A DNA stretch of 43,578 nucleotides. Source: Muribaculaceae bacterium (GTDB lineage Bacteria > Cyanobacteriota > Vampirovibrionia > Gastranaerophilales > Gastranaerophilaceae). The position numbers were made by a program, and so were the translations under genes. Below are positions 1 to 43,578 of this stretch, one piece after another; the first letter of the stretch is position 1, and every line of letters starts with the position of its first letter. A model generated the notes under the pieces. The model did no database searches, was not told the DNA's origin, and worked only from the letters and a program-made list of their open reading frames with translations. Location: positions 1-43,578 of the forward strand of contig JAMPCZ010000001.1 in the NCBI GenBank assembly GCA_023665935.1. Reading direction: 5' to 3'.

Positions 1-21
1 AGCCCGGAATGACAATAAAGA

Positions 22-100
22 GTCATTCTGAGGGCGAAGCCCGAAAGAATCCAGCCGATAGTTTAAAAAGCTGGATTGCTTCACATACGCTCGCAATGAC
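22..100. repeat. Head-to-head pair of dispersed palindromic repeats
   Basis: Bases 22-54 match the GTCATTCTGAG...GAATCCAG repeat and bases 71-100 match the GTCATTGCGAG...GCAATCCAG repeat in inverted orientation. The pair therefore begins and ends with imperfect terminal inverted repeats (GTCATTCTGAG against CTCGCAATGAC). Related copies lie at 11816, 32837, 36795 and 36926. The block runs into the reading frame of the pilin-like gene. Confidence 0.7.
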
Positions 101-124
101 GACTTTGTTGCAAGATTATTTAAT

Positions 125-164
125 CCCCGCCCCTTGCGGGAGGGGAAGTAAAGGGGTGGGGGTC
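125..164. repeat. G/C-rich dispersed palindrome (CCCC...GGGG family)
   Basis: A CCCCGCCCCTTGCGGGAGGGG hairpin core (stem either side of TTG) is followed by a G-rich tail ending in GGGGTGGGGGTC. Similar cores with the same tail occur at 34528, 39588 and 39649, and a bare core at 12230. It lies just before or inside the start of the pilin-like gene and supplies the GTG proposed there as start. Confidence 0.65.
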
Positions 165-923
165 AATTTTGGACACCTAGATAATGTTCCATTCGAAATC
201 CCTCTAGCTAAAGCCGCCTTCACTCTCGCAGAAGTATTAATCACCCTGGGCATAATTGGTATCGTTGCGGCGATGACTATTCCGAGTTTAATGGCTAGTT
301 ATCAAAAAAATCAAACGGTTGTTAGGTTAAAAAAATCTTTCGCAGATTTACAAAATATTGTAAAAATGTCAGAGGCAGAAAATGATGATATGTCAGGTTG
401 GAATTTTCCTTCTGGATATAATAATATTTCTGAGTGTGAAACATTTGTGAAAACTTATTATTTGCCTTATGTGCGTGGTGCAAGATATTTAGATTCAACG
501 CAAAAAGCTATGCGAACCTATGAAATTAAAAACCTTAATGGCAGAATAGTAGGCTATCCTGCTTGTGGTGTTGAATTATCGGATGGTAGATTTTTCTCAT
601 TCTTTTTAAATACAGGTGGCAAATATATATGGCTTTTCATGGATATTAATGGATTTCAAGGTCCAAATCGGGTTGGACGTGATATTTTTATTTTGGAAGC
701 GTATAATTTTCCCGCTCAAAGTGTGTATTCAATAAAGTTTTGGGGGAATTATTCAAATACTATTGAGCATTTACAAAATAGTGGTGCTGAATTGACAGAT
801 AATAATAACGCATCAGGTTATGGCTGCTCAAAAAATAATAAAAACGGACATTACGCAGGATGGTACTGTGGTGAAATTATTAGGCGTAACGGGTGGAAGA
901 TTCCAAAAGATTATCCGTGGTAG
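156..923 (+). CDS. Type IV pilin-like / type II secretion pseudopilin-like protein
   Basis: A class III (prepilin) leader is clear: the mature end would be FTLAEVLITL with the conserved Glu at +5, preceded by Ala-Ala and followed by one hydrophobic helix (GIIGIVAAMTIPSLM). Such proteins are cut by prepilin peptidase at the inner membrane and assemble into pili or pseudopili. The C-terminal part is Cys-, Gly- and Trp-rich and ends in KDYPW, an ending I associate with this family in Gastranaerophilales. The stop is firm and the start is not. The frame is open from 9 (304 residues), but residues before the leader there are translated dispersed repeats (22-100, 125-164). I chose GTG at 156, which follows an AGGGGAAG stretch and gives a leader of about 21 residues. 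ATG at 9 or 96 cannot be excluded. Confidence 0.8.
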   Translation: MGVNFGHLDNVPFEIPLAKAAFTLAEVLITLGIIGIVAAMTIPSLMASYQKNQTVVRLKKSFADLQNIVKMSEAENDDMSGWNFPSGYNNISECETFVKTYYLPYVRGARYLDSTQKAMRTYEIKNLNGRIVGYPACGVELSDGRFFSFFLNTGGKYIWLFMDINGFQGPNRVGRDIFILEAYNFPAQSVYSIKFWGNYSNTIEHLQNSGAELTDNNNASGYGCSKNNKNGHYAGWYCGEIIRRNGWKIPKDYPW

Positions 924-943
924 CTATGGTAAATGTTGAACAA

Positions 944-974
944 GCGGCGGCAGGCGAAAATCGCCTGCCGCCGT
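944..974. terminator. Bidirectional hairpin between convergent genes
   Basis: A stem of at least 12 bp (GGCGGCAGGCGA, loop AAA, TCGCCTGCCGCC) lies between the convergent pilin-like gene and the small minus-strand gene. The T-run is weak on both sides, so termination is inferred mainly from stem strength and position. Confidence 0.55.
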
Positions 975-996
975 CTTGATATAAGTTTTTAAACCC

Positions 997-1233
997 TTAT
1001 GCGTTAATGTTTAGTTTATTTCCTGAGTTAAGTTTTTTTAGGATTTCAGCTTGATTTTTGAGTATGGTTTCTTGGTTTGTCATTATTTTATCAAGCATAA
1101 GGTTGTTGCGTGCTGTGATTTGTACCGCAACAGCTCCCGGAGTTTTTAATAGATCTGTCCACAAAATTGGAGTTTCGTTTCGAACCCCTTTCATTCTTGA
1201 GTATGCGTCAGCTTGTGAAATTGAATTAATCAT
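997..1233 (-). CDS. Small hypothetical protein with C-terminal coiled coil
   Basis: I do not recognise this 78-residue protein. It is judged real because a textbook AAGGAGG lies 7-10 bases before its ATG (read on the minus strand). Residues 45-70 (MLDKIMTNQETILKNQAEIL) have a heptad-like pattern of Leu/Ile and probably form a coiled coil; the N-terminus (MINSISQADAYSRMKG) is polar. There is no signal peptide or membrane segment. It lies downstream of pheA on the same strand with about 65 bases between, and could be cotranscribed with it. An open frame on the opposite strand is a shadow. Confidence 0.7.
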   Translation of the reverse strand: MINSISQADAYSRMKGVRNETPILWTDLLKTPGAVAVQITARNNLMLDKIMTNQETILKNQAEILKKLNSGNKLNINA

Positions 1234-1297
1234 GTTTATACTACCTCCTTCACTAAGTATAAAACGTGTAGAAATAAAATTTTGTTAGTGTGTAAAT

Positions 1298-2158
1298 TTA
1301 TGTTGCGTCCCAAATTTTGTACGAGCCTAAGTATCTGAAAAACGATGTATTCGGGCGAATTTCGTTTATGGCTTTCAGGAGGTTTGACCCCTGAATGTGT
1401 CCATCGAAGCTTACGATAAAGATATATTCGTCATCTTCATATTTTGAAGCACGTGATGAAATATATGACAAATTAATCTCATTTTCTAAAAAAATTTTGA
1501 GGATTTTTAATAATGCACCGGGTGTGTGGTTTGTTCGGAAAGCCACGGTTGTACGGTCTTTTTCTGTTGGTGTAGTTTCAATATCGCCGATTAAAATGTA
1601 TTTTGTTCTGTTGTTTTTATCATCGTGGATATTTTCTTTTAGTATGTTTAATCTGTAATTTTCTGCGATTTTTTTGTTTCCGATAGCGGAGTAGGTAAGA
1701 TTATGATTTGCCAAATCCATCGCAGCTTCGTTTATTGTTGCAGTTTCCAGTACGTTAAGATTGTACGGCATTTCTTTGTTGATAAATTCCTGGCATTTTG
1801 AGAGAAGTCTTGGTGTTGCGATTATTCCTGTTATGCTGTAGAATTCGGTTGTTTTTGACAGCAGGCAGTATTCAATCGGCAGAGTTATTTCTGCAAGGAT
1901 TCTTATGTTTGGGTTTTGCGAGCTTATTATACAGTCCAATGATTCGCGGATTGTTCCGTCAAGTGTGTTCTCAACCGGCAAAACTCCCAAAGTGTCAGGG
2001 TTTTGCGCCACATAATCCACAATCTGTTTAATTGTTTTCATTGGTGTGGATTGGCATTGCAGTTTGTATTTTTCGCAAAATTTATCTTTTGCCATTTCAG
2101 AAAACGAGCATTTAGGTTCCAAAAAAACGATATTTTTGATGCTTTCAAAATTAGTCAT
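1298..2158 (-). CDS. pheA: Prephenate dehydratase (phenylalanine biosynthesis)
   Basis: Converts prephenate to phenylpyruvate in the cytoplasm. The 286-residue length suits a monofunctional enzyme: dehydratase domain about 10-192, ACT regulatory domain about 203-280. Visible landmarks are GVLPVENTLDG (58-68), the substrate motif NRTKYILI (183-190, family usually NRTRF) and the ACT segment GALLKIL (214-220). Several motifs are off-consensus: the N-terminal loop reads FLEPKCSFSE where GPxGTFS is usual, and the Phe-binding ESRP of the ACT domain reads SSRA (234-237). Activity seems likely because the Thr of the catalytic motif is kept, but feedback control may differ. A GGAG lies 8 bases before the ATG. 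It is divergent from the phosphohexomutase gene. Confidence 0.88.
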   Translation of the reverse strand: MTNFESIKNIVFLEPKCSFSEMAKDKFCEKYKLQCQSTPMKTIKQIVDYVAQNPDTLGVLPVENTLDGTIRESLDCIISSQNPNIRILAEITLPIEYCLLSKTTEFYSITGIIATPRLLSKCQEFINKEMPYNLNVLETATINEAAMDLANHNLTYSAIGNKKIAENYRLNILKENIHDDKNNRTKYILIGDIETTPTEKDRTTVAFRTNHTPGALLKILKIFLENEINLSYISSRASKYEDDEYIFIVSFDGHIQGSNLLKAINEIRPNTSFFRYLGSYKIWDAT

Positions 2159-2208
2159 TTACTTAACTCCATATTTCAATTAGAATTATAGCAGAAAGTT
2201 TAGAAAAT

Positions 2209-2235
2209 GTCATTCTGAACTAATTTCAGAATCTT
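2209..2235. repeat. GTCATTCTGAA dispersed hairpin, copy in the pheA/phosphohexomutase gap
   Basis: ATTCTGAA pairs with TTCAGAAT around a short loop. Same family as 14121-14147 and 22687-22713, but here the flanks do not form long inverted arms. It lies in the divergent promoter region, about 35 bases upstream of the phosphohexomutase start. Confidence 0.7.
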
Positions 2236-2267
2236 TTATTTATATAGTGATAATAAACGAGGATTAA

Positions 2268-3641
2268 ATGAGCAAAATTAAATTTGGAACAGACGGTTGG
2301 AGAGCTGTTGTCGGAAAAGATTTTAATGAAGAGAATGTAGCTGTTGTTACAAATGCTATCGGGAAGTATGTATTTGACAATTACGGAATTTATAAAACCC
2401 TAATTATCGGTTATGACCCGCGAAATATGGCGAAAGAGTTTTCTTTGCAATGCGCCGAAATATTGAAGGAAAAAGGGTTCAAAGTTCTGTATAGCAGTAA
2501 AGTTATTCCGACACCTATTTTGGCGTTTAATGCTAAACATTTGGATGCGTGTGCAATTATGTTTACAGCTTCACACAATCCGCCTGAGTATTTAGGGATT
2601 AAGTTTATTCCTGATTATGCCGGACCTGCAACGAGTGAAATTACAGATGCAATTGTTGAAAATTTTGGGCAAAGTACAAGAGCTTGTGCTACAGGCAAGC
2701 TTATTTATACGGATTTTTCCGATGCGTATTTTAAACATATTAAGTCATTGATAGATTTTTCTAAGATTAAAGATATGGGTAAAAAAATTATTTTTGACGG
2801 CTTGTACGCTGCAAGTATCGGTTATTTTGATAAGCTTTTATCTGATAACGGGATTGAGTATGACAGCATTCATATGTATCATGATGTGAATTTCGGCGGA
2901 GGTATGCCTGAGCCGAAACCGAAATATATGTCTGAAATGATTGATTATGTGAAATCTCATAAAGATTATGTCGGGTTTGCAAATGACGGAGATTCTGACA
3001 GGTTTGGGGTAATTAACGAAAACGGAGAATATGTTACGCCGAATGAAATTATCGCAATTTTATTAATGCATTTGAAGAAAAATAAAAAGTATGCCGGTTC
3101 ACTTGTCAAGACTGTTGGCGGCAGTTTAATGCTTGATATTGTTGCTAAAAAGCTTGGTATTGAGCTGGTGGAAACTCCTGTCGGGTTCAAACATGTCGGC
3201 GAGGCTATGAGAAAATATAATCCGATTATCGCAGGTGAAGAATCGGGCGGTTTGAGTATTCAAAATCATATCCCGGAAAAAGACGGCATTCTTGCGAATC
3301 TTTTGGTTTTGGAAGCTATGGCATATGAAGGAAAACCTTTGGTGCAGCTGCAAAAAGAACTGCATGATTTTGTCGGCTGTATGTTTATAAATACCAGGGT
3401 AGATAAAAAACTTGAAACAGTAGATGAGATAAAGCCTGTTTTGGATAAATTTTCCGCGCTAGAAGAAGCTGCAGGTCAAAAAATTGTTAGTAAAGATTTT
3501 AAAGATGGTGTTAAGTTGTATTTGGAAGACGGGGCTTCATGGATTTTGGTTCGCCCGTCAGGAACAGAGCCATTATTAAGAATTTATATCGAAAGTGATT
3601 CTCAGAAAAAAATTGATTCAATCAAATCTTTTGTCGGTTAA
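2268..3641 (+). CDS. Phosphoglucomutase/phosphomannomutase family enzyme
   Basis: A four-domain alpha-D-phosphohexomutase of 457 residues, interconverting hexose 1- and 6-phosphates for surface polysaccharide or storage sugar synthesis. Motifs in order: GTDGWRA (7-13), phosphoserine loop TASHNP (100-105, Ser102), metal loop DGDSDRFG (about 239-246), sugar-specificity loop GEESGG (about 323-328) and phosphate loop RPSGTEP (about 432-438). GEESGG fits the phosphoglucomutase/phosphomannomutase branch better than GlmM, which usually has GEQSGH, so I give no symbol. GAGG lies 6 bases before the ATG. A dispersed hairpin sits upstream and a helical orphan gene follows after 70 bases. Confidence 0.9.
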   Translation: MSKIKFGTDGWRAVVGKDFNEENVAVVTNAIGKYVFDNYGIYKTLIIGYDPRNMAKEFSLQCAEILKEKGFKVLYSSKVIPTPILAFNAKHLDACAIMFTASHNPPEYLGIKFIPDYAGPATSEITDAIVENFGQSTRACATGKLIYTDFSDAYFKHIKSLIDFSKIKDMGKKIIFDGLYAASIGYFDKLLSDNGIEYDSIHMYHDVNFGGGMPEPKPKYMSEMIDYVKSHKDYVGFANDGDSDRFGVINENGEYVTPNEIIAILLMHLKKNKKYAGSLVKTVGGSLMLDIVAKKLGIELVETPVGFKHVGEAMRKYNPIIAGEESGGLSIQNHIPEKDGILANLLVLEAMAYEGKPLVQLQKELHDFVGCMFINTRVDKKLETVDEIKPVLDKFSALEEAAGQKIVSKDFKDGVKLYLEDGASWILVRPSGTEPLLRIYIESDSQKKIDSIKSFVG

Positions 3642-3711
3642 ATTGAATTAGCAAAAAATTTTTTTACGGGTTTTACTGCTTATGTACAAAAACTTAGAAA
3701 GGATTAAAACA

Positions 3712-4347
3712 ATGGAAATTAGAAACAATTATGCTGCTTATACATATAAACCTGCTTTTGGTGCGTTTATCAAACCGAAGGCTGAAGATATGGCAGCGTT
3801 CAGATCTTTTATCACATCCGAAGGAAAAGTCCCTTTTGAGATTGCGAAAAAAGGTTTGGCTCGGGTTGTGGCAAGACACGCCGATGACAAACATTTTAAT
3901 CTTAGATTTGTAGCTCCTGATAATGTTACTGCAGAAGTGATATCTGATGCTGCCAAAGATATGCGTGATGGCGGAAAATTATTGAAAAGTGCGGCTGAAG
4001 AAACTCCTATTCAAAAATTAAGAAGTCGTTACACTAAGAAAAAACTCGATGAAGCTGATAATTTGTCAATTTTAGGTAAGATTGCATTTGTTTTAAAGGC
4101 TCATGCTGCTTTGCTTAGAGCTAAAGCCCAAGTTATGCTTCATCCTGAATCTCGTTTGCCAAAAATTTTAAGAGCCGCATCTGAAAATGTTTCAAGATGG
4201 GAAACTGAAGTTGAAAGTGCAGTTGAAGCTGAACGAGCTGCTGAAATTGCAAGAGTTAAAAAAATGGCTCAAGATGGAAAACAATTAAAGAAGCTTGATT
4301 CAATTTTTGGCAATCAATCAGATGGCGTAAAAGATATTGAAAAATAA
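3712..4347 (+). CDS. Hypothetical helical protein with N-terminal Phe-Gly motif
   Basis: Not recognised. The 211-residue product is rich in Ala, Lys, Glu and Arg and looks largely alpha-helical, with no signal peptide or membrane segment. Its N-terminus (NNYAAYTYKPAFGAFIKP) carries a short aromatic/Phe-Gly motif also seen at the start of otherwise unrelated proteins here (12592 minus, 20624, 43524). I start at ATG 3712, which has GAAAGG 8-9 bases upstream; an in-frame ATG at 3682 lacks a ribosome site. It lies just upstream of the ribosomal cluster promoter on the same strand, and function is unknown. Confidence 0.75.
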   Translation: MEIRNNYAAYTYKPAFGAFIKPKAEDMAAFRSFITSEGKVPFEIAKKGLARVVARHADDKHFNLRFVAPDNVTAEVISDAAKDMRDGGKLLKSAAEETPIQKLRSRYTKKKLDEADNLSILGKIAFVLKAHAALLRAKAQVMLHPESRLPKILRAASENVSRWETEVESAVEAERAAEIARVKKMAQDGKQLKKLDSIFGNQSDGVKDIEK

Positions 4348-4383
4348 CTCGTAACAAAACTAAACAAACATGGGAAATCACGG

Positions 4384-4412
4384 TTGACACTGTGTTTTGT
4401 TTATCCTAAGAT
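4384..4412 (+). promoter_or_regulatory. Sigma70-type promoter of the S10 cluster
   Basis: TTGACA at 4384-4389, a 17-base spacer, then TAAGAT at 4407-4412. The region before the -35 box is A-rich. Transcription would start near 4419, giving a leader of about 100 bases before rpsJ. Confidence 0.75.
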
Positions 4413-4462
4413 AAATATGCTTGAAGTATAGTAGCCGAAATTATATAGCGAAAACTTTGAGT

Positions 4463-4485
4463 GGTAATGCTTTTAAAGCGTTGCC
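4463..4485 (+). promoter_or_regulatory. Leader hairpin upstream of rpsJ
   Basis: A 10-bp stem closes a 3-base TTA loop: GGTAATGCTT pairs with AAGCGTTGCC, using two G-U pairs. The use of G-U pairs suggests it works as RNA. In many bacteria the S10 leader is a feedback target of L4; whether this hairpin serves that role is inference. Confidence 0.45.
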
Positions 4486-4520
4486 GAAGTAGTACATAGA
4501 AAAAAGAAAAAGGAATGCAA

Positions 4521-4844
4521 ATGGCAAACAGCACTAAGAAAAACAGAGTCAGAGTTTGTTTGAAAGCTTATGATCACAAACTAATTGATGTATCTGCTGA
4601 CAAAATCGTAGAAACAGCAAAAAGAACAGACGCTAAAGTAGCCGGTCCTATTCCTTTACCTACAAAAAGACGTATTTATTGTGTATTGCGTTCACCACAC
4701 GTTGATAAAAAATCTCGTGAACATTTTGAGATTAGAACTCATAAACGCATTATCGATATTTACGAACCAACTCAACAAACAATGGAAGAGTTGCGTAGAT
4801 TAGATTTACCGGCAGGTGTTGATATCGAAGCAAAAAGTTGCTAA
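4521..4844 (+). CDS. rpsJ: 30S ribosomal protein S10
   Basis: S10 is a component of the 30S head and also acts as NusE in antitermination. The 107-residue sequence has the family core ([55 protein letters not shown]). I start at ATG 4521 because AAAGGA at 4509-4514 is then 6 bases away; the in-frame ATG at 4515 directly abuts that site. It is the first gene of the cluster and is followed by a 242-base noncoding spacer, far longer than the usual few bases before rplC. Confidence 0.96.
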
Positions 4845-5086
4845 GATTCCTGTCAATGAAAATTGAATAAGCATTATGCATATATAATGTGATCTACTAC
4901 CCGTTTCTCGATTATTTTGTCAATGTATGAATGTTCGGGTCAAGCGGCGGGAGGTGAAAGTCCTCCAATGAGGTAAAAGGACAGCAAGCAAAAGTAGCGC
5001 TCGCAAGAGAAAGATGCAACCGGTGTAAAACAATGGGACGAAGGTCTTTTGAGTGATTGCAATGGTTGTACGGAAAGGTAAAAATT
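4845..5086 (+). promoter_or_regulatory. Structured 242-base spacer between rpsJ and rplC
   Basis: No gene is visible. Hairpins include CATTAT/ATAATG around 4874-4890, GGAGG (4950-4954) with CCTCC (4962-4966), a CTC-GCAA-GAG tetraloop near 5000-5009, and TGCAACC (5015-5021) with GGTTGTA (5064-5070). CCTC at 4962 could instead pair with GAGG at 4970-4973, so two alternative folds compete. A transcribed structured element is likely; its role is unknown. Confidence 0.45.
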
Positions 5087-5722
5087 ATGACACTAGGTGT
5101 AATAGGTAAAAAAGTTGGAATGACTCAAATCTTTGACGAACAAGGTTTGGCTATCCCTGTAACTGTTATCAAAGTTGATGAAACTGTTGTAACCCAGGTT
5201 AAAACTGTAGAAACTGACGGTTATAACGCAATTCAAGTTGGTACTGTTGCAGCTAAAGAAAAACACTTGACAAAAGCTCAAATTGGTCATTTTAAGAAAA
5301 ACAGCTTATCAAACTACAGACATCTTCAAGAATTCAGAGTTGAAAATCCTGAAGATTACAAAGTAGGCGACAAAGTTGAACTTTCAGTATTGGAAAATGT
5401 TGAAAAAGTTGACGTAACAGGTAAATCAATAGGTAAAGGTTTCCAAGGTACAGTTAAAAGACATAACTTTGGCAGAGGACCTATGGCTCACGGTTCTAAA
5501 AACCACAGAGAACCTGGTTCAATCGGTGCAGGTACAACTCCTTCTCGTGTTATCAAAGGTAAAAGAATGGCTGGTAACATGGGTAACGAAAGAGTTACTA
5601 TTACTAAACTAAAATTAGTTAAAGTTGATTCAGCTAACGGATTGGTTTTAGTAAAAGGTTCAGTACCTGGATGCGAAGGCAGATTGGTAACAATCGTTCC
5701 AACAAGAACCAAATGGAATTAG
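5087..5722 (+). CDS. rplC: 50S ribosomal protein L3
   Basis: L3 binds the 3' end of 23S rRNA near the peptidyl transferase centre and is an early assembly protein. The 211 residues contain the family signatures GVIGKKVGMTQIF at the N-terminus, KGFQGTVKRHNF and GSIGAGTTPSRVIKGKRMAG with NMGNERVT in the second half. ATG 5087 is chosen because GGAAAGG lies about 8 bases upstream and the protein then starts MTLGVIGKK as expected; an in-frame ATG at 5057 would add an unrelated 10 residues. Long spacers flank it on both sides (242 and 239 bases). Confidence 0.96.
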   Translation: MTLGVIGKKVGMTQIFDEQGLAIPVTVIKVDETVVTQVKTVETDGYNAIQVGTVAAKEKHLTKAQIGHFKKNSLSNYRHLQEFRVENPEDYKVGDKVELSVLENVEKVDVTGKSIGKGFQGTVKRHNFGRGPMAHGSKNHREPGSIGAGTTPSRVIKGKRMAGNMGNERVTITKLKLVKVDSANGLVLVKGSVPGCEGRLVTIVPTRTKWN

Positions 5723-5730
5723 GCTAGATA

Positions 5731-5856
5731 GCCGGTGTGTAGTGCCGGTGTCGGTTCGTAGTTAGCGAAACGGACAAAGCACGAAACATTATGTGACCGC
5801 CGTTGTGAATGAAGTGAAAACGGAATGAACGATAAAATCTTTGATTTATCAGGCGG
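5731..5856 (+). promoter_or_regulatory. Two-module structured element in the rplC-rplD spacer (copy 1)
   Basis: Bases 5731-5757 form a CCGGT/GCCGG hairpin module and 5781-5856 form a 76-base module with CCGTT/AACGG, AAATC/GATTT and CCG/CGG pairings. Both recur in the rpsH-rplF spacer (13325-13440) in the opposite order. The 76-base copies differ at 6 positions by my count. Confidence 0.65.
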
Positions 5857-5961
5857 ATGAGTTAAATAAACAGAAAAGTTTTAAAAATCCCGAGTTGCCA
5901 AATAAAACGGATTTATCCGAAAGGGGTAACAGGCAGTAATAAATATAAAGGAAAAATAAAA

Positions 5962-6588
5962 ATGTCAAAAGAAATATTAAGTACAAATGGCGAAAAATTA
6001 GGCGAAATTACATTAGAAAAAAGTGTTTTTGGTGTTGAACCTAATTTACATGTAATGCACTTAGCATTGAGAAGACAATTAAATAACGCTCGTCAAGGTA
6101 ATGCTTGCACAAAAACAAGAGCAGAAGTTGCAGGCGGTGGAAGAAAACCTTGGAAACAAAAAGGTACAGGACGTGCAAGAGCTGGTTCTCTTCGTTCACC
6201 TTTATTTGCAGGCGGTGGCGTAATCTTTGGACCAAAACCAAGAAGCTACTCTTTCAATATGCCGCAAAAAGCAAGACAATTAGCTTTAAAATCTGCTTTG
6301 TCAGCTCGCGAAGCTCAATTGGTTGTTGTTAAAGATTTCTCAACAATTTCTGAACCAAAAACAAAATTGATGGTTAGTGCATTGAAATCATTGAATGTCA
6401 GCGGAAAAGTTTTAATCATTGCTAATCCAAAAGCTGAAGAAAATAAAAACTTGGAATTATCTGCAAGAAATATTCCTAGTGTAAAACTTTTATTGCCGAC
6501 TAACTTAAACGTGAAAGATTTATTGGAAGCTGATTTTGTTGTTATGACTGAATCCGCTGTAAATGAAATTACAGAAAGGTTACAATAA
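5962..6588 (+). CDS. rplD: 50S ribosomal protein L4
   Basis: L4 lines the peptide exit tunnel and in several bacteria feeds back on the S10 leader. The 208-residue protein has the long tunnel loop (GNACTKTRAEVAGGGRKPW, KQKGTGRARAGSLRSP, FGPKPRSYSFNMP) at about residues 47-100 and the globular C-terminal half. AAAGGAAAAATAAAA precedes the ATG. Its stop overlaps the rplW start (TAATG), so the pair is translationally coupled, in contrast to the 239-base spacer before it. Confidence 0.96.
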   Translation: MSKEILSTNGEKLGEITLEKSVFGVEPNLHVMHLALRRQLNNARQGNACTKTRAEVAGGGRKPWKQKGTGRARAGSLRSPLFAGGGVIFGPKPRSYSFNMPQKARQLALKSALSAREAQLVVVKDFSTISEPKTKLMVSALKSLNVSGKVLIIANPKAEENKNLELSARNIPSVKLLLPTNLNVKDLLEADFVVMTESAVNEITERLQ

Positions 6589-6884
6589 TGAGTAAAGAAA
6601 CAGAAAGATTATATGACATAATTAAAAAGTCATTAATTACAGAAAAATCAGTGGCAGCAACAGAAAATGCACAATATACTTTCGAAGTAAAAAAAGATGC
6701 AACTAAAATTGAAATTGCTAAAGCTGTAGAATTAGCTTTTCCTGGAAGAAAAGTTAAGAAAGTAAGAACAGTTTATATGCCATCTCACGAAAAAAGAATG
6801 GGATATAAATTCGGTAGGACTGATTCCAGTAAGAAAGCCATCGTAACTATCGAAGGCGAACCTATTGAATTTATCGGGGTGTAG
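6588..6884 (+). CDS. rplW: 50S ribosomal protein L23
   Basis: L23 sits at the exit of the peptide tunnel and docks trigger factor and the signal recognition particle. The 98-residue protein shows KKSLITEKSVAATENAQYTF, then VKKDATKIEIAKAVE and the C-terminal GRTDSSKKAIVTIEGE strand. Its ATG overlaps the rplD stop by one base, a coupled start. A 106-base hairpin-containing spacer separates it from rplB. Confidence 0.95.
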   Translation: MSKETERLYDIIKKSLITEKSVAATENAQYTFEVKKDATKIEIAKAVELAFPGRKVKKVRTVYMPSHEKRMGYKFGRTDSSKKAIVTIEGEPIEFIGV

Positions 6885-6990
6885 CGAATTTTGCGTAAGG
6901 CGGAATATCGCTGACACAAACTCCATCGGGGCGAACAGGCATATGTCCCAACAAAGTTATACAAAGCCAATTTAAAGGAGAAAATTAGAA

Positions 6991-7818
6991 ATGGCAATTA
7001 GAAAAATTAATCCAACCTCACCTGGACAAAGAGGTATGACAAAAAGTGATTACCAAGAAATCACTACATCAACTCCTGAAAAATCATTGTTAAAATCATT
7101 GAAAAAAACAGCAGGAAGAAATAATACAGGTAGAATTACATGTCGTCACAAAGGCGGCGGTGTAAAAAGAGCATACCGTGTAATTGATTTCAAAAGAGAT
7201 AAATTCGGCGTACCGGCAACTGTTAAAACTATCGAATACGATCCGAACAGAAATGTAAGAATTTCATTATGTTTCTATGCTGACGGTGAAAAAAGATATA
7301 TCTTAACACCGGAAGGTTTGAACGTAGGAGATGTAATTGTTTCAGGTCCTGAAGCTCCGGTTCAGACTGGTAACGCTCTACCATTAGAATTAATCCCTCT
7401 AGGTTCAATTGTTCACAATATCGAATTGAATCCTGGAAGAGGCGGTGTAATGGTTAGATCTGCCGGAAACAGTGCTCAGGTAATGGCTAAAGAAGGTAAC
7501 TATGTTACAATCAAACTTCCTTCAGGCGAAATGAGAATGGTAAGAAAAGAATGTATGGCTACCATCGGTACACTTGGTAATTCAGAATTCAAAAACTTAT
7601 CAATCGGTAAAGCCGGTAGAAAACGTTATATGGGTATCAGACCAACTGTACGTGGTGTTACAATGAACCCTTGCGATCACCCTCACGGTGGTGGTGAAGG
7701 TAAAACCGGTCCTGGCGGACACCCTAAAACACCTTGGGGTAAACCTGCTCTTGGTTACAAGACCCGTAAAAAAGGTAAAGCGTCTGATAAATTAATCGTT
7801 AGAAGACGTAAAAAATAG
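6991..7818 (+). CDS. rplB: 50S ribosomal protein L2
   Basis: L2 is a primary 23S rRNA binder needed for subunit association and peptidyl transfer. The 275-residue length is normal. Signatures: [17 protein letters not shown] near residue 45, the SH3-like middle ([19 protein letters not shown]) and the C-terminal [13 protein letters not shown] with the conserved His. AAAGGAG lies about 9 bases before the ATG. A strong terminator-like hairpin follows the stop. Confidence 0.96.
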
Positions 7819-7835
7819 CAAATAATTTAATTCAG

Positions 7836-7870
7836 GGGCTTTTAAGCCAATATGATTAAAAGCCCTTTTT
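7836..7870 (+). terminator. Terminator-like hairpin inside the S10 cluster (rplB-rpsS)
   Basis: GGGCTTTTAA (7836-7845) pairs perfectly with TTAAAAGCCC (7856-7865), followed by five T (7866-7870). It looks like an intrinsic terminator, but only 32 bases remain before rpsS and no new promoter is visible there. It is therefore probably a partial terminator/attenuator or an RNA processing and stability element. Confidence 0.75.
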
Positions 7871-7902
7871 AAACAAACAACAAATTAAAAAAGGAGAAAT
7901 AA

Positions 7903-8181
7903 ATGGCACGTTCATTAAAAAAAGGTGCATATGTAGAAGAAGCTCTACAAAAGAAAATCGAAAAAATGAATGCTAACTCTGACAAAAAAGTTATCAAAAC
8001 TTGGTCAAGAGCATCAATGATTGTACCTGATATGTTAGGTCATACTATTGCTGTTCACAACGGTAAAACTCACGTACCTGTTTATGTAACAGAACAAATG
8101 GTAGGACACAAATTGGGTGAGTTCGCACCTACAAGATTATTCAAAGGTCACGCTGGTGCAGATAAAGCAAAAAGAGGTTAG
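7903..8181 (+). CDS. rpsS: 30S ribosomal protein S19
   Basis: S19 is a 30S head protein that contacts S13 and the decoding site. The 92 residues begin [19 protein letters not shown] and include [20 protein letters not shown] and [20 protein letters not shown], all typical. AAAAAAGGAG lies about 7 bases before the ATG. It follows the terminator-like hairpin and shares its strand and spacing with rplV 47 bases downstream. Confidence 0.95.
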
Positions 8182-8228
8182 TACAAATAATCCAAAGTGA
8201 TAATTTATATTAAATAAAGGATAAAAAA

Positions 8229-8567
8229 ATGGAAGCAAAAGCAAAACAAACAGACATAAAAATGACAGCAAGAAAACTTCGCAGAGTAATCAACGAAGTT
8301 AGAGGAAAAGCTGTTACAGAAGCTCAAGATATGTTACGTTTTATGCCTTATTTTGCAGCAAGAGTTGTAGAAAAGAACTTGAAAGCTGCTGTTGCAAACG
8401 CTCGTGAGCAATATGGAGTAGCTCCTGAATCATTAAAGATTTCACAAATCTTTGCTGATGAAAGTGTTACATATAAACGTGCAAGAACAAGAGCTCAAGG
8501 TCGTATGTATTCAAGAATGAAACGTACATCACACCTTACATTAGTAGTTAGTGATACAACAAAATAG
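8229..8567 (+). CDS. rplV: 50S ribosomal protein L22
   Basis: L22 lines the exit tunnel opposite L4. The 112 residues show [17 protein letters not shown], the helix [15 protein letters not shown], and the tunnel hairpin region [19 protein letters not shown] before the C-terminal strand [21 protein letters not shown] precedes the ATG. Only 11 bases separate its stop from rpsC, so these two keep the compact spacing expected of the operon. Confidence 0.95.
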
Positions 8568-8578
8568 GAAATAATAAA

Positions 8579-9319
8579 ATGGGACAAAAAACACATCCAA
8601 CCGGATTTAGAGTAGGAATCATCCGTAACTGGGCAAGCACTTGGTATGCAAAATGGAAAGATTACGGTGTATGCGTAAAAGAAGATGATTCAATCAGAAA
8701 ATTCGTTAAGAAAAAATTATATGCAGCTGGTGTATCAAGAATTTTGATAGACAGAAAAGCTCAAAATACAACAATCACAGTTGTAACAGCTAAACCAGGT
8801 ATCGTTGTTGGTCGTGGCGGTCAAGGTATTGATGAACTTCGTCAAGAAGTTGCAAAATTCATTGGCAAACCTGTTATCATCAACGTTGTAGAAGTTGCAA
8901 GAATTGATGCTGATGCTCAACTAGTTGCTGAAAATATTGCTCAACAATTAGAAAAACGTATCGCGTTCCGTCGTGCAATGAAACAAGCAATGCAAAGAAC
9001 AATGAGATCAGGCGTTCAAGGTATCAAAGTTATGGTATCAGGACGTTTGGGCGGTGCTGAAATTGCTCGTTCTGAATGGGCTAAGGAAGGAAGAATTCCT
9101 CTTCAAACATTAAGAGCAGATGTTGATTTCGGTTTTGCAGAAGCTGATACAATTATGGGTAAAATCGGTGTTAAAGTTTGGATTTTCAAAGGCAACTTGA
9201 TGCCTGGCGAAATGGCAGACCAAAACATTAAGACAAAAAGCGGCAAAGACAGTTCTGAAAGATCAGGAAGACGTCCAAGACGCGCAAGAAATGTTGAAAC
9301 AACATCTCAAAATCAGTAA
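8579..9319 (+). CDS. rpsC: 30S ribosomal protein S3
   Basis: S3 lies at the mRNA entry tunnel and helps helicase activity. The 246-residue protein starts [18 protein letters not shown], has the KH domain with [16 protein letters not shown] (about 79-94) and the C-terminal domain with [19 protein letters not shown] and [17 protein letters not shown] Lys/Arg/Ser-rich tail of about 30 residues follows (GRRPRRARN). RBS is weak (GGAAAT), perhaps because of coupling to rplV 11 bases upstream. Confidence 0.95.
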
Positions 9320-9347
9320 GGTATAAAAATAATAGGAGCAAAATATA

Positions 9348-9767
9348 ATGTTACAGCCTAAAAAGACTAAATACCGCAAAATGATGAAAGGCAGAATGAA
9401 AGGTACTGAAACTAGAGGTACAAAACTTGAATTCGGTCAATACGCTCTTCAAGCAGTTGAGCCGGGTTGGATTACCAGCCGACAAATTGAGGCAGCACGT
9501 CGTGCTATGACTCGTGAAATCAAACGTGGCGGTAACGTTTGGATAAAAATCTTCCCTGATAAACCGATTACTGCTAAACCTGCAGAAACTCGTATGGGTT
9601 CAGGTAAAGGTAATGTGGAATACTGGGTTGCAGTTGTTAAACCTAACAGATTATTATTTGAACTTGACTATTTCGATAGAAACACTGCAGTGCACGCATT
9701 AGAATTGGCTGCACAAAAGTTACCTATCAAAGTTAAGATAGTTGAACAACCAAGAGAACAAGCATAA
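9348..9767 (+). CDS. rplP: 50S ribosomal protein L16
   Basis: L16 organises the A-site region of the 50S subunit. The 139-residue protein shows [19 protein letters not shown], the conserved [18 protein letters not shown] and the loop [33 protein letters not shown] precedes the ATG. The 71-base spacer after it contains a hairpin (9775-9811) not usually found before rpmC. Confidence 0.95.
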
Positions 9768-9774
9768 CAATAAC

Positions 9775-9811
9775 CTTGCCTTAACAAGAAGTATTCTTCA
9801 GGTCGGATAAG
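9775..9811 (+). promoter_or_regulatory. Nested hairpin in the rplP-rpmC spacer
   Basis: TGCCTTA pairs with TAAGGCA, enclosing an inner GAAG-TATT-CTTC hairpin. There is no T-run, so it is not a standard terminator. It is one of a series of hairpins in the spacers of this cluster. Confidence 0.45.
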
Positions 9812-9838
9812 GCAGGACAATATAAAGGAAAATAAAAA

Positions 9839-10036
9839 ATGAAATTAAGTGAAATGCGTGAAAAATCAGTAGATGAGTTACAAACAGCAGTTGAAGATTG
9901 GAAAAAACAATTACTTGAATCAAGATTGCAATTATCAACTCATAAATTAGAAAATACAGCAAGTATTTCTAAAACTAAAAAACTCATCGCTCAAGCAAAA
10001 ACAATAATAACAGAAAAAGGGGTACAAAATGCCTAA
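9839..10036 (+). CDS. rpmC: 50S ribosomal protein L29
   Basis: L29 is a two-helix protein near the tunnel exit. The 65 residues begin [15 protein letters not shown] and contain the helix [19 protein letters not shown], matching the family's usual 60-70 residues. AAAGGAAAATAAAAA precedes the ATG. Its end overlaps the start of rpsQ by 8 bases, so translation is probably coupled. Confidence 0.93.
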
Positions 10037-10274
10037 GAAAGAAAAACAAGGACTAGTAGTTAGTAACAAAATGGATAAAACTGTAGTTGTTAAAGTTGCT
10101 GATTATGAACCACATCCAAAATACAAAAAGATTATGGAATCTAATAAAAACTATAAAGCTCACGATGCTGAAAATGTCTGCAATGAAGGCGATGTAGTAA
10201 GAATCGTTGAAAACAGACCAATTTCAGGCGGAAAACGCTGGGTCGTAGCTGAAGTAGTTGAAAAAGCACGTTAA
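10029..10274 (+). CDS. rpsQ: 30S ribosomal protein S17
   Basis: S17 is an early-binding OB-fold protein of the 30S body. The 81 residues include [16 protein letters not shown], the [18 protein letters not shown] loop and [20 protein letters not shown], all conserved. The start overlaps rpmC by 8 bases, with AAAAAGGGG as ribosome site inside rpmC. A 131-base hairpin-rich spacer separates it from rplN. Confidence 0.95.
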
Positions 10275-10284
10275 TACTTGACGA

Positions 10285-10365
10285 GCCTTCAGGCGAGTTT
10301 AGTAGGAACGAGTCCTGAACCGGTTTCAGGACCCTTAAAGAAAAGCAGCATTACCAAAGAGTAAT
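10285..10365 (+). promoter_or_regulatory. String of hairpins in the rpsQ-rplN spacer
   Basis: Three hairpins follow each other: GCCT-TC-AGGC (10285-10294), GTCCTGAA with TTCAGGAC (10312-10332), and ATTAC with GTAAT (10350-10365). The middle one belongs to the TCCTGAA/TTCAGGA dispersed repeat family seen at 39503. No T-runs follow, so a terminator is not indicated. Confidence 0.5.
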
Positions 10366-10405
10366 GAGAGGCGAATGTAGTAGAAGATACTAAAAGGAAA
10401 GAAAA

Positions 10406-10774
10406 ATGATACAACAAGAAACAAGACTAGAAGTAGCAGATAACACAGGTGCAAAACAATTGTTATGTATCCGTGTTATGGGTAGCTCAAATAAAAAATT
10501 TGCAGCAGTCGGCGATGAAATCGTTGCTTCTGTAAAAGATGCGACTCCAAATATGGCTGTGAAAAAAGGTGAAGTTGTCAGAGCTGTTGTAGTAAGAACT
10601 AAAGCAGATATCAAACGTAATGACGGTTCTGTTATCAGATTTGATGAAAATGCTGCAGTTATTATTAACAAAGACGGCAACCCTAGAGGAACTCGTGTTT
10701 TCGGACCTGTAGCTCGTGAATTGAGAGATAAAGGTTATATGAAAATAGTTTCTCTTGCACCGGAAGTAATCTAA
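10406..10774 (+). CDS. rplN: 50S ribosomal protein L14
   Basis: L14 lies at the intersubunit face and contacts L19 and 16S rRNA helix 14. The 122 residues start [17 protein letters not shown] and contain [38 protein letters not shown] and [20 protein letters not shown], the full-length family pattern. AAAAGGAAAGAAAA precedes the ATG. An open frame on the opposite strand is a shadow. Confidence 0.96.
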
Positions 10775-10846
10775 TATACACAAACCATGTAATAGACTCT
10801 ATAATGTTAATGGAGTCAGTCCATGTAAGGAAACCAGGAGAAAAAA

Positions 10847-11185
10847 ATGACAAACAAAGATAAAAAAAGCTTACACGTAAAAACTAGCGACAGAGTCGTA
10901 GTTATTGCTGGTAAGGACAAAGGAAAAATCGGTAACGTAAAAAAAGTTGACCTTGAAAAAGGAAGAGTAATTGTTGAAGGTGCCAATATGGTTACTAAAG
11001 CTCAAAAACCTCAACCTGCAGCAGGAATCCAAGGCGGACTTATCAAATTGGAAGCTCCGATTGATTCATCAAATGTGATGATTGTTTGCCCGGCTTGTGA
11101 AAAGGCAACAAGAGTTGAAATGAAAGTTATCGATGGTAAAAAAGTTCGCGTTTGTAAAAAATGCGGTGAACAACTAGATGCTTAA
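10847..11185 (+). CDS. rplX: 50S ribosomal protein L24
   Basis: L24 starts 50S assembly. The 112-residue protein has a KOW motif (SDRVVVIAGKDKGKIGNVKK, about 15-34) and a C-terminal zinc-ribbon-like section with CPAC near residue 84 and CKKC near 105, giving four cysteines in CxxC pairs, as found in many low-GC bacteria. AGGAG lies 7 bases before the ATG. The 72-base spacer upstream carries a GACTC/GAGTC hairpin flanked by direct copies of CCATGTAA. Confidence 0.95.
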   Translation: MTNKDKKSLHVKTSDRVVVIAGKDKGKIGNVKKVDLEKGRVIVEGANMVTKAQKPQPAAGIQGGLIKLEAPIDSSNVMIVCPACEKATRVEMKVIDGKKVRVCKKCGEQLDA

Positions 11186-11194
11186 TGTGTAGCT

Positions 11195-11206
11195 CCTCAA
11201 TTGAGG
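11195..11206. repeat. Perfect 12-base palindrome in the rplX-rplE spacer
   Basis: CCTCAATTGAGG reads the same on both strands and lies 10 bases after the rplX stop. As RNA it could form only a short hairpin; it could equally be a protein site. Role unknown. Confidence 0.5.
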
Positions 11207-11242
11207 ACACGACATTAATACCAATAGTAAAGGAAAAGAAAA

Positions 11243-11797
11243 ATGACAGTAACAAAAAACTTAAAAACTAAATATCAAGAAGATGTTGTACCGGCTTTGA
11301 AAGAAAAGTTCGGATACAAAAATGATCACCAAGTACCAAAACTTGTAAAAGTTGTTTTGAACATGGGTGTTGGTGAAGCTTCTCACAATTCAAAAATTGC
11401 TGAAGCTATTGAAGCTCAATTAACAAAAATTGCCGGTCAAAAAGCAGTTGTTACCAAAGCTAAAAAATCAATCGCTTCATACAAATTGAGAGAAGGTATG
11501 CCGGTAGGTGCAATGGCTACATTGCGCGGCGAAAGAATGTATGATTTCTTACAAAAACTTATTTGTGTTGTTCTTCCAAGAATCCGTGACTTCCGCGGTA
11601 TCAGTGCAAAAAGTTTCGATGGTCGTGGAAACTATACATTAGGCTTGAAAGAACAAGCTTTATTCCCTGAAATCACTTATGAAGAAGTTGATTTGGTTAA
11701 GGGTATGAACGTGTCTGTAATTACAACAGCTGAAACTGATGAAGAAGCTCGCGAATTACTAAGACTTTTGGGAATGCCTTTCAAAGGGTTGAAATAG
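11243..11797 (+). CDS. rplE: 50S ribosomal protein L5
   Basis: L5 binds 5S rRNA and forms the central protuberance. The 184 residues contain [36 protein letters not shown], the loop [19 protein letters not shown] and [17 protein letters not shown], all standard. AAAGGAAAAGAAAA precedes the ATG. A dispersed repeat (11816-11863) follows in the spacer to rpsN. Confidence 0.96.
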
Positions 11798-11815
11798 TTA
11801 AAATCTTCGGCTTGT

Positions 11816-11863
11816 GTCATTCTGAGCGATAGCGAAGAATCCCGCACAAAGCCCCAGGATGAC
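11816..11863. mobile_element. MITE-like palindromic repeat in the rplE-rpsN spacer
   Basis: A 48-base unit begins GTCATTCTG and ends CAGGATGAC, terminal inverted repeats with one mismatch. Inside lies the ATTCTGAGCG...CGAAGAAT hairpin. The inner hairpin is flanked by near-inverted arms GGCTTGT and ACAAAGCC. It lies inside a transcribed ribosomal operon. Confidence 0.6.
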
Positions 11864-11903
11864 AAATAGACGTAAGTAATAAAGAACATAAAAGGAGAAA
11901 TTC

Positions 11904-12110
11904 ATGGCTAAGAAAGCGATGATTAACAAAGAACTTAGACGAGAAAAACTTGCTGCAGCAGGTAAATACCCTGTAGTAAGACTTCACAACAGATGTTCTA
12001 TTTGTGGAAGACCTCACGGGTTCCACAGAGATTTCGGTTTGTGCAGAATCTGTTTAAGAAAAATGGCTCACCAAGGTTTATTGCCTGGTGTTACAAAAGC
12101 AAGCTGGTAG
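11904..12110 (+). CDS. rpsN: 30S ribosomal protein S14, zinc type
   Basis: S14 is a 30S head protein. This 68-residue form has [20 protein letters not shown], two CxxC pairs that bind zinc, and ends LPGVTKASW like other zinc-type S14 proteins (about 61 residues) rather than the 100-residue zinc-free form. AAAGGAG lies about 7 bases before the ATG. It is the last gene before the cluster is interrupted by a terminator and an antisense gene. Confidence 0.95.
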
Positions 12111-12188
12111 GAAATGTCTTAGCGTAGCGGGTTAAATACCTGAGTTTATGTAATGACGTTGATTACTAAAATGCAATAATGACTGAAA

Positions 12189-12218
12189 AGAAAAAGAGCG
12201 TGAAAACGCTCTTTTTCT
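12189..12218 (+). terminator. Strong terminator after rpsN
   Basis: A 12-bp perfect stem AGAAAAAGAGCG/CGCTCTTTTTCT closes a TGAAAA loop, with the T-run forming part of the 3' arm. It should end transcription of the rpsJ-rpsN part of the cluster. Confidence 0.85.
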
Positions 12219-12229
12219 GTCTGTGTCTA

Positions 12230-12250
12230 CCCTCCCTATCCGGGGAGGGG
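12230..12250. repeat. G/C-rich dispersed palindrome (core only)
   Basis: CCCTCCC...GGGGAGGGG hairpin of the same family as 125, 34528, 39588 and 39649, lacking the G-rich tail. It lies between the terminator and the antisense orphan gene. Confidence 0.55.
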
Positions 12251-12289
12251 ATTTTCAAAGCTATCTCATTCCGTTTTTATATTTGTTTT

Positions 12290-12592
12290 TTAAGCGATTT
12301 TTTCAAATTTTTGACCGCAATTATTCATACATTTTTCAAAATGTGCATCTTCTGAATCAGGAATATCATAAATTACATTACAAGGTGCGGTTTTGTTTTC
12401 GTTATAAACACCACTAAAGAATTTATCGAATTTTGTAGAAATTTGCTCGTAATTGTTCACCTGGTTCAACCACATTCCGAGCATTAAATCTCTGTCAATG
12501 CAGGCTTCACCACTTGGCATATTTTGGTTTGCATTAACCTTGTATTTACCTGAAAATACCGGAGTTGTTGAATTGATTGCTGAGATATTCAT
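12290..12592 (-). CDS. Hypothetical protein inserted antisense in the ribosomal cluster
   Basis: Not recognised. The 100-residue product starts MNISAINSTTPVFSGKYKVN, again with an early Phe followed by Gly (FSGK), and has four scattered cysteines (CID, PCN, KCM, NCG), no signal peptide and no membrane segment. AAAGGA lies about 11 bases before its ATG. It sits between rpsN and rpsH on the opposite strand, a place normally occupied by a few bases only, so it is probably a later insertion. It is judged real from its codon-like composition and the family-like N-terminus; expression is unproven. Confidence 0.7.
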   Translation of the reverse strand: MNISAINSTTPVFSGKYKVNANQNMPSGEACIDRDLMLGMWLNQVNNYEQISTKFDKFFSGVYNENKTAPCNVIYDIPDSEDAHFEKCMNNCGQKFEKIA

Positions 12593-12693
12593 AAATTAAT
12601 AATCCTTTCTGTTTTACTGATTCTTGCTTTTAACTAATGTGTATAAACAGAATATTTTGCTACTTCATTTGTAACATTTTTACAAAAATTAAT

Positions 12694-12721
12694 TTGCATT
12701 CAATTATGTTCATGTGATAAT
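12694..12721 (+). promoter_or_regulatory. Promoter for the rpsH-rplF-rplR section
   Basis: TTGCAT (12694-12699), 16-base spacer, GATAAT (12716-12721) preceded by TG at 12713-12714, an extended -10. The start would be near 12728, giving a leader of about 150 bases before rpsH. Confidence 0.6.
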
Positions 12722-12736
12722 AATTATACAGTTCCA

Positions 12737-12804
12737 AACTGCCGAAACACGCCAGGGGCGGAAATAAAGATGAATATCGCTAAAATCCGCGTGAGGCAAC
12801 AGTT
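12737..12804 (+). promoter_or_regulatory. Structured leader element upstream of rpsH
   Basis: Nested pairings can be traced by eye: AACTG (12737-12741) with CAGTT (12800-12804), CAC (12748-12750) with GTG (12791-12793), and GCGGA (12758-12762) with TCCGC (12786-12790). The arms are in register, so a single multi-part fold is possible. S8 is a known translational repressor of the spc operon in Escherichia coli; a similar role here is only a guess. Confidence 0.5.
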
Positions 12805-12877
12805 AATTCGGTAAGTGGTGTAATAGTTAATCAAGGATACTGCCTTATAACTGTGAGGTAAGTCCGGAGGAATTAGA

Positions 12878-13276
12878 ATGTCAATGACAGATCCTATAGC
12901 AGATATGCTAACAAGAATCAGAAACGCTAACATGGTTAAGCACGAATCAGTTGAAGTACCTGCTTCAAAACTAAAAGTTCAATTAGCTAAAGTTTTGAAA
13001 GAAGAAGGTTATATTGCTGATTACGAAGTGAAAGAATCAGGAAAATTCAAAGTGATTTCTATCACATTGAAGTATGATGAAAGCGGAAAATCTGTAATCA
13101 CAAAATTACAAAGAGTTTCAAAACCTGGTTTGAGAAGCTACTCAAAATCTAAAAACTTACAAAAAGTTTTAGGTGGTATGGGGGTAGCTATCGTTTCAAC
13201 TCCGAAAGGCTTGTTGACTGACAGAAAAGCAAGAAAAGAAAACGTTGGCGGCGAAGTTCTTTGCTACGTTTACTAA
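12878..13276 (+). CDS. rpsH: 30S ribosomal protein S8
   Basis: S8 binds the central domain of 16S rRNA. The 132 residues start [18 protein letters not shown], include [19 protein letters not shown] and end with the conserved [25 protein letters not shown] at 12866-12870 lies 7 bases before ATG 12878, which decides for the Met-Ser-Met start over the second ATG. It is the first gene after the interruption and has its own promoter and leader. Confidence 0.96.
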
Positions 13277-13324
13277 TCTGCTAAGCCGATGTGAAGTGTT
13301 TGCGATGAGCGGAACGAGCAGGGT

Positions 13325-13440
13325 ACGAAACATTATGTGACCGCCGTTGTGACTGAAGTGAAAACGGAAGGAACGAACAAATCTTTGATTTGACAGGCGG
13401 GAAAAGTAAGCGAAGCCGGTGTGAAATACCGGTATGGTTC
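13325..13440 (+). promoter_or_regulatory. Two-module structured element in the rpsH-rplF spacer (copy 2)
   Basis: The 76-base module (13325-13400) comes first and the CCGGT/ACCGG hairpin module (13415-13440) second, the reverse of the order in the rplC-rplD spacer. The hairpin differs from copy 1 by a change from a G-U to an A-U closing pair, keeping the stem. Confidence 0.65.
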
Positions 13441-13501
13441 AAACATAATTGGTAGAAAAGTTTGAAATAAGTACACAATATACCACAAGGAGAATTTAAA
13501 A

Positions 13502-14041
13502 ATGTCAAGAATTGGTAAAAAACCTATAGAAATTCCTCAAGGTGTTGAGGTTAAAATTGAAGGACAAGTTGTTACAGCTAAAGGACCTTTAGGTACAGAA
13601 GTTGTAAATGTTCGTCCTGAAATTGCAGTAAAAATTGAAGATAATCAAATCGTATTATCTAAAGTTGGAACTTCTCGTGAAACTGACGCTTTGTTCGGTT
13701 TATCAAGAACATTGGTTGCTAACGCTGTTACAGGTGTTAAAGACGGTTTCATCAAGAAGCTTGAAATCAACGGTGTAGGTTACAGAGCACAAATGCAAGG
13801 TAATACTTTGAATATGGCTTTGGGCTACTCTCACCCTGTTGATATCGTTCCGCCTGAAGGTATTACAATTACTGTTGAAGCTAACACAAAAATCACTGTT
13901 AAAGGTTCTAACAAACAAACAGTTGGTGATGTTGCAGCTTTAATCAGATCAAAACGTAAGCCTGAAGTATACAAAGGTAAAGGTGTTAAATACGAAGGCG
14001 AATACATCAGACGTAAAGCTGGTAAAGCTGGTAAGAAATAA
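13502..14041 (+). CDS. rplF: 50S ribosomal protein L6
   Basis: L6 lies near the factor-binding site. The 179-residue protein has MSRIGKKPIEIPQGVEV, the repeat domains with GVKDGFIKKLEINGVGYRA and the C-terminal PEVYKGKGVKYEGEYIRRKA. AAGGAGAATTTAAAA precedes the ATG. A 225-base spacer upstream carries the shared structured element; a 196-base spacer with two long hairpins follows. Confidence 0.96.
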   Translation: MSRIGKKPIEIPQGVEVKIEGQVVTAKGPLGTEVVNVRPEIAVKIEDNQIVLSKVGTSRETDALFGLSRTLVANAVTGVKDGFIKKLEINGVGYRAQMQGNTLNMALGYSHPVDIVPPEGITITVEANTKITVKGSNKQTVGDVAALIRSKRKPEVYKGKGVKYEGEYIRRKAGKAGKK

Positions 14042-14074
14042 GATAGCTGTTTGCGAGCGTAGCGAGCATTACAG

Positions 14075-14160
14075 GTATTATGTCTTGAATTTGATTCAAG
14101 ATATAGTATCCAAAATTTTTAAGATTCTGAATCGAGTTCAGAATGACAAAAATTTTGGAT
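14075..14160. repeat. Two stacked hairpins; dispersed core inside perfect inverted arms
   Basis: The first hairpin (14075-14111) centres on TCTTGAAT-TTG-ATTCAAGA with G-U pairs outside. The second has 13-base perfect arms ATCCAAAATTTTT (14108-14120) and AAAAATTTTGGAT (14148-14160) that directly abut a 27-base core (14121-14147). The core is the reverse complement of the one at 22687-22713 with one difference. The arms are unrelated to those at that site. Confidence 0.75.
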
Positions 14161-14237
14161 TGTACAATTTAAAGCCCATATAAACCCTCAAGCTGGTTAC
14201 TTGAGAAGGTTTGGGTAAAACGAAAGGATAAAATAAA

Positions 14238-14606
14238 ATGATTAAACAACAAACAAGAAAACCATTAGTTCAAAAAAGACACAGATCAATCAGAGTTAAA
14301 TTGGCTGGTACTGCTGAATTCCCAAGATTAGCTGTATACAGAAGTACAAAACACATTTATGCTCAATTGATTGATGATGATAATCATGTAACATTGGCTT
14401 CAGCATCATCTAACGACAAAGACTTAAGAGAAAAATTAGCTCACGGTGGTAACATCGAAGCTGCTAAGGTTGTTGGTGAAGCTATTGCTCAAAAAGCTAA
14501 AAAAGCCGGTGTTGAATGTGTTGTATTTGACAGAGGCGGATTCTTATATCACGGTAGAGTTGCAGCATTAGCTGATGCTGCTAGAGAAGCCGGTTTGATG
14601 TTCTAA
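14238..14606 (+). CDS. rplR: 50S ribosomal protein L18
   Basis: L18 binds 5S rRNA together with L5. The 122 residues show [36 protein letters not shown], and the C-terminal [26 protein letters not shown], cut at the usual length. AAAGGATAAAATAAA precedes the ATG. It is the last gene of the cluster here: a strong terminator follows, so rpsE, rpmD, rplO and secY must lie elsewhere in the genome if present. Confidence 0.96.
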
Positions 14607-14628
14607 GAATTTGTTTCAATATTTAAAG

Positions 14629-14676
14629 ACGACCAAAATTTCCAAGTTCTAAATAACGGAGTTTTGGTCGTTTTTT
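14629..14676 (+). terminator. Intrinsic terminator after rplR
   Basis: ACGACCAAAA (14629-14638) pairs with TTTTGGTCGT (14662-14671), followed by TTTTT. It marks the end of the ribosomal transcription unit. Confidence 0.85.
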
Positions 14677-14704
14677 ACTTGTCAAAGGATGAAAAATATT
14701 GTAC

Positions 14705-14710
14705 TATAAT
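14705..14710 (+). promoter_or_regulatory. Likely -10 box of the DUF1796 gene
   Basis: An exact TATAAT. A TTGTCA lies 20 bases upstream, longer than the ideal spacing, so the -35 assignment is weak. Start would be about 13 bases before ATG 14730. Confidence 0.45.
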
Positions 14711-14729
14711 ATTGAATTTGGAATTAAGA

Positions 14730-15404
14730 ATGATGAATAAAAGATGTGAAATAATCAGTTTGGGAACGAACTGTTTGGTTAGAAATATTTTAACCCGTCA
14801 CGGGATAAAACCTTCAAAAGCTCAAGGAGAGTTATCCTGTCCGTTTGATTTGGTTTTGCATCCGATTTCAGTTATTGTTAACGCGATTGAAAACGATTTT
14901 GCGGATTATCTTGACGGATTTTACTATGATGTGGCAAAACGGCGTAATATTTTTGATTTCTTTCGTAAGGATTCTTGCTGGAGAAAAACTGATGGTACGG
15001 AATTTGCTCATGATAAGGATTTTAAGTCAGGTGATTTGGAAAAGTTAAAGGATAGAATAGGCAGGCGTGTTGCGAATTTCAGGGAAATTATCGGTTCAGA
15101 TTCCAAGCTTTTGTTTGTCATAAATATTCGTGATGCCGAAAGTCGTTCATATATAAATAAACTTTATGATATTTTGAAAGTTAAGTGCAAATCCAAGAAA
15201 TTTGTCCTTGCGGTATTGGATTTTAATGGGATTTCAAACAGTAATTTCTATCCTCAGGTTAAGGTTTTGAATTTGCCGATGCCTTGTGATGATTATCATA
15301 AAATTTGGTTTAAAAGGTCATTTTACCTGCGCACAGAACTTGGTGCATATACAGAAAAATGTGTTGCGGAATTTATCCAAAATATTATTGATACGGAGTT
15401 TTAA
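14730..15404 (+). CDS. DUF1796 family protein (putative papain-like cysteine peptidase)
   Basis: The N-terminal pattern CEIISLGTNCLVRNIL followed by CPFDLVLHP matches DUF1796, a family annotated as putative papain-like peptidases and often found near surface polysaccharide genes; the Cys of GTNC is the candidate nucleophile. Biochemical function is not established. The product is 224 residues from ATG 14730 (or 223 from 14733), close to the family's usual size; upstream in-frame codons to 14664 overlap the rplR terminator and the promoter box and are excluded. There is no signal peptide. It is a lone gene between the ribosomal terminator and convergent trmFO. Confidence 0.75.
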   Translation: MMNKRCEIISLGTNCLVRNILTRHGIKPSKAQGELSCPFDLVLHPISVIVNAIENDFADYLDGFYYDVAKRRNIFDFFRKDSCWRKTDGTEFAHDKDFKSGDLEKLKDRIGRRVANFREIIGSDSKLLFVINIRDAESRSYINKLYDILKVKCKSKKFVLAVLDFNGISNSNFYPQVKVLNLPMPCDDYHKIWFKRSFYLRTELGAYTEKCVAEFIQNIIDTEF

Positions 15405-15431
15405 AAGATTTTCACGTAATAATTCTAATGT

Positions 15432-15457
15432 ATCGTGCTAGACTTGTTTCAGCATCT
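15432..15457. repeat. Dispersed hairpin variant between convergent genes
   Basis: TGCT...CTTGTTTCAGCA is a variant of the TCCTGAA-CTTG-TTTCAGGA hairpin in which the C-G pair is swapped to G-C on both arms. It lies between DUF1796 and trmFO and may contribute to termination. Confidence 0.5.
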
Positions 15458-15469
15458 ATTATCATATTT

Positions 15470-16777
15470 TTATTTACTTAAATAATTTTTCAGGCTTTCC
15501 AGTGCGCGGTTGGCAAGAAGTTCGCCTTTGAGTTTTTTGTTTTTCCGTTCTTTTTTAGGAAGTTCTACAGGCGGAACTATTCCCCAGTTTGAGTTTATCG
15601 GTTGGAAATTGTCGTGTTCCGGATTTGTGATATAGTGGGTTAAAGCTCCTAACATTGTACCAAGCGGTAATTCTAAAAGCGGTTCGTTTGTTAATAATTT
15701 TGCCATGTTTATTCCCGCCAAAAGACCTGAAGCAATTGATTCTGTGTATCCTTCGGTTCCTGTGATTTGACCTGCAAAGAATAAATCCTCTCTTTCTCGT
15801 GTTTGAAGTGTCGGATTAAGCAGGGTCGGAGAATTGATAAATGTGTTTCTGTGCATAACTCCATATCTTACGATATTTACATTTTCAAGTCCGGGAATTG
15901 ATTGGAGTAATTCTTTTTGAGCACCCCATTTAAGGTTTGTTTGGAATCCGACAAGATTAAATAATGTTTTAGCAGAATTATCCTGTCTGAGTTGTACAAC
16001 TGCGTAATTTTTTTCTCCTGTGCGTTTGTCGATTAGCCCGACCGGCTTCATTGGTCCGAAACGCAGCGTATCAACCCCGCGGGAGGCAAGAACTTCTATC
16101 GGCAGACAGCTTTCAAAGAATTTAGCACCTTTTTCAAAGTCGTGCTGCTCAATTCGCGGCGCATTAATCAAAATATCATAAAATTTTTCGTATTGTTCCT
16201 TATTCATAGGACAGTTGATATACGAGGCTTCACCTTTGTCATAGCGGCTTGCCCAAAACGCTGTGTCAAAATCTATACTGTCTTTTTCTACAATTGGTGC
16301 GATGGCATCAAAAAAATGCAGGTATTCGCTTTTTGTAAATTCTTTTATTGCATCTGTAAATTTTGAGCTTGTCAGAGGTCCTGAAGCGATGATTGTCGGA
16401 GTATTTGGGATTTGAGTGACTTCTTCTCTGATTAAATTTATGTTTGGATTATTTTCGATTTTTGCGGTTACGGTTTGGGTGAATTTATGGCGGTCGATTG
16501 CAAGTGCGTTCCCCGCAGGAACCTGGCATTCTTTGGCGATTTCGATTAATTCTCCGCCTAATAATTCCATCTCGTGCTTTAATAATCCGCTACCGTTTGT
16601 AATATCGTATGAACCAAGACTGTTTGAGCAGACAAACTCTGCACAGTCTTTTGTTGTGTGTGCGCCTGTTTCGACATTTGGACGCATTTCGTATAGGTTT
16701 ACTTTAAATCCTCTTTTGGCTAATTGTAATGCGGCTTCTGAACCCGCTAAGCCTGCTCCGATAACATTTACTTCCAT
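15470..16777 (-). CDS. trmFO: Folate-dependent tRNA m5U54 methyltransferase TrmFO
   Basis: Methylates U54 in the T-loop of tRNA using methylenetetrahydrofolate and FAD. The 435 residues start with the FAD dinucleotide motif VNVIGAGLAGSEAA and carry YEMRP, FVCSNSLGS (catalytic-region Cys, about 49-57), FESCLPIEVLASRG (second conserved Cys) and ITGTEGYTESIASGLLAG. Length is normal. There is no clear ribosome site. A TTGACA-17-TAAACT promoter (16784-16812) ends only 6 bases before the ATG, so the message may be leaderless. Confidence 0.94.
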   Translation of the reverse strand: MEVNVIGAGLAGSEAALQLAKRGFKVNLYEMRPNVETGAHTTKDCAEFVCSNSLGSYDITNGSGLLKHEMELLGGELIEIAKECQVPAGNALAIDRHKFTQTVTAKIENNPNINLIREEVTQIPNTPTIIASGPLTSSKFTDAIKEFTKSEYLHFFDAIAPIVEKDSIDFDTAFWASRYDKGEASYINCPMNKEQYEKFYDILINAPRIEQHDFEKGAKFFESCLPIEVLASRGVDTLRFGPMKPVGLIDKRTGEKNYAVVQLRQDNSAKTLFNLVGFQTNLKWGAQKELLQSIPGLENVNIVRYGVMHRNTFINSPTLLNPTLQTREREDLFFAGQITGTEGYTESIASGLLAGINMAKLLTNEPLLELPLGTMLGALTHYITNPEHDNFQPINSNWGIVPPVELPKKERKNKKLKGELLANRALESLKNYLSK

Positions 16778-16783
16778 TCTTGA

Positions 16784-16812
16784 AGTTTAACTGATATATG
16801 TTTGGTTGTCAA
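16784..16812 (-). promoter_or_regulatory. Promoter of trmFO, close to the start codon
   Basis: Read on the minus strand: TTGACA (16807-16812), 17-base spacer, TAAACT (16784-16789). The predicted start is at or next to the ATG at 16777. Confidence 0.55.
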
Positions 16813-16821
16813 TTCTCAATT

Positions 16822-16854
16822 AAAAAGCTCCTTGAAGGTTTCAGGGAGCTTTTT
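16822..16854 (-). terminator. Terminator of the 1151-residue protein gene
   Basis: AAAAAGCTCC and GGAGCTTTTT form a 10-bp stem with inner pairing, directly after the minus-strand stop at 16858. The 3' arm read on the minus strand supplies the T-run. Confidence 0.8.
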
Positions 16855-16857
16855 TGA

Positions 16858-19800
16858 TTAGCCTTTTGAAGATGCAGATACCGCAAGAACTTTTTTGCGT
16901 TTTTTCTTGGATTCGATAATACTTTCTTCGTTGAATCTGGACAATCTTCTGTCTTCTTTGTCACTGTCGCTTGTATAATCGCTGATATCTGCATTTGTTG
17001 AAACCGAAGCTGAGATACTGTTGATTTCTTGTGTTGCATTTTGAGTTTCATTTTCTCCTGCTCGGTTATCTTTTTGTGATCTTTGGATGGATTGTTTTGA
17101 ATTTTTTAATTGAGATGAGCCATCGTTAACGGTTTCGGTTGTTTCAGCCTGAGAGGTTTTTGCTTGTTCGTGAATGACTAAGCCTGCGGTAGCTGCAGCA
17201 GTTGCAGTGCTGCCTCCGGAGATATCTTGAATACCTTTTGCGAGTTCAATGTTGCCTTTTACAATCAATGCTTCTCCGGCTGCAGTAGTCCAAGGTGCCA
17301 TCAATAATGCTGTACCTTCAGCAATATTTTGGAAGCCTACAGCCATTTCAACACCACCGATTGCGGTTGTACCGATACCGATTGTTAATGTCTTTTGTGA
17401 AACATCAAGTTGGGAATCAAGTTTTTGGTCAAATTTATTTACTTCGTTTTTCAAATTTTTCGCATTGTTTTCGTTTTGGCTAATATTAGTGGTAGTTGTT
17501 TGAAGTGCTTTATCAAGGGCGGCACTTGCTTTTGTGCCTTCTGCCGTTGAATTATCAATTGTTGCACTAAGATTTTGGATTTCCATTTGGCTTGCAACCA
17601 CTTGCTCTTCATTGCCTTCTTTGGAAGCTTGATTCAAGGTTATACTTGCTTCTTCTATTTGCAGTGCTGCTTGTGTTGTTTCTTGGATAATTCTTTTTTG
17701 AGCATTCTGAGCAACTTTTTGGGCTTTTTCATTTTGTTTTTCAAGGTTTTTGATTTTTGCAAGATTTGCCTTATATACATTTTCTTCATCTTTAATATCT
17801 GATTGGTTTCCTGACACATCGACGGTTGCCGCAATAGTTGTAGCTGCGGCTGCGATGGCTGGAGTAAAGCCAAACCCCATAGTGACAGAGTAGCCTTCGG
17901 ATTTTGAAGATTGTGCTGTTTGGTCACCTGTTTGAGAATCATCTTCTTGATTATTTGTATCTTCTATTTGCTCGTTATTTTGTTCTTCTTCCGGCTTAGA
18001 GGTTTCATCTGTTGATTGGGTCGTTTCAGTGCCTTCTGCGCTTTCGGTTTCGTTTGAACCCTCGGCAGATGTTGTTTCGCCTGAAGCTTGAGCATTTTCT
18101 GCTGTAACATTGCTTTCTTTTTGTTCGTTAGTTAATTCGGTTGCTTCTTTAATATCAGATTTGTGTTCTTTTACAAGAGCTTGCGCGCCTTTTTCTGTTT
18201 GTTTTGCATCACTTTCTGTTTCATCGCCGTCGCGGCTCACTTCTCTTGCAATTGCACCTGTTGTTTCTGCGGCTATACCTGTAACCATTTCAACTATTGA
18301 AAGATTTATCAATGCAGTACCTGCTGCAATCAGGTTCATACCTGTAGCTACGGTTGGCGGGAATGGAGATAAAATCATTGGTGCGCCCATGTCGCATAAC
18401 ATTGTACCAATTGATTTGGTTATATGGCTTTTCATTACCGTACCGTTACCGACAAATTGGGTATCTTCGGCGACTTCTTTAGTGTTGTTGTTAATTTTTA
18501 CAAGATCTTTTGAATTAGCTCGTAATAATTTTGCTAATTTACTGTTCTTTTTGTCTGATTGAAGTGTTTTTGTGACAGCTTTTTTAACGCCCTTATTTAA
18601 GTTTTCTTTGCTGTTATTTAGTGTTTCCAGTTCTGTGAGGGTGTTAGCTTTTTCTTCGTTTTGTTCTTCAGCTTCTTCCGGTTTTTGTACCGGTTCTGCT
18701 TGTTTTTCGTTGATGCTGTCCAATTTTTCAAGGAAAGCTTCTTCTTCTTGAGCTTTTTGTTCTTGTTTTTGCTCCAAAGTTGTTGTTTCTTTGTTTAAAG
18801 TTTTTATTTCTTTTTCAGAATTCTTCATCGCAGTTTTCAATTTCTTTTCATTATCTTCGGTCTTGTCTTTTTCTGTCTTAAGCTCGGTTAATGACTTAAT
18901 AGTTATTGCGGTTGCTGCAATTGAATTTGCGAATGAGAAAATTTTAGCTATTGAATATTTATCTTTGTTTATAACTTTTTGTTCTGCATCTTGTGAATTT
19001 TCCGGGTTTTGTTCTTTTTCAAAATCATCACCCATTGTTTCTTTCGTTTCGTTCTCTGTCTTATCTGCAAGGTTTACGTAACCATTTGAAAATTCTACAA
19101 TTTCTGCTGTTTCGCCATTGTTAATTGTGCTGTCAATGGTTTCTGTTGTTTGGTCAAGTTCTCTGACCATATCAATTGCGGTTTCTGCTACTTCATAACC
19201 GTGCATATTCTGAAATGAATTTGTCAAACTGTTGTTAATGAATCGTTCTTTTGATTCGTGCGGAAGCATGAAACTTACGAAGTTCATGGTCAGTTTACTC
19301 AGTTCTAAAGCTGCATCTGTTGTATCTTGACTGAGTTGTGTGTTTTCTTCGATTTTGTCATTCAGTGTATTAATTGAAGCTAAGAAGTTGTCTAAATCTG
19401 AATGTGTGTTTTGAACTTCTTTCATTTTTTTGCCGTCTGCGCCATTAATTTGCTTGCCAAGTTCGGTAAATCTTTTTTGTTCGCTTTCGGTTAATGAATT
19501 TGATTTACTTTTTTCCTTAAGAGCTTTCCATTCTTTTGTTAAGTCGGAAATCTCTTTCATTTCGTTTTCAAAAGTGCTTTCTTTTTCTTTTTTTATTTGA
19601 TTGGCTTTTTCTGCATCTTTTTTATATTCTTCAAAAGCTTTTTCGCTTTCTTCTTTGGTGGTTTCAGCTTTTATTGCGTATTGTTTAACTCTTTTTTCAA
19701 GATTGTTTACACTGTTGTCTTGTTTTGAGAGTTCATCGTCTACAGAAGAGCTGTCTGAAACTATTATATAAGATGTAACATCGGATTGTTGTTGAGCGTG

Positions 19801-20313
19801 TGCCCAAAGCAAAACCTCCTGAGGGATTTCACATCCGTTGTTTTCCATTTCAATGATTTCTTCGTAGCTGAATCCTGCCCATTTTGAATCTATATCAGGA
19901 TATCCTGAAAGTTTATTTTTGTTGACGGCAAGACTAGCTTCAGTCAATCCTTGAAGGTTCATTTGCTGAGCAAGTTTAATATAATATTCTGCATCTAATG
20001 TGTTGTTTTCATCAAAGTGTTTTAAAGCTTTTTTTGCCTTAGGGTTTTCTTTATTATACTGCTTGATTTTTTCGTTTTCAGATTTTACATATTCCTTGAT
20101 GTTGGCTTTTATTTGTAATGCTTGTTTTAATAGCTTTTCATCGTATCTGTCCAGCAGCTTTTGCATTGCTTTTTCGTATTGTTCTTGAGCATATTTAGCC
20201 TGGTCTTCACTCAATCCTTTAATATCAGGCGGGTCAATAAGATTATAAGCCCCAACGTTATCTGTTTTTGGTGCCATTCTAAAGATATTTTGTTGACCGG
20301 AGATTCTTGTCAT
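16858..20313 (-). CDS. Giant coiled-coil protein with hydrophobic Gly/Ala segments
   Basis: Not recognised. The 1151 residues are mostly charged (Glu, Lys, Gln, Asn) with heptad-like helices at about 30-130, 200-350, 450-620 and 840-970. Three hydrophobic, Gly/Ala-rich stretches interrupt them: about 634-690 (MILSPFPPTVATGMNLIAAG), 806-832 (GFGFTPAIAAAATTIAATV) and 972-1032 (IGIGTTAIGGVEMAVGF, ISGG). A Ser/Thr/Glu/Gln-rich linker fills about 735-805. There is no signal peptide. The alternation of coiled coil and amphipathic-looking hydrophobic segments recalls secreted pore or translocator proteins, but this is analogy only. AAAGGG lies 4 bases before the ATG. It diverges from another orphan gene (20624) with which it may form a pair. 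Confidence 0.85.
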   Translation of the reverse strand: MTRISGQQNIFRMAPKTDNVGAYNLIDPPDIKGLSEDQAKYAQEQYEKAMQKLLDRYDEKLLKQALQIKANIKEYVKSENEKIKQYNKENPKAKKALKHFDENNTLDAEYYIKLAQQMNLQGLTEASLAVNKNKLSGYPDIDSKWAGFSYEEIIEMENNGCEIPQEVLLWAHAQQQSDVTSYIIVSDSSSVDDELSKQDNSVNNLEKRVKQYAIKAETTKEESEKAFEEYKKDAEKANQIKKEKESTFENEMKEISDLTKEWKALKEKSKSNSLTESEQKRFTELGKQINGADGKKMKEVQNTHSDLDNFLASINTLNDKIEENTQLSQDTTDAALELSKLTMNFVSFMLPHESKERFINNSLTNSFQNMHGYEVAETAIDMVRELDQTTETIDSTINNGETAEIVEFSNGYVNLADKTENETKETMGDDFEKEQNPENSQDAEQKVINKDKYSIAKIFSFANSIAATAITIKSLTELKTEKDKTEDNEKKLKTAMKNSEKEIKTLNKETTTLEQKQEQKAQEEEAFLEKLDSINEKQAEPVQKPEEAEEQNEEKANTLTELETLNNSKENLNKGVKKAVTKTLQSDKKNSKLAKLLRANSKDLVKINNNTKEVAEDTQFVGNGTVMKSHITKSIGTMLCDMGAPMILSPFPPTVATGMNLIAAGTALINLSIVEMVTGIAAETTGAIAREVSRDGDETESDAKQTEKGAQALVKEHKSDIKEATELTNEQKESNVTAENAQASGETTSAEGSNETESAEGTETTQSTDETSKPEEEQNNEQIEDTNNQEDDSQTGDQTAQSSKSEGYSVTMGFGFTPAIAAAATTIAATVDVSGNQSDIKDEENVYKANLAKIKNLEKQNEKAQKVAQNAQKRIIQETTQAALQIEEASITLNQASKEGNEEQVVASQMEIQNLSATIDNSTAEGTKASAALDKALQTTTTNISQNENNAKNLKNEVNKFDQKLDSQLDVSQKTLTIGIGTTAIGGVEMAVGFQNIAEGTALLMAPWTTAAGEALIVKGNIELAKGIQDISGGSTATAAATAGLVIHEQAKTSQAETTETVNDGSSQLKNSKQSIQRSQKDNRAGENETQNATQEINSISASVSTNADISDYTSDSDKEDRRLSRFNEESIIESKKKRKKVLAVSASSKG

Positions 20314-20344
20314 ATTGCCCTTTATCCTTTATACACATGTGGTA

Positions 20345-20397
20345 ACGGTTTTTTAGTCTTAAACTTTAGGTAAATACGCAAAAAACCGTGATTTTTT
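20345..20397. terminator. Terminator-like hairpin between divergent genes
   Basis: ACGGTTTTTT (20345-20354) pairs with AAAAAACCGT (20380-20389), followed on the plus strand by a T6 run. It lies upstream of both divergent genes, so it does not end either. It could end an unseen small RNA or be a leader element of the minus-strand gene. I see no gene in the 310 bases 20314-20623 apart from this and the promoter. Confidence 0.4.
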
Positions 20398-20469
20398 AAT
20401 AAAACGTTACAAAATCAAAACTAAATATGTAGTAATGTTACAAAAAATATTATAAGTGTAGTAAATTAC

Positions 20470-20498
20470 TTGAAAATTTTTCTCGGATTAAGTATAAT
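20470..20498 (+). promoter_or_regulatory. Sigma70-type promoter of the 674-residue orphan
   Basis: TTGAAA (20470-20475), 17-base spacer, exact TATAAT (20493-20498). Start would be near 20505, leaving a leader of about 120 bases. Confidence 0.7.
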
Positions 20499-20623
20499 AA
20501 GTACACTTGTTTTGAAATTGTTAAATATGTAAAAGTTTTGAAACATTACCCGAAGAAAATGGCAATTTATCAGATATTGTTGTTTTTTTTATTGTGTAGA
20601 AGTTTGTAAAATCAGTAGGGAAT

Positions 20624-22648
20624 ATGTCAGTAAAACCAATATCAGTTAGAATAGAGTCCAATAACAGTGCGAAAAAGCATAGTTTGAATAATGAAATCAA
20701 AAGAAAAGATGTATCTTTTGGCGGAACTAATTTTATTGTTGATTCTATGGATTTTATTGAAAAAGGCGGTTTTGTTGCGTCTTTCTGTATTCAAGATTTT
20801 ATAGGTTTTATTGCTCCGCGTGTTGGTAAAGGTTTGGTTCGCGGCAGTAAGAAAAAAGATGAAAACGGTAACCCGTTGTTGGACGAAAACGGCAAGCAGG
20901 TTCGCGAGTACAACTGGGCATTGGCACGTAAAGAGCTGCTCCGTGAACTTATTACCGGTCCGAGTGCTTTTGTAATTCCTTGGGCTGCGCTTAAAGGTAT
21001 CAATAAAGTTGCGTCGGGAAATAATGTTAAATTGAATTATATCGACGGTTTCAATGATGCATTTGCGGATTATGCAAAAACCAATATGGCTGCAATAAAA
21101 GCAGGTAACGCTCCGAAGACAGGCTTCTACAAAAATGTTTTAGAAAATGTTATTTCAGAGAGCATCAATGGTGTTTTACCTGCGGCTGAAAGAATGAGCA
21201 AGGAAGAAATTGCGGCTGAGGCTCAAAAATACGCTCAACGTTTGGTTGATGTGGAAAGTATTTCTGCTGATAAATCGTTAACCAAAAAGCAACGCTCAGC
21301 CAAAATTGCCGAACTTGGTGATTCTGTTGAAGACTTGTTCATGAAACTCAAGAAAAGCAAAGTCGGCGGTGCAGTCAATGAGCTTGGTGTTTCGTTCAAA
21401 TCAACAAACGGTAAAATTCAAGGCGGAAGTATCGGAGAACTTATTGGTTCAATGAGTGATTATTTCTCTGATGCCGTACATAGTACAAAGAAAGCTCTTA
21501 CAAACAATGCCGATGCAAATTTGGCAGATATCGTAAAATCCTTTACTCATAGAAGAATGGGTACTAGAGTTTTGACAAATCTTGGGTTGTTTGGTGCTGT
21601 TGCAGCGTTCTATACTCAAATTCCAAAACTTTATAACAAAGGTCTGAAGGAAGATCCGGCATTAAAAGGCACTGTTGTCGATCCATCAATGGTTACAGGT
21701 GAAACAAAAGAAGATAAGCCTGAAAAGAATGCCAAAAAGAGTCTTGCATTTACCGGCTTAGGCAGCGGATTAGAAAAATTAGGTAAAGGTGTATTCAATA
21801 CAAAAGCTCTTAAAGGGGTGTCAGATGTATTTGAACTTAACGGTCCTGTAATTTCCGGCATGGCTATGCCTGTGTTGTTATACGGATTTTGTATTCCGCC
21901 AAGATTAGAGCATGCCCAATCTAAATATGATTATGGCGAAATCATCCTTCGTGATATGACAAGTTTCACTGCTTTATTATTTGGTGCAAAAGCTCTGTCA
22001 AGACTTTTCTCTGACGGTTTGACAAAATCTACAGGTTTGGGTCTTCATAGTAAAAATCTTCAAGGTTTAAATCCGTTCCAAAAAGTTTGGGCATATTTCA
22101 GCCCAAGCGGCAGCCACCACTCTATTCTTTCAAGTAAACAGCTTGATTCAAAATATACAAATCTGCAAGATTACAAAGGCGGCGTAGACGGATTTGTCGA
22201 ATTTATAGAAAAAAGCGGCGGTAATATCAAGAAAGCTCTTTCTCGTGATAGCAAAGTAAGGGAATCTGTTGAAGCAATTTTGAAAGACTTTAACGGCAAA
22301 ACTTATGCACAAGCAACTGTTGATGAAATCAAATCAGCATTGAGTGCGGCTAATAAAGCTGCTGCAGGTACTCATAGAGCTGAGTTGATGGAAAGTTTCT
22401 ATAACATATTCAAAAAACCTACGAAGCTGCTGAAAGTTGCAAAAACATGTAACAGCGGATTCAACTTCCTGTCATCATTTGTACTTGTTCCGGGCTTGAT
22501 TATCTCATTGACAAATGCTTGTGAACGTATGACAGCTAAAAGAACTGCAAAAGATTTTGAAGAAGCAAATGCTAAAAAGAAAATTGTAATGGAAAAATTC
22601 ATTGCATCAAGAACTCCAACTATGGCAGGTTTCTTGGGTAATAAATAA
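20624..22648 (+). CDS. Hypothetical membrane-associated protein with N-terminal Phe-Gly-Gly motif
   Basis: Not recognised. The 674-residue product has a polar, Lys/Asn-rich N-terminus ending in KDVSFGGTNF (about 28-37), followed by several hydrophobic segments: GGFVASFCIQDFIGFIAP (about 48-65), GPSAFVIPWAALKG, VLTNLGLFGAVAAFYTQI, VISGMAMPVLLYGFCIPP, MTSFTALLFGAKAL and SSFVLVPGLIISLTNA near the C-terminus. Membrane association is likely, but there is no classical signal peptide. The ribosome site is weak (AGGGA, 2 bases from ATG). It has its own promoter and is divergent from the giant coiled-coil gene. Function is unknown. Confidence 0.82.
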   Translation: MSVKPISVRIESNNSAKKHSLNNEIKRKDVSFGGTNFIVDSMDFIEKGGFVASFCIQDFIGFIAPRVGKGLVRGSKKKDENGNPLLDENGKQVREYNWALARKELLRELITGPSAFVIPWAALKGINKVASGNNVKLNYIDGFNDAFADYAKTNMAAIKAGNAPKTGFYKNVLENVISESINGVLPAAERMSKEEIAAEAQKYAQRLVDVESISADKSLTKKQRSAKIAELGDSVEDLFMKLKKSKVGGAVNELGVSFKSTNGKIQGGSIGELIGSMSDYFSDAVHSTKKALTNNADANLADIVKSFTHRRMGTRVLTNLGLFGAVAAFYTQIPKLYNKGLKEDPALKGTVVDPSMVTGETKEDKPEKNAKKSLAFTGLGSGLEKLGKGVFNTKALKGVSDVFELNGPVISGMAMPVLLYGFCIPPRLEHAQSKYDYGEIILRDMTSFTALLFGAKALSRLFSDGLTKSTGLGLHSKNLQGLNPFQKVWAYFSPSGSHHSILSSKQLDSKYTNLQDYKGGVDGFVEFIEKSGGNIKKALSRDSKVRESVEAILKDFNGKTYAQATVDEIKSALSAANKAAAGTHRAELMESFYNIFKKPTKLLKVAKTCNSGFNFLSSFVLVPGLIISLTNACERMTAKRTAKDFEEANAKKKIVMEKFIASRTPTMAGFLGNK

Positions 22649-22667
22649 GGTTTTTATATATAATTAA

Positions 22668-22732
22668 AATCGCAAATCGGAATTTCGTCATTCTGAACTT
22701 GATTCAGAATCTTGAAATTCCGATTTGCGATT
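22668..22732. terminator. Long bidirectional hairpin with dispersed repeat at its centre
   Basis: Perfect 19-base arms (22668-22686 and 22714-22732) directly abut the 27-base core GTCATTCTGAAC...AATCTT (22687-22713), itself a hairpin. It lies between two convergent genes, so a bidirectional terminator role is likely. The core matches 14121-14147 (reverse strand) at all but one base; the arms do not. Confidence 0.75.
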
Positions 22733-22747
22733 ATTTCATAAAAATTT

Positions 22748-22960
22748 TTAGCCTTCAACAGCTTCAATTAATGCGTTAATATCTGCAACCATAGCATCCG
22801 GGTCATATCCGTGAACCTTTGCTCCTGCTTCCAAATTTTCAAATCTTGCTGCGGCACAGCCTAAGCAGCCCAAACCATATCTGCGGAAAACTTCAACACT
22901 TTCAGGGTGTTTTTGTGCAATTTCTAAAATATTCATTTCTTTTGTAACTTTTTCTGCCAT
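22748..22960 (-). CDS. DUF1858 domain protein (small CxxC protein)
   Basis: The 70-residue sequence (MAEKVTKEMNILEIAQKHPE, then VFRRYGLGCLGCAAARFENL) matches DUF1858, a small helical domain with a GLGCxGC motif also found at the N-terminus of ScdA/RIC-type iron-sulfur repair proteins. The two cysteines may bind metal or be redox-active. I start at ATG 22960, 8 bases from AGGAG; the in-frame ATG at 22966 is only 2 bases from it. It stands alone, convergent to the 674-residue orphan. Confidence 0.82.
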   Translation of the reverse strand: MAEKVTKEMNILEIAQKHPESVEVFRRYGLGCLGCAAARFENLEAGAKVHGYDPDAMVADINALIEAVEG

Positions 22961-23035
22961 TTTCATATCTCCTGTTTGACTTCTACCTAAATTCCCTTAA
23001 ATACATTATACATAAAAAAAGAAGGATATGTAGTT

Positions 23036-23197
23036 ATGGAATTGTTAAAATTTTTTATTAAAGATGAAGTTCCGGCAGTTGGTTTGTCGAAGTTCAAGGT
23101 TAAAAAAGACAGTTATTCATATGAAAACCGTTTGAAAATCAATTTTAGTAAGCCTATTTTTAAACCGGATTATAGTAATAATTTTTTCTTATTGTAA
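23036..23197 (+). CDS. Tiny hypothetical protein (53 residues)
   Basis: Not recognised. ATG 23036 is preceded by GAAGGA with about 9 bases spacing, and the frame runs MELLKFFIKDEVPAVG to SNNFFLL. It is rich in Lys, Phe, Ser and Tyr, without a signal peptide. The product resembles in style the neighbouring tiny proteins at 23283 and 23728 (minus): short, polar-aromatic, no domain. It is called on ribosome site and composition only. Confidence 0.5.
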   Translation: MELLKFFIKDEVPAVGLSKFKVKKDSYSYENRLKINFSKPIFKPDYSNNFFLL

Positions 23198-23232
23198 TAT
23201 TTCGTAATAAATCCTCAAAAATTTAGCAATTT

Positions 23233-23261
23233 TTGACAGAACAAATCCTTTATAATAATAT
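23233..23261 (+). promoter_or_regulatory. Promoter of the 78-residue orphan
   Basis: Exact TTGACA (23233-23238), 17-base spacer, TAATAT (23256-23261). Start near 23268, about 15 bases before the ATG. Confidence 0.6.
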
Positions 23262-23282
23262 AAGGGAAAAATAGGATTAATT

Positions 23283-23519
23283 ATGGCTGTTGAATTTGGG
23301 AAAAGTTTATTACCGTTTTTAGGTGTCACCGGCAAAGGTGTCGAAAAGGGAGCTTTTGCGCCTAAGGTACAGCCTTCTGCTCAGTTTAAAATAAAGGCTT
23401 ATGCGGCTATTCCATATGAGAAATCTCCACAGTTAACCGACACGGTTCCAACAAAGGATAAGAGCGGTATGCCGTTGTTAGCAGGTTACGTAACTCCTGA
23501 AAAAGTTTGGACTGCATAA
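23283..23519 (+). CDS. Small hypothetical protein (78 residues)
   Basis: Not recognised. The sequence MAVEFGKSLLPFLGVTGKG starts with an early Phe-Gly and continues with a Pro/Lys/Ala-rich, probably disordered part (KVQPSAQFKIKAYAAIPYEK). It ends LAGYVTPEKVWTA. AGGATTAATT precedes the ATG and a good promoter lies just upstream, which supports expression. It is convergent to the 67-residue orphan, with 5 bases between them. Confidence 0.65.
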   Translation: MAVEFGKSLLPFLGVTGKGVEKGAFAPKVQPSAQFKIKAYAAIPYEKSPQLTDTVPTKDKSGMPLLAGYVTPEKVWTA

Positions 23520-23524
23520 TTATT

Positions 23525-23728
23525 TTAACTGAGAAAATCAAGCTTACCTCCTGATGATGAATTAGAAACATTCGGGTGGTAGAGGTTGTATTTTTGCAAA
23601 CTTGAATTTGGGGTAAAATTTGCAAAAGGGTTATTTGATTCAGTCCGCTTGTTTTTTGTTTCAAAAAGTTTTACCGGCTGAACCGCGTATGTGTATTGTC
23701 GTTTTACGCTATCAATTGAATCAAACAT
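23525..23728 (-). CDS. Small hypothetical protein (67 residues)
   Basis: Not recognised. MFDSIDSVKRQYTYAVQPVK begins a polar, Asn/Ser-rich protein (NNPFANFTPNSSLQKYNLYH) without signal peptide. GAGAGAAG lies about 5 bases before the ATG. An inverted repeat CTCTCTTG/CAAGAGAG (about 23733-23787) sits just upstream and may be an operator or the end of the DUF151 transcript. The call rests on the ribosome site and on similarity in style to neighbouring orphans. Confidence 0.5.
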   Translation of the reverse strand: MFDSIDSVKRQYTYAVQPVKLFETKNKRTESNNPFANFTPNSSLQKYNLYHPNVSNSSSGGKLDFLS

Positions 23729-23809
23729 AATTACTTCTCTCTTGTTTTAATAAAGTTTTTTAAGAAGTCATTATTTCAAGAGAGAGGAATTTTGTTACAA
23801 TTTTAATAT

Positions 23810-24325
23810 TTATTGATCACTTTCGTGATGTTCGTTGTCTTTCATCAGTTTTGCAAAATCAGACGGCTTAATACTTTGGACGAAATTTTTGAATTCTTCA
23901 GCTTCTTCTGCATCTTTTGCGCTGTCTGTTGATACCGAGCCGTTTGATAAGACGTTAGCTGTAACATAAATCGGAGCATCTACTCTGATTGCAATCGCTA
24001 TTGCATCTGACGGTCTTGAATCTATTTCAATTTCGTTATTGTTGTTGTCATCAAGGAATATTGTTGCAAAATATGTTTCTTTTTCCACATCATTGATAAC
24101 GACTTTAGAGATTTTGTATCCGGTTTTTTCAATAACACTAATTATCAAATCGTGAGTCATGGGACGAGTAACTGATAGATTCTCAATTTTTCTGATAATT
24201 GAACTGGCTTCAGCAGACCCAATCCAAATAGGCAACGCTCTTCTGTTTTCTTTATCGTGAAGAACAACGATAGGAGAACCCGTCCTTGTATCAAGTGCTA
24301 TACCCATAACTTTCATTTCAATCAT
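23810..24325 (-). CDS. Bifunctional nuclease family protein (DUF151)
   Basis: DUF151 proteins are annotated as bifunctional (DNase/RNase) nucleases after a plant member; the bacterial role is unclear. The 171-residue sequence has LPIWIGSAEASSI (about 31-43), TRPMTHDLI and the hallmark DSRPSDAIAIAIRVDAPIYV (about 103-122), plus an acidic, Asp/Glu-rich tail (KDAEEAEEFKNFV). GAGG lies 7 bases before the ATG. It is divergent from the tRNA-Ser gene. Confidence 0.88.
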   Translation of the reverse strand: MIEMKVMGIALDTRTGSPIVVLHDKENRRALPIWIGSAEASSIIRKIENLSVTRPMTHDLIISVIEKTGYKISKVVINDVEKETYFATIFLDDNNNNEIEIDSRPSDAIAIAIRVDAPIYVTANVLSNGSVSTDSAKDAEEAEEFKNFVQSIKPSDFAKLMKDNEHHESDQ

Positions 24326-24378
24326 AAAATACCTCGCTTATGAAAGCATTATATCGTATAAAAATTTTTTTTAAAGGC

Positions 24379-24407
24379 TTTTCAAAATAAAAACTTTATG
24401 CTAGAAT
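24379..24407 (+). promoter_or_regulatory. Promoter of tRNA-Ser
   Basis: TTTTCA (24379-24384), 17-base spacer, TAGAAT (24402-24407) preceded by TG, an extended -10. A GTAAC/GTTAC hairpin lies between the start and the tRNA. Confidence 0.6.
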
Positions 24408-24441
24408 GAAAAATGTAACCGACCCGAGTTACGTAGCAGAT

Positions 24442-24530
24442 GGAAAAGTGGCCGAGTGGCTTAAGGCGGCACCCTGCTAAGGTGTTGTATGGGGTTACCT
24501 GTACCGTGGGTTCAAATCCCACCTTTTCCG
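24442..24530 (+). tRNA. tRNA-Ser (anticodon GCU)
   Basis: Acceptor arms GGAAAAG (24442-24448) and CTTTTCC (24523-24529) pair, with discriminator G at 24530. The D-arm has GCCGAGTGGC, the anticodon loop reads CTGCTAA (GCU), a long variable arm marks a class II tRNA, and the T-loop is GTTCAAATC. The 3' CCA is not encoded. A T6 run follows directly and probably ends transcription. Confidence 0.95.
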
Positions 24531-24637
24531 TTTTTTAGTATGCGGCATGTTAATTACAAAAATAATTCATAATATGTACTTTTTTGAGTGATTTGTTTGG
24601 TGTATTTTTTGAGGAATTTGGTCAGAAGTATTTTAAG

Positions 24638-24858
24638 CGTCGGTTGGGCATACTTGCCCAACAACACTAAGTTACAGACGGTCGGAAGTGGGTTGAGTAT
24701 CTCTATTCTAAATTACTCATTTTACTTTTTTTCTACTCACTTAAAATTTTTTTCTAACAAACCACCTTATCTTTACTCAACAAGCCAATTTTATCACTGA
24801 TTACCAAATGAGTAATTTGAGGATTTTAAAATTGTTGGGCAGGCATGCCCAACCGACG
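24638..24858. mobile_element. Foldback/MITE-like element with nested inverted repeats
   Basis: The ends are 27-base inverted copies of CGTCGGTTGGGCAT...TGCCCAACAA (24638-24664 and 24832-24858) with two differences, each itself a TTGGGCA/TGCCCAA hairpin. Inside, 13-base perfect inverted repeats AAATTACTCATTT (24710-24722) and AAATGAGTAATTT (24806-24818) lie in register. No convincing coding sequence is present. It fills most of the 400-base gap between tRNA-Ser and the YD-repeat gene. Confidence 0.6.
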
Positions 24859-24904
24859 TACCAAAGATATTATTACTAAATGAACAAAATGTTTTTTATA
24901 CCGT

Positions 24905-24910
24905 TATAAT
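24905..24910 (+). promoter_or_regulatory. Likely -10 box of the YD-repeat gene
   Basis: Exact TATAAT with a partial -35 (TGAACA, 24881-24886, 18-base spacer). The predicted start leaves a leader of about 15 bases with AAAGGA. Confidence 0.45.
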
Positions 24911-24931
24911 AATAGTAAAGGAAATTAGGTT

Positions 24932-25348
24932 ATGAAAAAATTTTTATTAATATTGTCTTTGTTATTATTTGCAAATATGAGTTTTGCGACCACCAACTCT
25001 TACGATAGATATGGTAATAAAACAGGTTCATTTCGTTCAAATTCTTCCGGTCAGGTGACTCAATATGATAAATATGGCAACAAATCCGGGACTTTTCGCC
25101 AATCCTCAGGCGGCTACAGTGCATATGACAGGTACGGGAATAAAACAGGCAGTTACAGAACAGTTGGGAATACTACAACTCAGTATGACAAATATGGTTC
25201 AAAAGTCGGATCATTCAGGGCAAATTCTTCCGGGGTGACGACTTCTTACGATAAATACGGAAATAAAACTGGTTCGTTCAAAAAAGACTCCTCAGGCAGA
25301 ATTACTGAATATGACAAATACGGAAATAAAGTTGGGACATACAGATAA
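24932..25348 (+). CDS. Secreted YD-repeat protein
   Basis: A clear Sec signal peptide (MKKFLLILSLLLFANMSFA) is followed by six units of about 20 residues built on YDKYGNKTGSFR with Ser/Thr/Gly linkers, and nothing else. The units resemble the YD repeats of RHS/teneurin-like proteins, but here they are short and highly regular. The 138-residue protein would be periplasmic or surface-exposed; no catalytic residues are visible. AAAGGA lies 9 bases before the ATG. It is convergent to tagD, and its function is unknown. Confidence 0.85.
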   Translation: MKKFLLILSLLLFANMSFATTNSYDRYGNKTGSFRSNSSGQVTQYDKYGNKSGTFRQSSGGYSAYDRYGNKTGSYRTVGNTTTQYDKYGSKVGSFRANSSGVTTSYDKYGNKTGSFKKDSSGRITEYDKYGNKVGTYR

Positions 25349-25370
25349 ATTTTAATTTTTATGGTATAAG

Positions 25371-25393
25371 AAAAGCGGAGAAATTTTCCCCGC
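25371..25393 (-). terminator. Terminator downstream of tagD
   Basis: Read on the minus strand, GCGG-GGAAAATTTCT-CCGC (with GAAA/TTTC continuing the stem) is followed by TTTTCTT. It lies 25 bases beyond the tagD stop. Confidence 0.6.
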
Positions 25394-25417
25394 AGTGAAA
25401 CGATTAAGTTTTTAATT

Positions 25418-25807
25418 TTAAGAATTTTTTAAGTAAGCTTTTGTTTGAGTGCTTGACACATCAGGCGTTCTAGGGAGATATATTACTTCGCAGTAGTCTT
25501 TCAAGAAATCAAATTTACCATCCCAATCGTCACCCATAACAAAGATATCGGCTTGATATTTTTGAATATCGTTAATTTTCTGATTCCAGTCATTTTCAGG
25601 AATAACCAAGTCGACATAGCGGCAGGCTTCAAGAATCTTTTTTCGCTGCTCAAATGTGTAATAAGATTTTTTGTTTTTGACAGTATTGAACTCATCACTT
25701 GATAACGCGACAATCAAGTAATCCCCGAGTGCTTTTGCCCTTTTTAGTAAATTAATATGTCCGTAATGCAGGACATCATATGTTCCGTAAGTAATCACAC
25801 GTTTCAT
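25418..25807 (-). CDS. tagD: Glycerol-3-phosphate cytidylyltransferase (TagD-like)
   Basis: Makes CDP-glycerol from CTP and glycerol 3-phosphate. The 129-residue length is typical. Motifs: YGTYDVLHYGH (7-17, nucleotide-binding HxGH), the substrate Lys region NKKSYYTFEQRKKIL, and the C-terminal RTPDVSST in place of the usual RTEGISTT. Ethanolamine-phosphate or related cytidylyltransferases share these motifs, so CDP-glycerol is the best rather than the only option. Its ATG lies one base after the stop of the GT2-LicD gene, so the two form an operon. Confidence 0.87.
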   Translation of the reverse strand: MKRVITYGTYDVLHYGHINLLKRAKALGDYLIVALSSDEFNTVKNKKSYYTFEQRKKILEACRYVDLVIPENDWNQKINDIQKYQADIFVMGDDWDGKFDFLKDYCEVIYLPRTPDVSSTQTKAYLKNS

Positions 25808-25808
25808 T

Positions 25809-27845
25809 TTATTTGTACCTGTCTTTTAATTTTTGTGCTATTTCTGAAATTATTTTTATGTCCTCATCGGGAATCTTGTGATAAAGGTTATGAGAATGTT
25901 TAATGTTTTTCGGGTAAGCCATATAATCTCCATAGACTTCTGACAGATACTGTTCTTTTTTATTTGCACACCTGAAGGTCAGCCCTTCAAAATTAATATT
26001 TTGAAGTGGAAAAATTGTATCGTGTGAGAATGCCCATTTTTTCCATCTGTGTTCATAATCAAATCCCCAAATTAAATCTGATTCGTTGTTTGGAACCTCA
26101 GGTGAACCGTAGAGGAATTTTCTCCATTTCTTTTTGTCTTTTATAATATCTTCAGCTGAAAATGATTCATCATATTTAGACCTGATTACCGAATTACAAT
26201 TTCTTGCGATTTTGGTTAACTCAAGTTGTTCTTCTTCATTCATAATATATCCGCTGTAGTCGTACGGAAAAATATCGACAAATAATTTATCTGATTTTTT
26301 GTGTCTGATTTTTATTATGAAATATGCGCCCATTCTTTGTTTTATCCCGAACGGGTTGTCAGGATAGAGCAGGTAATCTGCATATATATCCGGGTCAACA
26401 GTGTTGTTGTTAACTATATCGACTATTCGTTCATAATCCTGCCTCATCATAGCAACGTCAATATCATCATCCCAAGGAATGAATCCGTTATGGCGAACTG
26501 CGCCAAGTAACGAACCAAAATCCAGCCAATAATTGATATTATTTTGTTTGCAAATTTCATCCAGGCATTTTAACAGATACAAATTTGCCAGTTGTAAGTT
26601 TCTCATTTGTCCTGTTGCTGTAGGGTATAGAGAAATATCAATATTATTTTTCTTGTACTTGTTAAAAAGATTCCTGTTACGGACATATAATTCCGTTGCT
26701 TTTGTGAACTTTAAACCGAAAAAATTGTAGATTTTGTGTGTTCCCCAAAAGTTTGTTGTGGCAGAAACCGTAAGATATTTGGATTTTAATTTGATTTTAA
26801 TCCCTAATATTGTTACAACTACGTGTTTTTTGGTTGCTGATTTTTCTACCAAAGAAATGCTGAAAATATTTTGTAAAAATTCTAACAAAATTTTTTGGTT
26901 CCAAGAATATTTACAAATATTTTGGAATTTTTGCCAGTTAATATAATCTCTAATTAAATTAATGTCGTAATTTTTATCCAGTAGGGTATAAAATTTTCTT
27001 AATTCATTATAAAAATCTTTTCTTACTTGAGTTTTATCTTTTTCTATTAAATCATACCAATATAATAATGACCTTATCAAGTATGAGAGAATTGTCTGCA
27101 GCTGCATTTTCTCTATTTGTCGTTCGTTTAGCATATCTACACATTGATATCTTACAGCAATTAAATCTCTCCACTGTTTGTTGTAAGCGAATGAAACGGA
27201 ATTTTTGTGTATTCTGTAATAATATAATGGTTTTTGTATAATCGAAATTGTGTTAGCGTAAATTAAAGCCTTTATGTAGAACGGTACATCTTCCCCTAAT
27301 TTACCTTGAGAATATTTGATATTATTTTCTGTTATGAATTTTTTAGAATATATTTGTGACCAAGTAAATGAACATTTAATATAATTTTTGAAATTGCAGA
27401 GTTTTAAATTTTCATCTTCAAAATTTTTTTTGAATGGTTTTAATCTCCAATCTGCAATTTCTAAAGTTTCATTTTCTTCAAAGTATTTAAAGAAATTGAA
27501 CATTACAAAATCATTTTTATTTTTTTCGATTTGATTGTATGCAGTTTCGCATGCGTCTAATGTGTACCAATCATCCGGATCCAGGAACATTATATACTCA
27601 CCCGAAGCTTTGGATATTCCTAAATTTCTAGCAATTCCAGGACCTTGATTATTTTGGTTGTAAATCTTCACTCTGCTGTCTTTTTTAGCATAATATTCAA
27701 GTATCGTTAAAGAGTTATCTGTAGAGCCATCATTAATACAAATTATTTCTATTTCTTGCAGTGTTTGATTTAGTACGCTATCCAGTGCTTGGCGTAAATA
27801 TCTTTCCACGTTGTAAACGGGAAGGATTATACTAACTTTAATCAT
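25809..27845 (-). CDS. Fusion of GT2 glycosyltransferase and LicD-type transferase
   Basis: Residues 1-220 are a GT-A family 2 glycosyltransferase: VSIILPVYNVERYLRQALDS, INDGSTDNS and the DPDDWY metal-binding motif (about 90-95). After a linker (IKIKLKSK near 350) residues 425-675 form a LicD domain: WLDFGSLLGAVRHNGFIPWD followed by DDIDVAMMR (about 445-470). LicD-family enzymes transfer a phospho-alcohol such as phosphocholine or glycerol phosphate from a CDP donor to sugars. With TagD just downstream, the enzyme plausibly adds a sugar and then phosphoglycerol to a surface glycan; this is inferred. It has no membrane segment. The ribosome site is weak. Confidence 0.88.
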   Translation of the reverse strand: MIKVSIILPVYNVERYLRQALDSVLNQTLQEIEIICINDGSTDNSLTILEYYAKKDSRVKIYNQNNQGPGIARNLGISKASGEYIMFLDPDDWYTLDACETAYNQIEKNKNDFVMFNFFKYFEENETLEIADWRLKPFKKNFEDENLKLCNFKNYIKCSFTWSQIYSKKFITENNIKYSQGKLGEDVPFYIKALIYANTISIIQKPLYYYRIHKNSVSFAYNKQWRDLIAVRYQCVDMLNERQIEKMQLQTILSYLIRSLLYWYDLIEKDKTQVRKDFYNELRKFYTLLDKNYDINLIRDYINWQKFQNICKYSWNQKILLEFLQNIFSISLVEKSATKKHVVVTILGIKIKLKSKYLTVSATTNFWGTHKIYNFFGLKFTKATELYVRNRNLFNKYKKNNIDISLYPTATGQMRNLQLANLYLLKCLDEICKQNNINYWLDFGSLLGAVRHNGFIPWDDDIDVAMMRQDYERIVDIVNNNTVDPDIYADYLLYPDNPFGIKQRMGAYFIIKIRHKKSDKLFVDIFPYDYSGYIMNEEEQLELTKIARNCNSVIRSKYDESFSAEDIIKDKKKWRKFLYGSPEVPNNESDLIWGFDYEHRWKKWAFSHDTIFPLQNINFEGLTFRCANKKEQYLSEVYGDYMAYPKNIKHSHNLYHKIPDEDIKIISEIAQKLKDRYK

Positions 27846-27892
27846 CTTAATTCCTTAAATAATGCTGTTTGATTTATCTAATTTTTGTTATA

Positions 27893-27927
27893 TATACTAT
27901 ACAATAGTCAATATATCTTATAGTATA
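27893..27927. promoter_or_regulatory. Candidate operator with 9-base dyad between GT2-LicD and the XRE gene
   Basis: TATACTATA (27893-27901) and TATAGTATA (27919-27927) form a perfect inverted repeat with centres 26 bases apart. The right half overlaps a TATAAT (27924-27929) facing the XRE gene, and TTGACT (27906-27911, minus strand) faces the GT2 gene. Confidence 0.5.
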
Positions 27928-27955
27928 ATGATTGTCAAGCGGATAAAATATTTTT

Positions 27956-28171
27956 ATGGTTAACAGTAGACTCAGACAGCTTGGCTTGAATATTAAATTT
28001 GCTCGCATTAGAAAAGGAATGTCACAAGAAACATTGGCGGAACTTTGTGAAACCTCCAGAACAACTATAAGCATGATTGAAACAGCAAGGCAAAATCCCA
28101 CAATATTGAAAGTTATAGATATTGCAGCAGCTTTAGATATAAAGGTAGAAGAAGTTATTAAATCCGTTTGA
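27956..28171 (+). CDS. XRE-family helix-turn-helix regulator
   Basis: The 71 residues are one Cro/C1-type HTH domain: LGLNIKFARIRKGMSQETLA (helices 1-2), then ELCETSRTTISMIETARQNP (recognition helix region) and IAAALDIKVEEVI. No other domain is present. It is divergent from the GT2-LicD/tagD operon and separated from it by a palindromic site, so it probably controls itself and that operon. There is no clear ribosome site before ATG 27956. Confidence 0.88.
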   Translation: MVNSRLRQLGLNIKFARIRKGMSQETLAELCETSRTTISMIETARQNPTILKVIDIAAALDIKVEEVIKSV

Positions 28172-28252
28172 GGATTTTGGTATAGGAAGTTAACAAAAAG
28201 CGACAAAGATTTTAAGATGACGAGCAGAGTCTTTGTGGTATAAATTCCTGTA

Positions 28253-29626
28253 TTAAATTGTGTTATTCAATTTACTTAAATTAACTCCGCCTGTGGATTT
28301 GTACAAACTTATTGTTGAAATCAGTGAATTAATTTTGTTGGAAACTTCTTCTTTTTCTGTCAGTAAATAGGCTTCTTTTGCATATAGTACGTCAAGATTT
28401 GCTGATGCTCCGATTTTGTTTTTGTCTTTTGCAAGAGCGTAAATTTTTGATTGCGTATTGAGTCGATTTTTGCTTTCGTTATAATTTTCGACAGCGGTTT
28501 TGTATACCAAAACCCCGGTGTTAACCTCTTTTATTCCTTCCAGGATAGTTTTTTGAAAATCGTTTGCGGCTTCTTCGTATTGGTATTTTTTCAGCTTTAA
28601 ATAAGCGAGTTTTCTTCCGCCGGAGAACAAATCCATTGACGGCAGAATTCCTGCGTTAAAAAATTGCGAAGGTGAATTAAATAGGTTTCCGAGATGGTAA
28701 GCATTCAACCCTATTTGTCCCACGATAGTAAATTTTGGCAAAAATTCTCTTTTTGCAACTTGTACATCGAATCCGATTTTTCTAATATTTGCTTCTTCCT
28801 GTTTAAAATCAGGACGATTTTCGACAATTGATGAATCGTATTCTGTCGGAATGTCTGTAAGCATTGTTACCTGTTCGTATTTATTGCGCTTGATTTCATC
28901 TTCATAGTTTACAAGATAAACTTTCAGGATTTCTTCAAGGACATCTTTTGTAAGTTTATGTTTATTTTGTTCTTCTTTGAGAGAAGTCAAAAGTTTTTCT
29001 TCTGCTAAAAGCTGAGTTATCCCGCATAGACCGATTTTATATTTATCAGAAGTCATTGAAGTAATCTGTTCTTGGGTCTTTACAAGTTCGTTTTGTATAT
29101 CAAGAAGTTTATCGGCTTTAATCAGATTGAAATAATCCGCTGCAAAATCCGAGGTTAGCGAAATATATGTTGCTCTTTGTGCTTGTTTTATAATTTCAAG
29201 CTGTTGTTTTACGCTCTTTGTTTTCAGCCGGTTACTTCCCCATATATTAACTTCGTATCCCATTGTAATTGGCAGGAGGTAATTGTATTGTGAATAACTC
29301 GGGATTTTCATTGAGCCGAATTGTTTTCTTGGTGCTCTTAAATCTCTGTTTAAATCCCCCGAAAATCCGACAAATGGTAGTTCGCTTGCAAACTGCATCT
29401 TAACCAGTTTTTCATTTTCTTTAATTTTTAATGCTGCATTTTTTATATCGTAGTTATTTTGATAAACCGTTAAAATATTATCGGTTAAATTTGTATCATT
29501 AAAATTTTCCCACCACTCTATGTTTAAATATTTTGTGTGGTCTGTTGTATTATTTTGCGGGGTTTTTGTCATTGCGGGAAGGCTTGATATTGCTATCAAC
29601 AGGGTTAGTATAAAAATTTTTTTCAT
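28253..29626 (-). CDS. TolC-like outer membrane efflux protein
   Basis: An outer membrane factor that forms the exit channel for a tripartite pump. The 457 residues start with a Sec signal peptide (MKKIFILTLLIAISSLPAMT) without a lipobox Cys, then show the long helical OEP halves, with motifs such as MGYEVNIWGSNRLK (first half) and MDLFSGGRKLAYLK (second half). I start at ATG 29626, 9 bases from AGGA; a GTG at 29632 is too close. It is divergent from marR and the emrAB-like genes, which supply the other pump parts. Confidence 0.88.
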   Translation of the reverse strand: MKKIFILTLLIAISSLPAMTKTPQNNTTDHTKYLNIEWWENFNDTNLTDNILTVYQNNYDIKNAALKIKENEKLVKMQFASELPFVGFSGDLNRDLRAPRKQFGSMKIPSYSQYNYLLPITMGYEVNIWGSNRLKTKSVKQQLEIIKQAQRATYISLTSDFAADYFNLIKADKLLDIQNELVKTQEQITSMTSDKYKIGLCGITQLLAEEKLLTSLKEEQNKHKLTKDVLEEILKVYLVNYEDEIKRNKYEQVTMLTDIPTEYDSSIVENRPDFKQEEANIRKIGFDVQVAKREFLPKFTIVGQIGLNAYHLGNLFNSPSQFFNAGILPSMDLFSGGRKLAYLKLKKYQYEEAANDFQKTILEGIKEVNTGVLVYKTAVENYNESKNRLNTQSKIYALAKDKNKIGASANLDVLYAKEAYLLTEKEEVSNKINSLISTISLYKSTGGVNLSKLNNTI

Positions 29627-29650
29627 AATCACTTGTCCTAAAAATATTTG

Positions 29651-29672
29651 TTGTGCTATAATTATATCACAA
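29651..29672. promoter_or_regulatory. Candidate MarR operator over divergent -10 boxes
   Basis: A near-perfect 22-base palindrome, TTGTGCTATAATTATATCACAA, here quoted by its halves TTGTG (29651-29655) and CACAA (29668-29672) around TATAATTATA. It contains a TATAAT on each strand, so a bound MarR dimer would block both directions. Confidence 0.6.
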
Positions 29673-29705
29673 TAAAATTTTATATTAAAAATAAAGAAAG
29701 TAAAT

Positions 29706-30161
29706 ATGTTAAAAGATATTATTCAAGATAGAATCGGCTCAATGATTTTTACAACAGGTGTATTGATTAGAGGTTTGTCATCGCAGACTTATACCGAAAA
29801 AGAATTCGGAATCACACCGGAGCAATATCTTATATTACTTTTAATTATTGAAAATGAAGGTATACACCAAAGACAGATTTGTGAAATTACTCTGAAAGAC
29901 AGGGCAAATGTTGCAAGAATTGTTGATATTTTGCTTGAAAAAGGGTTGATAGAAAAAACTGTTGATTCAAACGGAAGAAGAATATTTAAGATTTTTGCAA
30001 CGGATAAAGGAAAAGCTTTAACAGAAAAAATATTGCCTACTGATATTGAATTAAGACAAATAATTACAAATAATATCAGCGCAGAAGAGCTTGAAATTAC
30101 AAAAAAAACTCTTGAAAAGATAAATTTGAATGTGAGAGATAAAGTTAAATTACAGATTTAA
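29706..30161 (+). CDS. MarR-family transcriptional regulator
   Basis: The 151-residue protein has the winged-helix order of MarR: dimerising N-terminal helix, LLIIENEGIHQRQICEITL (helix-turn), DRANVARIVDILLEKGLIEK (recognition helix) and the wing with DSNGRRIFKIFATDKGKAL. MarR proteins usually repress neighbouring efflux genes and release DNA on binding a small phenolic or similar ligand. It heads the operon with the EmrA- and EmrB-like genes and faces the TolC-like gene across the palindrome at 29651. Confidence 0.9.
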   Translation: MLKDIIQDRIGSMIFTTGVLIRGLSSQTYTEKEFGITPEQYLILLLIIENEGIHQRQICEITLKDRANVARIVDILLEKGLIEKTVDSNGRRIFKIFATDKGKALTEKILPTDIELRQIITNNISAEELEITKKTLEKINLNVRDKVKLQI

Positions 30162-30177
30162 AAAAAGGAGAAACCCC

Positions 30178-31161
30178 GTGGAAGAAAAAACAGCCGAAAA
30201 AATAAAAGTAAAAGATAACAGACACATATATGAGAAAAAACGTGTTATAGTACCTGCTGTAACCGCGTTTATAATTTTGGTTTTAGGACTTATTGTTTCA
30301 GTAAATTCTATTTTTTATAAATCGACTGATGATGCGTTTGTTGAAGGTCACATTGTTACTGTTGCTCCAAGAGTATCAGGTCCTGTTGTAAAACTGAATA
30401 TAGAAGATAACCAAGAGGTTAAGCAAGGTGATTTATTGCTTGAGATTGACTCAAAGGATTATGAGGCAAAATTGAAACAATCAAGAGCTAAGCTTGAGGA
30501 AGCTCGTGCTGCATTAGTTAGTGCAGGTAATCAGGTTGAAAAAACTTTTTCGGAGCTGGATTTTTCAAAGAACGATTATGAAAGATATTCTCAAATGTAT
30601 AATAAAGGCATTGCTTCAACTCAAGATTATGACTCTTCAAAGACAAAGTTAACAACTGCGCAGTCAGAAAATAAATCAGCGCAGGCAAAGTATGATGAAT
30701 TGAAGGCTTCAGTCAAAAAATTGGAAGCTGAAGTTGAAGAGGATGAACTAAATCTTTCTTATACTAAAATTTATGCGGTACAGGACGGTAAAATAACTCA
30801 TCGTACTGTAGAATTGGGTAATTATGTTCAGACAGCTCAGCCGTTATTTGCTATTGCGAAAGACGATGTATGGGTTGTGGCAAATTTCAAGGAAACACAG
30901 GTTGCAAATATGAAAAAAGGTCAACCGGTTGTGATAAAAGTTGATGCGTATGGACAAAAGAAATTCAAAGGTGTGGTTGACAGCTTACAGATGGCATCAG
31001 GGGCTAAGGCAAGTTTGTTCCCGCCGGAAAATGCTGTCGGAAGTTATGTGAAAATCGTTCAAAGAATCCCGGTTAAAATCAATTTTACGGAAGATATTTC
31101 CGAATATAATATCATTCCCGGAATGTCTGTTGTGCCTACTGTAAAAGTGAAGGGGAAATAG
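30178..31161 (+). CDS. EmrA/HlyD-family periplasmic adaptor
   Basis: Links the inner membrane transporter to the outer membrane channel. The 327 residues have one N-terminal membrane anchor (about 23-47), the EmrA signature STDDAFVEGHIVTVAPRVSG, a biotinyl-lipoyl half motif (NQEVKQGDLLLEID), a coiled-coil hairpin (about 95-190) and the beta-barrel part (VWVVANFKETQVANMKKGQP). The start is GTG 30178, with AAAGGAG 7 bases upstream. It follows marR by 16 bases and precedes the transporter by 5. Confidence 0.9.
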   Translation: MEEKTAEKIKVKDNRHIYEKKRVIVPAVTAFIILVLGLIVSVNSIFYKSTDDAFVEGHIVTVAPRVSGPVVKLNIEDNQEVKQGDLLLEIDSKDYEAKLKQSRAKLEEARAALVSAGNQVEKTFSELDFSKNDYERYSQMYNKGIASTQDYDSSKTKLTTAQSENKSAQAKYDELKASVKKLEAEVEEDELNLSYTKIYAVQDGKITHRTVELGNYVQTAQPLFAIAKDDVWVVANFKETQVANMKKGQPVVIKVDAYGQKKFKGVVDSLQMASGAKASLFPPENAVGSYVKIVQRIPVKINFTEDISEYNIIPGMSVVPTVKVKGK

Positions 31162-31166
31162 TATAA

Positions 31167-32711
31167 ATGACAGAATCAACCCCAAATGCCCCGGCAAAAA
31201 TTCGTAAAGTTCCGATATGGTTAATCGCGGTATCAATACTTTTGCCTACTTCATTTTCCGCGTTGGCAACAACAGCGACTAATGTTGCGATTCCTCATAT
31301 TTCAGGATATTTTGCGGCAACTGCGGATGAGGCAAAATGGATTGTTACATCATATATGGTTGCAAACGCATGTATGATAATGCTTTCAGGTTGGCTTGAG
31401 AGTCTGCTTGGCAGAAAGCAGTTCATGAAGATTTGTATTGTGATTTTTACGTTGGGTGCATTAATTTGTACTGTTGCTTCATCTCTTAATATGATGGTGT
31501 TAGGCAGGCTGATTCAAGGTATTGGTGGCGGTCCGATGACGCCTATGTCGCAGACTGTATTATTATCGGCATTTCCTCCTGAGAAAAAAGGGCTGGCAAT
31601 GTCGCTGTTTGGGTTTGCGGTAATGGTTTGTGCGATATTGGGACCTTCTTTCGGCGGATTTTTGGTGGATAATCTTAATTGGCATTATATTTATTCGGTT
31701 AATATTCCGATTGGTATTGTTTCATTTATATTGGTTTGTAAAAATATTGCGGAAACTCAGCCTGAAAAAACTAAGAAACATATGGATTTTGTCGGTATGA
31801 CTGCACTTATTCTGTGGCTTGTTTCTATGCAGATTGTTTTAGATAAAGGGCAGCAGTACAATTGGTTTGATTGTGCGTGGATTAGCTGGTTAACAGGTTT
31901 TTCTGCCGTTGTATTGTCGTTTTTGATAGTATGGGAAATCGAGAATAAAAATTCGTTTATGAAAGTCAGATTATTCAAGGATAGAAACTTTTTAATCGGG
32001 ACGATTATTTCTACGGCTGTAAGTATGGTGGTGTTTACCACTATGTATTTGGCTCCGCAGTTTATTCAGAATGTTTTGGGCTATACTGCATTATTAAGCG
32101 GACTTACAATGGCTCCGCGGGTAATTTCGTGTATATTAATGCTCCTTGCTATCCCGTATTTAATGAAAATTTATGACAGCCGGCTTTTGATATCAATAGG
32201 ATTTTTCTTTTTGGGATTATCGACATTTTTGTACACTAATGTAAATTTAGCCGTATCATTTTGGTACGTTTCATTGCCTAATATTCTTTTAGGAGTGGGG
32301 GTAATTTTAACATTTATTCCGATATCCGCGCTCGCGCTTGGTACTCTTTCAAAAGACCAGCTTGCCAATGGTGCAAGTCTGCATAATTTTTGTAAAACAA
32401 TCGGAGTTGCGGTGGTTGTTTCAATGTCTTCTACTTTGGTTGCAAGGCATTCTCAAATGCACCAAAACTTTTTGGTCGATAATTTGTCTAATTTTAATTT
32501 GGTGTTCCAGCAAAAAATGGCAGGCTGGACACATACTTTTATGAGCGGAGCATCAAGCAGTTTTGCACTAAATAAAGCTAATGCCTACGCTTATAAACAA
32601 ATGGTTACCCAGTCAACAATGTTTGCTTATGTTGATACTTTCGCAATAGTTGCAATGCTTGCATTTATTCTGATTCCGCTTCCGTTTTTTATGAAGGGTA
32701 AAGAAGAGTAA
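31167..32711 (+). CDS. EmrB/QacA-type MFS drug exporter (DHA2, 14 TM)
   Basis: An inner membrane proton-drug antiporter of 514 residues, the normal length for 14-helix DHA2 transporters. Visible motifs are WIVTSYMVANACMIMLSGWL, LLGRKQFMK (motif A), GRLIQGIGGGPMTPMSQT and the motif C-like LGPSFGGFLVDNLNWHYIY. It ends with a helix followed by MKGKEE. Together with the adaptor and TolC-like channel it would export toxic compounds directly out of the cell. A run of GTTAATAA repeats follows the stop. Confidence 0.92.
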   Translation: MTESTPNAPAKIRKVPIWLIAVSILLPTSFSALATTATNVAIPHISGYFAATADEAKWIVTSYMVANACMIMLSGWLESLLGRKQFMKICIVIFTLGALICTVASSLNMMVLGRLIQGIGGGPMTPMSQTVLLSAFPPEKKGLAMSLFGFAVMVCAILGPSFGGFLVDNLNWHYIYSVNIPIGIVSFILVCKNIAETQPEKTKKHMDFVGMTALILWLVSMQIVLDKGQQYNWFDCAWISWLTGFSAVVLSFLIVWEIENKNSFMKVRLFKDRNFLIGTIISTAVSMVVFTTMYLAPQFIQNVLGYTALLSGLTMAPRVISCILMLLAIPYLMKIYDSRLLISIGFFFLGLSTFLYTNVNLAVSFWYVSLPNILLGVGVILTFIPISALALGTLSKDQLANGASLHNFCKTIGVAVVVSMSSTLVARHSQMHQNFLVDNLSNFNLVFQQKMAGWTHTFMSGASSSFALNKANAYAYKQMVTQSTMFAYVDTFAIVAMLAFILIPLPFFMKGKEE

Positions 32712-32712
32712 A

Positions 32713-32760
32713 GTTAATAAGTTAATAAGTTAATAAGTTAATAAGTTAATAAGTTAATAA
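32713..32760. repeat. Six tandem copies of an 8-base unit
   Basis: GTTAATAA is repeated six times without error, beginning two bases after the transporter stop. The unit holds stop codons in several frames. It may vary in copy number by slippage; no function is evident. Confidence 0.85.
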
Positions 32761-32836
32761 GGGGGTTATTGTATGTTTCTTCCTATCATTTTGGGAGTAA
32801 GCGAAGAATCTCATTTTCTCAGGAGGATTCTGATTT

Positions 32837-32873
32837 GTCATTGCGAGGAGGACGGAGTCCGACGCGGCAATCC
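32837..32873. repeat. GTCATTGCGAGG dispersed palindrome, divergent copy
   Basis: Starts GTCATTGCGAGGAGG and ends GCGGCAATCC, with a GGACGGAGTCC centre. Same family as 36795-36829 and 36926-36960. The bases before it (about 32796-32835) hold degenerate pieces of the GAATCTCATT/GGATTC type. Confidence 0.65.
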
Positions 32874-32926
32874 GTTATGAACTTAATATGTTTATGATAT
32901 CTGTACATGAATTTTATTTTTTGTGC

Positions 32927-32932
32927 TAGAAT
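32927..32932 (+). promoter_or_regulatory. Extended -10 box of lptC
   Basis: TGCTAGAAT (TG at 32924-32925, TAGAAT 32927-32932) ends 7 bases before ATG 32940, with no ribosome site between. The transcript would begin at or next to the start codon. Confidence 0.5.
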
Positions 32933-32939
32933 CTAGTAT

Positions 32940-33521
32940 ATGAATTTGAAAGATTTACCAAAAAAGAAAAGGTTGTATGTAATAATATTTGCAGTTTTAG
33001 GGCTTGTGCTGGCATGGGCGTTCATTACTGCGGGGATTATCACACACGATTTTAACCGTAAGCAGCTGCAGACAAATGGTGATGAGCAGGAAGCTTTGGT
33101 CAACGGTGTTATATTGACGGAAACAAAAGATGACCAAAAGTTTTGGGAAATATACGGTGAAAGCGGTAAGTGGGACAGCACGCAGGGTGTTGCTCAGTTG
33201 AATAACGTTGTCGGTAACTTTTATAGTGATAATGAAGTTTCTATGAGTTTTGAATCATCCAAAGGGACTTATAATTCAAAAGGCGGCGATATCACGCTGT
33301 ATGAAAGAACATTTATCGTATTAAAAGATGAAATCACACTGAATGCGGACAGGCTTCATTGGGTGGATTCGCATTCTCCGATTGTGGCAGAAGGTCATAT
33401 AAAAATTCACAAGGGCAATAAACTTTTATCTACTGCGGATAAAATCATTATCAGCCCTGATTACAGCAGTTTTAGAATAGAAGGTAATACTGTTTCAAAA
33501 GTTTATGAGGATAAAAAATAA
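32940..33521 (+). CDS. lptC: LptC-like lipopolysaccharide export protein
   Basis: LptC is a bitopic inner membrane protein that passes lipopolysaccharide from LptBFG to LptA. The 193 residues have one N-terminal membrane helix (about 11-34) followed by a beta-jellyroll with the family pattern (GVILTETKDDQKFWEIYGES, AQLNNVVGNFYSDN, LTLNADRLHW-like strand). It is next to the LptA-like gene with one base between. No Shine-Dalgarno sequence is present and a -10 box lies 7 bases away, so translation may be leaderless. Confidence 0.85.
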   Translation: MNLKDLPKKKRLYVIIFAVLGLVLAWAFITAGIITHDFNRKQLQTNGDEQEALVNGVILTETKDDQKFWEIYGESGKWDSTQGVAQLNNVVGNFYSDNEVSMSFESSKGTYNSKGGDITLYERTFIVLKDEITLNADRLHWVDSHSPIVAEGHIKIHKGNKLLSTADKIIISPDYSSFRIEGNTVSKVYEDKK

Positions 33522-33522
33522 T

Positions 33523-34497
33523 ATGAAAAAGTTTTTAGTTGGGGTTATTTCTGTATTGTTACTTACCGGGGCTGCCGTGTTTGCTTCGGATTTGATTATT
33601 GAATCAAAATCTCAGACATTTAATGAATCTGATAATAAGATTAAGTTCAACGGTAATGTAAAGGTTACGGTTGATGATTTGAAAGTTGTGGGTGACAGCG
33701 CGGATGTCAATGTTACTAAAGATCAAAGGCTTGATACGGCAACTTTTTATGACAAGCCTTACGCTTTTGAGATAAAAAAGAATAAAAAAAGAGAAGTTAA
33801 AGCAAATATATTAAAGGTGTCTTTGATATCTAAAATTATCAGAGCTGAAGGCGACACACAATCTGTCGTGTTTGAAGGGAAAACTCCGGTTGTTGTAATA
33901 AACTCAGATGTTCAGGAATATGATACAAAAACAGGTTTGATGACTGCAACGGGTGCGGTAACAATGCTGTATAAAGAAATTGAAACTTTTTCTAATCGTG
34001 CAGAAATTACAACCGACAAAAATGGCGATTTGAAAAAACTTGTACTGATTGGTAATGCTAAAGTAAAGCAGGAAAAGAGCGAATCTTATGCCGATAAATT
34101 TGTATATGATGCAACAAGCGGTAATTTGACCGCATATGGAAATACAACTTCCAATTCTGTGATGGATGATGGGTCAAAGTTAGTTTTGAAATCAAGTTAT
34201 CAAGAGTATAATCAAAAGAAATCTGTGTTTAATGCAAGCGGAAATGTTAGAATTTGGTTCCAGGATTATTATGCTGCAGGACCAAAAGTTACGTTGTATC
34301 CAAGTGCAGGTTCTACTAAGCCTAATGAAGCATATTTCACCGGTCGTTCAAGTATTACTCAGGGTGTAAGAACTATTTATGCGGATAGAATTAAGATGAT
34401 TATGAGTCCGAAAAGTTTTGATGCGCAGGGAAATACAAGGACAGTTATCAAAAATATTGGTTCAGGTAATGATGATAATGTGACTTTGGGACTTTAA
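33523..34497 (+). CDS. lptA: LptA/OstA-like periplasmic lipopolysaccharide transport protein
   Basis: LptA polymers bridge the periplasm in lipopolysaccharide export. The 324 residues start with a signal peptide (MKKFLVGVISVLLLTGAAVF) and then consist of OstA-type beta strands: SQTFNESDNKIKFNGNVKV, VQEYDTKTGLMTATGAV and SYADKFVYDATSGNLTAYGN. It is about twice the length of Escherichia coli LptA, so it likely contains two jellyroll units, similar to the longer cyanobacterial forms. I start at ATG 33523, because the in-frame ATG at 33505 lies inside lptC and adds a non-signal lead. Confidence 0.83.
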   Translation: MKKFLVGVISVLLLTGAAVFASDLIIESKSQTFNESDNKIKFNGNVKVTVDDLKVVGDSADVNVTKDQRLDTATFYDKPYAFEIKKNKKREVKANILKVSLISKIIRAEGDTQSVVFEGKTPVVVINSDVQEYDTKTGLMTATGAVTMLYKEIETFSNRAEITTDKNGDLKKLVLIGNAKVKQEKSESYADKFVYDATSGNLTAYGNTTSNSVMDDGSKLVLKSSYQEYNQKKSVFNASGNVRIWFQDYYAAGPKVTLYPSAGSTKPNEAYFTGRSSITQGVRTIYADRIKMIMSPKSFDAQGNTRTVIKNIGSGNDDNVTLGL

Positions 34498-34527
34498 TTA
34501 TTAATAGTGAATCCGGGCGGCTTTATT

Positions 34528-34560
34528 CCCTCTCCGAGGGAGAGGGTTAGGGTGAGGGTT
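34528..34560. repeat. G/C-rich dispersed palindrome with tail
   Basis: CCCTCTCCGAGGGAGAGGG hairpin followed by TTAGGGTGAGGGTT, the most regular copy of the family seen at 125, 39588 and 39649. It lies between lptA and the TPR gene. Confidence 0.75.
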
Positions 34561-34576
34561 CTAATAGAGGATTATT

Positions 34577-35350
34577 ATGAAAGAAAAAATTGATAAAGCG
34601 ATAGAATGTTTTAAAAATAAAAATTGGAATGGTGCAATCGATTTGTTTACATCGGTTTTAGAAGTTGAAACCGATAGTGCGGAAGTTTATAACAATCTTG
34701 GTTTATGTTACGCCAATATCGGCGACGAAGACAAAGCCGAGAAAAATTATCTTAAATGTATTGAGTTGAATCCGAAACTTGCACAGTGCTACATCAATTT
34801 GGTAGATATTTATTATAAGCAAAGACGCCTTGGTGAGGGCATAAATATCTTATCTTACGCGATTGATAATTTGCCTGATGATATTGTGTTCAGACATTAT
34901 TTAGCAAGGTTTTACATGGAGGATGCCAAAGGGGATTTGGCGATTGATGAGCTGGTTTATATCCTGGAACGTCAGCCTGATAACTATGATGCTTATTATG
35001 ATTTAGCGAAAGTTTATTTTGAGTTTGGCAATTATGATTCTGCAATTGAGAATTTGGAAAATGTGTTGGAATATAAGCAGGATAATGAATTAATTTATTA
35101 TTATCTTGCGGAAGCTTATCAGGCAAATGATGAAATTGATAAAGCTATTTCAAACTTCTTGAAAGCGATTGCGACTAATAATAAATTCTCGCCTGCATAT
35201 AAAAAAGTTGCGATTTTGTTTATGGCGCGAGGTGATTATCAAGATGCGACTGAGTATTTGGAAGATTATTTGAATTTGGACATTTCTGACGAAGAAAAAG
35301 AAAATACTCAAAAGTTATTGGATAATATAAAGAATAAGACTGTTGAATAA
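34577..35350 (+). CDS. Tetratricopeptide repeat protein
   Basis: The 257 residues are almost wholly TPR units of about 34 residues, for example AEVYNNLGLCYANIGDEDKA, DAYYDLAKVYFEFGNYDSAI and ELIYYYLAEAYQANDEIDKA. TPR arrays mediate protein-protein contacts; no catalytic or membrane segment is present, so it is probably cytoplasmic. GAGG lies 6 bases before the ATG. Its stop is 3 bases from the first possible start of dprA, suggesting an operon. Confidence 0.9.
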   Translation: MKEKIDKAIECFKNKNWNGAIDLFTSVLEVETDSAEVYNNLGLCYANIGDEDKAEKNYLKCIELNPKLAQCYINLVDIYYKQRRLGEGINILSYAIDNLPDDIVFRHYLARFYMEDAKGDLAIDELVYILERQPDNYDAYYDLAKVYFEFGNYDSAIENLENVLEYKQDNELIYYYLAEAYQANDEIDKAISNFLKAIATNNKFSPAYKKVAILFMARGDYQDATEYLEDYLNLDISDEEKENTQKLLDNIKNKTVE

Positions 35351-35353
35351 GGA

Positions 35354-36457
35354 ATGCCGGTAAGAGAGATGAAGCGTAAATTTTGGGTAGCATTTTCTTC
35401 TATTGAACAGATTGACAGCTTGTTTATACAAAAGCTGTATGAACATTTTGGCGACATTGAATCCGCGTTTAATTGTTCGTTGGATGATTTGAAAAATATA
35501 GACGGCTTGAGCGTGAAGAAATCCGAAAATTTCTTAAGACTACGTGATAAGGTTGATATTGACAGATGTTTCACTGCTGTAGAAACACGCGGGATTAATT
35601 TCTTGACTCTTGAAGATGATAATTATCCGAAAATGCTGAAAAATATTGCAAATCCGCCTGCCGTTTTATATTACAAAGGTAAGTTATTTGATTGTAATTT
35701 GGATAAAACTTTGGCGGTAGTGGGTTCAAGAAAGGCTAGTTTTAATGGCCGGGATGATTTGAGAAAAATTCTTTCAGGGCTTGCGAACACTGATATTTGT
35801 ATTGTATCAGGGCTTGCGTCAGGAATTGATACGGTCGCTCATACTTCTGCAATCGAAAACAATTTGAAAACAATCGGTGTTATTGCCAGTGGTTTTGATT
35901 TCACTTATCCGACAAGTAATAAGGGATTATATCAAAATATTGAAAACGGCTATGGGGCGGTGGTTAGTGAATACTTCCCAACATTTGAACCGATAAAGTT
36001 CAGATTCCCGCAGCGTAATCGTATCGTTTCAGGATTGTCTTACGGAACTTTGGTTACTGAAGCTTCATTGAAAAGCGGAGCGTTAATTACTGCAAATTTA
36101 ACTCTTGAACAAGGTCGTGAATTGATGTGTATCCCCGGACTTATTTCTAATCCGAATACCCAGGGAATTTATAAGCTTTTGAAAAACGGTGCGACTTTGG
36201 TAACTGAAACGGACGATATTTTGAACGCTTTAGGATGGGAAGTTAAAACAGAAGGTTCAGGGGAACAGCTTACTCTGCCGATGATGACTCCTGATGAAGA
36301 ATTGGTGTTTAATGCACTGGAAATAGAGGAAAAGGGGTTTGATGAATTGGCAGCTTTAACGGGGTTAAAAGTAGAAAATTTGTTGATGAACTTGACAACG
36401 CTGGAGCTTAAGGGGATAATAAAACAGTGCGCCGGGGATAGATACAAAAGGGCATAG
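35354..36457 (+). CDS. dprA: DNA processing protein DprA
   Basis: DprA protects incoming single-stranded DNA and loads RecA in natural transformation. The 367 residues have an N-terminal helical part, the Rossmann-like core with LAVVGSRKAS (about 119-128), IVSGLASGIDTVAH, and FPQRNRIVSGLSYGTLVTEA, and a C-terminal winged helix (about 305-365). ATG 35354 follows the TPR stop by 3 bases; ATG 35369 (MKRKFWVAF) is a reasonable alternative, and neither has a good ribosome site. dprA-topA neighbours are common, but here a GIY-YIG cassette separates them. Confidence 0.92.
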   Translation: MPVREMKRKFWVAFSSIEQIDSLFIQKLYEHFGDIESAFNCSLDDLKNIDGLSVKKSENFLRLRDKVDIDRCFTAVETRGINFLTLEDDNYPKMLKNIANPPAVLYYKGKLFDCNLDKTLAVVGSRKASFNGRDDLRKILSGLANTDICIVSGLASGIDTVAHTSAIENNLKTIGVIASGFDFTYPTSNKGLYQNIENGYGAVVSEYFPTFEPIKFRFPQRNRIVSGLSYGTLVTEASLKSGALITANLTLEQGRELMCIPGLISNPNTQGIYKLLKNGATLVTETDDILNALGWEVKTEGSGEQLTLPMMTPDEELVFNALEIEEKGFDELAALTGLKVENLLMNLTTLELKGIIKQCAGDRYKRA

Positions 36458-36467
36458 GTAAAGGGCT

Positions 36468-36490
36468 GAGGAGCGAAGCGACGAAGCAAT
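36468..36490 (+). repeat. GTCATTGCGAGGAGCG family repeat, left copy (partial)
   Basis: 23 bases, GAGGAGCGAAGCGACGAAGC followed by AAT, match the full copy at 36926 exactly but lack its first bases. It begins 11 bases after the dprA stop and ends 16 bases before the GIY-YIG start codon. Confidence 0.85.
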
Positions 36491-36506
36491 TTAAAAGGAA
36501 TATTAT

Positions 36507-36791
36507 ATGAGTGGTTACGTCTACATATTGTTTAATAAACGAAATGGTACACTTTATGTAGGAGTAACTGCAAATTTGCTAAAACGAATATATCAGCACA
36601 AATGCAAATTTGTAGAAGGTTTTACTAAAAAATATAATACTGATAAGTTGGGTTATTATGAAATATTTGATAGTATATCAGATGCAATAATAAGAGAGAA
36701 ACAAATAAAAGGTGGTTCAAGGAAAGATAAAATAGCATTAATCGAGAGGATGAATTCACAATGGATAGATTTGTATGATACAATAATATAG
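36507..36791 (+). CDS. Small GIY-YIG nuclease domain protein
   Basis: The 94-residue protein is a single GIY-YIG domain: GYVYILFNKRNGTLYVGVTA (3-22, the GIY/YIG-equivalent tyrosines), the Arg of LLKRIYQHK, the Glu region YYEIFDSISDAIIREKQIKG and the C-terminal ALIERMNSQWIDLYDTI. Such small proteins are annotated as putative endonucleases, with no settled role. AAAGGA lies about 10 bases before the ATG. The gene is bracketed by inverted copies of one palindromic repeat, 16 bases before its start and 3 bases after its stop, and lies between dprA and topA. I infer a mobile cassette. Confidence 0.92.
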   Translation: MSGYVYILFNKRNGTLYVGVTANLLKRIYQHKCKFVEGFTKKYNTDKLGYYEIFDSISDAIIREKQIKGGSRKDKIALIERMNSQWIDLYDTII

Positions 36792-36794
36792 GAA

Positions 36795-36829
36795 CTGGAT
36801 TGCTTCGTCGTTTCACTCCTCGCAATGAC
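36795..36829 (-). repeat. GTCATTGCGAGGAGCG family repeat, right copy (inverted)
   Basis: The 35-base unit, read on the minus strand, starts GTCATTGCGAGGAGTG and ends GAAGCAATCCAG, with two differences from the copy at 36926. It begins 3 bases after the GIY-YIG stop. Confidence 0.88.
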
Positions 36830-36925
36830 GATTTTGATTGGTTAATTTATAGTTTATGATAATATAGATATATATTTATAGTACAGTTGTGAAATTCAAC
36901 GCAAGATATAAATCTAACAAGTTCC

Positions 36926-36960
36926 GTCATTGCGAGGAGCGAAGCGACGAAGCAATCCAG
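36926..36960 (+). repeat. GTCATTGCGAGGAGCG family repeat, full copy upstream of topA
   Basis: The complete 35-base unit in plus orientation, GTCATTGCGAGGAGCGAAGC followed by GACGAAGCAATCCAG. Together with the copy at 36795 it brackets an AT-rich 96-base stretch without a gene. It ends 38 bases before topA. Confidence 0.88.
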
Positions 36961-36998
36961 GATAATTTGTTTAACAAATAAAGTAAGAGAATATTAAT

Positions 36999-39329
36999 AT
37001 GGCAACAGAAACAAAAAGCAAAACTAAAGAAAAATCATTGGTTATAGTAGAGTCGCCTGCAAAATCTAAAACTATTAAAAAGATTTTGGGCAGTGAATTT
37101 CAAATTGAGGCAAGTTACGGGCATATCAGAAACTTGCCGACAAAAGATGCTGCGACTGATAATTTAGGCTTTGATGTTAATAACGGTTTTGAACCAAAGT
37201 TTGAGGTTATTCCGGGTAAGCAAAAAGTTGTAAAGACATTAAACGATTTAGCCAAAAAAGTTGACAAAATCTACCTTGCATCCGACCCCGACCGTGAGGG
37301 TGAAGCGATTGCATGGCATGTTCGTCAGGTTTTAAAAGTTCCTGATGACAAGATTTACAGAATCGTATTTAACGAAATCACGCCAAAAGCTGTAAAGCAT
37401 TCTGTAGCGAATCCAAGAAGTATTGATATGGATATGGTGCAGGCACAGCAAACAAGACAGATTTTGGATAAACTCGTAGGTTTTAAATTGAGTCCTGTAT
37501 TGTGGAAACAGATTGGTAACCGTAATCTTTCGGCAGGACGTGTGCAGTCTGTTGCTTTGCGTATGATTTGCGAGAGAGAAGAAGAAATTGAAAAATTTAT
37601 CCCGCAGGAATATTGGTCAATCCACGCTAATCTTGATAAAGATGGCAAATTGTTCGATGCGGAATTATCAAAAATCAAAGGCAAATCTGTCGAAAAGACG
37701 ATTAAAAATAAAGAAGAAGCTCAAAAGATTGTTGATTATTTGACTAATCCGCAAACAGAATTTGAGGTTGGCAAGGTTACGAAAAAAACAACCAAGCGTA
37801 AACCGACTGCGCCGTTTATTACATCAACTATGCAGCGTGCAGCCTCTTCAAAACTCGGTTTTGGGGTGTCAAAAACTATGCAGGTTGCTCAAAAATTGTA
37901 TGAAGGTATTGAAATTGACGGTACTCCTGTCGGTTTGATTACCTATATGAGAACCGACTCTGTCAGGGTTTCTGATGATGCTCAGAATATGGCACATGAT
38001 TTTATCCTGCAAAATTATGGTGAAAAATACTATCCTGAATCACCGAATATTTATGCTAAAGGCAAGCAAAACGTGCAGGATGCCCACGAAGCTATCCGTC
38101 CGTCTTATCCTGAACGTACACCTGAAAGTATTAAAAAATATCTTGATAACGATCAGTATAAATTGTACAAACTTATTTGGGAAAAATTCATGTCTTCTCA
38201 AATGGCACCTGCCGAGATTGCAAATAAAACTATTGAGATTAATTCAGGCGATTATACGCTGCGTGCGGGAACCAGCAAAGTTATGTTTGACGGCTTTTTG
38301 ACTCTTTATAATGATTCGGAAGACGGAGATGACAAAGCTTCTGATGCAAAAATCCCAGATTTGGAAAAAGGTGATAAGGTTGCTTGCCGCAAGGTTGAAC
38401 CTAAGCAGCACTTTACTCAGCCGCCTCCAAGATACAACGAAGCATCATTGGTTAAAGCTTTGGAAGAATACGGAATCGGACGTCCGTCAACATACGCAAC
38501 GATTATTACGGTAATTCAAACCCGTAAGTATGTTGAGAAAAAAGACAAAGCTCTTCATCCAACACTTTTGGGTCGCACGGTTTCAAAACAGCTGGTCAGC
38601 CAGTTTTCAGATATTATGGATTATAAATTCACCGCCGGTATGGAAGCAAAACTTGATAAAATTGCTGAAAAAGAAGCTGTGTGGGTAAAAGTTTTGCAGG
38701 ATTTTTATACTCCGTTTATGGAAGAAGTTAATTCTGTTATGAAAACGGCGCAAAAGGTTACTATAGAAACAAAGATTAATTGTCCGAATTGCGGCAAACC
38801 AATGCTGCTCAGAACAAGCAGAACAGGCTCACAATTCTTAGGTTGTTCGGGTTATCCTGATTGTAAAACAACAATGTCACTAAATGTTTTACAAGAGATG
38901 GAAGCCGGCGGGGTAAATGAAAACGGTGGAACTTCCGACAAACCTCAGGAAATTTGCGAAGAAAAGTGCGAAAAATGCGGAAATGAGATGATTTTCAAAC
39001 TTGGACCGTACGGAAAATATATGGAATGTACAAACCCTGAATGTCACCACCGCAAACCATACCGCAAATCTACAGGGGTAACTTGTCCAAAATGCGGCGA
39101 AGGTGTGATTGTTGAGCGTAAATCAAAACGCGGAACTGTATTTTATGGCTGTAACAAGTACCCTGACTGTGATTTTGTACTTTGGAACGAACCGACAGGA
39201 GAAAAATGCCCTGATTGCGGTAGTCTGCTGGTTAAAAAAGTACTTAAAAAAGGTACCGTAATATCTTGCTCAAGCATGAAGTGTTCATATAAAAACGAAG
39301 CGGAACAAGAGGTTAATCAAGAAGAATAG
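36999..39329 (+). CDS. topA: DNA topoisomerase I
   Basis: Relaxes negative supercoils by single-strand passage. The 776 residues have the Toprim domain (SLVIVESPAKSKTIKKILG, then SDPDREGEAIAWH about 92-104), the catalytic region GLITYMRTDSVR (Tyr about 318), and a C-terminal set of four Cys4 zinc ribbons (CPNCGKP..., CEKCGNE..., CPKCGEG..., CPDCGSL...) from about 594 to 768. Length is normal for the bacterial enzyme. The ribosome site is weak (AAGAGAA). aroE follows after 9 bases. Confidence 0.96.
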   Translation: MATETKSKTKEKSLVIVESPAKSKTIKKILGSEFQIEASYGHIRNLPTKDAATDNLGFDVNNGFEPKFEVIPGKQKVVKTLNDLAKKVDKIYLASDPDREGEAIAWHVRQVLKVPDDKIYRIVFNEITPKAVKHSVANPRSIDMDMVQAQQTRQILDKLVGFKLSPVLWKQIGNRNLSAGRVQSVALRMICEREEEIEKFIPQEYWSIHANLDKDGKLFDAELSKIKGKSVEKTIKNKEEAQKIVDYLTNPQTEFEVGKVTKKTTKRKPTAPFITSTMQRAASSKLGFGVSKTMQVAQKLYEGIEIDGTPVGLITYMRTDSVRVSDDAQNMAHDFILQNYGEKYYPESPNIYAKGKQNVQDAHEAIRPSYPERTPESIKKYLDNDQYKLYKLIWEKFMSSQMAPAEIANKTIEINSGDYTLRAGTSKVMFDGFLTLYNDSEDGDDKASDAKIPDLEKGDKVACRKVEPKQHFTQPPPRYNEASLVKALEEYGIGRPSTYATIITVIQTRKYVEKKDKALHPTLLGRTVSKQLVSQFSDIMDYKFTAGMEAKLDKIAEKEAVWVKVLQDFYTPFMEEVNSVMKTAQKVTIETKINCPNCGKPMLLRTSRTGSQFLGCSGYPDCKTTMSLNVLQEMEAGGVNENGGTSDKPQEICEEKCEKCGNEMIFKLGPYGKYMECTNPECHHRKPYRKSTGVTCPKCGEGVIVERKSKRGTVFYGCNKYPDCDFVLWNEPTGEKCPDCGSLLVKKVLKKGTVISCSSMKCSYKNEAEQEVNQEE

Positions 39330-39338
39330 AGGTCTGTT

Positions 39339-40832
39339 ATGACTGTAGATAAGATGGAATTGTTGAAGCGCTATAAAGAGTTAAAGGCTCAAGGGGTTAG
39401 CATTACTCTTATGGAGCTTAAAAAACAGATGGAGTCCGAGGGACTATCACAGGCTGTCAATATCTCTGAAACTTCTCAAGTTGCAGTTTCTCCTGGGGTA
39501 AGTTGTCATCCTGAACTTGTTTCAGGATCTGTTAACGCCGGCTCAACTTCTACAACGGCTGGTTTTGGAGGAGTAAATGCTGCTGCTCCCTCCCCCCTTG
39601 TGGAAGAGGACAGGGGTGAGGGGGATGCCCAAAACCAAGTTTCATCATCCCCTCTCCTAGGGAGAGGGCAGGGTGGGGGTTCTGCTATGTATACCTCCGC
39701 TCAAACTGATTCAGCTCCTGCTTTTGTAAGCAGCTTTAATTCTGAATCTCAACCAACGGTGTCAACTTTTTCTCAACCGATTCAACCGCAGGTTGAAACT
39801 ATCGAAAATCATAGCTATCAACAACAGTTTCAGCCGGTTAATCCGGCTTCGGCATTTATGCCGTCTGCGACTGAAAATAACTTTGTTCAAACTCCGCTTC
39901 CCCAGCCGCAAGTTTTGCAGCCGACTTCGGTATCTTTATATAGTGGTAATGTTGCTGAAAACAATGTTCAACCGGTTTCGTCGGATTCCAAAAATAAAAA
40001 GTTTGCGCTAATCGGGTATCCTTTGGGACATTCTTTATCGGCATTTATTCACGATGCCGGGTTTAAGAGTTTGGGTGAAAATTACACCTATGAAATTCTT
40101 GAAACGGCGCCTGAAAGTCTTGTTGATAGAATTAAATATTTAAAATTCAATGGATATTCGGGGTTTAATGTTACTATTCCGCTAAAGCTGCCTGTGACAA
40201 TGTTTTTGGATGAAATTGATGTGTCTGCTGATGTTATTGGGGCCGTTAATACTGTTGTAATAAATCCTGATAAAACGATGAAGGGTTATAATACTGATGT
40301 TATCGGGTTTAGGAAAGCGATACCTGATGATTTTACCTTGCCGGGTAAAGTTGCCGGGGTGCTTGGTACAGGTGGTGCAGCGCGTGCGGCAATTACGGCT
40401 CTTGCGCAAAGTCAGGTTAAAGAGATAAAAATTTACACAAGGAATATTCCTAATTCCTTAGAGCTGCTTAAATTCTTGCGTTCAAAGTTTCCGAATGTTG
40501 AATTTAATGTATATCAAATTGAGCGAATTCGTGACTTATCGGAAGTTCAAATTTTGGTTAACGCAACTCCAATCGGAATGCAAGGCAGGGCGGCTGATTT
40601 GACACCTGTTGAAGAACCGGAATTAAGAACTTTACCGCAAGGGGCGCTTGTCTATGATGTTATTTATAATCCGAAAAAGACTATGCTGTTAAAACTTGCA
40701 CAGAAAAATGGTTATAGAACCATAAACGGTATTGATATGTTTATTTATCAAGCACTTGTTGCCGAGCAAATTTGGACAGGACGCGTACCTGATTTTAAAG
40801 ATATGAAAATTGCCGCATTAGAAAACTTATAA
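39339..40832 (+). CDS. aroE: Shikimate dehydrogenase with long repeat-bearing N-terminal extension
   Basis: Residues 221-497 are a complete AroE, reducing 3-dehydroshikimate with NADPH: ALIGYPLGHSLS, NVTIPLK (catalytic Lys), NTVV, YNTD, GTGGAARA (about 343) and NATPIGM. Ahead of it are about 220 extra residues. The first 40 look helical (VDKMELLKRYKELKAQGVSI), and the rest is low-complexity Ser/Gln/Pro/Val-rich sequence. Three dispersed repeats are read through in frame at 39503-39530, 39588-39625 and 39649-39681. GAGG 6 bases before ATG 39339 supports the long start. Normal AroE has about 280 residues, so the extension is unusual; its role is unknown. Confidence 0.93.
   Translation: MTVDKMELLKRYKELKAQGVSITLMELKKQMESEGLSQAVNISETSQVAVSPGVSCHPELVSGSVNAGSTSTTAGFGGVNAAAPSPLVEEDRGEGDAQNQVSSSPLLGRGQGGGSAMYTSAQTDSAPAFVSSFNSESQPTVSTFSQPIQPQVETIENHSYQQQFQPVNPASAFMPSATENNFVQTPLPQPQVLQPTSVSLYSGNVAENNVQPVSSDSKNKKFALIGYPLGHSLSAFIHDAGFKSLGENYTYEILETAPESLVDRIKYLKFNGYSGFNVTIPLKLPVTMFLDEIDVSADVIGAVNTVVINPDKTMKGYNTDVIGFRKAIPDDFTLPGKVAGVLGTGGAARAAITALAQSQVKEIKIYTRNIPNSLELLKFLRSKFPNVEFNVYQIERIRDLSEVQILVNATPIGMQGRAADLTPVEEPELRTLPQGALVYDVIYNPKKTMLLKLAQKNGYRTINGIDMFIYQALVAEQIWTGRVPDFKDMKIAALENL
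39503..39530. repeat. GTCATCCTGAA dispersed hairpin inside aroE
   Basis: TCCTGAA-CTTG-TTTCAGGA hairpin of the same family as 10312-10332, translated in frame as CHPELVSGS (about residues 55-63). Confidence 0.85.
39588..39625. repeat. G/C-rich dispersed palindrome inside aroE, copy 1
   Basis: CCCTCCCCCCTTGTGGAAGA followed by GGACAGGGGTGAGGGGGA, a degenerate hairpin plus tail, translated as PSPLVEEDRGEGD. Confidence 0.75.
39649..39681. repeat. G/C-rich dispersed palindrome inside aroE, copy 2
   Basis: CCCTCTCCTAGGGAGAGGG hairpin followed by CAGGGTGGGGGTT, close to the intergenic copy at 34528, translated as SPLLGRGQGGGS. Confidence 0.8.
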
Positions 40833-40834
40833 AC

Positions 40835-41500
40835 TTATTCAAAACCATATTTTGTCGAGATGGTTTGTAAAAAGTTATTCATTTCTTTTGCTACATCGCT
40901 TGACCATTTTAGGTTGCCGGGACAGTAATTTTTTCTTATTTGTTCAAGTGTTGCCCTGGCAGGTTTTGCATTAAAATATAACCTTCTCAGTGAAGAAGCG
41001 CAAGAATCTACACATTGTTCATAACTTGTATTGTCCTGATAGCCTCCGCTTCGTTTTTTCAATCCTGATATGTTATATTTGTGGATTCCTTTTTTATCTT
41101 TAGCAGGTGCATTACCAAGCCCGGATTCAACTTTCGCGATGCTCATCAGTAAAATAGCATTTACGCCGTATTTTTCCTGCGCATCAATGAAAGTTTGTCC
41201 TAAGCCTTCAAGTTTGGTACCTTTTAAACAGGTATTCAAATCCTCAGCTGTGCCGTGAAACAGTTGGTCTTTGACTTTTGCGTTTTTGGTCCACATTACT
41301 TGTAAATCAGCTATTATTTCATCATGATTTCTAATCATTGGTATTTCTTTTGATGCAACATATGTAGCATCATTTTGGCATTTCAGGTGTTCACCGATAT
41401 TAAGATCGTTTGATATTGGTACATGCAGTCTTGTTTTTGCCTTTTGCAAATTTGTTTGTGTTACAGGAACCCCTAAATCAAAAGTGTTTTCAATCGACAT
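40835..41500 (-). CDS. Glucosaminidase (GH73-like) domain protein
   Basis: Residues about 100-220 match the glucosaminidase/GH73 fold that cleaves peptidoglycan: FIDAQEKYGVNAILLMSIAK followed by VESGLGNAPA, with Glu125 as candidate catalytic acid, then HKYNISGLKKRSGGY and YEQCVDSCASSLRRLY. The first 100 residues are not recognised. No signal peptide or membrane segment is visible, which is odd for a wall-acting enzyme. GAGG lies 7 bases before the ATG. A 34-base palindrome sits just upstream, between it and bioB on the same strand; its 3' end is convergent with aroE, 2 bases apart. Confidence 0.75.
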   Translation of the reverse strand: MSIENTFDLGVPVTQTNLQKAKTRLHVPISNDLNIGEHLKCQNDATYVASKEIPMIRNHDEIIADLQVMWTKNAKVKDQLFHGTAEDLNTCLKGTKLEGLGQTFIDAQEKYGVNAILLMSIAKVESGLGNAPAKDKKGIHKYNISGLKKRSGGYQDNTSYEQCVDSCASSLRRLYFNAKPARATLEQIRKNYCPGNLKWSSDVAKEMNNFLQTISTKYGFE

Positions 41501-41513
41501 AATTCATCCTCAC

Positions 41514-41547
41514 TTACGTATATATTATATAAATAATATATACGTAA
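41514..41547. promoter_or_regulatory. Perfect 34-base AT-rich palindrome
   Basis: Fifteen-base arms TTACGTATATATTAT (41514-41528) and ATAATATATACGTAA (41533-41547) flank ATAA. It lies between the bioB stop and the hydrolase start. It could be a bioB terminator or an operator of the hydrolase gene; the absence of a T-run and its 13-base distance from the ATG favour an operator. Confidence 0.5.
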
Positions 41548-41576
41548 ATAATTGCCTAAAATTTTAGAAATGTTAT

Positions 41577-42509
41577 TTATTGTAAATTTTTACCAAGTTT
41601 TTTTACGGTTTCAATATCTTCGGAGGGTTCTTTCCCGACTGTTGTCAGATAGTTTCCGATTAAAATACCTTCAACACAGGTTTTTAATGCCAGCTCTTGA
41701 TTTTCTTGAGATAATCTCATCCTTCCGCCGCAGAATCTGACAACTGCCTGCGGGTTTGCAATTTTGAATATTGCTATTGTTCTTAGGACGTTTTCTTCGT
41801 CAATTTTATCGTGGTAGCTTTCAAACGGGGTTTCAGGGATTGGCATTAATATGTTTATTGGAATTGAATCAGGTTGAATTTCTGCAAGTTCCATTGCCAT
41901 CTCTATTCTCTGTTCAACGCTTTCACCCATTCCTAATATTACTCCGCAGCAAAGTTCCATTCCATATTTTTTTACAAGTTTGCAAGTATTTACGCGGTCT
42001 TGGTAAGTGTGAGTGGTACAGACTTCAGGATAGTATGAGCGGCAGGTGTTTATGTTGTGGTGGAATCTTTTCAGTCCGGCTTCGGCTAAAGCTTTTGCCT
42101 GTTCCTCGTTCAGGATTCCGATTGAAGCACAAGAACGTAAACCTTGTTTGTCAATTTCTTTTATCATTTCAAGTTCAATTGAAAAATCCCTTCCCTCGTC
42201 TGGGGTTTTTCCGCTTGTTACGATTGCGAACCTTGATACGTGGTTTGATTTAGCTTCTTTTGCAGTTTTGACAACTTCTTCTATTTCTACCAGCGGATAA
42301 GATTCAATATTTGTGCAGTAATGAGAGCTTTGAGCACAGTATTTGCAGTTTTGAGAACATTTACCGTTGCGAGCATTTATTAGCGAACAAAATTCAATAT
42401 TGTTTGACATAAATTTTGAAGATTTTTCTAATAACTCTTCAAGTGGTAAATTGTATAAATCTAATAATTCTTGTTTTGTGTAAATTTTATTATCTAATGT
42501 GCTATTCAT
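41577..42509 (-). CDS. bioB: Biotin synthase
   Basis: Radical SAM enzyme that inserts sulfur into dethiobiotin. The 310 residues have the [4Fe-4S] motif GKCSQNCKYCAQS (about 49-61), YPLVEIEEVV, the [2Fe-2S] ligand region LRSCASIG and ELCCGVILGMGES, and RFCGGRMRLS with the ligand Arg. The start is ATG 42509, 10 bases from AGAGG; the upstream in-frame codon at 42569 overlaps the divergent promoter region. No other biotin genes are in the window, so dethiobiotin supply must come from elsewhere. It is divergent from the nitrilase gene. Confidence 0.94.
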   Translation of the reverse strand: MNSTLDNKIYTKQELLDLYNLPLEELLEKSSKFMSNNIEFCSLINARNGKCSQNCKYCAQSSHYCTNIESYPLVEIEEVVKTAKEAKSNHVSRFAIVTSGKTPDEGRDFSIELEMIKEIDKQGLRSCASIGILNEEQAKALAEAGLKRFHHNINTCRSYYPEVCTTHTYQDRVNTCKLVKKYGMELCCGVILGMGESVEQRIEMAMELAEIQPDSIPINILMPIPETPFESYHDKIDEENVLRTIAIFKIANPQAVVRFCGGRMRLSQENQELALKTCVEGILIGNYLTTVGKEPSEDIETVKKLGKNLQ

Positions 42510-42606
42510 TTTGTGTAAACCTCTTTTCTGTACAAGTGTTATGGTATACCGAAAAATTTTTAATGTCAAATTTTTCTGTGTTAAAATTAATGAAAAGGAG
42601 GAAGTT

Positions 42607-43419
42607 GTGACAGGAATTTTAAATTTACAACTTAAGCCAAAAGTTGGCGATAAAGAATTTAATCTAAAAAAGATTGATTTGTTTATAAAGAAATTTGCGG
42701 ATAGAAAGTTAGATTTGGTTGTTCTTCCTGAGTTTTTTTCAACCGGTGTTCATCACGAATCTTTTTTGAATGCCCCTGAAGATGAAGACGGCGGTGAAAC
42801 AATTAAAACGATTTGTGAATACGCAAAAAAATATAAGACAAATATTATTGCAGGCTCTGTTATTGAACAGGATGATGGCAAATTGTACAATACCTCTTTT
42901 GCGATAAATCGAGAAGGCTGCGTAGTTGCCAAATATCGTAAAATTCATCTGTATAATTATATGGGCGGAACTGAAGGTGACAGAATAACTCCGGGTGATG
43001 AACTGGTTGTTGCGGATTTTGATTTTGGCAAGGTGGGTATGGCTATATGTTATGATATGCGTTATCCTTTGCATTTCAAAAAGCTTGCGCAGGCGGGTGC
43101 TGAAATTATTGCGCTTCCGACAGCTTGGCTTGTTCCAAATGAGGTTTATGAGGATTCGGATTCTTGCAGGTTCGCTGCAGGTACCTGGGAGGCAATGAAT
43201 AAGACTCGCGCGTTTGATAATCTTGTTTACATAGTGTCTTGCAACCAGTGTGGGCGTGCAAATGCCGAGATGAGCGGTCTTGGACATTCAATGATTGTCG
43301 CTCCGACATCTGAAATCCTTGCTAATGCAAAAGATGAACAGGGGGCAGTTTATGCGGATATTGATTTGGAGCTTGTGAAATACTATAAATCAATTTATCC
43401 GATAGCAAGTATTGACTAA
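42607..43419 (+). CDS. Carbon-nitrogen hydrolase (nitrilase superfamily)
   Basis: Hydrolyses a small amide or related C-N bond; the substrate cannot be read from sequence. The 270 residues show the Glu-Lys-Cys triad: Glu in VLPEFF, Lys in KYRKIHLY and Cys in AICYDMRYP. NIT2/omega-amidase-like enzymes share GDRITPGDE-type features, so that subfamily is a candidate. The start is GTG 42607, with AAAAGGAGG 5 bases upstream; an in-frame ATG at 42499 overlaps bioB and has no ribosome site. A hairpin terminator follows. Confidence 0.9.
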   Translation: MTGILNLQLKPKVGDKEFNLKKIDLFIKKFADRKLDLVVLPEFFSTGVHHESFLNAPEDEDGGETIKTICEYAKKYKTNIIAGSVIEQDDGKLYNTSFAINREGCVVAKYRKIHLYNYMGGTEGDRITPGDELVVADFDFGKVGMAICYDMRYPLHFKKLAQAGAEIIALPTAWLVPNEVYEDSDSCRFAAGTWEAMNKTRAFDNLVYIVSCNQCGRANAEMSGLGHSMIVAPTSEILANAKDEQGAVYADIDLELVKYYKSIYPIASID

Positions 43420-43434
43420 TTTGGTTTTTATCAT

Positions 43435-43455
43435 GGCGGGTGCTATGCACCCGCC
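43435..43455 (+). terminator. Hairpin after the nitrilase gene
   Basis: GGCGGGTGC-TAT-GCACCCGCC, a perfect 9-bp stem 15 bases after the stop. No T-run follows, so termination is likely but not certain; it may also be another dispersed palindrome. Confidence 0.5.
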
Positions 43456-43467
43456 TGACTTGATAAT

Positions 43468-43496
43468 TTGACAAAAGGTGAATAATTTGATAAACT
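43468..43496 (+). promoter_or_regulatory. Promoter of the reading frame at the window end
   Basis: Exact TTGACA (43468-43473), 17-base spacer, TAAACT (43491-43496), the same pair of boxes as trmFO. Confidence 0.5.
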
Positions 43497-43523
43497 ATTG
43501 GTAAAATATAAGGAGAGAGAAGA

Positions 43524-43578
43524 ATGTTGAAATTCAATAATAGTGCGAAATTTCGGGGGGGGGTAACCTTTTAAGGTT
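43524..43578 (+). CDS. Start of a hypothetical gene with a G9 tract (partial)
   Basis: ATG 43524 has AGGAG 8 bases upstream and a promoter before that. The frame reads MLKFNNSAKFRGG and then, because of nine G (43555-43563), VTF and a stop at 43572-43574. With seven or ten G the frame stays open to the window end. The N-terminus (SAKFRGG) resembles the Phe-Gly motif of other orphans here. It is either a phase-variable gene or a homopolymer count error near a contig end. Confidence 0.45.

What the first reader, a model, noticed from the sequence alone, without database searches (positions are those of the whole stretch)
39503..39681. Three dispersed palindromes translated in frame inside the aroE extension
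The roughly 220-residue N-terminal extension of AroE contains one GTCATCCTGAA hairpin and two G/C-rich hairpins, members of families found between genes elsewhere (10312, 34528). The frame stays open through all three, giving peptides such as SPLLGRGQGGGS. This parallels Rickettsia palindromic elements inserted in protein genes. The enzyme domain remains intact, so the linker seems to tolerate insertions.
Basis: partly seen in the sequence, partly recalled or inferred. Interest (0 to 1): 0.75.

Follow-up and report, generated by a model that had tools for sequence, protein, structure and literature searches.

The report
Mobile palindromes translated inside AroE linker
In a gut bacterium related to cyanobacteria, three different short repeated DNA palindromes have landed in frame in the floppy linker of a shikimate-pathway enzyme and appear to be translated; the same families also sit in frame in other essential enzymes of this genus, so DNA repeats thought to belong between genes are adding peptides to proteins here.

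Summary
Confirmed. AroE (39339-40832) has a genus-wide N-terminal extension: a conserved two-helix cap (aa 1-35, under purifying selection, so translation starts at 39339) plus a disordered, fast-evolving linker. In this genome the linker holds three dispersed palindromes in frame: A (39504-39530, CHPELVSGS), C (39585-39626) and B (39645-39683). The own genome holds about 121 (A), 30 (B) and 35 (C) pattern matches, against 0 for reversed-pattern controls. Of 54 different aroE genes, one sister species has A at this place, a second sister has none, and one distant species has a B-like element.

The same families interrupt leuS, nagA and pgeF in frame. Most congeners are empty there, and other species carry other palindromes at the same loops. 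The coding copies use stop-free variants: 17 of 17 other C copies would put TAG in AroE's frame.

Best explanation: REP-type selfish palindromes whose intragenic insertions survive only in frame, without stops, in flexible segments. A matches the CGTC-tagged REP definition except for its tail. Intragenic REPs are known from Rickettsia and other bacteria (Di Nocera 2013), so this is a new member of a known kind, in a phylum not listed there for CGTC repeats. How they move is unknown.

The parts
39339..40832 (+). aroE, shikimate dehydrogenase, 497 aa with a long N-terminal extension
   Evidence: ORF; Pfam Shikimate_dh_N aa 224-306; TIGR00507 aroE aa 221-496, over cut-off
39339..39443 (+). conserved N-terminal two-helix cap (aa 1-35)
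   Evidence: AF2 helices 5-17 and 24-34 in a well-predicted N-terminus; L001 vs L002: 17/20.5 synonymous against 3/81.5 nonsynonymous; motif in most congeners
39444..39998 (+). fast-evolving disordered linker that holds the palindromes
   Evidence: AF2 pLDDT mostly <50 from residue 38 to 215; linker pN/pS 0.17-0.63 against core 0.04-0.07 in close pairs; whole extension 5-279 aa across 54 loci
39504..39530 (+). palindrome A, translated CHPELVSGS: TGTC tag, 8-bp stem ATCCTGAA/TTCAGGAT, 5-nt loop
   Evidence: 121 copies in genome, control 0; hairpin -8.9 kcal/mol; consensus
39585..39626 (+). palindrome C (CCCTC.CCCCTTGTGG.AGAGG...GGGTGAGGGG family), translated APSPLVEEDRGEGD
   Evidence: 35 pattern matches in genome, control 0; the only one of 18 inspected copies without TAG in this frame
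39645..39683 (+). palindrome B (CTCTCC..GGGAGAGGG.AGGGTGRGG), 2-nt CA-linker variant, translated SSPLLGRGQGGGS
   Evidence: 30 copies in genome, control 0; the CA linker keeps this frame open
34530..34557 (+). intergenic copy of palindrome B
22688..22711 (+). intergenic copy of palindrome A at the apex of a long hairpin downstream of the gene 20624-22648
   Evidence: z -8.8
14123..14146 (-). intergenic copy of palindrome A at the apex of a hairpin

Best explanation
The three segments are copies of REP-type dispersed palindromes that spread through this Gastranaerophilales genome. They inserted in, or were copied into, the intrinsically disordered linker between AroE's N-terminal helical cap and its enzyme domain. 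Most copies lie between genes. The few that hit genes persist only if the length keeps the frame, the variant has no stop in that frame, and the site is a flexible loop or linker that tolerates the extra residues. Shown: families, frame, stop-free variants, empty sites in relatives, disordered location. Inferred: that copies arise by mobilisation of pre-existing elements, with no specific benefit to AroE. Unknown: the enzyme or repair process that moves them.
For: Copy numbers against zero-control. Sisters: L002 without inserts, L003 with A only. Same families in frame in leuS (SHPELVSGS), nagA (PLPGRGQGEG) and pgeF (KILNQVQND, PHPNPLPSER), with most relatives empty and others carrying different palindromes at the same sites. 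On the leuS tree, presence or absence needs at least 4 changes and the own insertion is nested among empties. All 17 other inspected C copies carry TAG in the aroE frame, the aroE copy does not. Both enzyme genes reading B forward in this frame (aroE, nagA) use the CA linker; TTA, GTA and CTA variants would stop that frame. AF2: the insert-encoded residues lie in pLDDT <50 stretches of AroE and NagA. Conserved, selected N-terminus shows that the linker is translated. Intragenic REPs that encode peptides in functional proteins are documented (PMC3733652).
Against: No direct proof of translation (no proteomics) and no within-species empty site. The aroE linker is too variable for an exact insertion boundary. 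At leuS the element partly replaces, rather than simply adds to, the ancestral residues (+9 nt net for a 27-nt element), so simple cut-and-paste insertion is not shown. The genome is a MAG (88.6% complete, 5.3% contamination).
Confidence: 0.86

Rival explanations
1. The palindromes were recruited because they do something in AroE or its mRNA, such as an mRNA hairpin that tunes translation or stability, or a useful linker length.
For: REPs can act as RNA hairpins (PMC3733652). All three could fold in the aroE mRNA. The extension with its helix cap is conserved in the genus, so it has some function.
Against: Only 3 of 54 aroE genes carry any such palindrome and the nearest sisters differ. The linker itself is weakly constrained. 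The same elements occur in unrelated enzymes.
Confidence: 0.1
2. The extension is not translated; the true AroE start is near 39990 and the palindromes are ordinary 5' untranslated or intergenic repeats.
For: Di Nocera et al. warn that many N-terminal intragenic REPs are artefacts of wrong start calls. A few relatives have a short N-terminus (L032, L036).
Against: Aa 2-35 show strong purifying selection (synonymous 17/20.5, nonsynonymous 3/81.5 against L002). The motif is conserved across the genus. The ATG at 39339 is preceded by AGAGG. The frame is open through all three elements, which needed stop-free variants.
Confidence: 0.03
3. The segments were not inserted as elements but transferred by recombination or template switching from an existing palindrome copy, replacing linker sequence.
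For: At leuS the element replaces ancestral residues with only +9 nt net. In the clade that holds the own genome, the A copies of L001 and L003 differ by a matched stem change (T-A against C-G) at a similar place, as expected of exchange between family variants.
Against: nagA and pgeF show clear net gains (+36 and about +51 nt). No exchange tract was mapped.
Confidence: 0.25

Closest known systems
CGTC-tagged REPs (Di Nocera, De Gregorio and Rocco 2013, PMC3733652)
   Same: Family A: YGTC tag, 8-bp stem beginning AT, 5-nt loop, dispersed, mostly intergenic, no flanking transposase, some copies in frame in genes including tRNA synthetases
   Different: The 3' tail is CT(T) rather than CCA. The phylum (Cyanobacteriota/Melainabacteria) is not among the five listed for CGTC repeats. 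Many A copies sit at the apex of longer locus-specific hairpins
Rickettsia palindromic elements (RPE; Ogata and Claverie)
   Same: Dispersed palindromes inserted in frame in functional proteins and translated. RPE-4 and RPE-6 were assigned to CGTC families by Di Nocera et al.
   Different: Units here are short (about 27-40 nt). The NCBIfam scan gave no RPE model hit. The host belongs to a different phylum, and several families occur in one gene
GTAG-tagged REPs with RAYT transposase (REPtrons)
   Same: A RAYT-like gene flanked by GTAG-type palindromes exists in this genome (L078)
   Different: Those palindromes are a different family; none of A, B or C flanks the transposase gene

Membership tests
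CGTC-tagged REP (family A only) | CGTC tag at one end, commonly TGTC or CCTC | tested here: met
   30 of 31 aligned copies read [T/C]GTC: position -1 G in 30, position -2 T 26 or C 5
CGTC-tagged REP (family A only) | 8-9 bp stem starting with paired AT, 4-5 nt loop | tested here: met
   AT[T/C]CTGAA-CT[T/C]G[A/T]-TTCAG[A/G]AT: 8 bp and 5 nt
CGTC-tagged REP (family A only) | short unpaired tail, mostly CCA | tested here: not met
   tail is CT(T) in all copies; the paper says most, not all, fit CCA, so filing A under this family is provisional
CGTC-tagged REP (family A only) | many dispersed copies, predominantly intergenic | tested here: met
   121 copies; most sampled copies span no ORF of 100 aa or more
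CGTC-tagged REP (family A only) | no dedicated transposase flanked by the repeat | tested here: met
   the only Y1_Tnp gene found is flanked by another palindrome family
Rickettsia palindromic element (RPE) | in-frame presence in conserved protein genes, absent in homologues | tested here: met
   leuS, nagA, pgeF empty sites; aroE sister without inserts
Rickettsia palindromic element (RPE) | sequence relationship to an RPE family | tested here: inconclusive
   no RPE model hit among NCBIfam matches; no direct alignment with RPE sequences was made, so it is not filed as RPE
GTAG-tagged REP | GTAG tag | tested here: not met
   A carries YGTC; B and C show neither tag as far as inspected

The most novel reading that the evidence does not exclude
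In Gastranaerophilales the palindromes are more than tolerated junk. They act as a recurrent source of coding modules, repeatedly supplying linker or loop peptides at the same permissive sites in several enzymes, and serving as exchangeable 5' cassettes that encode the leader peptides of many type IV prepilin-like genes.
Probability: 0.25. Interest if true: 0.75.

Novelty: new member of a known kind. Interest (0 to 1): 0.52.

Why it matters
It extends protein-coding palindromes to gut Melainabacteria and gives a natural experiment. The same few elements are found filled and empty at defined sites in LeuRS, NagA, PgeF and AroE across about 45 species. That allows tests of how palindromes enter genes, which sites tolerate them, and whether REPs create new protein sequence. 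It also warns annotators that peptides such as HPELVSGS or PLSEGEGRVR are repeat-derived.

Tried and rejected
Folding energy alone does not distinguish B and C from shuffles. Pfam and NCBIfam show no domain in the extension. The RAYT gene as mover of A, B or C was considered; its flanking palindromes are of another family. Literature searches for the peptide motifs and for Gastranaerophilales or Melainabacteria with palindromes or REPs found nothing relevant. Ogata et al. 2002 is not held. An Rfam scan of the window found only a tRNA.

Full report
Setting. The window lies in a 2.03 Mb metagenome-assembled genome (G000, contig 75 of 163; 88.6% complete, 5.3% contamination). Its closest named aroE hits are Gastranaerophilales/Melainabacteria, gut relatives of cyanobacteria. 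AroE is encoded at 39339-40832, just downstream of a DNA topoisomerase I gene. The enzyme domain starts near residue 221.

Three palindromes are read in frame: A at 39504-39530 (CHPELVSGS, aa 56-64), C at 39585-39626 (APSPLVEEDRGEGD, aa 83-96) and B at 39645-39683 (SSPLLGRGQGGGS, aa 103-115). Each belongs to a dispersed family in this genome: 121, about 35 and 30 pattern matches, with zero matches to the reversed control patterns; the B and C lists overlap in part. Among the 89 genomes searched, A occurs in most of the genus and in part of the order, but in none of the 13 genomes from the same class outside the order. The own genome is among the richest.

The extension is real protein. Most genomes of the genus have a long N-terminal extension that begins with a conserved motif (M-x-V-x-K-x-x-L-x-x-R-Y-K-x-L-K-A-x-G). 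In that segment synonymous change is near saturation while nonsynonymous change is rare (L001 vs L002: 17/20.5 against 3/81.5). The linker behind it evolves with pN/pS 0.17-0.63 and the core with 0.04-0.07 in close pairs. AlphaFold2 gives two helices (5-17, 24-34), then a stretch mostly below pLDDT 50 from 38 to 215, then a confident AroE fold. All three palindromes lie in the disordered stretch.

The inserts vary among relatives. Of 54 different aroE genes only three carry such elements: this one (A, C, B), L003 (A variant, CHSELDSES) and L018 (B-like); six further congener loci show none. On the AroE-core tree L001, L002 and L003 form a clade in which L002 has no palindrome. L001 and L003 carry A after similar flanks, so A may predate their split and have been lost with linker sequence in L002; C and B are found only here within that clade.

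The same happens in other enzymes of the same genome. The census of sampled A and B copies shows that most span no ORF, but some lie in frame in conserved genes: leucyl-tRNA synthetase (A), N-acetylglucosamine-6-phosphate deacetylase (B; best NCBIfam match nagA, below its cut-off) and PgeF (A and B, both read from the opposite strand). Alignments of about 30 congeners each show mostly empty sites. At leuS the usual segment LDYKLNFPLEK is replaced by SHPELVSGSLKEK here and by CHSELGSKT, CDSGLDSES, CHSELDSES or CHSELVSGS elsewhere. In G020 the site holds another palindrome (GTCATTGC...GCAATC, VIANPQGVAI). Three species have DYPEFSVGSLKDK-type segments that may be eroded copies. At nagA another species (G007) has a different palindrome, PRPLWERVPHAAGEG. 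At pgeF several species have their own palindromes. On a leuS tree built without the site, presence needs at least four changes and the own copy is nested among empties, so insertion recurs at the same permissive sites. In the NagA model the insert lies in the low-confidence stretch 223-233 between strands.

Selection for readable copies. All 17 other inspected C copies would place TAG in the frame used in aroE; the aroE copy reads AGG there. B copies come mostly with linkers CA, TTA, GTA or CTA. The 2-nt CA linker keeps the aroE/nagA frame open while TTA, GTA and CTA would stop it, and both genes have CA. A is open in three of six frames in either common variant.

What it is. Family A fits the published CGTC-tagged REPs in tag, stem, loop, dispersion and absence of a linked transposase, but not in the CCA tail. 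Those authors list CGTC repeats in five phyla that do not include Cyanobacteria, and they describe REPs inside genes of several bacteria, tRNA synthetases among them, with one case (recB) of different REPs at about the same site. RPE-4 and RPE-6 of Rickettsia conorii were placed in CGTC families there. B and C are related G/C-rich palindromes without either tag. So the phenomenon is known in kind. New here are the lineage, the stacking of three families in one linker, and the well-resolved recurrence at several enzymes.

Mechanism. Most likely these are selfish palindromes. Insertions into genes are filtered so that only in-frame, stop-free copies in flexible segments remain. How they move is open. 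The single Y1-transposase gene found (L078) is flanked by GTAG-type palindromes (GTAGGTTGGGCATACCTGCCCAAC), not by A, B or C. At leuS the net gain is only 9 nt, so copying or recombination that replaces sequence is a serious alternative to clean insertion. A function in AroE is possible but unsupported.

Side observations. Many intergenic A copies of the TTCTGAA type sit exactly at the tip of longer, locus-specific inverted repeats (17 of 31 sampled copies with arms of 8 or more pairs; none of the eight TCCTGAA copies, to which the aroE and leuS copies belong). At one terminator most congeners have a short-loop hairpin, while the own genome and two others have A-like palindromes at the tip. 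B and C copies are also found in frame directly before the prepilin motif AFTLAEVLITLGIIG in many pilin-like genes (10 of 18 inspected C copies). In some pairs the 120 bases upstream are 83-96% identical although the pilin bodies show only about 55% global identity, which is near background. This suggests exchangeable REP-built leader cassettes and may deserve its own study.

Limits. MAG data, no proteomics, no conspecific genomes, a census of sampled rather than all copies, and literature limited to an open-access library.

Noticed in passing
L279, L280, L282, L284, L285, L269, L274, L061, L080, L083 (own genome); window 9-923: Palindromes B and C lie in frame directly upstream of the prepilin motif AFTLAEVLITLGIIG in many pilin-like genes (10 of 18 inspected C copies). 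In some pairs the upstream 120 bp are 83-96% identical while the pilin bodies are near background identity, as if REP mosaics were exchangeable leader cassettes. The window's first gene has another repeated leader (RGSKGVGVNFGHLDN...).
   Followed up: partly
window 22670-22730 and 14110-14160; loci L043-L072: A copies of the TTCTGAA type sit at the tip of longer locus-specific inverted repeats (17 of 31 sampled with arms of at least 8 pairs), some at transcription-terminator-like hairpins that have short loops in relatives.
   Followed up: partly
L078 (G000:C72:8291-8662): A RAYT-like Y1 transposase gene flanked by GTAG-type palindromes (GTAGGTTGGGCATACCTGCCCAAC), which looks like a classical REPtron.
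   Followed up: no
window 39339-39443: AroE in this genus carries a conserved two-helix N-terminal cap (about 35 aa) tethered by a long disordered linker; its function is unknown and no domain family matched it.
   Followed up: no
L220 (G022 pgeF): A long insert, different from A, B and C, at the same pgeF site (GNTPSTILPWITGCSTASTQLSPKRVSLCSFLPKSAPHPEKED).
   Followed up: no
window 10295-10335: Palindrome GTCCTGAACCGGTTTCAGGAC upstream of the gene at 10406; it shares only the core of A, and Rfam gave no match.
   Followed up: no
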